This document shows positions 1 through 64,000 of a stretch of DNA of 64,000 bases, piece by piece. A model generated the notes under the pieces. That model was not told the origin of the DNA, did no database searches, and saw nothing but the letters and a program-made list of their open reading frames with translations. The position numbers were made by a program, and so were the translations under genes. This DNA is from Diphasiastrum complanatum (lineage: Eukaryota > Streptophyta > Lycopodiopsida > Lycopodiales > Lycopodiaceae): positions 43,046,368 to 43,110,367 of the forward strand of contig CM055106.1 of assembly GCA_029204225.1 (NCBI GenBank), in the 5' to 3' direction. The stretch's first letter is position 1; each line of letters begins with the position of its first letter.

Positions 1-1
1 A

Positions 2-652
2 ATTCAACTTTTCATATTTGATGTCAAATGGTTTAAAGTTATTTGCAATGGTCCCAATCAACTGTCAGGAAAGATGAGAGTGGTTATTTTACCATTGACT
101 CCACCAAGTTTTGGACGGATCAAAGCGATACATTTGTTTTTCCTCAACAATGTGAGCAAATATATTTCTTTTATGTCTTCAAGATTTCTATGCACTTTTG
201 TTGTCAATCAATTGATTTTCAATATACTGCAAAAAATGTATTATATTGTGTGTATACCCAGGCCCAGATGGTGGTACATGATTCAAGTCACTTCTCGAAG
301 TAGAAGAATTTTTGAAGATAGAGATGTCATGGAGGACATGGCGTTGCCAACTAATGCCCCTGAACAAGATCGTGATGGACTCTATGACACATTTTTGGAG
401 GATCATGTGCAAGTTTCACAAGCTAATGATGATATTGAGCGTGATGCATTATCATCGGATGGATCGATGACACACAACACACCTTTTCGATCTCCCTCGT
501 TGTCACCATCGCCATTAGCTTGTGAAGATCAATTTATTAATAACGAAGCTTTAGGAAATATTTTGGTAGAATTAGAGATAGACTCGATTGGTTTTGCAGA
601 TTTTTCACATGATGATGTGACAAATGATAACGAGGAACCACCAAATGAATAA
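2..652 (+). pseudogene. CACTA (En/Spm)-type transposase, C-terminal remnant
   Basis: The translation resembles the C-terminal tail of plant TNP2-like CACTA transposases. A FDVKWFKV block (frame 2, bases 20-45) is followed by GYFTIDSTKFW and FVFPQQCEQIYFF in frame 1 (bases 80-175), then RWWYMIQVTSRSRRIFEDRD and an acidic tail in frame 2 ending at 652. The family shows the order 'WFD...GFLSVN...W.NDPYVLA.QA.QVFYV.D....W.VV...PR'. The first frame change looks like a real frameshift. The second could be an intron, because TATACCCAG just before GCCCAGATGG resembles an acceptor. The catalytic part would lie left of the window. No CACTA terminal repeat is visible. The family call rests on recalled consensus. 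Confidence 0.5.
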
Positions 653-2395
653 GTGAGACAATATGATGTATTCCAACTTATTGTAATATTAATCAAATTG
701 CTCACATATGCAATTGCACTTCATTATTTGATTAGTTGACATCAAACAAGAAGTCGACACTTGTGAGTACACAGATTGCGGTCATGATATTTTTGTGATA
801 CATACATTTATTTATTCACTTGTGGATATGGCAATTATTGTTGATAGAAAATGGAATTCAATGTGTTGATAAACAGCCATTTTCAAAAGTGATATCCATT
901 TACATTCTGTAACATACCGTGGTTTATATCGGGGTTCCTTTTTTTCATTAGTCACAGTATTACCCTCAGTGAGCAGAGTATTCTGCAATGCCTCTTGGCC
1001 TGCTTGACCCTCTCTATAACCCTCCCTATAACCCTCCTTGAAGATATTCTCTAATAGAGATACTCTCTAATAGAGATGTTGTCTTTATCGATGATCAATT
1101 GATCGACTTGAAAGGCAAGATGATAAGTCAAATGTTTACATATTTGACAATCAGACTATGATCCAATTTGAACAAAGTAATTTGTTGCTGTCCAACCATT
1201 CAAACATTAATCATGTTTCAAATTATGCTCGCACATGAACATGTAATGTGTATTGAAATAAAAATCAAAACTTGCACCTGTAGCTCATATAGCCTATCAG
1301 GGTTCAAAGTGTAGATTATGGATATATCAAAAAAAAATCAGGCAAATTAGTTGAAAATATGTCAATAACGTGTTTGGCAAGCTGGACTTGTGGATAGAGT
1401 ACTCACTCGACCCACCATCCAACTCCAAGAAAGCTGAAAAGTTTCCAACTATATGCCCTATGAAACTAATGAAGCAATTTTAGCAACCCATATTTTTAAT
1501 CATCTGGAGTGGCTATAGGCTTTGGCAGCCAAGCGCCGAGCGGTATCTGAAATCAGGTATCTGGTCTCGAGTCTCAAGGATCTTGGCTGCCAGCCAAGCA
1601 ATATATTATCTGGGCTGTCTTGTCTCGAGTCTCAAGGAGCTTAGGAAATATGCGTTGTCGAATATTGTTGGAATCTGGCAGTTGTTGCGTGTTTAAACCA
1701 CTAACTGTGATCTAATGTTAAAGTTAGGTTCTTTTACTCAATAAGTTCATATAAAACATATCTATATTGTTCATCGACTGGCCGCAGTTAGCAAATTGCA
1801 GCGTAGATTGTCTTTTTAATTTCGGTGTGTGCATCGTGCAGAGTTGAAACGTGAGCCTTGTCACTTGAGAGTGGAAATATTCAATGTATTTTGAGTGGAC
1901 ATTGCAGAATTTCATCTGTGATGGGTTTGACAGTCTAGAAGTCAGAATGTACAGTGATGGTGGTACACAAACAGGATTCTGCTTTTCTAGAGCAAGAAGA
2001 ACGAATTATTCCTTATCTCAGGGAGATGGATTTTGAGACCGAGTCAACTCCAAGTTGAAGGTACTTACATGTTGTTGATAAGCTATCAAAAACTAATTCA
2101 CGAATACCCACGATCAGATTGACTTCAAAAGTTAATTCACGATCAGAGTGACTTTTTCTTTGTCACACACGAAAAAAAACATGGCTGCACCATTTGGGTC
2201 TTGGGCCTGGCTGCTCCTTAGTCCCTTAGAGTTCATCAGCCAGCTTGCTACGTTCAGAGGTCGAGAATCTAGACTTGATTTTAGAATTTATAGTGATTTC
2301 TTTGTACAAGGTAGCTTGTGAGAAGGTTAGAATGACATGAGAGAAAACAAAATACGTCAGAGTGTACTGACATCTGAGGAGCTTAGCTCACTCAC
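653..2395. other. No recognisable gene; short local repeats
   Basis: No long open frame is present. Short direct repeats occur: CTATAACCCTCC and TCTAATAGAGAT at 1012-1080, and TCTCGAGTCTCAAGGA twice at about 1565 and 1623. These could be subterminal repeats of the neighbouring transposon, but no terminal inverted repeat is visible. Confidence 0.4.
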
Positions 2396-2399
2396 TAAA

Positions 2400-5080
2400 C
2401 GGTTGGCCAGGTTGTATGTATAGTAACCAATAGTTGCACAATAATATTACTAAAAGAGAAAGCAGTTCATTGGATCCACCCCTACGTGGTGTGGTGTAGA
2501 GGGTTCTTGGTGGATTGATCACCGATTTGGAACTAGACCCTCGAACGAGCAAAAGGTGAAAACCTTCCAACTTTTGTCTTTCCATTTCAAAGTCTATTAT
2601 AAACAACGTAATCCAAGCTAGGCATCATGGCTATATGGGCTTTATGCCAGTATTGGTCTCTTTTAGAATAATGATGTTTAGAAACATGGTTAAATAGGAG
2701 GTGGTCTGATAGTTCTTTATGATCTTCTGGGGAATAGAGGAAGTTGATCATTTTCATCATACTGTAGTTGTTGAACTGCAACATCATCATCTTCTGATTC
2801 GCTATCGATTTGTTGTTCGTCGAAAGTAAATGAGCTTGGACCTTCACTGGGAATAGTCAACTGAGGAACCTCGAAGTTCAATATGTCAGATGAGTCGGAC
2901 AAGTTAGCTATATGGGCTTTGCCTTTTCCCTTGAGTCGATAAACTGATCTTCGACGAAGATGACATCCCGGCTAGCGAATATCTTCGACTCGATGGGATC
3001 GAACAACTTGTAGGCTTGATCTGAAGTAGTGTAGCTGATGAAAATACATTTGATACTTTGGAAGTCGAGCTTCTTCCTAAGATCATGAGGAATCTACGCA
3101 TAAGTTGTACATCCAAAAACTTTGAATGGTGTTGTCTGAGAGACCTTTAGTAGGACAACTATTCTGAATATAGGTTGTTGTTGAAACAGCTTCAGCCTAG
3201 AAGGACTTCGGAATTGTCACATGTAATAAAATGCACTTTGCCGATTCGACTAAGGTTCTGTTCTTTCTCTCAACAAGACCATTTGATTGAGGCGAATAGG
3301 AGGTAATGGATTGTTACTCAATGTTGTTGTTAAGGCAGTACTCCTTGAATTCGGTGGAGATGTTATTCTCCCCCGTTGTCGAACCTCAGTGTTTTGATTT
3401 GTTTACCAGTCTGATTTTCTACATGCTCTTTGAATTGTCTGAACTTGATGAAAGCTTCTAATTTCTACTTAATGAAATAAACAATAGTTCTTCTGAAAAA
3501 TCCATCAATAAAGGTAATGACATATTTTGCATCTAGAAATGATGGAGTTTGCATAGGTCCACATATATCTGAATGAACGACATCTAACAGACCTTTTGTT
3601 GCATGCCTATGACTTGATCTAAAAGGAATCCTAGTCTTTTTTCCAAGAATGCAGTTATGGCAAACAGGGAGATCGACTTTTCCAAAAGGATAGTCGAGAT
3701 CAAGTGGCGGATTGTCTGGACATGTTTGAAACAGATACATAATTCAAGTGTCCTAAGTGATGATGCCATAGTAATGCTTTATTGACAAGAACAAAGGTTT
3801 TCAAGGCTTGACTAGAATCAGAATAGCAATGCGCCAATCTGTATAAGTATCCATGTCTCTTGCGGAGTGCAAGCATATTATTACTCCTATCGATAATTCT
3901 GCATTGATCAGACTCAAACTCCACCTTATGACCTAAATCTGTCATTCTACTTTTGATATAGATTTGTAGAGAGTTTAGAAACATACAAGACTTTTGACAG
4001 TAGTTTGAATTGATCATGCTGGAACCTCAATCTTACAATACCTTCACCTTCGATAGTGTGTGTGTTATCATCACCAAGATGACCATACTTCTTTGTGATG
4101 TAAGGCGTATAGGAATGGAAAATCTCACAATGATTGGTCATATGTTGAGTAGCTCTAGAATCCAAAAACCACGAATCTTCCAAATTCGTGTATTTGTCTT
4201 TGACCATAAAAGCGTCTTCGTCCATTTCGACTTCAGGAGATGTTGTAACTATATTTGCTTGTTGATTAGGTTGCTGGGCTGCATTCTTTGCTTTGAGAAT
4301 TCGGCAATCATGAATCTCATAGTTATTGTGCTTGCAATACTTGCAAAACATCTTCTTTTTTTATGAATGATTGTTCTTGACTTTGAGTTAGTTTCTGGTT
4401 CGATGTAGAATGCTTGGAGTTTTTCTGCTTCTATCGTTTTGAGCCCTTGTTGACATATAGAGCATGAGACGAAGAGGTAGACGAAGTGTCTTGACTTCTC
4501 CGATTATCTTCTTGCAGCAACATAGTGATAACTCTGGTAAGAGTTAAATTTGAGTGTGTCGTGATGATCATCACTCAGTTCTCATATGTAGAGGGCAAGA
4601 TTGAAAGCAATGTCGTAATTGCGTCAATCGTCTAGGACTGATCCAACAACGGCCATCTGTTGCAAGAGATTCTTAAACTGATTAATATGATTTTGAAGAG
4701 AATCATTATTCGACATCTTGAGCGTGAAATTTTCTTCGAAGATGTATCTTGGTAGTTACGTCTCTCATATCATATAGTGAGCTCAAGATGTCCCAAACTT
4801 CTTTTGAAGTTTTGGCTTCAGCTACGTGGCCAATCTGAGTATCTGATATATTGAGGATAATAAGCGCAAAAGCTTTACCATCCTTCGATTTTCACTTTGA
4901 GCTGTATGTGTCGTCTTCAGACTTCACTTCGATACCTGTAACAACATCCCACAACTCGTTGATGATTAGCAAGGTCTTCATCTTAAATTTCCATAAATGA
5001 TAATTGGCTCCATTCAGCTTTGTCTGAGATAAGACCGGCTTTACTTTGAGAATCCATCTGGAACTTTTGATTGTCAATAA
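2400..5080 (-). pseudogene. Ty1/copia retrotransposon remnant, gag-protease-integrase (copia A)
   Basis: Read on the minus strand, the order is that of Ty1/copia. Gag (about 5077-4400) opens with NGANYHLWKFKMKTLL. A zinc knuckle CKYCKHNNYEIHDC follows near 4340, then a protease with WFLDSRATQHMT near 4240, where the catalytic DSGAT has become DSRAT. The pre-integrase block has WHHHLGHLNY near 3760-3790. Integrase has CHNCILGKKTRIPF and VHSDICGPM near 3560-3660, then the ERKNRTLVESAKCILL block near 3200. The integrase C-terminus (FGCTTYAQIPHDLRKK, ASRDVIFVEDQ) runs to about 2920, followed by an acidic linker. Reverse transcriptase and RNase H are absent, so the element is truncated near 2400. 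Many stops and frameshifts show it is dead. Confidence 0.85.
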
Positions 5081-5200
5081 TTCGATTGTTGTTAAGAGAA
5101 AGATACAGTGCTATGAAAATCAATTCTCTAATGTCAAAACAAATTGCTTCAAACTAAAGAATAATTTGATATCACAAAAGATATCAAGTATAAGAGCTTG

Positions 5201-5212
5201 CGCTCTGATATA
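5201..5212 (-). other. Putative primer-binding site of copia A
   Basis: On the minus strand this reads TATATCAGAGCG, close to the TGGTATCAGAGC primer-binding site that pairs with the 3' end of initiator tRNA-Met and is common in Ty1/copia. It sits about 130 bases upstream of the gag block, as expected. Any 5' LTR would lie at 5213-5480, but no clear LTR edge is visible there. Confidence 0.5.
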
Positions 5213-5483
5213 GTATTAGGCCTTGAAGAATCAACGCTTTGATAAACGAATCAAGTGTAAATGAGTACAACAAGTTGCAGATCAAAACCTCGTACTCTAA
5301 GCTATCTCTGAGCAGCTAAATATAAATCTGAATTAAGCACAACTACTGATAAGCAATAAGCACAATAGCAATCTCTAAACAACTCTAAAGAAGTGAGCTA
5401 AAATGCTCAATAGTGTTCAAGCTCGCAGAAATGCATTTTGTAAATGAAACTATCACTCACTTGTCCTCCTCATATATGGTTGT

Positions 5484-5835
5484 CCATAGGAAGAGCACAC
5501 CCTATTATCCGCATTGCAACAATCGGATTGGGAACACAAACTTTACACAGCTTTATGGGCTTTCAGAATCACTTTTAAGGTGAGCACTAGACAGACTTCA
5601 TTTCAAATGGTGTATGGACAGGAAGCCGTAATGCCTGCTAAATTTGTTATTCCGAGTCTGAGAGTTGCCATCGTCGAACGACTAAGTACATAGGAATCTA
5701 CCAAGAGGAGACTTCAAAATCTTCTCCAGCTCCATGAAACTTGCTTCCTAGTGCTTCAAGCCCTAGCTGTAGAGAAATAGCGAAGGAAAGCTTGGTACGA
5801 TTGGAATATCAAGACCAAGGATCTCATCAAGGGAG
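5484..5835 (+). pseudogene. Ty3/gypsy integrase C-terminal fragment
   Basis: The translation contains HRKSTPYYPHCN (family: HRKSTPYYPQANGQ), a degraded stretch, then TRQTSFQMVYGQEAVMPAKF and VIPSLRVA, the well-known gypsy block before the integrase C-terminus, and finally RKAWYDWNIKTKDLIKGEL. Two in-frame stops and at least one frameshift are present. The fragment stops exactly where copia gag sequence starts, so it is a recombination or nested-insertion remnant. Confidence 0.8.
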
Positions 5836-5837
5836 AA

Positions 5838-8616
5838 TTGAAGTGCTCAGAGCTATGTGTTGTGAAGGACTACAATAGGGAGCTCACTTGTATTGGAGAG
5901 CCAATAAATCAAAGAGAGCTTGTCCAAGTAGTTTTGAATGGACTCAATGAGGACTATTCCAATTTAGTCCAATCTTATGTCATCCAAGAGAACCTTCCTA
6001 CAATGGAAAGCCTACAAGGAGTCCTTGTGGCCGAGGAGAGTAGAAAAGCCAATGTCATGTCTAGAATGGGACAACTCTCCCTCAAAGATGGAGGAGATGA
6101 CAAAGCACTTTCCATCCATGAAAAGGGCAAGGGGAAGGCAAAAGGAGCATTCAAGAAAAAGGCCGAGCATCTCAAGGAGGATGGCGACGATCAACAATCA
6201 TCTTCATCAACAATCAAGACCAAGAAAGACAAATCCAAGCTAAAGTACTACTTTTGTGACAAGAAAGGGCACTTTGTTTTCAAGTGCTTCAAGAAGAAAA
6301 GAGCACAAGAAAAGCAAGCCAACATCACAAATGAAGGAGATGAGAGTGATAAAGAGGAATCACTCATGATGTTCATTTTTTCATCCTCAAGCTTCAAAGG
6401 AGAGAGTCCATGGTAGATTGACAGTGGGGCTAGCTCCCACATGAGCAATCAAAAGAAAAATTTCTCCCAACTTTTCTCCTATAATGCATCTAAGAAGTAC
6501 ATTTATACATCAAATGATAGTGAATGCAAGATAGGAGTAGGGTGCGTACATCTCCACAAGCTTCAAAAAAATTTGTCACCAAAGTGCCATTAAGAACGAG
6601 TATTCACGCCCCCACACGCCTCAACAAAACGGGGTGACCGAGAGGAAAAACCGTATTCTATGTGAATGTACAAAGACCTTAAGTACGGATGCTCAACTTC
6701 CCAAGTGCTTTTGGGGAGAAGCAATCTCTTGTGATACTTATATTTGCAATAGATTACCAAGTATTGCTCTAGATGGTAAAACACCATATGAATTTTTTGT
6801 TTAAGAAGAAAGCAAATGTTAGTCATTTGAGGATCTTTGGATCCAATGTATGCTTTTTGCATGTACCTCTTAATGTAAGAATAAAAGAAAATTCCAATTC
6901 AATGAAGGGGATTTTTGTTGGTTATTGTTCTTCAAGAAAAGCTTATAAGATCTATGTAATCTCTAATAAGAAGATTGTAACTAGTAGAGATGTAATCTTT
7001 CATGAACTTGGAAATATCTTCAAGCTAGATGGAGCATCCACAAATTTGCTTGATCAAGCATCTTCTCAACCACAAAAATTTCAAGTTATTGATGGAGATG
7101 GCCTGAGACTTGAACAGGAAGAACCTCAAGATCTCATGTCTCCAAGAAGATCTTCTAGATCCAAATCCGAGCCTTTGAGGCTCACTTATCTTGAAAATGG
7201 GAGGCAAGCTTAAGTTGGCAACATCTCTAATGCTCTCTTCACTTCCTTTGATGAACCATCATGTGTTCAAGAAGCATTAGATTCAAAAGATTGGTATGAA
7301 GCTATGATCGTAGAATACAATGCTTTGATTGAAAACCACACTTGGCAATTGATATTAAGAAATTGATTGTAAGTTGGTTTTTTGAACCAAGTACAACCAA
7401 GATGGATCAATCGACAAGCTCAAGGCTCAGGTATGTGCAAAAGGCTATGCACAAATCAAATGTTTGGATTATGAAGAGACTTTTGCGCCCATGGCCAAGC
7501 TGACAACAATTAGAATATTAATTTCTCTATCTTCACATTGTGATTGGATGCTCTTTCAAATAGATGTGTCTAATGTTTTTTTGTATGGCTATATTGAGGA
7601 GAAGATATATATGGCGTAACTCGAGGGCTTCATTCAACATGGATTCAAAGACAAAGTGTGCCTACTCAAGAAAAGTTTGTATGGTTTAAAGCAAGCACCA
7701 AGATCATGGCATGCTTGGCTACATAGCTTCCTTATCTCACTTGGATTCACTCTAAGTGACTGAGATCCTTCATTGTATGATAGATTTCATGATGGTGATG
7801 TAATTAGTAGATGATATCATTTTCTGTGAAAACAATGTTGATCTAATCAATGAACCAAGATGGCATTGTGTAGGGAGTTCAAAATGCAACGTCTAGGCTC
7901 CTTGCACTATATTATGGGTATTGAAGTAATTAGAACTTGCAATTATAGCTTCATTTGTCAATCCAAGTATGCTACTTTAATTCTTAAAAAGTGCAAGAAA
8001 GTGGAAACTTTAATTATATGGATATGTGCAAGAAAGTAGAAACTTCACTGGAGCACCATGTAAGAGATCCTAGAGGAGATGATGAAAGATACTTCAAGGA
8101 CATCACCCTCTATAGGAGTCTCATAGGCTCCTTGCTTTGGCTTACCATATCTAAGCTATAGTGTCAAGCCAATTCATGCAAAATCCATTGGAAGCTAGCC
8201 AAAAGAGTGCTTAGCAAGTGAACATGCAATATTCATTGGAGATGGAGTTCATGGCTCTCAAAGAAGCAAGAAACCGTGTCTCTTTCCTCAACCGAATCCG
8301 AGTACAAGGCACTTACATAGGAGATCTTGGGGATCAAGAGGCTATTGTGGAGCTCAAAGTGATTAGATCTGAAGAAATCCCTCTCATCAAGTGTGACAAC
8401 AAATCAACTCAAAGCCTTCCAACAAATCTCACCTTCCAGTCTAGGAGCAAACACATCAAAGTTTCTTATCGTTTTGTGAGAGAAAAGGTGCAAGCGAAGG
8501 AGATCAAGTTGGATGTGGATACGTCAATTTGTGTGGCTGATATTCTTACTAAACCATTATTAAAATCATCATTTGTTAAGTTTCAACCCTTGGAGTCATT
8601 AGTAAATCCATGTTAG
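5838..8616 (+). pseudogene. Ty1/copia retrotransposon remnant, gag to RNase H (copia B)
   Basis: The domain order is colinear with a full copia polyprotein. Gag (5838-6416) has LNEDYSNLVQSYVIQE and the knuckle YYFCDKKGHFVFKC, in which the first Cys is lost. Protease has IDSGASSHMS just after a TAG at 6414. Integrase has HTPQQNGVTERKNRIL (about 6608), FWGEA and LRIFGSNVCFLHVP (6817). Reverse transcriptase has LDYEETFAPMAKLTTIRIL (7466), FQIDVSNVFLYGYIEE and [18 protein letters not shown]. RNase H and the tail (8218-8616) have KCDNKSTQSL, RSKHIKVSYRFVREKVQA and ADILTKPL. Stops interrupt reverse transcriptase (7617, 7762) and the YVDD box is lost in a short deletion near 7805. The start of gag is replaced by the gypsy fragment to its left. 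Confidence 0.9.
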
Positions 8617-8635
8617 ATTCTAGTGACTAGTCTTT

Positions 8636-9225
8636 AAGGAGGAATTTGAAAAATGTTAAAAATCTAGCATCTAGATCTATGCCATGTGGCATCATGATGG
8701 ATACACATGTACATAATTAAAAATAGATTATTATAAAGACTCTATGTGCACTAAGACCTAATCTCAGATCCGAGCTCACTTGATATGGATTTGGAGCTCA
8801 TTTGTACATAGACTTTTGATGATTGATGGTGATTTTGACAATTTTGCTCTTGCAAGTAGATTTCATGCTTGATGAATATGATATTTTGTGTGTCTAATAG
8901 ATTGATCTAAACCTTGTAAGAGTCCCGTATTGTCCACTCGTGTGAGAGGCCATGAGGATCAGCAAGTGCTAATTTGATTGTGGTGTTCAAAAGCAATTGC
9001 CAATCTAGATGCAACATAGCTAAAAATGTTGTCTAGAATCCTAGCAATCTAATAGAAGTGCAATCCTTGATGCTTCATTCGTTTTTATAGCCACCAATGA
9101 GGTTGAAACACTCCAATTTTAGCAAGACAAATGAATCAAAAATCTAGAACATAATAGTATCTTGTGATAGCATACCATAGTTCTAAGAATATGCACTTTT
9201 CACGACTTATGGCCTTGACAAAGTT
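8636..9225 (+). other. Polypurine tract and possible 3' LTR of copia B
   Basis: AAGGAGGA at 8636-8643 lies 20 bases after the RNase H frame ends and is followed at 8647 by TGAAAAATGTT, so it fits a polypurine tract and the first bases of a 3' LTR. No second copy of this LTR occurs in the window, so its right edge cannot be set. Confidence 0.4.
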
Positions 9226-11264
9226 TCAAGTGAAAAGGGGGCTAAGGAGCATTTGAGTGGGCCAGCTCCATTTGAATGGGTCACATAGAGCTCTAGTGTT
9301 AGCAATCAAAGCACTTAATTTTGTCCTTTCATGATATACTTCTATATAGGGGTTCAGTAGATACTTGCATGACATATTTCTACATAGGGGCTCAATAGAT
9401 ACTTGTATAGGTACGCACAATTTTCTATTTAACTCATGTTGGAGAGCTCCTTTGTTTAGTCTTTTCATGCTTTTTTGAAGTCGTCCATATTTTAGAATTG
9501 GTGAAACCAATCATGTTGTAGATTGATTGTGTACTGCAATCTTTGTAAGTGTCAAAAATATTTTCTATCAATAACAAACTATGGACATTACAATTTCTTT
9601 TCATGAAGCTCCAATCACTCAAGAATTTGGAGTTTTGTTTTGAGAAAAGTGGTATACCCTCCTATTCTTCACTCAGTAGTAAACCCCTTGACAATAATAC
9701 CACCTCTAATGTTCCTTTGGTAAGCATCCTCACCCCTATTTTCCCTCTTATTTGTGGTATTGTTGCCCCAAAATCACCCCACATCTTCACCATTTCTACC
9801 CAAGCTTTGAGCTTTTGTATTTCTCAAGTCATCAGTAGAAACATTAGCCCGATCGAAACATTAGTCCGCATATTATCAGTTGATCGTGTCACTTTATTTG
9901 CCCTAATGACAAATCTCCTCATTTGTCTGGCTGATTGGACCGAAACTCAAATGGAGGAAAGGAAGACCTGACCAATGCACCACTTATTGGAGCATGCCCA
10001 CTGCTTAGTTGGTGTAATTTGATTTTTGCACTAGATGGATGATATTCTTAGGGTTTTACATTGTTTGCATGTCAGTTATTTTTATGTTGAGGCAGTGCAA
10101 GATAGAACCTTACATTCAGTGAAAAACGCAGGTATCAGATCTTTAAGGAAACGGTTGCTCAACATTTCAGAGTGCCAAGGCCCCAAAATGCCCAATGTAA
10201 CTAGGCTTGAAAGTATTCCATGGTCTACCTACAAAGTGCAGCTTCTGGACAACCATACAGATGTGTATGTGCACACTACATGTATGAGTGCACAATGTGT
10301 GCGTGCATATATGCTGCGTCTGAGTCAGACTTTGTATGTAGTAAGTATATGTGTGCGTATATGCTGTCTCTAAGCCAGAATTTGTATGCAGTGAGTGAGA
10401 ATTGGCAGGTATGGGTGTGCAGAGAAGATCTCTCTGCAAGTTCCACTAAGATACAGAAACCCTTGTAACACTGCATAGATTGGAATTTGTGTGCTGATTA
10501 CAAAGGGAGACATATTCGAACAAAGACCAAGTGGGATAGCAAAACTTTTCAAAGTTTTAATGTAATTTGTGCTACTTAAAGAAAGTTCACATGGAGTTTC
10601 ACTGTACCAGATATGTAGCTATGGACGATTTCAACTCAAGCTGACTAGCGTAAAGTCATAATGGACTCATTAAAACATAGTTTTGCATCCTTTGGGAGGG
10701 TAGCATCTGTACATGCAAGGCCAACTAAAGACCTTAGAGATTTCAATGGGTATGCTCCCATCTTGAGTCTTCAGTAGACACCATAGATACTGACATGAAT
10801 AATCTAATTCAAATATTTCTAGCTAGACTGAAGGAGTCCTAACAGGTTCAGAAGAACATGACATATTACTAAACTTAACCAAAGAATTGGCAACTGCCAA
10901 ATATGTAGAGCAACAGCGGATTATGTTTGAACCAGCATGCTAATCAATGTTTGTGCCTGCATGCTAATCATCTGCGACAAAGAAAATCCTTCCGTAAAAT
11001 TCCATGCCTGATCATAAGGTGACTATACACATACTTAATTGGAGGGAGTTTCAACCACATCCAGATTCAATGATGTGTGACTCAAGCCCTTCTATACCTC
11101 TGGCATATATTAAGGCCTTTGCAAATCGGAATATAATGCTTCTGGGTTACCGTTTGAGAATATTAAAGGTCGGCACAAGGCATTTCAAAAACATTTGCAT
11201 GCTGTGCATGCTGGTGGTTGAAGAATGTATGCACTCACAGGAAATCCACCACGTAGTAGCTACA
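9226..11264. other. No recognisable gene; probable ARF 3' UTR and downstream DNA
   Basis: The right part of this stretch lies directly downstream of the ARF stop codon at 11265 and should include its 3' UTR, but no poly(A) site can be chosen with confidence. A short diverged tandem repeat of about 54 bases, around GTGTGCGTGCATATATGCTG, occurs at 10297-10400. Open frames here are short and match nothing recognised. Confidence 0.35.
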
Positions 11265-12081
11265 TCACACATCAGAACTTCTTCCACTAGGGGTTGTTGG
11301 AGCTGAAGAATCCTGGCAATCTGCTGAACACTTGGATGTCTCTTTTGTACCCTGATCCTCTTCCAAGTTGCTTCCACTAGCCATTCTTTCAACCTCAGAA
11401 GGAGAAAGGATCCTGATTTTGCGAACAATGTTGCAGAACTCCCTGTGAAGACATAGACACTTAGCAGTGATATCAACATTTCTTATCAGAGTACATTGGA
11501 ACCATAGTTGCATAGCGTTTCAAAAAACACATTTAGAAACGATTCAGAAACACGTTCAGAAACACGTTTCTGGATTTTACCGGCCTTTCTTAGAAACGTG
11601 TTTTTTTTTGTTTGGATTTTTTTGTGGGCAATTTGGGTATCAGATTAAAGCTCTGATCAAGGGCATTACATCTGTATAGGTTTGCCATGTGTTTTGGTCA
11701 CAGTTGGGTTGGTCACAGCATGGTTTAGGGCAAAAAATACATACAATCTGTTTTTTTTTTGGCACGTTTCTGGCCCAGAAACGCGTTTCTGAGAAACGTT
11801 TTTGCCCAGAATTATGTTCGGAACATAAAAGTAAATATCAATGTCAAGAAAACCAAAAGATGTTGCAAAGAAGGAAGGGAATCAGTCACTTACGGCCAGG
11901 GATCATCTCCAACAAGCAACATGTCTCCTTCATGGTCTATATAAACAAGTTGCCACCCACTTCTAGGTTCATTTAAAGCTCCCTCGACTTTGAACAATTG
12001 ACTTAACTCACAAAGCAAATCATCGTAACCCTCAAACTTTGACAGATCGACAGCTCGACCAACTGCTCCTTGCTTGTATAC
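11265..12081 (-). CDS. ARF: ARF exons 13-14: PB1 (Aux/IAA-interaction) domain and C-terminus
   Basis: Exon 13 encodes [20 protein letters not shown], whose Lys (about residue 793) is the conserved basic face of PB1. It goes on to [12 protein letters not shown] and [20 protein letters not shown], the acidic OPCA-type face. Exon 14 gives [19 protein letters not shown] and a polar tail ending at 11265. Both charged faces are present, so head-to-tail oligomerisation with Aux/IAA or other ARF PB1 domains should be possible. An intact PB1 separates this gene from ETTIN/ARF3-type proteins, which lack it, and favours an ARF4- or ARF2-like role or an ancestral class B gene. The 450-bp intron between the exons carries a small transposon. 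Confidence 0.92.
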
Positions 12082-15000
12082 CTGTATAACATATAGAGAC
12101 TCAAGAACTTGTCAAGCAAGGACTGAATATCAAGACAGCTTCTATTGATTATAAGCTGAGTACTAAACTGTGAATCACTGAGAATCTAGAGGCCTTGAAA
12201 AGCACACCTTAACACGAGTTCGCAGAGGAACTTGAGGCCAATCCTGCTCTTTGGGGCACCTAGGTTGTGTATTATTCTGATCCATGCTCTCTAGGGGATC
12301 AAGCTCTTGCTTTCCTACAGCATGAAGCTTTGACACATAATCAACTTGCCCAGGTGAATAATATGAAGTTGATGCATGTGGCATTTCGGTACTTCTTTCA
12401 TCATTATCTGGTGTCTCCAAAGTACCAAGCTGAATATGCTTGCCCATATAGCCACTGATTAAAGTGAAGCCAAATATTTTGCAGTTTTGGTCTGTCACTG
12501 ATGGCCCATGTTCATTGTCTTGATGCTGATAAGCTTTCCAGGATGTACAGGACTGCTCTGTGTGTTGTCCAGGCCCCAACTGTATGTGCTCTACTTTGGA
12601 ATGGCTAGTGGTTGAAGAAGTTTCTGGGCCACCTATACCTGAGAAATTTTCTGGAAGAGAAGCCGATGACCTCATGCCTGCAAGCCAGTCCATAGTGCCA
12701 TCGGGTGCAATACTTGAATGAGGTGTAGACTGCAAAGGTTCATTATCAGGTGACCACCATAAAGTCAGGTCGCTTCTACTCTGACTATCTAAGAAACCTT
12801 GTCGATTTCTTTTCTGACTGTCCTGCATATCTTGGGGTGTCACCGACATTTGCAAATCGGGCTCACATAACTCTTTTGCTACAGTTGTGGATGATCGATA
12901 TGACATTGCAGTGTTCACCATAGCATTATCCTCCTCATTTGATTGCTGCAGTTGAAGCTTTAACTGATGCTGTTTATTATCAAGCATCTGAGCGGGAAAT
13001 TGCATTGGCACCTGAAAATCCTGAGTCACACCAGACATCTTGATGCCGGAGGTGTTCACAATTTTAGAGTCAGACCTACCTTGTGATGCACAACTCTCAG
13101 TACCCGTCCTCTTTTCATTCTTACAGTCATTTGGTCTAACTTTCCAGTTAGCAGATTTCGTTATTCCCTCTGTATCTTCATCGGCAACCACAACTCCTGA
13201 AGACCTCACGTCATGATTACCTTGTAAGACACGTTGATATTGCACACAAGGGACCATATCCAACTGTGTGTTGCTAACACCTACTTCATAAAATAAGGAG
13301 ATCAGGACGAGACTCGCAACATTACACCACAGAAATCGCACAATGTAGTGCAAATATTACAAACCCATCTTCAAGAAAGGTATCACTGATCATTAACTAT
13401 CGATTGAATGATTACCTAGCAATGATAGATCGACAACTGGAGATGGATTACTCAAACGCAACCGCGTTGATCTTGGCTCTGGCAAATTTAGCACAGTAGG
13501 TGCAATAAAAGGTTCTATCTCCCATGGAGATACTCTTTCCTGTCTCTCACTGGCTATTTGTTCATCCCATCCAACCTGGTAAAAATACATGCAATATAAC
13601 CCTTTGTGATGTCTAATGGTAAATATCTCAAAGATCTAAGCCTGTAAGAGACTGAAGTAATATATTAGGCCGAAGATTCAAAAGAGCAACCTAAGCACTA
13701 TATTCGAGATTGATTATTGAAAAGAGAGGAAGAAGTTAAAAATAAAGTACACAAAAAACAAAATAATAATCAATGTACCTTCAAACACCGCCACTTTGAG
13801 TTGGGCCACCGAGAAGAATCGAAATCACCAACCCCTGTGATGGTGCCCATGTACCTTAGACTCAGAAAAACAAAGCCAATAATTAATACTTCAAGGGATT
13901 CAATGTGGTAACTTCAAACTATCTTGAAGTAAGGATACCATCAAAAAAATAAAAAATACGACGAGATGTAAAGTTCTCTCAGAACTATCAATAATTTTTG
14001 TTTTGTTTCAAAGTAGGAGTATTACCTCCGTTCCGATGATTCTTCAGTTTCAAATCTCATCTTGAAACGCATCCCTATAGATAGATTGTTTCTGAGAGCA
14101 CTAACATATTTGTAATATGGAATCACAAACTCTGCTGGACTTGTCCTGCAAAAAACTCAAGCCTGCAAGTCAGTCTTTTGACTTTAATTGTCGATGGAAA
14201 ACAGGAAATGCTGGAAAAATTTAGCGGCTCTGGGCTCAAGGACAACTACCGACCTTGAGCAACAGTTAAATGTAGAGATAAACAAGGCAACTTGTACGAC
14301 CAAATGCATAAAGTGGAATCTAGATTGTTCGTATTGCATTATGAAGATGAAAAAAAAATCTAGCTGTCCCTCTCATCATTTCTCTGTCAATCACGTGCAA
14401 CACCTTGTATCACCTATGAGAGTGAGAGGTTGAGAGTACATAATAAATGAAAAGCAAAGTAAGAAGGGTACTTATTTCTGCCTGTACCACCCACAAGGGT
14501 GAGGGGGTTCAAAAATATATAATATAATTGCAAATTTGAATTAGTCCCGGGCTATGAAGACAAATGATTCTAGGAAACGAGATGCAGATGAACACTGCGC
14601 TCTATCAAGGTCAAAAGGAAGAAACCAAGTATCAAGAAAGATGCTTTGTTCATCAATGAAGTTGTCTCTCTTCTCTCTATCATCAATTAATTGTGGTGTT
14701 TTGCTCATAAAGACTCCAAGACATCGTTAAACACAGGGCACTTTTCAAAAAGCTTAGGACACAAGTTAATCAAGAATCAAATAATGCTAGAACCCTAGAC
14801 CTTCAGGTCTGTACATCAACACTATAAAGAATTTTGAAGGTGTTTAGATGTATAAAGGTGATATCTGAGCAATAAAACAATACACACATATCTTTTAATT
14901 TATTTACACAATGTACATACAACCCACACTTTTAAGTCAATTGGTATACATAAAGTCATATATCAAATAACATATGTTTACACAATTCAGATATTTTTCA

Positions 15001-17117
15001 AAACCATAGTTGCCCGTTCTGGAACTGAACGCGTGTTCCAGAACCCGTTCCAGAACTTGACCAAAAGAAAATTTCAAAAAAAAACGTTATCCTTTGAGAT
15101 AAGGATCGGAATAGCGATTATCTGGCGTCAGACAAGACATGGACATCGAGATAGAGGGTGAGTTTTCAAATACAGCATTAAATTTCATGCATAACCGAGA
15201 TACGGAACGCAATGGAGAAAAAAGGGCCAGTCATCTGAATATGTGCACAGTGCAGTGACAAACTAGCACAGCAGCAACAAAAAGCCAAACTTAGAAAAAA
15301 TATATTCCAATGAGTATGACAGAGATTGAGGATGTGACAGCAACCAAGATGGTGGCAGTGGTCCACTGCGATCCAAGGGAAACTATAGAGATCGAGCTGG
15401 TACTTATGATTGACCTAGTGCTGGCTGTGGAGGTCACTCATCTTATGATCGCAACTAATTGTTGTCAAATAATTAGTAACTTCTTCAATTTTGTTTCTGC
15501 TTGAACTGTATGTTTTCCAGCGTTTCCGATATCTAGCATCCCGCAATGTTTACCTCAATGTATTATCAAGAAGAAGGAAGATTGTGGCCAGCAGGTGGCA
15601 CTTTGATACCTGACCAGAGTACATTCCGGAACGTACAGTATGTTCCGGCCCAAAAGGGTCGGAACGGGTTTCTAAGTTCAAAACATATCCTGTGCATCTG
15701 CCATCATGAATTACATGCAGTGATACATACAGGTAGGCACATAATGCACATAAGATTGTTACATCAATGTAATATAATAGAATAGCATGTACATTTGACG
15801 CACATACAGCATTTGAATTTCTGATTGATAAAAAATCTAAGATACATACATCTTTAAAATCGATTTAGAAAAGAATAGATGTTGCATGAGTGCACACTCT
15901 CGTGGACACAAAGCACATCCATGCATCTGCATTTTACACGTATGTGTTACAAAAGTGAAGCATATTTTCAATAAAGCGAGTTTTATTTGAAAGTTAAACA
16001 AAATGAATGTACTATAAAGTGAGAATTCTTTTGATTAGCTAGTCTTTTGGCACAACAAAGAAATTTCAGGAAAGAATAACAAATATTAACTCCTGGGCCT
16101 TACGACCAAAGATACAACAATATTTTTCAGTGAATATTCAAGATGGCTCAAGGAATTGAAATGAAATATGTCATCAAACTGTTGGACCTTCAAGATTCCC
16201 AAAAAAACAAAACTGAATCATGTATCCACAAATCTATTGATCCAACTTTCATGTAAAAGGAGTTTTACATCAAAACTCATTGCCAAGTCAACTTTATGAT
16301 CAAAGGATGGACTTTTACATTCAATAAACAGAATTTTGCTATTCCTCTTTTGAGTGGATCTACAAGCCGTAAAATCCACTTTCAGTCTTTTTCCTATTGT
16401 TAGAAGTGACGTAAAATCAAACTTTGGTCAAAATGGAATAATTCATTTTCTGTTCTGCAAAAATCTGTTTCAAATTCCTTATAATCCTTACATTCCATAC
16501 TTAAAGATAAGTTCATTAGATTTTCAAGCTTGTGAATCAGAGTTTTGTATCAAAAGAAAGGTCAAAGTTTGGTCAAATAGAGGAATGATATATTTTCTGT
16601 AAACAAATTATACTTGATCTTTACATTATTTTTTTCGACCAACAAGTGAATCGGAGTTTTGTATCAAAAGAAAGGTCAAAGTTTGGGCAAAATATAGGAA
16701 TGATATATTTTTTGTAGACATATTATACTTTGATCTTTACATTTTTTTGTTGACCAATACATTTGTTGGTTTCAATATGGTCTGTTGTTAACTTGTTCAT
16801 TATGGTTTGATGTGGTTTCTCTCTCTCTCACACACACACAGATCTATATATATATAAAGATATTTGAGAGAGAGAGTGCCCGTCGTTGACCATCGGCTTT
16901 CCTCCTAAACCATCAATCGCCATCGAAATCATCGGCCGTCACCCAGATCGTCGACTGCCCATCAACGACAGGCATACCCACTAGATCATCGGCCGCCACC
17001 TGGATCGAAAAATCATCGCCCGTCAACGACATACTACATTTCCAAATCATCGGTCGTCACCTAGATCGGCCACCATTTCCCGTCAACGACGGCGTCAACG
17101 ACGGGCACTCACAACTA

Positions 17118-17158
<41 letters not shown>

Positions 17159-20100
17159 GGTCCGGGCCGTTTTGCCCAAGGCCATGTCCGCATCTATTTT
17201 TTTTTTTTTAATTTTTTTTGAAAAAAATAAAAGAAAATAGACGCGTCCGAGGGTCCAGACGCCCTCGGACGCACGCGTCCGCGGGTCCGGATGCAAATTC
17301 TTTTTTAGAAAAAAAATTTTAAAAAATTATTAAAAAAAAAATCGGACTTATAAAAAAAAATTTAAAAAAATTGCATCCGGACCCCCGGACACGTTCGTCC
17401 GTACCCCGGACACGTGCGTGCGGGGGGGTCCAACCCCTGGACGCATCTATTTTTTTTTTTCAAAACAAAAAAATTCAAAAAATAAATAAGAAAAACCCGG
17501 GCAAAACGGCCCGGACCCTCATGTCTGATATATATATATATAATTTATAGGTCCCGCGGTACTGGGTACCACGTATCCCGGTACCGCGGGACCATACTGG
17601 TATCGCGGCACCATATTGGTACCGCGGTACCACAATATAAAATATTATTTAATATTTAATTTTTTTTTTTTAAAAAATCTTACCTAAACCTACCCGCCCC
17701 CCTCGCATTTCATCAGAAATTTTTTTGCGCCCTCCTCCGCCCTGCCATCGCTACTGTTTCCGCCTGCCTGCCTTCGATTCCTTGCGTCGCCCTTCGCCCA
17801 CGCAACGCCCTGCCTTGCATCTGAATTGCTTCGCCCTGCCTTCGCCCATTTTCAGCATCTCTCCAACAGTGAACCCTGCTGTTTTTTTTCCAGCAATCCA
17901 TCCTTCCAGCTTTAGCTTCATCTGCATTTTTACCCTAGTTTTCTCCATCGCAATGGTGCAATCCGACCTTTTCGGTCTGTGGGACGAGGTAGACATTGTC
18001 AGGCGGGTTGCCGACAAGAGCAACAAGACCGGTCAGAAGATCGTGCGTTGCCGATACTGCCTCGTCGAATTTGTTGCGTCCCTCACTCGCCTTAAAGGCC
18101 ACCTGCTCGGTGCACGCGCCAAAAATGGTGGCACCTTAAATGCTGCCCCTTGTGGCAGCATGTCCGTCCCCAACAGGCAGCGACTACTGGACACCTACGG
18201 GCCATGTCTTGTGGCGAGGAAGAACACCATTTCGGAGGGCGTTCTCCGGTTTTGCACTGCTCCTTATGTGGCTGACCCAGAGTTGCTGCCTGCTTGGCTG
18301 GCACGCACGAGGAGAGGGAGTGCATCCTCGTCCCGTCCCATTGCCCCTCATCCCCCTCAGACAGTTCCGCCACACGCACCCCCATCTGCACCCATTCCGG
18401 TGGATTCCGTCCCATCACATCCGCCAGTTGCCACTGCGGTTCCACCACCACGTCCTGTTGCTCGCACGCCCCCAGTTTACGATTTTCTCATGGATTCTCC
18501 GCCACCCGAACAGGCCCAGGATGCTACTGACGAGGCCTTCGAGGATGTGGATGAGATCCCTTCTTCTTTCCCTTCCCATCCGGATGATCTCCCTAGCCAG
18601 CAGTTTTCGTATCACATGCCAGATCTTGCCCCTCCACCAGTGCACCCCACTTATGCTGCTGCACCCATCTCTGCCAGTGCATCCCACTCTCCCCATTCCA
18701 CGTCTACAGCCAATGCATCTTATTTTCAACTAATTTCGATTGAAGTGAATGATAGCTTCACATAAATGCACCTACATAATGAGCACAGCAATTACCCCTA
18801 CACCCCAAACGGCATTTCACAAACACATGTATTACATTTGCATTTAAAAAAATACAGAGATTGCATTTCACATGACCAGGCTCACGTTGTACAAAAAACA
18901 ACTATATATTCATTCTATCGTTGTATCAAGGTAACATTACATATCTCGTCCTATTTTTAAGCAGCTATCTAGTTATTTGTTGCACCCTAAACTGCCGAAA
19001 ATTACATAGTAGCAGTCCGCCACATACGGCTGGACCTTATCAAATTTAAAAATGCCTACTAATCCTCCACCGACTCCTCGCCCTCGTCAGGTGCATTGTT
19101 CTATCGCTCTCGCTCTGCCTCTGGTTAGCCCGACGTCTGGCAGCCCTTTCCCTGATCATGATGAGTTGCCGCCGTGTGAAGTTCATTCCGATCTGCTCAT
19201 CCAAATCCAACTCGACAGCGGGGGCAGGGGCCACAACGGGGGCGGGGATCTGCAGCTCTGGGTGTCTCTCCCGAGTCTGTCGCAGCATCTCTGCAATGTC
19301 TGCCTCTTGCTTCCGATGTCTTTCGTTGTGCCTTCGGATATCTTCCTCGAGCTTCCTCCTGGCTTCTCCCTCGGGCTTCGGTGGTATGCGCTCTGCCATC
19401 TCGATCGACCTTCTCCTCACAACACCTTGCTCCTCAAACACCCTCTCACAGCACCCTGGCTCTCAAACACCCTCTCACAACGTGTCACCGACTCTCGCTT
19501 GCTCTCAAATATGGACGCGTCCGACCCCGCGTCCAAGAGTCGGACGCGTCCGGGTTCGGACACGGGACGCGGATGCGGAATGCCCGCGTCCGGCCCGGAC
19601 CCTCATGTCTGATATGTATATATATAATAGTTGCATAGAAACGCGTTTCTGGAGCAAAACATTTCTAGAAACTCGTTTTTTGATTTAGAATCTTTGAAAA
19701 AAAAAACAGATATTAAAAAATCAATAGGGATTGATAGAATCCAATAGGAATTGATGCACCTAAACTGGACCACGCTGTACTTGAAAAACCTACACTGCCC
19801 TTAATTAATGCTTTAATTTAATACATATTGTCCACAAAAAAAAAAATTTAAAATCTTTGAGAAACGTTGTCCATAGGTCCCGCGGTACTGGGTATCGCGG
19901 AGCCCAGTACCGCGGGACCGTACTGGTACCGCGGTACCATGTTGGTACCGCGGTACCACAATATAATATATTATTTAAATATTTAATATTTTTTAAAAAA
20001 ATTTTTACCTAAACCTACCCGCCCCCCTCGCATTTCATCTCAAATTTTTTTGCACCCTCCTCCGCCCTGCCATCGCTGTTGTTTTTGCCTACCTGCCTTC

Positions 20101-22462
20101 TGATTCCTTGCGTCGCCCTTCGCCCACGTAACGCCTTGCCTTGCATCTGACTTGCTTCGCCCTGCCTTCGCCCATTTTCAGCGTCTCTCCAATAGTGAAC
20201 CCTGCTGTTTTTTTTCCAGCAATCCATCCCTCATTTCATCTGCAATGGTGCAATCCGACCTTTCCGGTCTGTGAGACGAGGTAGACATTGTCAGGCGGGT
20301 TGCCGACAAGGCCAACAAGACCAGTCAGAAGATCGTGCGCTACCGATACTGTCTCGTCGAGTTTGCTGCATCCCTCACTCGCCTTAAAGGCCATCTGCTC
20401 GGTGCACGCACCAAAAATGGTGCCACCTTGAATGCTGCCCCTTGTGGCAGCATGACCGTCCCCGACAGGCAGCGACTACTGGACACCTACGGGCCGCGGC
20501 TCGTGGCAGAGGAGAACACCATTTCGAAGGGCATTCTCCGATTTTGCACCGCTCCTTATGTGGCTGACCCAGAGTTGCTACTTGCTTGGCTGGCACGCAC
20601 GAGGAGAGGGAGTGCATCCTCCTCCAGTCCCTTTCCCCCTCATCCCCCTCAGACAGTTCTGCCTCACGCAGGTGCTGCTGGTTTGGCTTGCTTGGGGGCT
20701 GATGCAGAGGCAGATTGGGATGATGCTAGTGACGAGTCCTCCTCTTCTGATACACAGCCCATGCCAGCTCCAAACAGGCACAGATATCGGCTGCGAGAGT
20801 CAGCTCGGGGCCCTGAGTTGTCTCCAGAGCATTCGTCTGAGTCAGAGCCAGAGCATTGATTGTGGCTCTGTTGTTTTATTTTTAGCAATTTCACATCATG
20901 TTCCATGTTTGGCGACCAGATGGTCGAACACTGTATTCAGACCATTTTCCATATTATATTCAGTGTTGGACGTATTCTATTCACTGCACAATTTGTATTT
21001 GTCAACTTGTAATTGTGATGTTGTACTTGCAGTTTTACTTCAAATGGTGTGTGCGTGTTTTCAATTAGTTTTCACTACAGAGATTTAGAGCATATGCAGA
21101 AGACAGAAATACAACCCCCCTGATAGCATTTCATAAACACATACATCAGATTGCAATACACAAGGCACGCATTGCACAAAAAACACACCGTACATTAATT
21201 CATCAGATGTATCAAAATAACAATACGTATTCCCTCCACATACGGCTGGGGCTGTTTTTTACACTATGCTAGACACTAAATGTTGCGTCATCTACTGATG
21301 AACATTACATAACAACAGTCAGCCACATACGACTAGACCCCATCTGTGCTAAACATTCCTATGGATCCTCCACTGACTTCTCGCCCTCGTCAGGAGCATT
21401 GTTATGTCGCTCTCGCTCTGCCTCCCGGTTACCCCGAGTTGCCTCCTGGCCAGCCCGACGGCGGGCAGCCCTTTCCCTGACCATGATGAGCTGCCGTCGT
21501 GTGAAGTTCGTTCCGATCTGCTCATCCAAATCCAGCTCGACAGCGGGAGCAGGGGCCACAGCGGGGGCGGGGATCTGTAGCTCTGGGTGTCTCTCCCGAG
21601 TTTGTCGCAGCATCTCTGCAATGTCTGCCTCTTGCTTTTGATGCCTTTCGTTGTGCCTTCGAACATCTTCCTCGAGCTTCCTCCTGGCTTTGCCCTCAGG
21701 CCTTGGTGGTATGCGCTCTGCCATCTCACGACACCCTGTTTCTCGAACTGGCTCTCACTGGCTCTCACAATGCCTCTCACAATAACTCTCACAATGCCTC
21801 TCACAGCCTCTCTCTCACAGCCTCTTACTGGCTCTCACAGCCTAGCGAGTGCCTATTTAACCCCACAGCCTGTTCCTGTTCCCCCATGTGCAGTTGTTGA
21901 TGATCCCTCCATGTGCCCTTGTGCCTGTCCCCATTAATTGTGATGTGCTAATGTACCTGCTCCATGTACCTATACCACATGCTGCACTCCGATTGGGTCC
22001 GTGGTCTGCTCCCCCACAGTGCCCATGTGACGGTGTACCTGTCCGGATTTGTCCCATGTGCCTTTGTACCTGCCCCCATGTGATGCTCCCCCCCTGTGTT
22101 GGTCTCCCATTGGACCCATGGTCTGCTCACCCACAGTGCCCATGTGCTTCTGTACTTGCCCCCATGTGATGCTACCCCCCTGTGTTGGTCTCCCATTGGC
22201 CCCTCGGTCTGCTCACCCGCAGTGCCCATGTGCCACTACACCAGTCCCCTGCATCGTGTACTGTACCCTCTTTTTTTACACCCAGAACCCCTTTTTTTTA
22301 CTTTTTTTTGTCCTTTTTTGGTAGTTAATATGCAAAAAAAATTATTAAAAAAATTTTAAAAAATAAAGATTAAAAATGGTACCGCCCTGGTACCGCGGGT
22401 CTGAGGGCGGTACCGTACCGGCAGTATCACTAATATGGTACCAGCGGTACCACGGGGTACTA

Positions 22463-22535
<73 letters not shown>

Positions 22536-25121
22536 CAATATGGGGTGTCCCATGGAAATTGGTTCACTTAACAACCCAAAACTGGACCGCATTGTTCCTG
22601 AAACTCCTAGGTTTACCCCTCTTGCGTATTCTTATATATAGGTGAGAATCAACTCATTTTTGAAGAAGTTCGTACATATTGTATGGTCAATGCACTATCA
22701 ACAGCATGCATGATACGTCAATGGATCAGTAGATTATCAAGACATTTTTAATAACATACAGAAGATCCAAAACTGCACAAAAAAAACTCAAGAGAGTAAC
22801 ATATGGAGGTATAACTTTTTATCACGTTACCTGGGATTGTAGAAAATGCTAAACATTGTCTTTGTTGAAACGGCATGTGCTGCAGCAGCAAGGACACCCA
22901 GATGCATTGAATGACTTGAAAGTAGAGAAGATGATGTCACACTACTTTGCTGACGAATAGAGCGCCTTACTCCCAGTCTCAACTCTCCATTTTCTCCCCT
23001 AAGCCCATCAAACCAGAAAATATAGTCACTTGAGCAATTCAAACAGTGTTCATAGGCCAGTCTACTACAGCAATGACCAAGGTAAGCTTTTCAAACAAAT
23101 ATTGAATGGAATTTTGTGACTAGTTGACAATGTGTTCAGCACATCTGGTTGTGTATTCTGATGCAAGCATAAGATGTTCCTTTTGACAAATCTGAAAGCC
23201 ATAAAGTTGTCAGCCCAGCAACTGGTGGCTGAAAAATAGGTATTAACCAACAGTATTCGGCAGATGCCTTAGCTAATGATAGAAGCCCACTCTAACAATA
23301 CAGTTGAAGCACAAAGTCTTTTCCAATCACAGATGTCTTTGATTTGAAGGCGAATAAAACAGGCCAACCTATTAAAAAAACTTACTGCTTGCTTATTAAG
23401 TGCTTTGCTTTCAGATTGGTGAAAGTTTAAGCCAAAACTAGGAATAAACCTTACCTCAAAAAGATAACTGCATCGCCAGCTACCAATCTCTTTTGGCTCA
23501 CAAATACACTCCATCCAGTTGTGAGCAAATGCCTTTTGGGGTGGCCTATGGATTCAGAGCAAAGTACATTAGCTAGCACCACCTATGTAGTTACTGAACT
23601 TCTTTTTCAGGGTCAACTGAATCCATCAAACCTTACCAAAAACTTATATAGAAGTTTCCAGTACAAAAATACACTATTCTGTACTGATTCTAGGCAGCGT
23701 TGTTTGGTATTTGATGCTACACTGGTATTGATTGATATGCTAAAATAAGTGCTCCACTGCAATTCAAAGTGAGAATTCAAAACAAATCATACTATACCAC
23801 GATATATGTGACGGAACTTCCATTCTACACCATGCAAGTCCTTAGCAATAAGATCTTGAGTTGGGGGAGATTGTTGAAAATCCTGCCACAAACCCCACAA
23901 CCTTCAGTAAATTATTATATTTCTGCAATAAGATAAGCAAAAACCAATGCAGCCATACATCAACCAAATATGTGAAATCAACGGCATAGAACTAGCTTGC
24001 ACCACAGTTAACTTTGAAGTTCAAGCTGATGGTTGAGTAAGAGGCTCATAGTGTGCATCCAGAAAGAGATAAGACACTTGCCAGAGGGGGAAGACATTCC
24101 TCGGCAGCTCTTCTTGGAACAGAGAAGCCTCCATGTGTGCTTGTATCAGAGGCAGTAAGGGGTTTGATAAACATGTGTAAATTATGCTTGGGACATGAAG
24201 GAATCTCTTCATCAGCATCTCCCAAAAGATCAATTTGCTGGTAGACAGAGCAGAGAGTCAGCAACTTGCTTAAAATGGCCAAAATGAAAAGATTCTCAAG
24301 TCAAAAAGATCAAGTGCTGCTACTTGATAGTTCTCCCAGACGGAAAGTGTTTTTTGCTAAAACCAAGGATTGGAAATATCTTATATGAATCAGAACAACC
24401 TCAGTTTCAGGCACCAACGTCATTTGTGCGTAGACCTCATCAGTTTCTCGTTCAGCCTGCCAGTGAAGGGAGCAATTAACATCACGAGTGAAACAGAGCC
24501 CATCCGAATAAACTGAACTGAAAAGATTCTGTAATAGAATCGCCCTTCAGTGCTTTCACTTACACTCAACGTCATGTTAAGAACACGACAAAGGATTTGA
24601 GAAGGGAGATTGTAATGAGGCATTTGCATGTCTACTCCTTGATTTGTACATGCTGCAACCTGCATGGGACAACAAATAGCAGTACATGCCACAAATTTTA
24701 CATACAGAGTGCAACATTATTTGCAGATATCCAAAAAGAAATAACCTCACAAAATCTACACCATTGCCAGCCATTCCATTATCAACAAAAACTGAGAATC
24801 ATTTAACATAAGGTGATGATGATCTGATTCTCTTTTGATAGTGATTAATAACTATGAGTGTGTATCGATGCACATGTGATATATCATAAGCAAATTCAAC
24901 AGAAAGTGCATTGTACATGAGCAGAAAAGATGGGAACAATACTTGATTAGCATTTGATGAGACTTAAATCGGAAGGGCCCAATGAAGAGATGGCCGGAGG
25001 TGTCCTCAATCACTTGTACATAGTCATAGTCAGCCACGATATTTATAAGGTTTTAGTTAAAACAAGACCTTTACTATCGGATAAACTGAAGTGCATGTGT
25101 CCATCAATGGAATTTCGCTGA

Positions 25122-25184
<63 letters not shown>

Positions 25185-28100
25185 GCTGACCAACGAGTTG
25201 CTGCCTGGGAAGAAGACTGGGAAGCTCCAATTTTAGGAGGCCTGCAATCGCTATTGCCCTCTACGTGCCTGCAAAGGACGCAGCAGCCTTTCATGGCCTC
25301 CTCAGCCGATAATGGAGCTGCTGCCAGTGACAGCAGGCTCAAGCCAGCTGCTGCCCTTATCGCTCCCGTGAGCCTCACCAGCCCCGCGGATCAAGCAGTG
25401 ACAGAATTGAAGAAGCCACTGCTCGCAACTCGTCAATTCACCTGCCAATGTACTGTCTCCTACCTCTTCATCGACTACTGCATATCCTTTCTCTGAGGAG
25501 CCTTATACTACCAAGGCTATGGAATCCTATGTTGCAGTCAGCATCACTGTGCTGTTACGGGACTTTCAGGCATTGAAAGCAGAAATATGTATGGTCGAAG
25601 TCGAAATGTCCTCTGTCAAAGAGGCTAATAGCAAGTTACAACAGGAAGTGGATACGCTGAGAAAAGCCCAGCCTACTACACCAGAAGCATCGGACAGATT
25701 CAAGGAGTTGGAAGACCAGATTGAAAAGCAGAAAGAAGAAACAAAAGCCTGGGTATTTTTATTCAAGGAAAGTTGAGGATAAGCCACATATGTCTACTGC
25801 CACATATGTCTACTTTTATCTCAGCCACCACTTCTGAAGAGAAGCCGAGGGAACAAAAAGCATTAAATGTCAGAGTAAGAGGCATTGTGGATACACAAGA
25901 TACTTTTCAAGAAGCAAAAAGATTTTTAGAAACCACGCTCGGACATACTAGCCAAGGAATGGAAAGGCTTGGAGAACAAAAAAGGATAATTCCACGTTCA
26001 TTATTCGGTTTAAAGAACTTGAGGAAAGACGATCGATGTTGAAGCTAAAGAGTAGATTGAGAGGCACTCGTATCTTCTTGGATGACGATCTTTCCTTCAT
26101 ACAGGTGACAGAAAGGAAAAAGGCCTATGAAGAAGCTAAAATAACAGGCAGGAAAGTAATCTACAGGGTCTTTGGGGAGTGGGAGCAAGCCAAAGACTCA
26201 TCCATCATTGTTAGGTTTCGATGTCCGGAATTGTAGCGGAATACGTACCTCATCGTCAGCAGGGGCTCTGATAGACTTCATCAATGGTGGGGATGTCCTT
26301 TTTTTCACAGAGACACATGAGTGCAAAACGAGGTTTACCCTCTTTCCCCAGTTTTCAGTTGGAGGTAGTCCACAGAGATGCTCAGGCCATATACCTATTG
26401 ATCAGACTCAGTGGGGTGACTATAGGTTTGGATAGGGATATTACATTGCAGTGTGCTATTTTCCACCAAACACATCTTTATACTCTGATCGAGATGGCTC
26501 ACCATATAAGAACCTTTCAGTAGATATTATTAGATTTTTGGACAAAGGATACATTCTTCTACTAGGGGATTTTAATGCCAGGACAGGATCACGACAAACA
26601 TTTTTCCATGTAGCAGATCAGGACCCTTTACGCATCAGGGCCTTGGATAGTGATGAGCAGGATATCTCGAGGCATTCTGCAGGTGAGGACGGGCCTATCA
26701 CAAACTAAGGCCCTACACACTGCCGCTTCCCTTTCTTTTCCTTCCAAGAATATCAAACCCAGAAATCAGAAACCTTCCCATCGTCCATACAGAATGTCGT
26801 CAACTTCATAACCAACTTAAATATGCCTATCTTTATTCATCCTCAGATGCACGGGCTATAAACCGTATGTACAACAACACCCCTCATCATAAGAAGACGA
26901 TCTATGAGATCAATGAAGGGAGAAGACTTACTAATTCTCTTTTTAGTTCTTCCTCATGGGCTTTCTGGCAGGACTTTATTCCTCGTGCACCAATTCCTGC
27001 ATTAACCGACTTACACATCTGGACGAAATATGCCAAATCTTTATGTACCATCCCCACTACTTCTCCCATCATCACCTCACCCCGGCCCTCATCTTTCAAC
27101 CTTTTCACCCCCAACATGATCACCGAATCCATTGAAAATCTCAGTACTCGTCGTGACAAAGATATTAATGACCTAGAAGCAGAACTTCTTATCCATGCAA
27201 ATGACATACTCTCCCCCATATTGGCTAACCTCTTTAATCATGCAGTCTCTCAAGGCTTCCCCACTTCCTGGTGCACCAATGTCATACATCCTATTCACAA
27301 GGGGGGTGATCCCATGAAACCAGAAAATTACCGCACTATCGTGGTTGGCCACATCATGGCCAAAGTATATTCTCTGTCCTACAGACAACAGTTAGCAGTG
27401 AAGCAGAGATTAGACGTCTACATGCTTTGGGACAGGCAGGTTTCCAAGCTCACTTATCTTGGTGTCCTCTTTATTGGACCAGGTTTCAGTATGAGAAAGG
27501 CAGCCATCACTAGGTTAGGGAAGGGACATGCTCTTTGGTTCAGTTGGAGAGGTTTTGTTCCAGACGATACATACGTGATGCTCTGAGTAAGTGTCACCTT
27601 TTTGATACCATGGTCAAACCGACAACCGTGTATGCAGCTGAGACTCGGTGTATGAACCTCACTTCCTCGGAGTGGGCTGAAATATCTCGTCTACAAATCA
27701 CTATGCTCTCATGGATGATCCGTGTGAAGCCCTCGGGAGAGCCACATCAGATTATATTGGCAGAGTTTGTAATTCCTCCACTTCAAATTGAGGCAGTGTT
27801 TCGACTCATTATTTTCCTTCAAAGATTGGCACAGATGGAAAACAGTGGGTCCAGATATTCGTGCATGGCTCTCATGTCCTCATGGCTACTGCATAGTAAG
27901 GGTTCTCATCTCTCGTGGTATTCCCAGGCTATGGATCTACTTGAATCTCTTGGTATCTCTATATCAGGATCCTACGACAGGGTGGATCATGTGACGTTCG
28001 GTTTCAAAAAGGTGAACGGCACCTGGCGGTTTTTTGCGGTTTGAGAACGTAACATTTGGTATCAGAGCCACCATATTCTGTGTACAGGTTTGATCGATCT

Positions 28101-31100
28101 GTAGCTGGCAAACAGTAAGTTTTGCAACTCGCTGATCGTTGTTTCGTTGCCTAAAGACCGGATTCGGCTTTTTTCCATTTTCCCCCGTAATAAAAAATTT
28201 GGCTTTTTTCTCTTTATTTTCCCTTTAAAAAAAAAAAAAGCTGCTGCAGTAGCAACGCTAGCTACCACGCAGCCAGCAGCGCTGGCTACCGCGCCGGCAG
28301 TTGCAGGTCGGAGGTCCGATCTCGCTTGTTACATGTCAAAGGCCAGGGCACGGAGGGTCGTTCTGGATTGGATCCTACGGCAGGGTGAGGGTGGATCGTG
28401 TAACGTTCGGTTTCAAAAGGTGACCGGCACCTGGTGGTTTGCGGTTTGAGGATGAACAGTGGGGAGGTCGTTCCTCATTTGCATGCTGGAGTCGGGAGTC
28501 AGCAGACCATTTTGGTTTGCAAGCTAGGCTAAGGCAACTCCTTACTAACTTCAGAGAGCCATTAAATTTTACGTAGCAACTTCCTGAGGCTTCTACAGGT
28601 AGCAAACTCTTGGCTGAGGAGATCACTACAGAAAATAAGGACATGAAGAATAAAATCACCACACTACCAAAAAAATTTGCTAACCTAAAGCATGAGAAGA
28701 ACATACCATCAATAGACACATTCAAGAAGCTCCAAGACCTTGAAAACAAACTGGAACTACAGAAAAGGGAAACCAAAACTTGGGCTGCAGTGGTAACGAG
28801 CTATAACATCGAGAATGTCAAACCTATGGATGAGATAATTATAGCTATGTTGGCAAAAGAAAGATTTAAAGGACATCAAATTCCTTGATATAAAGTAAGA
28901 TGAATGCTAAACACTCAAAACGAAAGCCAAGAAGCTGAATAGGTTTTTGAGGTAAGTCATGGAAAGACCACAAGAATGGATAATGCTTAACAAAAGATAA
29001 TTTAACCCAAATCATTAGGTTGGATAGAGTAGATAAAAGAAGGAAAGCGCTTCGACAAGTAGCTTAGCTCAAACTCACACAAATGATGATCTCACCTTCA
29101 TCCACTGTACATAGGTCCTACGCTTTGCAAGTTTAATTTGGACCCTTAGCCTGCACGACCAAATTGGAGTTCTATAGGATACTTTTACAAATGACCACCC
29201 ATGGGATTTTGACTCAAACCCCATACCTCGATCTCGAGATATCACATAATCTAACATGCACGTTGTACAGCTAAGCATGTCATGTCATCACACAATCTTT
29301 GGATTGAGAGACGGATATAGAGAATCTTCTTGTGAGGATGGGGTGTGTTATGTACCATGGCAGACACAGAATCCAAATGAGCATTTCATTTCTTGTTGGA
29401 GTTGTCCATTATATTACTTTATGACGATTAGTGATTTAGCTTTAGCTACAAGAGGTGTTGACAATCCAGCCATGATTGGTTACCATTTCAATCAACGATC
29501 TAAATGAAGAGTCTTATTGTCGATCGATTGGTTTTCAAGGACACTATATTAGTGATAAATTCAATCGATTGGTTTTCAAGTTGTGAAGCAACAAATATCC
29601 TCACTTACGATGTTTACATATACTCCCAGCCTACAAGTACCATCACTATTGTTGATGGTCATTCTACTCCCATCGCTACTCCTACTTCTGTTATACATTT
29701 TGGAGATCATGAGGCATCTCTAGTAGGCAAATTCAAGGATGGATTACAGCTCATACTTTATTCTAGTTCATCTGTGTGGCAAGCAATTTGGAAAACTAGT
29801 TGGCAAAGCTTGAAACTTCTTCTGAGATGTGTCCAAAGAGTGAAGTGGAAAATGTTCAGTTGGCAGTAATCAATTTAGATTGTAGAGCCACTTCTTGGTG
29901 GCAATCATAAAGATGTTCTAGGACACATCTTCATAAAACAGCTAATTAAATAGATTTCAGTAAGATATCATCACTGCCATTATTAATCCACTGTGGCGTA
30001 AACGTCCAGCATATGCTTTCCTAGTTTGCAACAGACATATACCCTTGCAAACTCTACTGAATAGTCTACAAGGCTATCTTGCTTCCAGAGCTTCCTACTA
30101 CTGAGATCGTAGATAAGGACCACAGAGGTATGATGCACAATCAATTCGCCCACCTTCACTTTCACTCGATTACATATATTCAAATCGACAATTTCACCCC
30201 GATATGTTTCTACAACAGCAGTTCCGTCATCTAATATTGGTCCAACTGTGTCTATAGCACCAGAAGTGGAATCTAATAATGATTGGAGAAGTTGTATGAG
30301 TACCAGATGAAACCTGCTAGCATGCAACTTGAAATTGTTGAAGCATGACATACTGAATGTACTCACCACAGAAAAAAATCCTGAAATGGATAAATCATCA
30401 GGTTGATGTTGAAAAAAAATCCTCAGAGACGAGAAAAAAAAATTCCAGCTTGAAATAGCATGAACCGATCCCATTCATATTTCTCCATGGAAACAGAATA
30501 ATTATCCTACTACAGAAATCAAAAGGAGAAATGCATTTGGGAATTGTCAATCCCGCGTGAGTACAAGACCGCTCTTGCAGTTCGGATAACGAAATTAGAG
30601 CGGAGGGGGGATGTTACACCATTGTATCCACCCAGTTTTTTTATTTGTGTGATGTACAGCATCAGAAATCTCAATAAGAGTTGGGAAAGATATTTCAAGT
30701 GTAAACTATAGTTGACATGCCTGGTGTACTTGGATCCATACATGCAACTATAACAGAGAGCATAGCCCGGATCTAGAATTAGTGCATGGAAATGTAACTA
30801 GGGTCAAGAGTTAACTACCAAATTATGTGTCGATTGAGGAAACTACACAAACCTCATTCACTGGTTAACGGATCTTTCTCCAAGCCATACTTATGCCTAG
30901 CATAATCATGGTTCCCAACCAATGCAGATTGTGGCAATTCTCTGATTTGAACTAGTTCTGAATCGGCCTTTTGAAAACCAAATCAGATCAATTTTTTGTG
31001 GACTTTTTTAAGGATCTAAGTACTTCAGATCATCCATGTTTGAAGTGAAGCATTGCTAATATTAGGGTACAATGTTCCATCATGCGGCATGCATGAACTT

Positions 31101-32084
31101 CAGCTGAAAACAATGACCTGAAATTTTTAAGTTGTAGGCTGGAAACTGTAAGCCTTCTATGTCTCCCAGTAGATACAGTCCCACAAATCAAAAATCGACT
31201 AGCCTTCAACAACGCACTGGGCATAAGAATATCTGAACACTGACGTAGCTATAGGCACAAACACAACACCTTACAGTCAACTATATGAATATGTACACAA
31301 CAGCAGTAAAAATTCTCTAAACTGACTCCTGTTTTTAAGAAAAAAGCAAAACCTCTACGGACATTGAAGATACCTGCTCAATATGTCCTTGTGGAAAATA
31401 GACCACCCGGCTTCCCACCCTTGGGAGTGTAACTAATGAACCAGCACATGCATGCCATAGTTGAGAATAAAGAGGATCTGCATCTTCTGCATGACAAAAA
31501 ATATATATGAATGCACATAAACACATTGAAGGACATAGACTTCTGGCCTCATGGAACTCATTGAATGTTCCACAAGCAAACAAATGCAAGATTTGTAAAC
31601 TCCACTATCACCCTTCCATAAACACTATAGCTCTACTTAAACTGACAGCCAAAATCCCACCCGAAAATTTGGTGGATTGACTGGGTCAGCACAGCTACAG
31701 AAACAGAGGGGAACAAATTCAGTGACCCAGAAAAGGAGTAAAAGAAAGCGATGCTACATGCTCTGACCATCGCATAGGGGCTTCAGAGTACAAAAGGAAA
31801 ATGAGCCTTTACATTCTTCAACGGATGGAAAAAGTAAGGAAGAAGTAGCATAAATGTTAATAACATTGTTGAAAAAATTACAGTTTAAAAAGGTCGTGAA
31901 GCAACAAACCTGCTGGGGCACATCTTGATGAGAAACTCTGGCCAGCCACAGACCTCTGTGGTCGGCTCACAACACGTGAAAAAGCCCCAGAAACATCCAC
32001 GGCACCAGATTGAAGCTTCAAAGTTGAGCCACCGACTGCATCAAGGTGATGATGCGATGGAACAGCACTAATATTCTCTGACAT
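11265..32084 (-). CDS. ARF: Auxin response factor, class B (ARF2/3/4-like), 14 exons, 911 aa
   Basis: ARFs bind auxin response elements and control auxin-regulated transcription. Class B members are mostly repressors. Minus-strand coding exons: 32084-31910, 31486-31374, 24659-24564, 24456-24400, 24237-24082, 23882-23798, 23545-23455, 22998-22831, 14145-14026, 13854-13779, 13575-13416, 13280-12208, 12081-11894, 11442-11265. Every junction keeps the frame, and the total of 2736 nt is divisible by three. Domains: B3 DNA-binding about residues 168-270, ancillary domain about 290-430, Gln/Ser-rich middle region, PB1 791-875. The B3 and ancillary text ([48 protein letters not shown]) leaves no doubt about the family. 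The ATG at 32084 was chosen as the first in-frame Met. A TTTTTCAG acceptor-like site just upstream suggests a 5' UTR intron, and an extra coding first exon cannot be excluded. The subclass is inferred from the PB1 domain, the repression motif and a tasiR-ARF-like site. Confidence 0.93.
11503..11816. mobile_element. Small non-autonomous hAT-like element with AGAAACG palindromes
   Basis: The left end is CATAGTTGCATAGCGTTTC and the right end, read inward on the other strand, is CATAATTCTGGGCAAAAACG. Near-matching 8-bp flanks ATTGGAAC and TTCGGAAC look like a decayed target duplication. Both subterminal parts are packed with AGAAACG/CGTTTCT words, including AGAAACGCGTTTCT near the right end. It lies inside the last ARF intron and has no coding capacity. 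Confidence 0.6.
12208..14145 (-). CDS. ARF: ARF exons 9-12: ancillary domain and middle region
   Basis: Exons 9-11 encode [57 protein letters not shown] and VSPWEIEPF, the ARF ancillary/dimerisation region. Exon 12 (1073 nt) is the middle region, rich in Ser and Gln, ending VPLRTRVK before the PB1 exons. It contains CKIFGFTLI near residue 699, a degenerate form of the R/KLFG repression motif that recruits TOPLESS-type co-repressors in class B ARFs. It also contains YQRVLQGN near residue 450, where ARF3/ARF4 genes carry their tasiR-ARF target. The middle region lacks the long Gln runs of activator (class A) ARFs, which supports a repressor role. Confidence 0.88.
13213..13233 (-). promoter_or_regulatory. 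Degenerate tasiR-ARF target-like site in the ARF coding sequence
   Basis: The minus-strand mRNA at this place encodes RVLQG, the peptide that overlies tasiR-ARF target sites in ARF3/ARF4 genes. Against tasiR-ARF as recalled, 15 of 21 positions pair, including a continuous 12-base core (13219-13230). The six mismatches are at small-RNA positions 1, 3, 4, 6, 19 and 21. Three of them fall in the region that normally must pair, so the site is either decayed or matched by a lineage-specific tasiRNA variant. Confidence 0.5.
15005..15676. mobile_element. hAT-like element with perfect 8-bp target duplication
   Basis: The element is flanked by TTCAAAAC on both sides (14997-15004 and 15677-15684), a perfect 8-bp duplication typical of hAT. 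Its ends are CATAGTTGCCCGTTCTGGAAC and, inverted, CTTAGAAACCCGTTCCGACC. Subterminal GTTCCAGAAC/GTTCTGGAAC words repeat on the left and TTCCGGAAC/TGTTCCGG on the right. The interior (about 15310-15540) has no transposase. In one frame it reads [11 protein letters not shown] and GGHSSYDRN, like the tail of a Gly/Arg-rich RNA-binding protein, so it may carry a captured gene piece. Confidence 0.7.
16533..16757. repeat. Two-copy tandem duplication, unit about 115 bp
   Basis: GTGAATCAGAGTTTTGTATC followed by AAAAGAAAGGTCAAAGTTTGG occurs at about 16533 and again at about 16649. Similarity continues through AGGAATGATATATTTT to CTTGATCTTTACATT. A weaker third relative (CAAACTTTGGTCAAAATGGAATAATTC) lies near 16418. 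Confidence 0.7.
16874..17110. mobile_element. MITE with perfect 17-bp terminal inverted repeats
   Basis: GAGTGCCCGTCGTTGAC at 16874-16890 is the exact reverse complement of 17094-17110. The 237-bp body is built of diverged direct repeats around ATCATCGGCCGTCACCCAG and CCATCAACGAC/CCCGTCAACGAC. No clear target duplication is seen, partly because both sides are microsatellite (GA on the left, TA a few bases to the right), so the superfamily is left open. Confidence 0.7.
17153..17523. mobile_element. MITE with GAGGGTCCGGGCCG inverted repeats
   Basis: TGAGGGTCCGGGCCGTTTTG near 17155-17174 is matched in inverse at 17503-17522, and the perfect pairing continues to GCCC, more than 20 bp in all. The interior is GC-rich with GACGCGTCC/CGGACGC words separated by A and T runs. 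The right end plus TCTGATAT is repeated exactly at 19591-19615, showing a second related end next to the large element that follows. A (TA)n tract abuts the left end. Confidence 0.75.
17953..18765 (+). CDS. BED-type zinc-finger protein, N-terminal part of a hAT-like transposase (copy 1)
   Basis: The 270-residue protein starts [18 protein letters not shown]-like zinc finger follows, with Cys33 and Cys36 ([10 protein letters not shown]), TRLKGH at residues 45-50 (His50) and Cys67 (AAPC). Plant hAT transposases begin with such a DNA-binding finger. Conserved text reaches [17 protein letters not shown] (about residue 115); after it comes a Pro/Ser-rich low-complexity linker to the stop at 18765. 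The catalytic RNase H-like and hATC dimerisation domains are missing, so this is probably an internal-deletion product. It might still bind element ends as a repressor-like protein. The frame is open further upstream to 17725, but the ATG at 17953 matches the start shared with copy 2. Base composition is far more GC-rich than the surrounding intron. Confidence 0.6.
   Translation: MVQSDLFGLWDEVDIVRRVADKSNKTGQKIVRCRYCLVEFVASLTRLKGHLLGARAKNGGTLNAAPCGSMSVPNRQRLLDTYGPCLVARKNTISEGVLRFCTAPYVADPELLPAWLARTRRGSASSSRPIAPHPPQTVPPHAPPSAPIPVDSVPSHPPVATAVPPPRPVARTPPVYDFLMDSPPPEQAQDATDEAFEDVDEIPSSFPSHPDDLPSQQFSYHMPDLAPPPVHPTYAAAPISASASHSPHSTSTANASYFQLISIEVNDSFT
19046..19399 (-). CDS. Small charged helical protein, convergent partner gene (copy 1)
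   Basis: The 117-residue protein starts [20 protein letters not shown]. Residues 10-50 are rich in Glu, Arg, Lys and Gln ([20 protein letters not shown]) and should form a helix or coiled coil. A Pro/Ala linker ([20 protein letters not shown]) is followed by a basic helix [19 protein letters not shown] do not recognise the family. Copy 2 encodes the same protein with about eight differences over the first 93 residues, several conservative. It runs toward the zinc-finger gene, tail to tail. Arg-rich C-terminal helices often bind nucleic acid, but that is only a guess. Confidence 0.5.
   Translation of the reverse strand: MAERIPPKPEGEARRKLEEDIRRHNERHRKQEADIAEMLRQTRERHPELQIPAPVVAPAPAVELDLDEQIGMNFTRRQLIMIRERAARRRANQRQSESDRTMHLTRARSRWRISRHF
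19626..19871. mobile_element. AT-rich hAT-like fragment with AGAAACGCGTTTCT word
   Basis: Its left end ATAGTTGCATAGAAACGCG matches the element at 11503, and it shares the AGAAACG words (TAGAAACTCG, GAGAAACGTTG). No right terminal repeat or target duplication can be shown. It ends where the copy 2 transposon begins (CCATAGGTCCC at 19871), so copy 2 may have inserted into or replaced its right end. Confidence 0.45.
20245..20859 (+). pseudogene. BED zinc-finger hAT-like transposase, broken (copy 2)
   Basis: This is homologous to the gene at 17953 from its ATG, but codon 10 (Trp in copy 1) is TGA, and the first zinc ligand Cys33 is Tyr ([10 protein letters not shown]). The frame is open again from 20335 to 20859. 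The C-terminus differs from copy 1: after the Pro-rich start of the linker it becomes acidic ([14 protein letters not shown]) and ends [19 protein letters not shown]. That looks like the natural C-terminal tail fused to the N-terminus by an internal deletion. Both copies lack the catalytic core but have different deletion endpoints. Confidence 0.6.
21359..21724 (-). CDS. Small charged helical protein, convergent partner gene (copy 2)
   Basis: The 121-residue frame is intact although the neighbouring zinc-finger gene is broken. Starting [20 protein letters not shown], it shares the helix, Pro/Ala linker and [17 protein letters not shown] basic helix with copy 1. The tail ([20 protein letters not shown]) differs by a frame change relative to copy 1. 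A TATA-like box lies about 130 bases upstream. The protein family is not recognised. Retention of the frame in both copies, and the nature of the substitutions, suggest coding constraint in a recent ancestor. Confidence 0.5.
   Translation of the reverse strand: MAERIPPRPEGKARRKLEEDVRRHNERHQKQEADIAEMLRQTRERHPELQIPAPAVAPAPAVELDLDEQIGTNFTRRQLIMVRERAARRRAGQEATRGNREAERERHNNAPDEGEKSVEDP
21851..21858 (-). promoter_or_regulatory. TATA-like box upstream of the small helical protein gene
   Basis: On the minus strand GGGGTTAAATAGGCAC gives a TTAAATAG box in GC-richer surroundings, about 130 bases before the ATG at 21724. CTCTCACA-type repeats (TGTGAGAG on the minus strand, 21750-21840) fill the would-be 5' UTR. 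Confidence 0.4.
21895..22245. repeat. Minisatellite, unit about 86 bp, upstream of the small gene
   Basis: Repeats share GGTCTCCCATTGG, GGTCTGCTCACCCACAGTGCC and CCCCCATGTGATGCT. The two clearest copies are 86 bp apart (22101 and 22187). A more diverged copy lies around 21985-22080. The array sits between the TATA box and the right terminal region of copy 2, so it could act as a promoter or transposase-binding array; this is not shown. Confidence 0.65.
22464..22533. repeat. (TA)n followed by (GA)n microsatellite
   Basis: TA repeats run to about 22502 and GA repeats from there to 22533, immediately right of copy 2. Confidence 0.95.
22831..31486 (-). CDS. ARF: ARF exons 2-8: N-terminal region, B3 DNA-binding domain and start of ancillary domain
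   Basis: Exon 2 carries [20 protein letters not shown] and [11 protein letters not shown], the ARF N-terminal hallmark. Exon 3 carries [14 protein letters not shown] and exon 4 [14 protein letters not shown]. Exon 5 starts the B3 domain with [20 protein letters not shown]; exon 6 holds [15 protein letters not shown], exon 7 [20 protein letters not shown] and GDAVIFLR. Exon 8 finishes B3 with [12 protein letters not shown] and opens the ancillary domain with [19 protein letters not shown]. The DNA-contact residues recalled from B3 structures (the H-G-G-F-S-V-P-R-R segment and RHLLTTGW) are intact. One family-conserved Gln is His here (YRG-HPKRH instead of YRG-QPRRH). The intron after exon 5 is GC-AG; the others are GT-AG. 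Confidence 0.93.
23883..24081 (-). other. GC-AG intron in the ARF B3 domain
   Basis: After codons for LPPL the minus strand reads CTG then GCAAGT. The next coding block ([11 protein letters not shown]) begins straight after a GTGGCAG acceptor at 23883-23884. Joining at these points restores the conserved 'PPLD-QQ-P-QDL' order without changing frame, and no GT donor nearby does so. The donor matches the GCAAGT consensus typical of GC-AG introns. Confidence 0.75.
25125..25182. repeat. (CT)n microsatellite
   Basis: A run of CT dinucleotides about 58 bp long lies between plain intron and the start of the LINE-derived sequence. Confidence 0.95.
25254..27960 (+). pseudogene. LINE (non-LTR) retrotransposon remnant
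   Basis: ORF1-like sequence: a coiled coil at 25519-25776 ([17 protein letters not shown]), then [20 protein letters not shown] and [14 protein letters not shown] (about 25875-26090). Endonuclease: [10 protein letters not shown] near 26290 and [13 protein letters not shown] near 26550. Reverse transcriptase start: [18 protein letters not shown] near 27290. Most of the catalytic palm, with its YADD box, is deleted; the text resumes at [16 protein letters not shown] (27487). The C-terminal region has [15 protein letters not shown] (27600) and a CTL-type end. Several stops and frameshifts are present. This element cannot move itself. Confidence 0.8.
27968..28449 (+). repeat. Direct repeats around a tRNA-Met primer-binding site
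   Basis: About 77 bp (GGATCCTACGACAGGGTGGAT through ACGTTCGGTTTCAAAA to GCGGTTTGAG) at 27968-28044 recurs at 28371-28449. Between them, after AACGTAACA, stands TTGGTATCAGAGCC (28056-28069), a textbook initiator tRNA-Met primer-binding site. This arrangement suggests an LTR-type or terminal-repeat element end placed against LINE-derived sequence. A polypurine tract is not apparent. Confidence 0.5.
28456..28887 (+). pseudogene. LINE ORF1-like coiled-coil fragment
   Basis: The reading frame carries NFREPLNFT, a stop, [16 protein letters not shown], then the helical [20 protein letters not shown] and WAAVV. This resembles the ORF1 coiled coil at 25519 ([18 protein letters not shown]), so both derive from related elements. 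It stops at 28887. Confidence 0.5.
28890..31373. other. Intron DNA without recognisable features
   Basis: Only short open frames occur, and none matches anything recognised. The minus-strand frame at 29983-30474 (163 codons) has no known motif and no plausible splice context, so it is not called. Confidence 0.4.
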
Positions 32085-34450
32085 TATTCTATTTCTGAAA
32101 AACAATATTTCTTTCCACCTGATTTTTATGTCGTCAACTTTCTCTCAAAGTTCTAACTTTTACCTCCACCACTTTCAGTGGATATTTTCTTCCCACGTAC
32201 AAATAACCTGCATCATCATCAACATACTTTTGTCTAAATTTGTCACATGAAAGTTTGCTGTCAGCATCCTTTAAAGGGTGTAGCTCTTCTCAGACTTCTT
32301 CATTTGAGCTTAATGATACATCAGCCAAAGAAACTGAAATGGTTCTCATTTGACCTTTTATTCAGAAAAATCATTGCCATTGAAAATTTGCAATTGGCCA
32401 CTTGAAAGCCTAGAAACCATAAGTATAATTATGTGCACCTTTATTATGTCTAATATATATGATTATCCTCCCATGCTTATAAGAAAGGGTTCAATCACAT
32501 AATGTGTTATCTGATGTCAGAGAGTGGCACTTGCAGTGTATCCAAGAACTTGGGGTCAGTGCAATGCAAAACCCATTCCAGAGCAATTAGCAACTACATT
32601 TAAACAACATCCCTCAGTAGATCTCATACTTGTCTACCATTCACATCCCAAATCATTGTGCAGGTGGCTGATTTTCAGGGAGATTCTAAAAAACTGCCTG
32701 CTAGAACACACTTTTTGTCTAGAATATCGGAAATAGCCAATTTAGGTGCAAAAGAAATGTACATGACATATCCAATAAGGCACAGTGGCAGCGTCTTTTC
32801 AAATCGGATACAATCAATAAGCATGATTCACGATAATATTAGAGCAAGATGATTTCACGAAGATATTCTAGCAAGACTAGGTATGGATGCCGTAAGGGAC
32901 TCAAACTCTGTGCTCTACAAACTTCATTGGTTGCAACTGTCGACAAAAGCTTAGAAACTGGTTGCCTGGTCAGGTGAGACATTTCAAATGTATGGGTTGT
33001 CAAGGGGGCGGCCTTCTTGCAAGCTCCATCTTGAATAATCTCTTCTAGAAGGAAAAAGGTAGGACAGCTATAAGCTTCGAAATCTAGAAATACATACAAG
33101 AACACAACGTTGAAGAACTTTTCAAAATACCACTGCTTGCTTCTGAATTCACTATTTCCTATTCGTGTAGAAATATGTATCTTAGATGCGATCCCAAAAA
33201 TGTATCTCTTAAACCAAAGAGTGAACCTAAAATGTTTAACCAAGCACATCATCAATAAAGCTTTAGCACGTGTACCTTCGTTGAACTTCACAGCAAAAGC
33301 GCTGGGCCAACACCTCTCTAGTTTGGAAACACCAAGTTGTGACTGTGGGAAGTGCAATATGTTTGCTGACTTCTATCTTAGACCTCGTGAGTAGAAAAGT
33401 GTGCGAGTATTCTTCTTTCAACAGCTTAACAAAGTTTCAGCTGATATCTCACCAATTCTTATCAAAAACTCGAAAACTTAGAACCTTCCTTATGTAGATA
33501 ACAAACTCCTTTGTCCTATTTCAGATTCCCTCTTCTATCTCGTTCTCAAAAGCTCCAAGCCAGAGGCCGTGCTGCCTTCAAAGGACTGCCCCTTTCTAGT
33601 CCTATTCCTTTGATAACCTTACTAACTTTCGCTCTTAAACTATTTTGCTCAAGTCCGTACCCTCCCTACCAAAAGGGATCTGAAAGTTCGTTTATCCAGG
33701 ATTTGCTTACTAAACCTCCTCACCCGCGCTCGCCTCTTTCAACATTCCTACTCCTCAAATTTCTTCACATAAAAGTTTCAGGTTCGCTTTTCCACACGAA
33801 AAATGAAGATCCAAACCTTGTTCCCTGTCTACTGCTTTCCCCGAGCACTCAATCATAAAATCCTCCACGTCTCTTCGCTCCGTGTTTTGATCCAAGGATC
33901 CCGGTGGCCGATCCTTGCGACGTGTACCAAATTCCCCGTCGCTGGCCAACCTTGCGTACAAGGAAACACCCTTCGATCCTCGCCTTCCTTCCTCGCTATG
34001 TCCGCATTATGTCTGTCTGTGCAAACAAAACGAAATGCTGTAAAACGAAGAAGACGAAGAACGAAAGAAGAAGAAAAGGCGAGGAAGGACGAGACAGAAG
34101 GACGAGGAGACAGACGGACAACATGGACCGCACACCACACCTTCGGCCTAGGACTGGTCGCTGTCCACCTCCCCACCGCCGTCCCCAAACCAAACCACGG
34201 TCAATTCTTAACCACAGTTAGGGTTACTGGTAAAGATGCCCGACCGTGTGCTGGCTTTGCCTTTAAAAACCAAAACATGTAACACATAAGCTTTGACCCA
34301 GGCATGAGGCAAGCAGCAAATAGGAACAAGAAAAGTAAATGTCACGTCCCACCCAGGCTCTATGGCCATCTGTATTATTCCATGCTCATGTTGGGGTCCT
34401 AAGAATAAATCCAAATTGTTGTGGCTTTGACCCAACAAACATGTTTAATG
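32085..34450 (-). promoter_or_regulatory. Region upstream of the ARF start: probable 5' UTR, UTR intron and promoter
   Basis: Nothing coding is recognised. TTGTTTTTCAG just before the ATG-containing exon (about 32096) looks like a splice acceptor, so transcription probably starts further right. The CG-richer, purine-biased stretch at 33800-34200 is the best candidate for a 5' UTR exon or proximal promoter, since ARF mRNAs often have long leaders. No TATA box is chosen. Confidence 0.35.
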
Positions 34451-34499
34451 TGGAGTTGAACCTCTAGTGGTGACTCATAAGCTACATAATATCTTGGCC

Positions 34500-35235
34500 G
34501 TAGGGATGTCTATTTCCCATAAAACTAAGGTGGAATTCTATGTCCCTCCGAATTTAACTTCACAACCGAAATTTCAAGCTCAAAAGAAGCACACCCCACA
34601 AGGCTTGATGCACCCTTTGTTATGAGTTTGACAACATGTTTGATGTCGTGTCTAGGTAAAGGTCCCAGTAAAATGGAAAGGAAAGTGCCTAGCAAACTTT
34701 CTACTTCCCATAAAAATAAGGTCACATTCCTTTTCCCTTGAAACTTAACTTCGCAACTGAAATTTTTCACTTAATCGAAGCACGACCAAGAGGGCTTGAT
34801 GTCCCTTTGGTATGACGTTGAAGTCATGCTGTTACCATGGATAGGTAAAGTCTTAGTAAAATGGACAGAAAAGTATCTAGCAAGCTTTTTACTTTCCGCA
34901 CATGACCGGCAATACCAACTTCTTGGACCACAAAAAAAGAAGATTATTTGTCCCTCCAAATATAACTTCATAACCAGGATTTTTAACTTGATAGAAGCAT
35001 AGCTTGGAAACCAAGAAGCATTGAAGTCATGTTGTTGTCGTGGCTAGGTAGAGTCCTAGTACAATGGAAAGTAAAGTTCTTAGCAAGCTTTCAAATGAGA
35101 GAGCAAGTTATGCCACTAGTCAATCTATGGAGGAGATGTGAGGATCCCTCCCTACGTGTGGGAGTCTCAACCCCAATAAAGAACACTCATGTATGATTTT
35201 GTCCTAAATGACAATTTTTGTCCCTTTTGTTCCGT
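34500..35235. repeat. Diverged tandem repeats, unit about 200 bp
   Basis: Recurring blocks include TTAACTTCACAACCGAAATTT (34553, 34742, 34958), CTAGGTAAAGTCCTAGTAAAATGG (34652, 34840, 35046) and TAGCAAGCTTTCAAATGA. Another copy continues at 35836-36310 beyond a GC-rich block. Function is unknown; the strand of origin cannot be told. Confidence 0.7.
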
Positions 35236-35278
35236 GTTGACTCAAGCACATGGTTAATTCCCCATAATTTTAACACCC

Positions 35279-35610
35279 TGACCCGCCAGGGTGCGTCAGG
35301 GTGTGCCAGCCAGGGGCTGGCCAAAAAGGCGCAGGCAGGCACCGTGGCGCCAGGGTGGGCGCTCCCAAGGTGGGCCCTGAGCAGCGCCCAGGTGGGTGGC
35401 GCCGGGCAGGAAACGCCCAGGTGGTGTCGGGCAGCGCCTGTGGCGCCAGAGTGGGCGCCGACACCAGGTGGGTGGCGCTGGGCAGGCAGCGCCCTGGTGG
35501 CACCAAGCAGCGCCCATGTCGTCAGGCAAGTGGTGGGTGGCGTCGGGCAACGGCCAGATGGCGCCGGGCAACGGCCAGGTGGCGTCGGGAACCGGGCAAG
35601 TGGCACTGGG
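35279..35610. repeat. GC-rich minisatellite
   Basis: Imperfect units built on GGCAGCGCCCAGGTGGGTGG and GCGCCGGGCA repeat through the block. They open long frames in several phases, which is expected of such a composition and is no evidence for a gene. The block separates two copies of the surrounding 200-bp repeat. Confidence 0.7.
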
Positions 35611-35991
35611 CAGCTTCACACACACCTGCACACATGTGAGTAATCAGGTGGATTCACTTATATATAGGTACTGGTTCATCCCAGAGATTTGCTTATGGGA
35701 TAAACCCTGGTGCCCAACACGTGGCACCAGGGCAACCAGTTTTTTTAAAAAAAAAACGCCTTGCCTGGCCCACCTGACACGTGCCAGCACCCGTCAAGGT
35801 GCTGAAAATAAGAGGAACCATTAATGCACCTTTGCTATGTCTTTGAAGTCTTGGTCTTGTTGTGGCTAGTAAAGTCCTAGTAAAATGGAAAAGGAAAGTT
35901 TCTAGCAAGCTTTCAAATGAAAGGGCAAGTTATGCCACTAGCACTCTAGAGGGAGCCCTTCTTAATTGAGAGAGTCTCAAAGCCTATAAGG

Positions 35992-36206
35992 CAGTGTTCG
36001 GGAAACCTTTTTGAGGTTTCCCTCCAAAAACCGATAAGTGAAAAAGCTCTTTGGTCTCTATTGAGTGACATGCTCTTACTTGCCGGTTTTCCCTTATAAA
36101 ACCCAAGATTTATGACTTAAAAAATCTTCTAAAATTTTCGCCATGCCGGTTTTTGGGAAAAGATGTCGATTCCATTTTTGAACTATGCCGACTTTCCCAA
36201 ACACTG
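35992..36206. mobile_element. hAT-type MITE with perfect 8-bp target duplication
   Basis: The ends are CAGTGTTCGGGAAA and, inverted, CAGTGTTTGGGAAA, differing at one base. CTATAAGG occurs directly on both sides (35984-35991 and 36207-36214). The 215-bp body has no coding potential. It interrupts the repeat unit at 35836-36310: the related unit near 35170 runs straight through this point without the insertion, which gives an empty-site comparison inside the window. Confidence 0.9.
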
Positions 36207-36459
36207 CTATAAGGTGAACTCATGCATGATTTTCTCCTACATATAATTTCATTTTCTTTCTTTTTTTGTACAGAAGCACCTGATTGACTCAAGTTGTATA
36301 GCTCATGCACATGTGTATTATGTGTCGACTTTACAATGAAAAGCAATAGGCTATCAAACACTGTGGTCAAAAGAGAGCAATTATGCTAGATAATGACCTC
36401 TTGAAGGAACTAGCAACTATGCCAAAGTCTTCACATTTACGAAAATTGGGACTTTTGTG

Positions 36460-37721
36460 ACTAAAACCGTCCACATCTAGGCCAATCAGTTTTATGTGGC
36501 TCCCGAGCTTCTTCCCTCTCCTCCCGCACAACCTAAGACAATCACACCAAGATCCAGCTTACAATACACCATAGAGGACAATGTGGAGCCAAACCGCCTA
36601 GCCAAGTAGAAGCTCGAGATCAAACCCCAAGAGCCTCATGTAGCGCAGGCATCCCAAAGGGAGCCAGGAACCACGACTTAGCTTCCCAACCTTCAACTAT
36701 TGTCGTCCGAACCCACTTGACATACAAGCAGCCAACTCGCCAACAACGATCAGACTTAACCCACTTGAAGTTCCGAAACCAACATTGAGATCCAACCTAG
36801 CGCCATGCCAGATCGGGGGTCCCGATGTGGGTGACTTCCCTCCAAGCAAGCCGCCCGACATACATCAAACTTAACCATCTCGAAGCTTCATTACAAACAA
36901 GTAACATCCATTCCAAGCAAGCGGTCTGACTTACATCAGACTTAACCAACCGAAAGCTTCGTCACGAGCGTTGGAAGCCAACCTGGCGCCACGCCAGACT
37001 GGACAGCCATAAACAGGTAACTTCCACCCAAGCAAGCCATCCAACTCAGCCGACAGGTTAGAGCTCGTTCCCCAAGAGCATAACCCATTCACGTTCATGC
37101 AAGGAACACTTAGAACCACAAGCCACGACAGATATGAAGACAACCAGTTCCTGAACCTAATGGTTCCGACAGCATACCACTGGCGCCATGGACCAAATGG
37201 TCCTGATGGCATACCGTTGGCGTCCTGAGATATGACCCTCAGTTGTGTGCCTAATCAAAAAGTTTGAAGTGGCCTTACAACTGGCGCATTTACCGAACAC
37301 TGAAACCCAGAAGGTAATCAGAGTCAATCTGAGGAAAATCCCACTTTATTAATAAATTTGAAAGGTTACATTTCAAGTGCGTGACCGACCCTAGTCTTCG
37401 GGGCGCTGGCATGCCAAGGCGAGCGTCAGGACAACATTCCAGCAAGGGAGGCTGAGACTTGGTTGGAGCTCGCCCTGAGTGCACCTGCACTCCCTTAAAG
37501 TATTGGTGGGATTTGCCACCTCCCCTCATACCAAGTACTCTACCCAGGCTGGTAAAGCACGTTTTCTCTCTCTAGAAAGTATTTTTATCTCTCTAGAATT
37601 TATTGATCCCCAGGCTTCCTTTAATCATGCCTAGATCGTGTGAGGTGATTGCACATCAATCTGAGCTCTCTGGACTTCGCTAGAACCGATCAAAGATTTT
37701 CAACCATAGGAACTTGGCGCC
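36460..37721 (+). mobile_element. Ty3/gypsy LTR and flanking remnant
   Basis: The stretch 36480-36720 reads in part like the Pro-rich end of a gypsy polyprotein (VAPELLPSPPAQPKTITPRS). It is followed by DNA with diverged internal repeats (CGTCTGACTTACATCAGACTTAACC, GGCGCCACGCCAGA). TGGCGCC at 37715-37721 (CTTGGCGCCGGCTGGATT) resembles the TGGCGCC primer-binding site of gypsy elements, placing an LTR end just before it. LTR edges and a second LTR are not found. Confidence 0.4.
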
Positions 37722-37859
37722 GGCTGGATTCTGGTCACAGTGACGTCGGGAGCAGCACTGGCGCCGGGAGCAACAGGGGCGCTGCTGGCGCTGGAAGTAA
37801 ATCTTGTAAAGGTAACTTTACAACACCTCATCCCCATGTCATCGTAAGTGAATACTGAA

Positions 37860-39355
37860 GAGAAGTGATAACCGCTAACCAAAACCATCAAACTAAGAAT
37901 GTCGATGGGCGAGTTCCTATAGGATTATATAGCTTCCATGGGTCTGTGCATGATGCCATGCATGCCCAGGGCCCATTGCACAAGTTACTATTGATTTTCT
38001 CTCCATGCATATAGTTGTCACATGTCATGCACTGCTCTACATGTCATTATGTGAATGCATGGGTCCTCTCAAGGTTATTAGTCATGAAACTAACCTTGAA
38101 TTGGAATCATATCTAGGCATACCAAATATCCATGTCAAAATTATTTCAAATCCTTTGTCTTGGATGTGGATGTAATCGTAAAACAGTTATGTCCTTATTT
38201 GTTCATATGTTTGTGTTCACCGATTGGTTTAAGTATACGATATAAATCTAGTAACAAGAAACACATAGCGGATCCTTACAAGATTAATTAGGTACGTATG
38301 AGAATAATCTCACTATGATCCAACACATAAACATATATCAATATTTGGCAATCATCTTTGCATATGTATACGTATAAATAATGATTTCAAGTTTCGAATC
38401 TCATCTAGTTTTGGATTGTTCCCACATCCCTAGAGAATCTCTCTAGTACTTTCAAATACTTTCATTTCTTTAGCTTACTCTAGATTTGTCCAAAAACTTT
38501 CGGATAATCATAATTCACTACATACTCTAGCTTTATTATGAAAACTGTGCAACTAATAGATCTCTGATGAAATTAATGCTATCTTTTATCCTTTTAAAGA
38601 AATTACATAGTTTCAATAAAAGTTGTTTGGAGAGATGATAAATAAAAATATCTAAAAATTATGAAAAATTAATAAACGGTGTTTTTCACAATGGATTCAC
38701 TCTAGTAAAACTAGGACTTTTTCTTCTAATATTTTTATCCTGTGAGTGACAGAAATCATCATCCATATAAAATCCATCTATGCAAAGAGATAAAACTGGT
38801 TTGAAAAATTGAAATTCAATGACTTTGGCTCCAAATTGAAAGGAATCATATAAAATCCATTTGATGTATTCAAGAAATTTTCTAAGAAGTATGAGTTCAA
38901 TTAAACGAGAAACAATTTTCAAGGGCTTCCAAATTTTTTGAACAGTGAGATACCACTTGGGATCCAAATCAATACCTCAGAATTTCACAAAATATCCAAA
39001 AGAAATGACCAATGGTTTCCACTGTTAACTTTACCTTGGAAGTAATTACTAACCATCAGTATTTAGATCATTCTCATACAAGAAGCTCCCTTTGGAGTTA
39101 TTGATATGCCATACCACCAGTAATTCTCCCTCTAAAAAATATTTGTTTTTAGATCTATTTACCACAGAGTCATAATGATTCCACTGGTTGTTCTATACTT
39201 GATAGTATAGAACTTATTCTACAGCCAAATCCTGGAGATACCAACTTTTAATGCACAATAAAATAAAATTTAAATAGATATATATCACATTGTCAACCTC
39301 CACATGTTAGTAAAGTTCATCCTACGGAACTGAAAATTGCCATTAACAGGGATAA
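37860..39355. other. AT-rich DNA, no recognisable features
   Basis: There is no recognisable coding sequence, RNA gene or repeat structure. Open frames are short and lack motifs. Confidence 0.4.
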
Positions 39356-39360
39356 GTGTT

Positions 39361-39851
39361 TGTCCATACTAACAGCACACACCAATATGTTCCATATGTT
39401 AAAAGAGAATCCCTTTTGCAATTAGTTACACTATCATCTTAAAAGTTGTAAGTTGTTTACAATGATGAAGAGATGTACTCCAACTATGTCCCATTACTAT
39501 TGAGGTAGGGCGCCATCCTACATATATACTTTCTCTAAACTATGTGTAAGGTAAAAAGCATAAAGCAAATAACAAAAGACAAAAAGCTAATTGCTATAAT
39601 TACTACCTATATTAGGTAAACACCCAAGATGAGTTTCTAAGTGATAAAAGCAAATCCTATTCTAGTAGTACTGCGCCCACCTACATGCATGACTAAAAAA
39701 TGAATTTACTATAAATAGTAATGACCCTAAAATATGACTTATTATAAATAATAATGGCCCCTATAATAGCACACAGGCATGGCCAAACTAACACTAATCA
39801 AAATCCTAAATGATAACATTAGGGGTACTCATGTAAACATTAACTCTAACA
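39361..39851 (-). repeat. Candidate LTR with adjacent polypurine tract
   Basis: On the minus strand AAGGGAGAG (39852-39860) is a good polypurine tract. It is followed by TGTTAGAGTTAATGTTTACA, and the block closes near 39361 with TGGACA, giving TG...CA edges about 490 bp apart. The DNA upstream of the tract (39870-40390) should be the end of the element's internal region, but no conserved protein could be read there. The opposite LTR is not in the window. Confidence 0.4.
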
Positions 39852-40403
39852 CTCTCCCTTAATGTTTACATTATCTTAAACTATGCATGTGTATCTTCCA
39901 TGAAGCCCATGTAATGAAGATCCTCAATTTTGATGTAGAATTCATAATCAACTCTGATCTCAATGTCTTCATTACTCGATGTAGAACTTTCTTCGTATGA
40001 TGATGTACAATTCTCTTTGAATGTCGATCCTTTTCGTATGAACCTGCTTCATATGACTTCTCAATGTCTTGCTTTAGTATTCATGTCTCTTTAGTATATA
40101 TGTTTGACCACCACGAGTTCAACATATCACCCGATTCCTTGACTTCCATTGAATCAAAGAACTTTGATCCCCCCTGAATCAAATAATGTAGACATGACAA
40201 CTTTTGCCATAAGCTTGAGAACTTTGCTTGAAGATTGACTCCCTTGGTCTCTTTGAACATCTTTCAGGCTACCACAAATGTAAGGATCTCCTCAACATTC
40301 ATAAAGAAAAAGTAATCCTCTTTGTTTACAGTAACACCATCATGATAACGATAAGTAGGGAATAGATCTACAAATGTCAACATCAAATCTCATACATCAA
40401 AAC

Positions 40404-41116
40404 TGTTGTAAAGCTTACTCGGGTGCACCCAGCGTGCCTTGTAAGACTCTAAGGGGTGACGCTCCCTAAGGTCCCAGAGCAAGTTAGAACGTCAAGGACT
40501 GAGCTTCCGACCTGTGGTGAGCCAGTCAAGTCGTCACAAGTCATGAGCTAGCTCTGGAGCTCGAGTCATGGCCTAGTCAGGAAGCAAGTTGATTCTGTAG
40601 TCGGGACGGCTCTCGGGACCCATGTCCGGGAGCCAGACTGATTCTGCCAGGTTTGCCAGACTTAATCAGCAAAATAAAAACTAAGTCCTAAAAAGCGTGC
40701 TTTACCAGAAAGCACTATATTCCAGGACAGAGGGGGTGCGCCGAATCACACAGAACTATAGGGGGAGTCTCACAGACAGAAACTTGGGCAACTCAACCAG
40801 CTCCAGGAATCTAGTCGCCGGGTCTCAGCTCCCTCTACCAGCATGAGCCAGGCACAATGCCCAGCATGTGTGGGTGGCCCCGAGACCGGTCAGTCTATGT
40901 ATGAATGTAACATCTTCCAAATTTAATAAAGTTGATCCTTGGGGATGATTGCCATTTTGGTTTCGCCTTCGAGACTAGCCCAAGTGGAAGGACCCTTACT
41001 ACAACCTTTTTGCGTCGCCGGTGTCCGAGGGTCCACTTCACCAACGTGTGGCTCGCCGCTATGCCAATTGGTCAGTTTGGCGACCACTATGCCTTGGGTT
41101 TCATGTGTGGCTTGTC
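40404..41116 (+). repeat. 5' LTR of the Gag-only element
   Basis: This is homologous to the 3' LTR from TGTTGTAAAG to GTGTGGCTTGTC. It includes AATTTAATAAAGTTGATCC, with a possible poly(A) signal (AATAAA) near 40923. The right edge is taken as the last shared base; the LTR may truly extend toward the possible primer-binding site near 41202. Confidence 0.8.
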
Positions 41117-41140
41117 GGGGTGGTTGGCAGAATGGGGGAC

Positions 41141-41480
41141 TTGATGAGGCAAGGTGCTGCCCTTGAGGTGTAAGCACGGTCAGTTCTCGCGGTTCAGGCC
41201 TGGCGCCGTCTGCACGTAGGAAAGATGAGGCAATGTGCTGCCATTAGGTTGGTGAAAGCACGGTCTGTGCCTTGTGGGGTGCGGGGTGACATATTCGAAC
41301 TGTACGGGTTAACCATTGATATAGAGATGCTGCTCGAATTCGGGTGTAAAGCACGGGTGGTTAGCTGTCGGTGCGGGATAGCTGCCGATCGTTTATCTAT
41401 AAGGGCTATTGACCAAAAAGTGGTGGGGCGTGATTAAGGCAATGTGCTGCTTAATGGTGAAAGCACGGATGATTGGATGG
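41141..41480 (+). repeat. Leader repeats in the Gag-only element
   Basis: GATGAGGCAAGGTGCTGCCC...AAGCACGGTC appears at about 41143. Close relatives occur at 41226 (GATGAGGCAATGTGCTGCCA...GAAAGCACGGTC) and 41432 (ATTAAGGCAATGTGCTGCTT...GAAAGCACGGAT). These lie between the 5' LTR and gag, where packaging or dimerisation signals usually sit. Confidence 0.6.
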
Positions 41481-41813
41481 ATGTTTCCTCGTGGGCTAAT
41501 TCTGTGATAGATTTGTGTGGGCACGGCTAGGCAAAGGTCCTACGTCCGGTCTCAAGGGGAATGTGGCTTGAGAGGGATCCTCTATGTTTGCTTTGGTTGG
41601 TATGTTTCGTTTGTTGTGTGCCTGCTTGGACACAAATGACCTGGTTCCTACTTGGCTCTCAGGTAATGGGAGCGTGCTAGTTTGAGGAGGGGATATTTTT
41701 ATTGAAGCTGATTTAATAAAGAGGAAGAGAGAGTTGTGGGGCCCGGCCGACAGGGGGGATAGTTTTCAAAAGGATAGAGGAGATAATCTGTTGGAAGTAC
41801 ACCTCTTACTAGA

Positions 41814-43552
41814 ATGGAGGACCACCTTGATGAGTTACGAGCATTGACAGACGGAGAGGAGCAGGTTCGAGAATACGGCTCCCGCATGCATCGAGATGGC
41901 GCCAGATCCAAGTCAAAAAAGAAAGAGTGTATGCACTCCACAGTGGCGCCTCTCCAAGAAGAGATGGGTGGCCCTTCTGAACCTACATCAAGAGACGAAC
42001 CCATGTCAGAGGCGCAACAAGATCTCTTTGAAGTGAAGATGCGGCAATACTTATCAAGTGCAATGATGGCTATGCTCAGTGAGGTGAAGAAGGACAGAGA
42101 AACAGAAAGGAAAGAATGGCAAGCATCCCTGCAAGCCATGAACCTTACTCAATTCAACCTTGCTAGAGAAATGAGAGACGAGCTAACACAGCTCGAAGCC
42201 AGGTTTGAAGAACTAGAGGCAACGAGAGGGGATGCAGTGGCGCCTCCTCCACTGATACCAAGAGAACCACGAGCGCGAAACATAGAAGGCCCAAAGAAAA
42301 CTGCTAAAGTAAAAACACCACCTACTTTCGAAGGAGAGCGTGACATTCGAATTGTGGAAGATTGGTGTTTTCACATGGGAAATAGACAGCTACATGCCCC
42401 ATGATTTCAATTCAACTATTCGGGCGGCAGAAATGGTTTGTGATTATGAGACCACATTGGCACCAACTGCTCCCTCAACCTCAACGAGAGTATTTAGTGG
42501 ATCCAAACCGAGTCCGAGCTTCTTTTCAAGGGGGGACTCAACTTCAAATGGCAACCAAGCCTCGAGTAGCGTGAACAAATTCCTAGCAAAGACAGGGTTT
42601 GGCAACCAAGGTAACAATGGAGGGAACACGTTTCAGAGAAGAAACAATGCTGGACCTTCAGCTAGTCATAGCAACATCTCACCAACAATGGGCAGTTCCA
42701 TGCACTGTTTCAACTGTCATCAGCAAGGTCACTCTTGGAGGTCATGCCCCAAACCATTGAACAAGCAAATCATGACTGCCATTGAAGGATTTGATAGGAT
42801 GGAGAGAGAGACATTCGATCAAGAAGATGGTGAACAAGATGACGAAGAAGACCCAGAAACGGATTTGACAAAGTCCGACCTGAATGCCTTACAACAGATA
42901 GGGGCACTTGCGGCTTATCGTGAACATCTCATGGCGACTCCTGCGAGAGGATCAAAGTTATTGTACCTAAAAGGCTTTATTCAAGACATGATCATTCACT
43001 TCATGGTAGACATGAGAGCGTCGCATAACTATTTGTCAGAAAAAACTGGCAAGGGAATTGGGCATCCAATGTGAAGAAAATGTGACCCCTATTTGTGTGG
43101 AGACCGTGAAAGGTACATTGACCACTTGTAGATTGGCAACCAACCTCACAATCTCACTGGGCACCTGGAAGAATCGACTAACGTTCACAATCTTGAAGAT
43201 GGATGCCTTCGATGCTATCTTGGGATTAAGCTGGTTTAACGAACACGTGGTGGCCTTCTTGGCAAAAGGGGTTAACCTTGTGTTATTATATAATGGCAGG
43301 AGATCTTGTGTCGTCAGAGCTGTGCCAGGGGACCAACTAGAAATGAACGACACAAATGAACCTGAGCCAACTATCCCTTCTAATCTCATTCATCTCTTTG
43401 ATGAAGGACAGCCAGCAGTGACAAACCAGCTGAGGCGAGGTCAAATGGAGCCAACATTACCTACAGCTTCTACATCAAAGGTGGATCCAAGTGCCGATGC
43501 AGAGCTCAAGGAGCTCAACCTGGATGACCAAACGAAAAACCTAGAGTCCTAG
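41814..43552 (+). pseudogene. Ty3/gypsy Gag and aspartic protease, broken
   Basis: The first frame (41814-42404) starts MEDHLDELRALTDGEEQ, with a long charged helix and TPPTFEGERDIRIVEDW, the entry to the retrotransposon Gag domain. Most of that domain is then missing and the frame shifts near 42380. The next frame (to 43074) has AEMVCDYE, a low-complexity linker, the zinc knuckle CFNCHQQGHSWRSC near 42708, and a protease start FMVDMRASHNYLS near 43003, where the usual D-T/S-G-A is DMRA. A third frame (43058-43552) continues the protease with DAILGLSWF (43210). The missing active-site Gly and the frameshifts indicate a dead copy. Confidence 0.85.
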
Positions 43553-43915
43553 GGGACTCATCCAGACGTACGACAAAAACGACATATCTACGGCTTAGGA
43601 GAGCCACAAGTATCTTTTTCTTTCGTGTTAATAAAGTAAGTTGCCTTTTCATCGAAGGGGTGAGCTTCAATCTAATATCTAAATATAACAGCTTTACACA
43701 GGTTTTACATAAGTGAAGTAGATCACTTTTCCTATGCTGAGTGCAAAAACAATGTTTTTACTTCTCTTTACAGTTGGTCTCCTTTGGTCGGTGAATCAAG
43801 CCCGTGCTCTTGTATATGTGAATAAAGTTTGGCCGGTGAATTAAGCCCATGCCATGTGTCTTAGGTTCTAGTTTGGCCCTGATGAGGACATCATCTTTCT
43901 CAAACGAGGGGAGGA

Positions 43916-44630
43916 TGTTGTAAAGTTGACTTGGGTGCACCCAACGTGCCCTGTAAGACTCTAAGGGGTGACGCTCCCTAAGGTCCCAGAGCAAGTTAGA
44001 ATGTCAAGGATGGAGCCTCCGACCTATGGTGAGCCAATCAAGTAGTCACAAGTCATGAGCTAGCTCTGGAGCTCAAGTCATGGCCTAGTCAGGAAGCAAG
44101 TTGATTCTGCCGCTGGGACAGCTTCCGGGACCCATGTGTGGGAGCCAGACTGATTCTACCAAGCTTGCCAGACTTAATCAGCAAAATAAAAAACTAAGTC
44201 CTAAAAAACGTGCTTTACCAGACAGCACTATATTCCAGGACAGAGGGGGTGCGTCGAATCACACCAAAACTATAGGGGGAGTCCGGCAAACAGAAACTTG
44301 GGCAACTCAACCAGCGCCAGGAATCTAGTCGCCTGGTCTCAGCTCCCTCTACCAGCACGAGCCAGACACAATGCCCAACATGTGTTAGTGGCCCCGAAAT
44401 CGGTCAGTCTATGTATGAATGTAACCTCTTCCAAATTTAATAAAGTTGATCCTTGGGGATGATTACCATTTTGGTTTCGCCTCCGGAACTGGTCCAAGTG
44501 GAAGGACCCTTACTACAACCTTTTTGCATCGCCGGTGTCCAAGGGTCCACGTCATCGACGTGTGGCTCGCCGCTTTGCCAATTGGTCAGTTTGGCGACCA
44601 CTATGCCTTGGATTTCATGTGTGGCTTGTC
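43916..44630 (+). repeat. 3' LTR of the Gag-only element
   Basis: It starts TGTTGTAAAGTTGACTTGGG straight after the polypurine tract. Compared with the 5' LTR there are roughly a few differences per hundred bases, so the insertion is not recent. The sequence after 44630 no longer matches the 5' copy. Confidence 0.8.
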
Positions 44631-46845
44631 TTTGCCTTTGGTTACCTTTTGGGGACAGATTCCGAGTTGGCTTTCCGGTTGGTTGGGATTCCAGTTTTCT
44701 TAAGTCTGAATGGTTAAGCTTGTTACGTTTCTAAGTTGGCTTTTACGTAAGTGCATGATGGTTGAATGTTAGACTTAAGCGCGTGTTGGGGAAACCGCTC
44801 AAGTCCCAGTGCCCTTTGAGGCACCGGCACAACAAACACCTACTTTAGAAACCTGTTCATAAGTAGTCGGCTCCACTTGTGTCGATTCCTTGAATTGAAC
44901 CCATTTCAATTCTCCTGGTACTCTCATAAGTTACCACTTGTGATGAACTTGATGGACTTTGGTTGAGCTACTCCCCCCTGGATGTACACTTCATGAGAGT
45001 TTCCTTTCCCTATGAGTTAACCCTTCCATTTTGTGACGAACCTTGTTCTGATTACTCTTGTGAATCCCTTCTTCACCTTGCACCTGATTGCAAACAATTC
45101 CTAGTTGTATTGTTGATCCTTATTCCTGAGACCTCCCTCAGCATGCATCAAAGTTCACCATTGCATCCTAGCAATCTGTGTATTTCCATGCTTCCTTGCA
45201 TGTAATTATCCTCAACTTGCATGTGATTGTCTTGTTGTAATTTCACTTGCATGCAAATAGCTTCAATTTGGCCTTTATTTGGCCCCACTCTCTTTTAGCC
45301 AAAGGTAGGCCCTTTCAAAGTGGTTTTAAAAAAAATAGTTCAAAAATGAACTATTTCTTCTTTCTGAAAAAATCTTGCCCTTCAAACCAGATTCACCAGT
45401 CGGGTCCCTTCTTGCATTTCTCTTTGAAGATTTTTAAAGAAGTTTCTTCAAAACTGGCCTTTAGCCCCTTCAGGGCCCTTTCTCTCTCCATCCAACAGCG
45501 GCCCTTCATCCAACGGTCTGTACATCTTCCCGAGCTTCCGATCATACCCGTCCATCTCGATGAGAATTGATCCAACGACCCTTGATGAAGCTGTGCATCA
45601 AACGATGCTCATCCACACGCTAAAACCTTAGAAGCGCTATGGCTTCCCTCTCTTTCACTACGCGCATTGGCCCGTGGCTGCCACCTCCTTCCTCTCAGCA
45701 ATGGCAGCTCCTTGCTCCTACATTCAAGTCATGGAAATTCTTGATTGATCTACTCTTGCAAACTGGCTGAACGACCATCTACTATCAGTTTTGCATGACT
45801 AGGGCACCTCCCTATAACATTTCAAAGGTCTGAATAAGATCTTGTGTAAGACAAGATCCACCAATTTCTTCTTACCAACCAATTTCTTACACTCTTGATT
45901 ATCAAATTCTCTATAAAAAAAGATTCACTTATTAAATGACTTGTAATCTGGTATTACGACAATATGCAAGCGCAAATCTCTTTTAATAATACAATTCCAT
46001 GATACTATTACTAACCAAAAGTCCAACTCACTTACTTTCATAGATTTTTTGGTCAAACAAAAAATTATTGTGTTCCGAACCCTTAATAAAGCATTATAGA
46101 CAATTATATGCTTGTTTTGTAGCCCAAGTCAAAGCTTTTATTGAATCTAGTATTATGACTAAACAATGATAGATTCTGCAACCATTCGATACACTTTTTG
46201 GTGACTATGAAGAACCCATTCTTCAATCAAATTTTTTTTAATTGGTCAATTCATGTAAAATGGAATTCTCGTCATTCAGAAATCTGGAATTCCAAAAATT
46301 GTCAATATACGACCAATAATGATCAAGCATAGCCATATGACCACTTTAAATCATTGTAAAACATGACCTACTAGATAATACTCTCGATAAATATTTCCTA
46401 TTCGGACATGCATCAGTTCCATATAGAGATTTCCACACAAAAATTGCCAAAGCTTCATACGGTCATAACTTTGTCATACGAACACCATTTCAGGTGCTAT
46501 AAAGTGTAGTATAGAGGGAAGACAATAATCATGATGATTGTCATGTCACTTAGGCTTGTATTGTTCACATATGTCAATTGTAACAACTTGAAATTTAGTT
46601 ATGAGGACACATTTTTTCTAGGAGGGTATGCTTCAAAACCAAATTGAGGCATATCTACTGATGAAATTGAACAAGCATCACAACGTTCACAAGTTACACA
46701 CCAAGCAAAAGATATGTACAAGTCTATATTATCAAAAATGAGTGTACATAGAAAATCTTTCTTGAGCGTTGCATGTTTCCCAGATCATTGCGTCGGCGTG
46801 AGACAGGTGTTTTCTTCTCACAAAAAGAACTAGCTACTGCTAGAA
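44631..46845. other. No recognisable gene
   Basis: The first part (44785-45800) opens with TGTTGGGGAAACCGC and has the look of an LTR or leader, but no partner copy or coding region supports it. The rest is AT-rich and featureless. Confidence 0.3.
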
Positions 46846-46849
46846 CTAT

Positions 46850-47213
46850 CCTTCTTCCTTGATACGCGCCTCACTGAGTGCTGCATTCAGGATTCTCTTT
46901 TTGTCTATATCTGTATATGTCTCTGATCCAATACATATATTATGTTGGATTAAATTACAAGATTGATTAGCTAAAACATATTGTTTAAGTATGTTTCCGT
47001 TGACATTGCATGGTGGCGGTGGAGCATGATAGTTTGAAAAACTTCACATCCGAGTAGTGGAGGTTCGGTAGTTCATCCATGTCCGATAGTTCATCCTCAC
47101 CCTACTTTTACATTGATGCTTGGAAGTGTCGGCCTAACCCGAAATGTCGGCCAATTGAGTAAAAATACAAGGAAAATACTAAGGCTTTAAAGTAGAAACA
47201 CAATGTTTCTTCA
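46850..47213 (-). repeat. 3' LTR of copia C
   Basis: On the minus strand the RNase H frame ends at 47222, the purine stretch AAGAGGGAG follows (47216-47224), then TGAAGAAACATTGTG starts the LTR. The 350 bp from CACAAT (47205) leftward to CCTTGATACG (46856) match the LTR at 53470-53820 closely. The LTR contains paired GTCGGCC and TCCGATAGTT/GTTTGTCC words. Confidence 0.7.
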
Positions 47214-47221
47214 ACTCCCTC

Positions 47222-48226
47222 TTAAAGCATGTATTTTCCCAAGCTGGCTCTCTGCCTTTCAAACATTGCCTTATCCAATGCCTTTGTAAAGATATCAGCT
47301 ATCATCTGCTTTGTTGGTATGAAGACGGTCTTCAACTCGTCTTTCTCAACCAGATCCTTGATCAAGTAATACTTGATTGTGATGTGCTTCGTTTTAGTAT
47401 GAAACACTGGGTCTTTTGTCAGATGAATAGCGGAGGTGTTGTCCATGTGTAGGATCAACGGTTCATCATTGCTCTGTCCTAGTCCATCTAGGAACTATCT
47501 GAGCCATGTCAACTCATTGGCCATTGTGGCTGCAGCAACATATTCTACCTCACAAGATGATTGGGCGATTATTGTTTGCTTTCTGTTGATCCAAATAATT
47601 GCTGCATCGGCTGCTATGGTGCATCCTCCTGAGACGCTTTTACTATCATCTTTTAGGGATGCCCAGCTTGCATATTTAATTTTGAATCCCGCATCTCAAC
47701 AATAGCATAGGCCGTAGTCCTTCGTGTTCTACAGGTATTACAGAATCTTCTTTGCGATCTTCTAGTGTGTTGAACCTAGATTGATATTGAATTGGCTCAA
47801 TCTGAACACTGCGTAAACAATGTCTGGCCACGTACTGTCTACCAAGTACATTAAAGAGCCGATAAGCCTTTTGTAAGGCTTGTGCTCCATTGCTTGCCGA
47901 TCTACTTCATCTCTGGGACAGTCTTTTGTTGTCAGTATTGCACCATGAATCATTGGAGTATTTACTCCCTTACAATCTGCCATGTCGAAATCATCAATAA
48001 TCCTTTGAGTGTATTTTGACTGGTGTAGATACAATCTCCCAGCCTGAAGATCTCTGTCGATCTGTAAACCCAGGTAGCATTTGGCTTCTCCCAGGTCCAA
48101 TATCTCGAAGTGTCTCAAAATATCTGCTTTCACCTGCGCAATCAGATTGTCACTCCTTGACAAGATCATAGTGTCATCTACATCGACAACACAACAGTGG
48201 TGTCGTTGTCGGGGACCGCCAAACAC
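47222..48226 (-). pseudogene. Ty1/copia reverse transcriptase and RNase H (copia C)
   Basis: On the minus strand VDDTMILSRSDN (about 48190) is the catalytic box, with VDVDD where YVDD is expected. It is followed by LGEAKCYLGLQID, LYLHQSKYTQRII, TPMIHGA, YKRLIGSLMYL and RPDI-like WPDIVYAVFRLSQF. After a frameshift come YASWASLKDDSKSVSG, AQSSCEVEYVAAA and LHMDNTSAIHLTKDPVFHTK to the stop at 47222 after RQRASLGKYML. The N-terminal half of pol and gag are missing; unrelated sequence takes over near 48205. Confidence 0.85.
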
Positions 48227-48699
48227 TCGTTTTGCCGCATAGCTTTCTTACTCTCTTTCTCTTTTGCTCTATCCCTCTCTTTCTACTCTCTCCTCATTCT
48301 TTTTCATCAAAAAAATCGAATTTTAAGGGTAGAATAGTGTGAGTAGTGTTAGTTTTTGCCGTTTTCTTCGTGATTTTTTTGTTTGTTTGCATTGTAGGGA
48401 GAGATTGTGGGGTAGGAGGATCATATTCAAGCACCCAATCCCTTCATTAATCCATAAAGTCCATAAAAATCAGAAAAAAAAACTCAAAATCTATTTTTGG
48501 AGGGAAAAAGAGAGGCAAAATCTCATCAGATTTTGATTTCTCAAAAATCAGTGGGCATGAACCTTCGCATGACTGGCAGCAGGTCCAGGGTATTGTCCCA
48601 GACCTACATAGAAGCCTGCAAGGGTTAGTTCCCATCAGATCTTGAGAAAACAGAGAAAAACCCAAAAATATTCAAAAATCCTTTTGTAAAAATAAGAAA

Positions 48700-49745
48700 A
48701 AATTCAAAACTCAAAACTAACCTTCGTAGAGCTCTCTGAAGTTCCATCTCACTGAGACAAGGACACAGAGAAGTCTGCGAGAGTTAGATCCCAAAAAAAG
48801 TGCCCCTGTGAAGCTTCCCAAGAGCAAAAAGTGGCCTAGAACCTTCTCAGACAACAAATTTTTTAGTTTCATTGGGAAGTAACCTTAGAAGAGCTCCCTA
48901 AAGTTCCATCTCACTAAGGCAAGGACACAAAGAAGTCTGCGAGAGTTAGATCCCAAAAAAAGTGCCCATGTGAAGGTTCCCAAGAGCAAAAAGTGGCCTA
49001 GAACCTTCTCAGACAACAAATTTTTGAGTTTCCCTAGGAATTAACTCTCACAACTTGGTAAGGAAGTGAATTTGACTCATATACAAGTACATACCAGCCT
49101 GCAAAGATTAGTTCCCAGAAAATCTCAAAATTTGGCCAAAAAACCCCCAAAAAATGCACTTTTTCAAGATTTTTTGAGTTTCCTTGGGAAGTAACTCTCG
49201 CAGCTTGGTGAGTAGATTAATCTTACTGCGAAACAAGTGCTGACCAGTCTTCAAGGGTTTTTGTTCTCAAGAAATCTTAAAATTTTGCAAAAAAAACCCC
49301 AAAAAAATGCACTTTTTCGAATATTTTTTTGAGTTTTCTTGGGAAGTAACTCTTGAAGCTTAGTGATCAGCTGAATCTGATAGAGTACAAGTGTAAGCCA
49401 GTCTGCAAGGGTTTTTTCCTAGAAATTCTTAAAATTTTGCCAAAAACCCCCAAAAAGTGGATGAACTTGACTAAGATACAATCGCATACCAGTCTTCAAG
49501 GGTTTGTTCCCTGAAAATCTTAAAATTTTGCAACAAAACCCCAAAAAAATGCACGTTTTTCAAGATTTTTTGAGTTTCCTTGAGAAGTACTCTCTCAGCT
49601 TGGTGAGCAGATGAATTTGACTGAGATACAAGTGCATACTAGTCTGAGAGGGGTTTTTCCCAGAAAATATTAAAATTTTGCAAAAAAGACCCCCAAAAAT
49701 GCACTTTTTTCATGAATTTTTAAGATCTACTCAGAAGTAGCCTTT
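48700..49745 (+). repeat. Tandem repeats ahead of the unusual Gag-like region
   Basis: A unit of roughly 150 bp recurs about six times. It contains TTGAGTTTCCTTGGGAAGTA, CTCGCAGCTTGGTGAG, ACTGAGATACAAGTGCATAC, AAGGGTTTGTTCCCAGAAAA and CCCCAAAAAATGCACTTTTT. Two units near 48730-48870 and 48890-49020 are closest to each other and share CTCACTGAGACAAGGACACA. Such arrays occur in the untranslated leaders of some LTR retrotransposons. Confidence 0.75.
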
Positions 49746-49839
49746 GCAAAGAGTTTTATAGATAGATCTATACTAAATCTGGCTACTGTGAAATTTTTGT
49801 GAAGATCCAATGGTTAGATTCTCAAATATTTAAGAAAAA

Positions 49840-52138
49840 GTGCCAGAGCAATCTAAAATCACTGCTATCATGGCTTCCCTCGATTCCTCGCTTAGCTTGC
49901 ATCGCCGTAAACTCCCTCGTCCTTATTCAGGGGATATAGTCATGATCTATCTTAAGAAATACGCCGAGCAACTCACACTGGATAAGGATATTCTCACCAA
50001 CCTTGGCTTTGATCTGACACTTTTCTGGGACTAGCAGAGCGAGAGCCTCATCTGAGTAGCCTACTCCACTTATTCGGATGAGTTCCAAACTTTCCGGATT
50101 ACATCCAAGAGTGGCAGCTATTCTATTATCAACGTCTCTCCTGGGGATCTCCAGAGCATCAGCTTTCCTAATCTCGGAGAGACAATCCATGGAAAGGGCA
50201 CTAGCTATGATGCCAAGTACTTCACAAAATTTTGACAAACGACGACAAAACCATTGCCCAAACCAACGACGGGATTGCTATCATGCCTCATCACGGATCC
50301 CCAACTACGAGCCACCTCAGAGATCCTCGTCACCATGGTTGCAGTGCATACCACCAATATGGATCGCATCCCAATGAGCGACCTCTTTTCTCTGACCCTG
50401 AAGGATTGTAATCCACCGATTCCTGAACGGATCATCATGGCAAAATACTATGCTGGACTGCGTCCCAAAAGGATCAGATCTGGTATGGCAGAATTAACAT
50501 CCTATGCATCACCTGTACAACTCTGTAAAGATGCTGCCATGATGGAAATCTCACAAGGGATGAGGGATTTTCCCTATCGCTTTGATGAATCATCAGATGG
50601 GGAATCAGTGGAACAAGTCAACAATGAACGATGATCCAACAAGAATGGGAACTTGTGGGAGGCAACAAAGTGCAGCAAAGTCAAGCAAATCAAGTGCAGC
50701 GGAAGACCAAGAACCTTGCACTTCAAGTTTAGGCCATCCTCAAGCTTATGCTCACCTAGTCAATTTTTTTGAAAAGGATGAATGTACCTTCTGTTTTGCA
50801 GATCATCCAAGTACCAGGTGTCCAATCAAGAATCCGCGCTTGTTAAAAGGACAAAATACAGAGCAACAGGCTTGTCAACAACAAGATCCAACGGTTGAAC
50901 AGTCAGAAGTAGAATCAAGCCAACAAGGAGCTCACTAGAAGGATGGATGTCAGATTGATCCATCTAAATCACGACTTTTTTCAAAAACAATGGCAAGGTA
51001 GAAGTTTTGGTTATATCCTCTTGCATGTCACCAAATTCAATGGAGGACCATAACAGCCTACCAATCTATTTTGTGGAAGGTCCTAAGGGGAATCTATTAT
51101 CGGTGTATGCCTATCAACTTAGAGGTGATGGCATACTACACTCAGTTAAGTGCTATTGATGCGGAGGAAAACATCGCCGTGTTGAATGTCCACACCGAGG
51201 GGATCCGTCAATATTTGATCCCTCGTGTTCACAATGCGGAGTTAATCATCCATGCCGAGATTGCCTGATGAGAAATTCACAAATAGCCAGGAGGCATTTG
51301 GCCTATGTAGACCGACATGCACGTAGGGTAACCCTGCCACCTCGAACTTACTACAAAAGAAAAATCTTAGTGCCACGGGTTATGAAGCAAGTGACGAAGA
51401 AGAAAATCTGACAAAAGTCCCAAGGTACACAAAGATACCCTCGGGCAAACAAGTAGAACCATCACAGAAGACAAAGATGGTAGAGAAGTCAAGACACTGG
51501 CAACCGAGGAAGTCCGACAGATTCTATCAGGAATTTTTCTGCACTCAATGCGAAGAATTCTTAGTGATGAACTACAAAGGAGACTCGCGTCAATAGGGCA
51601 ACTTGAAGGCAATTCAACACATGATCCAAGGAAAAGCGCAGTCACGCAACCTTCAATAGGAAAATGCAATTACCAAGAGAAGACTAAAGTTGATGATTGC
51701 CCCTCAACGGGCAAGATTCAACCAAAGTCTAATTGTTTCACAATTCAACAGACTCCCAAATCAACACCAATTCGGGGTATGTCCATTTTTCAAAGGCCAA
51801 ATCCAAGGATTCCAAGCCCAAATAGGCCTCCAGTACAGCAAGCACCAGTGCCTACAATGACAAAGCCTTGTCCTAAATCTTTGATATTGACTACTGAGGA
51901 AAGTCTTTGGGTTATGGCATACCATGAATACCTGGACAAACAAGAGAGTCAAGCAAGCATGTCATATCCACATTATGATTTGGGGGAGCCCATGAAATTG
52001 GGACCAGTTGCGCCGATCTATGAGAATCCATCATATCAGCAAGACTTATCTTGGGATCCTTCGATGGAATGCCTCTACCCAATTGTCAATGAACAAGGTT
52101 ATCCGGTATGGCCACCAGACCCTTATGGGTATTATTGA
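49840..52138 (+). pseudogene. Gag-like polyprotein of an unrecognised LTR element, broken
   Basis: The frames run in series on the plus strand: 49840-50034, 50254-50634, 50582-50938, a stretch at 51040-51360, and 51548-52138. Two Cys/His clusters stand out: CTFCFADHPSTRCP near 50790, and CGGKHRRVECPHRG with CSQCGVNHPCRDC near 51150-51270, the style of Gag zinc knuckles. The last frame is Pro/Gln/Tyr-rich (PIRGMSIFQRPNPRIPSPNR, SYPHYDLGEPMKLG) and ends DPYGYY. No protease, reverse transcriptase or integrase could be read. I do not recognise the family; a Gag-only or lineage-specific element is the best reading. Stops and frameshifts show decay, though long frames survive. Confidence 0.5.
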
Positions 52139-52326
52139 AAATCTGGCAAGTCCATGTTCTTGCTGATCAACAATCAATAAAGCCTCAGGTTTGACGTAAG
52201 CGAATTCTATCCACGCCTTTCCTGAAGCACCCATGTCCCAGCAATAAAAGAACCGACAGCAGCGCCCCTTCACGACAGTTGCAGCCTAGTGTCGAGGGAC
52301 CGACACTACTTTGGGTCGTGGACCCT

Positions 52327-53110
<784 letters not shown>

Positions 53111-53283
53111 GTGAAGGCGGGGTTGCTGCTCCCAGCGACGAACCTCTATGCTACATCAACGACACAATATTGGGAAGATCCACCAACTTGCAACCTTGCT
53201 CCTCTCCTTGGATGAGAATATTAGTTGAATGACCACCAAGCTCCAATGAAAAACACCACCTCTCCAAACTTGTAAGCCTTGCT

Positions 53284-53825
53284 CTAATACCACTATAAGG
53301 CAAACCCCTTAGATCCTGCTTACAAATCCCAAACACAAAGGATAACACACTATGGAGAAACCACCCAAGCCAAGGAAGAAGAAGCATGAATGTAGAGTGA
53401 GAGCCTGACAATGAATCCAAAACCATGATGAGGAGTAGGACGAGTTTGGACCCAATATATAGAGCATTCTTCTTTGATACACATCTCACTGAGTGCTGCG
53501 TTCATGATTCTCTTTTGTCCATGTCTATATATATCTCTGATCCAATACATATATTATGGTGGATTAGATTACAAGTTTGATTAGCTAAAACATATTGTTT
53601 AAGTACGTTTCCGTTGACATTGCATGGCAGCGATGGAGCATGATAGTTTGAAAAACTTCACGTCCGAGTAGTGGAGGTCCGACAGTTTGTCCATGCCTGA
53701 TAGTTTGTCCTCACCCTGCCTTGCACATTGATGCTTGGAAGTGTCGGCCTGACCCAAAATGTCGGCCAACTGAGTAAAATTACAAGGAAAAATACTAAGG
53801 CTTTAAAGTAGAAACACAATATTTT
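53284..53825 (-). repeat. 5' LTR and primer-binding site of copia C
   Basis: On the minus strand this LTR copy ends just before TGGTATTAGAGC (53286-53297), one base from the initiator tRNA-Met primer-binding site. Its outer 350 bp (53470-53820) match the 3' LTR at 46850-47213. It is cut at 53825 by a gypsy fragment. Orientation and order fit one minus-strand copia element whose middle was replaced by the Gag-like element. Confidence 0.65.
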
Positions 53826-53842
53826 TTTCTCACACCTTTCCT

Positions 53843-54150
53843 TTACAAAACAAATAGACTGTTTTGTATTAGAAAATTCATTTCAGTCTTTTCTTGATTC
53901 GAGAAATCTTGCAAACCTGAATTGACTCCCGAAAGTACTTGTTGCCGATACTTTCCAAAATAGAAATTGGACTCATATAGTCCCTGAAGAGACTGAAACA
54001 ACCTCGGTTTTATAACAGTAAAGCACAACTGATTAATAACCGATAACCGACTCAAAGCATCTGCTAGAGTATTTTGACTTCCTTTACAATAACGTATAGA
54101 AAAGTCAAACATTTACATCAGCTCAGCCCATCTAGCTTGCCTCCCCTTTA
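53843..54150 (-). pseudogene. Ty3/gypsy RNase H fragment
   Basis: On the minus strand KGRQARWAELM then FDFSIRYCKGSQNTLADALS is the standard gypsy RNase H end (family: GRQARWAE.L..YDF.I.Y..GK.N.VADALSR). The frame continues to 53843 without known motifs. Confidence 0.8.
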
Positions 54151-54159
54151 AATCTGTTG

Positions 54160-55580
54160 CATCATAGAAATATCGAAGATAAGTTCATAGTTTGTGGACT
54201 AGTCAAGCTAGAATGCAACATCTTGATAATCAACACTCTTGCCCATTTTGTGATCTTGATTCTCATGGTCATTATGAGGCATGGAGGACTCGGTTTTTCA
54301 TCATTATGGTGCAGCTATTCTCAAGGGATAGGAGCTTCCAAGTCAATTGTCTTTTTCAAGCATGGAAGGAATCAAAGGAAAAGGTGCCAATATGGTGGAA
54401 TGTTCAACAAGGAAGGTGGTATTGGATTTCCATCAAAGAAATTTTCTCATGGCATTGGTGAATTGGCTGCAACCAAATGTCCTTTTGCTGGTTTTTACAT
54501 CATATTCATACCAAATGATCCACTCCATTTCTTGTTTGATCTAGTATCTCATCAAGCTAGTTTCTTAGGAGTGTGAAGAATAGGCAAGGTCTAGCTTGAT
54601 CATTTTGCAATTTCATGTACATAGTGAAATCTCACATGTGTGGAGCATTTTCCCACATGTGGAGGGTAGGCATAATCACTTTATGATGTGTTTGAATAGT
54701 CATTAGGCTTTAATCTTGAGTTTTGGGGGTACTTTGACTTTCCCCCCCTTGTACACATGCTAATAGGTGATTAGGCCAAAATTAGTCCATGATCTAGCTC
54801 GAGGTAGTGTAGGCTCATTACGCTTGGCTTCATAGTAGAGGGCTAGTGAAATTTAATTTTGTGTTGTCATGTTGTCATGTGACCAATCAAAAGAGAGAGA
54901 TCCATAGAATTGGTCCAATCATATGCTAGAGATGCCAAGTCACTAGACCAATCTAATTTAGAGGCGATCTATAAGAGTTTTAATCATACTGCTTGTTGAC
55001 TACACCTTTTGGAGCTCAAGACACTATTAGAGAGTGAGAGAGAGTGATTCTACACTTAGTTTTTTGGAGAGATTTGGAGAATCTACATAGAGTTTTTGTG
55101 ACACTCTCTCTCTACCCGAGGAGCCATACTTGTATTCTCTCTCTACCTAAGAGCAAGCCATAATTTTACTTAATTTTTTCATCACAAGTTGCCTTCACAT
55201 GTTATGATAAGTGGTGAATGGTTCATTGTTGCCAAAAGTGGGTTTCATTGGAATCAATCACAGTCACCGTACATAGAGAGAAAATCCGAGTTTCTCCTTG
55301 AGGCTCCAAAAAGTTTCTATCTTCTCACTATGGAGAATGAGAATACATAGTAAAAGACACTTACTTGCTGTAAGGAAGTAGACTCAACTTTCTTGCCCTA
55401 ATGTAAAAACCTTAGCCTAGATCCAAGAGTCATGCTTGGTAGGTGCATGGTAGGTACATATCTCATCATAAATCATGGTCTAGATCCTACAAAGTAGGAA
55501 TCACTACCAAACGGACACAACCACTCCTGTTGACTCGGGGTAACCTACCTTAGGTTTGGATTTACAAGTGGCACATTGTC
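54160..55580. other. No recognisable gene; possible copia D 3' flank
   Basis: A plus-strand frame of 139 codons (54157-54576) and an overlapping 89-codon frame both lack recognised motifs. The right part lies downstream of the copia D RNase H and may include its LTR, but no edges are visible. Confidence 0.3.
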
Positions 55581-55583
55581 CAT

Positions 55584-57037
55584 TCATGTGACTAACAAAA
55601 AATATTGACAAAATGTACAATATTTTACATGGCTAGTAGGCAATTTTTTACACTCCTCCTCAAATCTAGCCTTGAAAACCACAAAACTTTGATCAATCAC
55701 TCCAATTGAAGATCTAAGTTTGACAAATGAATCTTTAGGTAAAGATTTAGTAAACAAATCAGCCAAGCAACTCGATGATGACACATGTTGGATCTTGATC
55801 TCTTTGGCTTGCACTTTCTCCCTCACAAAATGATGAGCAATCTCGATGTGTTTGCTCCTTGCATGGAATGTAGGATTAGTTGCAAGTGATTGGGCTAATT
55901 GGTTGTCACAATAGATGATAGGGATCTCCTTCTCCATGACATGAAGCTCCACCAATAGCCTTTTGAGCCACAAGACCTCCTTGCATGTTGATGTCAAGGC
56001 CTTGTATTCGGATTCTGTGGAAGATAAGGAGATGGTATCTTGCTTTATGGAAAGCCATGATACTACTCCATCACATAGAAAGGTGTCAATAGCACTTGTT
56101 GACTTCCTATCCAATTTGTCACCTACAAAATATGAGTTATTGTAGGCTCTTAAGCCAAGATTAGTCCCTCTATACAATATGCCAAAATTCTTAGTAGATG
56201 AAATGTATCTAAGAACTCTTTTGGCCATCTATTAATGTGAAACTAAAAGACTTTGCATGAATTGGCTTAACTATCAGGTCTAGCTATAGTCAAATAAATC
56301 AAGGAGCCTATAAGCCTTCTATATAATGTGATGTCCTCAAAGAATGCTTCATCACCATCAATAGATGCTTTTACATGTTGCTCCATTGGAGTCTCAATGC
56401 CTTTACAATTCTTCATTCCAAATCTATCTAGGACGGATGTAGCATACTTAGATTGACAAATAAAGCTAAAATCACATCCTCTAGTAGCTTCTATTCCTAG
56501 AATGAAGCTTAATAGGTCGAAATCTACCATTTTAAACTCTTTTGCCAAAGCAATTTTTACATCTCTAATTCCATCTAGATCATTACCACTCAAGATAATG
56601 TCATCTATATATAAAACAAGAATAATGATCTTGTTATCATGAAACCTTATGTACAATGATGGATCATATGCACTCATTACAAAATTGATGGAAATGAGAA
56701 AAGAGTACCATGCTCTAGGTGCTTGCTTGAGCCCATAAAGGCTCTTCTTCAAGAAACACACATTTCCTTCATGATTTGCCTTGATGAAGCCCTCGGATCG
56801 CCTCATGTAGATCTCTTCCTCTAAATAACCATTCAGGAATGCATTTGTGAAATCAAGTTGGAATAGCTCCCAATTGAAGGTTGTAACAAGACTAATGATC
56901 AACCTGATAGTAAAAAGCTTAGCCACAAGAGCAAAAGTGTCATTATAATCAATGCCTTTGGTTTGTAAAAAAACTTTTGGCGCATCCGACAAAGAATTTG
57001 AATTGCATCCGATAGAGCATTCTCCTCTCAGTTGCAT
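55584..57037 (-). pseudogene. Ty1/copia reverse transcriptase and RNase H, largely open (copia D)
   Basis: The minus-strand reverse transcriptase frame begins within DYNDTFALVAKLFTIRLIIS and runs [51 protein letters not shown] (catalytic box YIDD) and YRRLIGSLIYLTIARPD, then a stop at about 56267. RNase H and the tail follow (55584-56228): MAKRVLRYISSTKNFGILY, SLSSTESEYKALTSTCKEVL, YCDNQLAQSLATNPTFHARS and FTKSLPKDSFVKLRS. These frames are the least damaged retroelement coding in the window. It is truncated at about 56978, where a TGCATCCG-rich block takes over. Confidence 0.9.
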
Positions 57038-57600
57038 CCACCAAATACTATCTCTAGTTGCATCCGATGCCAGTTTGCATCCAACTCAATTCACATTTCT
57101 TGAGTTTTTTTTGAGTTTCTCGAATTTTCGAGCTATTGTCTCTGAACCCAACATATGCATCCGCTAATGCTTTTTAAATTGTATCCGTCACAAATTTTTC
57201 AAATTTCATTCGAAAGAGAACTCTCAGTTGCATCCGTCAAATACTATCCCCAGTCCATCCGATGCTCATCTGCATGTGCATGCGATGCCCATTAGCATTT
57301 GCATCCGCCACTACATTTCCTACTGCATTCCACACGTAACATCTGAAAAATCTCAGTATTTTACTTAGCATTACTGTTGTATCCGCCAAATCAATTCCAC
57401 TTTGCATCATACATTCCTCTCACCTCGCATTCGACAACCATCAAATTGACTCTAATGTGTATCTCCCGTTTTTTGTAATTTTCTAGTTTCTCGAATTTTT
57501 ATCATTTTTCAAGCTTTTCATCATTTTTCGAGATTTTCTCGATTTTCGATATTCCATTCGCCAAACCATTGTATTTTTTTTTTTTTTTTTGCATCTGACG
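56980..57600. repeat. Dispersed TTGCATCCG word array
   Basis: TGCATCCG or one-base variants occur roughly 15 times in 600 bp with irregular spacing (for example 57005, 57033, 57059, 57075, 57144, 57220, 57301). Related words are GATGCC and CGCCA after it. The block passes into the T-rich region to its right. Confidence 0.6.
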
Positions 57601-59465
57601 CCTTCCTAGTTCCATCCCACGATTTTGCAATTCTTTTTCAATTTTTTGTAATTTTTCATCACTTTTTTGTAAATATTTTCGTCAATTTCGCGAAATTTTT
57701 TTTTGTAATTTTTGTCGCTTTTTTTTTTTTTTGTTGCGAATTTCTTTGTCATTTCTTGTTTATTTTCCAAGACTTTTTTTTTTTGTCATTTTTCATCATT
57801 TCCGCAAATTTTTTCGTTTTTCAGGAATTCATTATTTTCAAAAAAATTTTAATTTTCATTTTTGGATATTTTTTAATTTTTTAAGTTTTATTTTTTTTGC
57901 ATTTTTTCGGGAATTTTTCACGTTTTGTTTGGATTTTTTACGAATTCTTTTCGTGTCCTTTCAGGATTTTTCGAGATATTTCACAAATTTTTCCAAATTC
58001 TTGAGTCTTGCCCAATGAGTTTTTCGAGAATTTTCGTGGATTTTCGAGCTTTGTTCAAATTTTTTCGAGTTTTTCTTATTTCGTATTTTTTTCGAGATTT
58101 TTAAAGATTTTCCAATTGCTTCTCGTTTTTCTTGTTTCGTAGTTTTTTTCTTGTTGTTTCACATTTTTCTGAGTTTTTTTTTTTTTTTTTGCTTTTTTCT
58201 AAATTAGTTTTTCGTGGATTTTCGAGTTTTTTCGAATTTTATGAGATTTTTTTAATTTTTCCCAATGAGTTTTTTCGGGGATTTTCGAACATTGTTCAAG
58301 TTCTTTCGAGTTTTCGAGTATTTCCACGTTTTTTTTGTTTCGCGTTTTTCTTGTTTTGCATTTTTCTTGGAGTTGTTTTAAGTTGTTGTTTTTTGTGTAT
58401 TTTCGAGTTTTTCGAGAATTTTCGTGTTTTTTCGAATGATTTTTTCGAAAAAAATTTCGAACATTGTCAAGTTTTATTCTGAATTTTTTCGAGTTTCAAT
58501 GTTCGAGAATTTTTAGGTTTAAGTTTTTTAGGTTTTTATTTCGTCGTTTTTTTCGTTTCGCAGTTTTTCGAGATTTTTCGAGTTGTTTCAAGGTATTTTG
58601 CGATTTTTCGAGTTGTTTCGAGGTTTTACGAGTTTCTTCAAGGTTTTTCGTGTTTTTTTCTGTTTTTTCTCGCGTTTTCTCGGGTTCTTTTGCGTTCTTT
58701 CGAGTATTTTTCACGTTTTTTGGAACATTTTTCGCCTTTGTTTTTTTTTTTTGGTATTTTTTCAAGTTCTTTTTGCGTTTAGGATTTTTTAATTTTTCGG
58801 GTCTTTTTGAGAAATTTTCACGTTTTTTTTTAGAATTTTCGATTTTAGGGCGGATTTTTTTAAGTCTTTTTTAGGGGTTTTAGGGATTTTTGTTTCGCGT
58901 TTTTTCGGGAATTTTTGTGAATTTTTTTTTCAGTTTTTCAATATCTTTTCAAGTCTTTTTCGGGTTCTTTTCACGTCCTTTTGGAAAATTTTCGTATTTT
59001 TTTAGGAATTTTTCGAGTTTTTTGGGAAATTTTTGTATTTTTTTGGGGTTTTTTTTAAAGTCTTTTTTGGGTTTTTTCAGGTACTTTTCTCTTTCTTTCG
59101 AGAAATTTACGTGTTTTTCCAAGAATTCTTCGGGATTTTTCAATAATTTTCGAGTTTTTTTCAGGTCTTTTTTGGGTTTTTTTCGCAAATTTTCGCATTT
59201 TTTCAAGTTTTTTTGTTTATGTTTCTTCGAGTTTTTTTTTGTGAATTTTGCGTTTTGATTTTCGAGGATTTTCGAGTTTTCGTTTTAGAATTTAGGGTTT
59301 TCAATCCTAGATTTTTTCGACCCTTGATTTTTTCGATATCTCATTTTTTCGAGTTCTTATTTTTTCCAGACGATGTTTTTTTTTTTTGCGTCCTTAATTT
59401 TTCGATCTCTTATTTTTCGAGTTTTATTTTTTGACTTTGTTTTTCGGTCCATTATTTTTCGACCC
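57460..59465. repeat. T-rich low-complexity block with TTTTCGAG words
   Basis: About 2 kb is made almost only of T runs with CGAG, CGTG, CGGG and similar insertions (TTTTTCGAGTTTTTTCG). The plus strand is strongly T-rich and nearly free of A runs longer than five. Long frames in several phases translate as Phe-rich (plus) or Lys/Glu-rich (minus) text and are composition artefacts. It is bounded by copia D on the left and copia E on the right. Confidence 0.9.
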
Positions 59466-60345
59466 CTTAGATCTGGGAGAAGCCAGGTGTTAATTTGGCT
59501 TGCAGATTGACAAGGACTATGAGGGAGGTAAGTTGTACCTTCATCAGTCCAGTTACACTGAGAAATTCCTAGAAGATTTTGGGATGCTGAATTGCATAGG
59601 AGCAAATACTCCAATGCTTGGAGGAACAGTAGTGACGAGCGAAAATTGTTCAAGGATTGAAGAGGAGAGAGAATTGATGCAGTTCACACCATACAGGAAA
59701 CTGATAGAATCACTGATGTACCTTGCAGATAACACACGTCTTGACATTGCTTATGATGTGTTCAGGATGAGCCAATGTTGCACGAATCTAGGCTCGACAC
59801 ATTGGAAGATTGCAAGACAAATTTTACAATTTCTTCAGTTAACAAAAGATTATGGTTTGTGTTATTGTCATGATGCAGGGTTCCAGATGCTTTCCTACAG
59901 TGATACTAGCTGGGCATCTCTCAAGGAAAACTGTAAAAGTGTCTCAAGAGGATTTCCATCGTGTCAAGAGCAACAATTCTCCAAGTCAGCAAGAAACAGA
60001 CCACTGTGGCTTAGTCATCTTGCGAAGCAGAGTACGTTGCAGCAGGAAAGATGGCCAACGAAATAATTTGGCTCAAATAGTTCCTTGACAAACTGGGCGA
60101 AACGAGGAATGAAACTCTGGTTTGCAAATGAACAACACATCTGTAATACATCTGACAAAAGACCCTATATTTCACTCAAGGATGAAATACATTACAATCA
60201 AGTACCACTTGATTAGGGATTTGATTAGGAAGAAAATACTACAGACCACCTTCATTGGAACGAAAGACATGGTTGTTGACAATTTTACAAAGGGCCTTAG
60301 ACAAAGGTCTGTTCGAGAAACAGAATAGCAGTCTTGGAATCGTCA
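59465..60345 (+). pseudogene. Ty1/copia reverse transcriptase end and RNase H (copia E)
   Basis: The sequence starts LDLGEARC, a stop, FGLQIDKDYEGGKLYLHQSS, then TPMLGGTVVTSE, YRKLIESLMYLADNTRLDIAY and SYSDTSWASLKENCKSVSRG. After a frameshift it reads MNNTSVIHLTKDPIFHSRMK and VVDNFTKGLRQRS. It is close in text to copia C (FGLQID/LGLQID, LYLHQSK, HLTKDP). Everything before the catalytic box is missing; the T-rich block abuts the break. Confidence 0.85.
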
Positions 60346-61140
60346 AGCTATCATGCTTTGAGAAGGAGCTGAAAAAACAAAATGTTTCTATTGCCAAAGC
60401 TTTGCTAGCTTTCAATCCTAAAATTTTGACAAAAGACGACACGACACAACACGAAATCAGTCGTGCTCCTCAACTGACCAAGAAGATCAGCCAAGTACTA
60501 TGGGGTACAGATATTTGATCAGATATCATGACATTGATAGAATTACTCTAGATCGTGGCTAATCTGCCACTCTTGAAATTCGTGATTAGTTGTAGATGTT
60601 TAATCACTCTAATCTGAAAATTAAATGACGCGACAAAAAAAAGGTCACGAACTATATACTTTCTATTTTGATGCATAATATAGTAAGCAAGACAAGAAGT
60701 CAAAACTAGACAAAAAATATAGAATACATGTCCGCCTGCGTGCGAGGTAATTTTGTAGAGGATCTGAAGATCCAGAAGTCCGCTAATAAGCGACACACAA
60801 TTCGTGAGAGAACTATATTTCTCTCATGCCAATGCACTGTGTGGATCTATCGCACAATGTTTGAAAAATCAAGAAGATCAATAGATAATATTGTAGCTGT
60901 TATGCACATATTATTCTGTATGATTGTATGATCTCAAATGTATTTTGTCTGCTACAATTTGTGTATCTGATTAACTTTTTCTATTCAATTTCGCACATTG
61001 GTTTAATTTCGTTGAATGCTATATTAATCTATTAACATAGATCAGTAGTGTCTGTTTACACTTCGAAGGATTGTAGGAATGATATAGCCGGCAGTGACTA
61101 GCAATCATATCTGAATTCCTGACAAACTGATTTTTGTTTG
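60346..61140. other. Copia E 3' flank, no clear LTR
   Basis: This is downstream DNA of the copia fragment. TATA-like and short direct repeats occur, but no polypurine tract or TG...CA edge could be paired. Confidence 0.3.
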
Positions 61141-61149
61141 CGAATTCTT

Positions 61150-61460
61150 TTGCTTCGTGTTTCGCTTCGCTTCGCTTCGCGATCACTTGGCTATAAGCAT
61201 AAATCAATTTCAGAGCTCTGTTAAGTTTCGTTTCGTTTCGTTTCGTCTTGTTTCAGTTTGTCTCATCTTGTCTTGTTACAGAGCCTGATTGATCCTTTTG
61301 CGAATGCTTGCGTTTCATTTCATTTCGTGTCGTTTTGCGATCTCTATGCTTCCAGCATGAATCAATGTCTGAGCTCGTTTAACTTTCGCTTCGTTTCGTT
61401 TTCATCTAGATTCCGTCTCGTTTTGTTTCATTGTGTTAAAGGGCCTGATTGGTCCAACAC
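61150..61460. repeat. TTTCG/TTCGC pentamer repeats in a duplicated block
   Basis: TTCGCTTCGCTTCGC (61165) and TTTCGTTTCGTTTCGTTTCG (61227) are pentamer runs. A larger unit, from GCGATC...ATAAGCATAAATCAAT...GAGCTC to AGAGCCTGATTGATCC, recurs as GCGATC...CAGCATGAATCAAT...GAGCTC to AGGGCCTGATTGGTCC about 160 bp to the right. Confidence 0.7.
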
Positions 61461-61592
61461 AAATTATTCTCAAACAAAAATAATTCGAGTTTTGCGAAAA
61501 AATTTGTGAATCGTTCGAGAATTTTTATCAGTTTGTCACCAAAGTTCTAGCGAGAATTTGCTTTTTTTGAGCGCGTTTTTCGCATCAGACTA

Positions 61593-64000
<2,408 letters not shown>

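Follow-up and report, generated by a model that had tools for sequence, protein, structure and literature searches.

Two neighbouring transposon copies in the DNA of Diphasiastrum complanatum analysed here (the window, 64,000 nucleotides) each combine the remains of a transposase gene with an open frame for a small charged protein. hAT elements are generally regarded as single-gene transposons. The locus raises the question of whether the small frame is a genuine second gene of a hAT family and, if so, what its product might do. The features concerned are as follows.

17546..19506, no strand: hAT copy 1, core deleted and its own right end missing
17953..18765, plus strand: copy 1 transposase remnant, an open reading frame with an N-terminal zinc-finger-like exon and a Pro-rich linker, cut off by the deletion
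19046..19399, minus strand: copy 1 small gene, recognised from its open reading frame and relatives; 3' end frameshifted, upstream block lost
19507..19604, no strand: right end of a different (MITE-type) element, ending ..GGCCCGGACCCTC, recognised from a 38-nt repeat shared with 17507-17544 and from the break in homology
19872..22464, no strand: hAT copy 2, an internal deletion derivative with both ends present (CATAG..CTATG)
19872..19960, no strand: copy 2 left end, with subterminal GGTACCGCGG-type repeats
20245..20859, plus strand: copy 2 transposase remnant, in which a deletion near 20668 fuses the zinc-finger-like exon with the C-terminus of the transposase
21359..21724, minus strand: copy 2 small gene, 121 aa, frame intact
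21851..21865, minus strand: TATA-like block TGGGGTTAAATAGGC upstream of the copy 2 small gene
21980..22254, no strand: subterminal repeats with an 86-bp unit, between the copy 2 small gene and the right end
22378..22464, no strand: copy 2 right end, with subterminal GGTACCGCGG-type repeats, then a TA microsatellite

The two copies are homologous (identity 87.5% across the left ~830 columns and, in the 3' block, 78.2% across 602 columns), and in both a plus-strand zinc-finger-like frame is paired with a convergent frame for a protein starting MAERIPP, as the original prediction had stated. The left end of copy 1 reads ATAGGTCCCGCGG.., with T in place of the first base C, and its right end is lost, the alignment to relatives L042 and L043 breaking off at 19506-19507. 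Copy 1 sits between two MITE-type right ends that have the same flank. Its zinc-finger-like exon is also found in the full-length element L029. In copy 2, the zinc-finger frame is interrupted by TGA at codon 10 (20272-20274). The transposase core was predicted to be deleted in both copies; it is indeed absent, but copy 2 retains the transposase C-terminus and stop (~20668-20859). Likewise, of the two small frames predicted to be open, that of copy 2 is intact, but in copy 1 a 22-bp deletion shifts the frame past about residue 92, and the TATA-like block is missing. Over their first 93 residues the two translations differ at 8 positions, in agreement with the prediction. No target-site duplication was found at either window copy. 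Both copies belong to a single plant hAT family and are remnants left by deletion. Minus-strand exon motifs characteristic of an ARF gene occur at 24147, 23813, 23531, and 22844 (the last ending FYNPR), and the next exon lies at about 14147-14072. Since the exons flank the copies on both sides, both lie inside an ARF intron of about 8.7 kb, the location originally proposed.

Full-length relatives, the existence of which had been predicted, are present in the host genome. They are 6.2-6.8 kb long and have CATAG ends, a DUF659/hATC transposase, and the convergent small gene; in one example (L029:864-7090, about 6.2 kb) the plus-strand transposase is spread over several exon-like frames. The transposase has, in order, a zinc-finger-like N-terminus, the DUF659 core, an hATC-like region, and an extended Pro-rich C-terminus that bears two AT-hook-like motifs. 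DUF659 (PF04937) matched the L017 frame with an E value of 8.2e-41 in Pfam. Dimer_Tnp_hAT on one exon alone scored 18.9 bits (E 0.0013), below the Pfam cut-off of 21.4, and a later frame contains CERNWSTWALIHTRRRNRL, with the hATC motif CERNWS. The assignment of a putative hATC region draws on this score and this motif together, not on the curated cut-off. An N-terminal BED zinc finger is frequent in hAT transposases, though some lack it. The predicted BED zinc finger stands as a zinc-finger-like frame, but the BED label is weakly supported by sequence: zf-BED on the L029 exon gave E 0.17, under the Pfam cut-off, and the AF2 model of the region was poor (pLDDT 44). Between L029 and the copies of subfamily K, this exon shows no constraint (0-4.8 synonymous and 6-9.2 nonsynonymous changes).

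The elements have short terminal inverted repeats (CATAG..CTATG) and subterminal GGTACCGCGG-type repeats. An 8-bp target duplication, TTTTGTAC, was found at one of eight both-ended elements (L015); six of the eight sit in AT repeats, where a duplication cannot be read cleanly. The DUF659 core, hATC, the 8-bp duplication, and the short terminal inverted repeats place the family in the hAT superfamily. We rejected membership among Mutator-like elements (MuDR, MuTAnT, SaTar), which have a mudrA-type transposase and a 9-11-bp duplication, in contrast to the hAT domains and 8-bp duplication found here. PIF/Harbinger elements were also rejected; they have a Myb-like ORF1 and a 3-bp duplication, whereas the small protein has no Pfam match and the duplication is 8 bp. 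TA repeats commonly precede the left ends of the family, with ATATATAT standing immediately before 1115 of the 1859 exact left ends (60%). Adjacent and overlapping insertions were seen at several loci.

At least 150 relatives of the small frame were scored in the host genome, and the 7-residue pattern MAERIPP occurs there 1283 times, while the reversed control gave 0; thus, the frame is not a chance one. Among elements picked by their transposase only, all drawn from 97 equal-scoring matches with a 672-aa open frame, the small gene was present in 13 of 13 and unbroken in 10. A coordinates-only test, which used the listed MAERIPP places near ten core matches, placed it near nine of them, eight at the same distance; the tenth match (C1:7431105) had no MAERIPP start within 6 kb, and one element was common to both tests. 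Relatives without the small gene had been named as grounds for giving up the prediction, and these counts go against them; the 13 elements, like most of the 10, stem from a single burst and are almost identical, so that common descent largely accounts for the presence of the gene. Of 41 copies, 37 have a TATA-like block ahead of the gene, at a distance of 102-267 bp from the ATG.

The weight of the case rests on one comparison, subfamily A versus subfamily K. Between the subfamily consensuses (16 and 21 copies), the small gene has 25 synonymous and 19 nonsynonymous differences (dS 0.370, dN 0.072), and its dN/dS of 0.19 is far below 1, the value near which the prediction was to be given up. 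The set omitted two of 39 copies that carry frameshifts, window copy 1 and L038. Residue changes between the subfamilies number 15, against 29.5 simulated, and a count as low was reached in 0 of 10,000 simulations. Two 150-bp segments in the small gene are 82-93% alike and ungapped, whereas nine of ten flanking comparisons gave 59-75%; the exception, 0.88, has 380 gapped columns. Within subfamilies, singletons are near neutral (27 synonymous and 37 nonsynonymous in the K group). The 21 K-group copies come from the window and from loci picked by best small-gene match, and their intactness is therefore biased. From the linkage, the dN/dS, the conserved island, and the TATA-like block, we are highly confident that this hAT family has a real second gene maintained by selection.

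The protein has 121 residues and two charged helices. Its predicted layout is a helix at residues 12-45, a Pro-rich linker, a basic helix at 66-108, and an acidic tail; the AF2 model (pTM 0.31) has no globular fold. Comparison with Pfam, NCBIfam, and PDB sequences gave nothing credible (the top PDB hit had E 0.63, and the top NCBIfam hit, at E 0.023, fell short of the cut-off), and the Pfam scan gave no Myb match; in one profile scan the copy 1 protein was entered without its first two residues. A bZIP-like basic region in helix 2 was considered and rejected by eye: N-x2-AA-x2-NR is suggestive of what we take to be the bZIP signature, but the K copies have G or D at the first N, and acidic residues follow. 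As the protein is without database relatives, the role assigned to it rests on analogy. We favour, with a probability of roughly 0.6, a two-gene hAT DNA transposon family in which the transposase would be joined by the small gene as a helper in transposition. The transposase would cut at the CATAG ends and insert with an 8-bp duplication, its AT-hooks perhaps steering insertion to TA tracts. The small protein, by analogy with mudrB of MuDR or ORF1 of PIF, may act in the nucleus to promote transposition, binding either the transposase or the GC-rich subterminal repeats. That it acts as a helper directly in transposition is, by this analogy, about an even chance.

A different role, as an anti-silencing factor or expression regulator outside the transposition reaction itself, appears unlikely but deserves consideration; some further function is, in our estimate, about as likely as this one. 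VANC proteins and TnpA-type factors are models for such functions, and the gene's own TATA-like block, the high copy number and recent burst, and the charged basic helix would all suit it; however, nothing in the sequence data is specific to silencing. Still more doubtful is the idea that the protein is specialised for target selection or assembly, that it made an ordinary hAT prefer TA microsatellites, and that gene, upstream block, and flanks form a swappable cassette. The cassette part of this idea comes from divergence at synonymous sites, which is 0.35-0.48 for the small gene and several-fold lower for the transposase core in these elements (0.04-0.08 in the four longest comparisons; six were tried, and one, L012, gave no match).

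Plant hATs can hold captured fragments, for example grapevine Hatvine-6 (PMC2528002), and the small frame might be a captured host gene fragment or drifting passenger. No relative of it was found near any of four other hAT elements (only two families; L046, L047, and L048 look like one), which would fit capture and also means that hATs do not generally need the gene. However, the low dN/dS and conserved island largely refute drift and make this explanation very unlikely. A past capture may have taken place, but today the element keeps the gene as a component of its own. Capture of a host gene had been named as a refuting finding; the maintenance of the gene as element DNA counters it only in part, as it does not bear on the origin of the gene. 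It is similarly improbable, in our judgement scarcely to be expected, that the conserved block is non-coding (an antisense regulatory RNA or end-binding sites) and open by chance. GC-rich DNA can have long chance frames on both strands, and the mirrored antisense frame has a lowish dN/dS of 0.34 (the remaining four frames gave 1.16, 1.29, 1.76, and 2.73), but 25 of the 44 coding changes fall at third positions of the small-gene frame, the frame is ungapped between subfamilies, and the stop codon is at the same position in 24 of 26 copies. A separate transposon nested in the hAT and carrying the small gene, which the adjoining and overlapping insertions might suggest, is hardly credible, as the distance from gene to core is the same in eight of ten places, inside the CATAG ends, and L029:5950-7130, read by eye, has no further pair of ends around the gene.

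The helper reading of the two-gene family draws on systems in other superfamilies. In MuDR, mudrA and mudrB are convergent. MuDR of maize is the autonomous element, with the mudrA transposase and mudrB, the latter required for insertional activity; its second gene lies beside the end opposite the transposase, as in the present family (PMC8224964, in excerpt). However, MuDR belongs to the Mutator superfamily and differs in transposase, ends, and duplication, and the small protein is likened to MURB without direct comparison. In the excerpt of PMC2528002, ORF1 is the usual companion of the transposase in PIF/Harbinger-Pong elements, whose duplications are mostly TAA or TTA, in contrast to 8 bp here. 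The same excerpt describes plant hATs with DUF659 and hATC (grapevine Hatvine) that share the hAT transposase, the 8-bp duplication, and many deleted copies with the present family; it makes no mention of a second gene, and the present family adds the convergent selected gene, frequent TA-repeat insertion, and the AT-hook-like C-terminal extension. Among the listed titles and abstract openings of the open-access literature, we found neither a second gene in a hAT nor a hAT element targeting TA microsatellites. According to the parts of the reports consulted, TA-repeat targeting is already published for Mutator-like and some other elements: MuTAnT (PMC4486113, which also names TAFT and Micron), SaTar (PMC5907723), and pineapple Ac-mMITEs (PMC8449440). 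Side-by-side arrays are common to SaTar, Ac-mMITEs, and the present family (PMC5907723, PMC8449440), but MuTAnT, SaTar, and Ac-mMITEs belong to the Mutator-like elements and make duplications of 9-10 bp, unlike this hAT family with its 8-bp duplication.

A second small gene with its own promoter-like signal in an abundant hAT family is an arrangement that we have not found described for hATs, and it seems to have been kept working by evolution. A thriving hAT with a selected second gene would mean that the hAT superfamily, too, can evolve accessory proteins and, if the targeting-factor idea were true, this one would be an accessory targeting protein within that superfamily. The frequent insertion at TA microsatellites means that target choice and side-by-side arrays could be put to the test in a further superfamily, and the many near-identical copies are a natural system for learning what accessory proteins do.

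The 121-codon gene that is convergent to the transposase, and whose protein starts with MAERIPP, is in our judgment a real second gene of this hAT family (probability about 0.93). The window represents 64 kb of the 1.74-Gb plant genome (G000:C15:43046368-43110367), and its two copies of the family lie in a roughly 8.7-kb intron of an ARF-like gene, the minus-strand exons of which are presumably those of an ARF, as judged from their motifs.

About 24.1-22.8 kb, minus strand: B3-region exons of the ARF-like gene (from motifs), the next exon lying at about 14.1 kb
17157-17519: complete MITE-type element adjoining a TA tract; its inverted ends are perfect over 22 bp (GAGGGTCCGGGCCGTTTTGCCC), and its subterminal repeats are of the GGACGCG type
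17546-19506: copy 1, GC-rich, head to tail with and related to copy 2
19507 to 19604/19628: right end of a second MITE-type element on the far side of copy 1, of the same type and with the same flanking sequence as the element at 17157-17519
19872-22464: copy 2, GC-rich, head to tail with copy 1, both ends present

In alignment, the two copies agree at 87.5% across the left end plus zinc-finger-like exon, and at 78.2% across the 3' block that contains the small gene; the small proteins have eight differences in the first 93 residues, as noticed from the sequence alone. Copy 1 is truncated, its similarity to relatives breaking off at 19506-19507, and its small gene has lost the upstream region and carries a frameshift near the 3' end. 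The small frame of copy 2 is intact. Codon 10 of its transposase frame is a stop codon, and the first exon is fused by an internal deletion with the last transposase segment, the original stop being retained. No target-site duplication was readable at copy 1 or copy 2. Elsewhere in the window, two long Phe-rich plus-strand frames (58464-59258; 136 and 122 aa) sit where the sequence is strongly biased towards T (AT skew -0.58 for 58-59 kb), which may be simple sequence that has decayed, and frames at 55584-57037 and 59500-60066 resemble, by eye, Copia-type reverse transcriptase and RNase H.

Searching the host genome with the small protein gave 3926 first-look candidates, of which the best 150 were scored, and the MAERIPP-coding pattern occurred 1283 times genome-wide (0 for the reversed control). 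Twenty loci of 9.9 kb taken from these best 150 places include both-ended elements of 6373 bp (L023) and 6807 bp (L011), with shorter ones of 3.7-5.2 kb. The predicted full-length relatives with a transposase core do exist: between the halves known from the window they encode a DUF659 core (Pfam E 8.2e-41 in L017) and a hATC-like region (E 0.0013 in L019, under the curated cut-off). In L029, the full-length reference element, and in L011, a later frame completes the hATC-like region with a CERNWSTW motif. The zinc-finger-like start is likely, though not certainly, a BED finger, as had been proposed; its match to zf-BED is weak (E 0.17), and the AF2 model of the region is poor.

Selection on the small gene was estimated from consensus A (burst subfamily, 16 copies) and consensus K (window-like subfamily, 21 copies). 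Its own frame has 25 synonymous and 19 nonsynonymous changes (dS 0.370, dN 0.072), and the resulting ratio of 0.19, far below the value near 1 that would speak against a gene, compares with 0.34 (mirrored), 1.16, 1.29, 1.76 and 2.73 in the other five frames. Third positions hold 25 of the 44 changes, and residue differences number 15 versus 29.5 expected, a count as low being reached in 0 of 10,000 simulations. A comparison of L029 with two K elements over the full length, in windows of 150 bp, gave 79-99% likeness for most of the first 4.8 kb and once more close to the right end. On the flanks of the small gene, nine of ten window comparisons drop to 59-75% and are rich in gaps, the tenth giving 0.88 with 380 gapped columns; the two windows within the gene are 82-93% alike and gapless. 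Singletons within subfamilies behave almost neutrally, as dead copies should.

With 283 residues of the transposase core as query, 137 places were scored out of 14681 candidates, and 97 of them share the identical score of 625.7, many with a 672-aa open frame, which points to a large recent burst of a potentially autonomous hAT. From these 97 matches, 13 elements, or the 3' parts predicted for them, were drawn. In all 13 the small gene lies where expected and points the expected way, its frame being unbroken in 10 (L032 and L039 have a stop, L038 a frameshift), and ten of the 12 3' parts compared with L029 are at 99.0-99.3%, L039 being at 97.8% and L031 at 94.8%. In a coordinate-only test of 10 core matches on C1 and the first 32.78 Mb of C2, sharing one element with the former set, a downstream opposite-strand MAERIPP start codon lies near nine, at an identical distance in eight; the one core match without such a start, C1:7431105, is in a shorter open frame of 439 aa. 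Among the relatives tested, those lacking the gene are not the rule. Since nearly all of these elements belong to one burst, the counts mean that the successful lineage carries the gene, rather than many independent retentions.

At synonymous sites the small gene has diverged by 0.35-0.48, several-fold the value for the DUF659 core of the same pairs, which is 0.04-0.08 in the four longest comparisons and 0.14 in one of 75 codons (L012 gave none); thus, it appears that lineages have swapped the 3' block as a cassette. A/K pairs (L029 against L017 or L011) look mosaic-like, with a near-identical transposase, a strongly diverged 3' block including the small gene and its upstream region, and a similar right end. 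For the zinc-finger exon, L029 and six K copies differ by 0-4.8 synonymous and 6-9.2 nonsynonymous changes, indicating no constraint. This excess of nonsynonymous changes is unlike the adjoining DUF659 core; the exon may be under another pressure, or decaying in L029 itself.

Of the 41 copies that begin exactly with MAERIPP and extend at least 320 bp upstream of it, 37 have TGGGG(A/T)TAAATA(A/G)GC 102 to 267 bp before the start codon, copy 1 of the window being one of the four without it. Because the block persists within an otherwise poorly conserved region, it suggests a TATA box for a separate small-gene transcript. The small protein has no credible relative in Pfam, NCBIfam or PDB sequences. 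AF2 gives helices at 12-45 and 66-108 with a Pro-rich linker between (mean pLDDT 79.5, pTM 0.31, from a shallow alignment of 9), and the stretch around its basic 14-residue motif is among the most constant parts.

When the best 150 of 10620 candidates from a Pfam DUF659 search were scored, other hAT sequences outscored the present family. Four such elements, representing two families as L046, L047 and L048 look alike, have cores 38-54% identical to the present one, and none of the four has a detectable small-gene relative within about 4.3 kb after the core, a reach sufficient for a gene at the present spacing and too short for one placed much farther away; a retroelement-like frame interrupts L047. 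On this thin sample, the second gene looks specific to the present family. No second gene in a hAT element was found among the matches listed from the open-access literature.

The element ends are CATAG..CTATG. An 8-bp target duplication is expected of hATs, and one (TTTTGTAC) was found at L015, an element outside simple repeats; six of eight both-ended elements lie between AT repeats. Across the genome, ATATATAT immediately precedes 1115 of 1859 exact left ends (60%), compared with about 7 in 100,000 expected of random 40% GC DNA, a baseline other than the genome's own TA-repeat density. At several loci, elements stand side by side within AT/TA tracts, head to head or head to tail with a short AT repeat between (L023:2588-2797, L012:6627-6772, L019:2713-2940, and on C2, C4013 and C1336), resembling the non-nested arrays reported for SaTar elements. 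TA-microsatellite insertion and such arrays are reported for the Mutator-like MuTAnT (PMC4486113), SaTar (PMC5907723) and Mutator-like elements of pineapple (PMC8449440) and carrot (PMC8227079); PMC4486113 names TAFT and Micron as well and suggests separate origins of the habit in several unrelated families. Among the matches listed from the open-access literature, no report of TA-microsatellite targeting by a hAT was found.

The mode of action of hAT transposases is established for the superfamily, and the present transposase would act as in other hATs. Its C-terminal part is Pro-rich and has the motifs KRPGRPKG and RRGRPRR (L029), which are AT-hook-like and could tether the transposase to TA tracts. 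One possible function of the small protein, to which we give the smaller share of belief, is that of a regulator protecting expression. The most likely function, given even odds, is a direct role, in which the small protein would help transposition as mudrB helps insertion of MuDR (PMC8224964).
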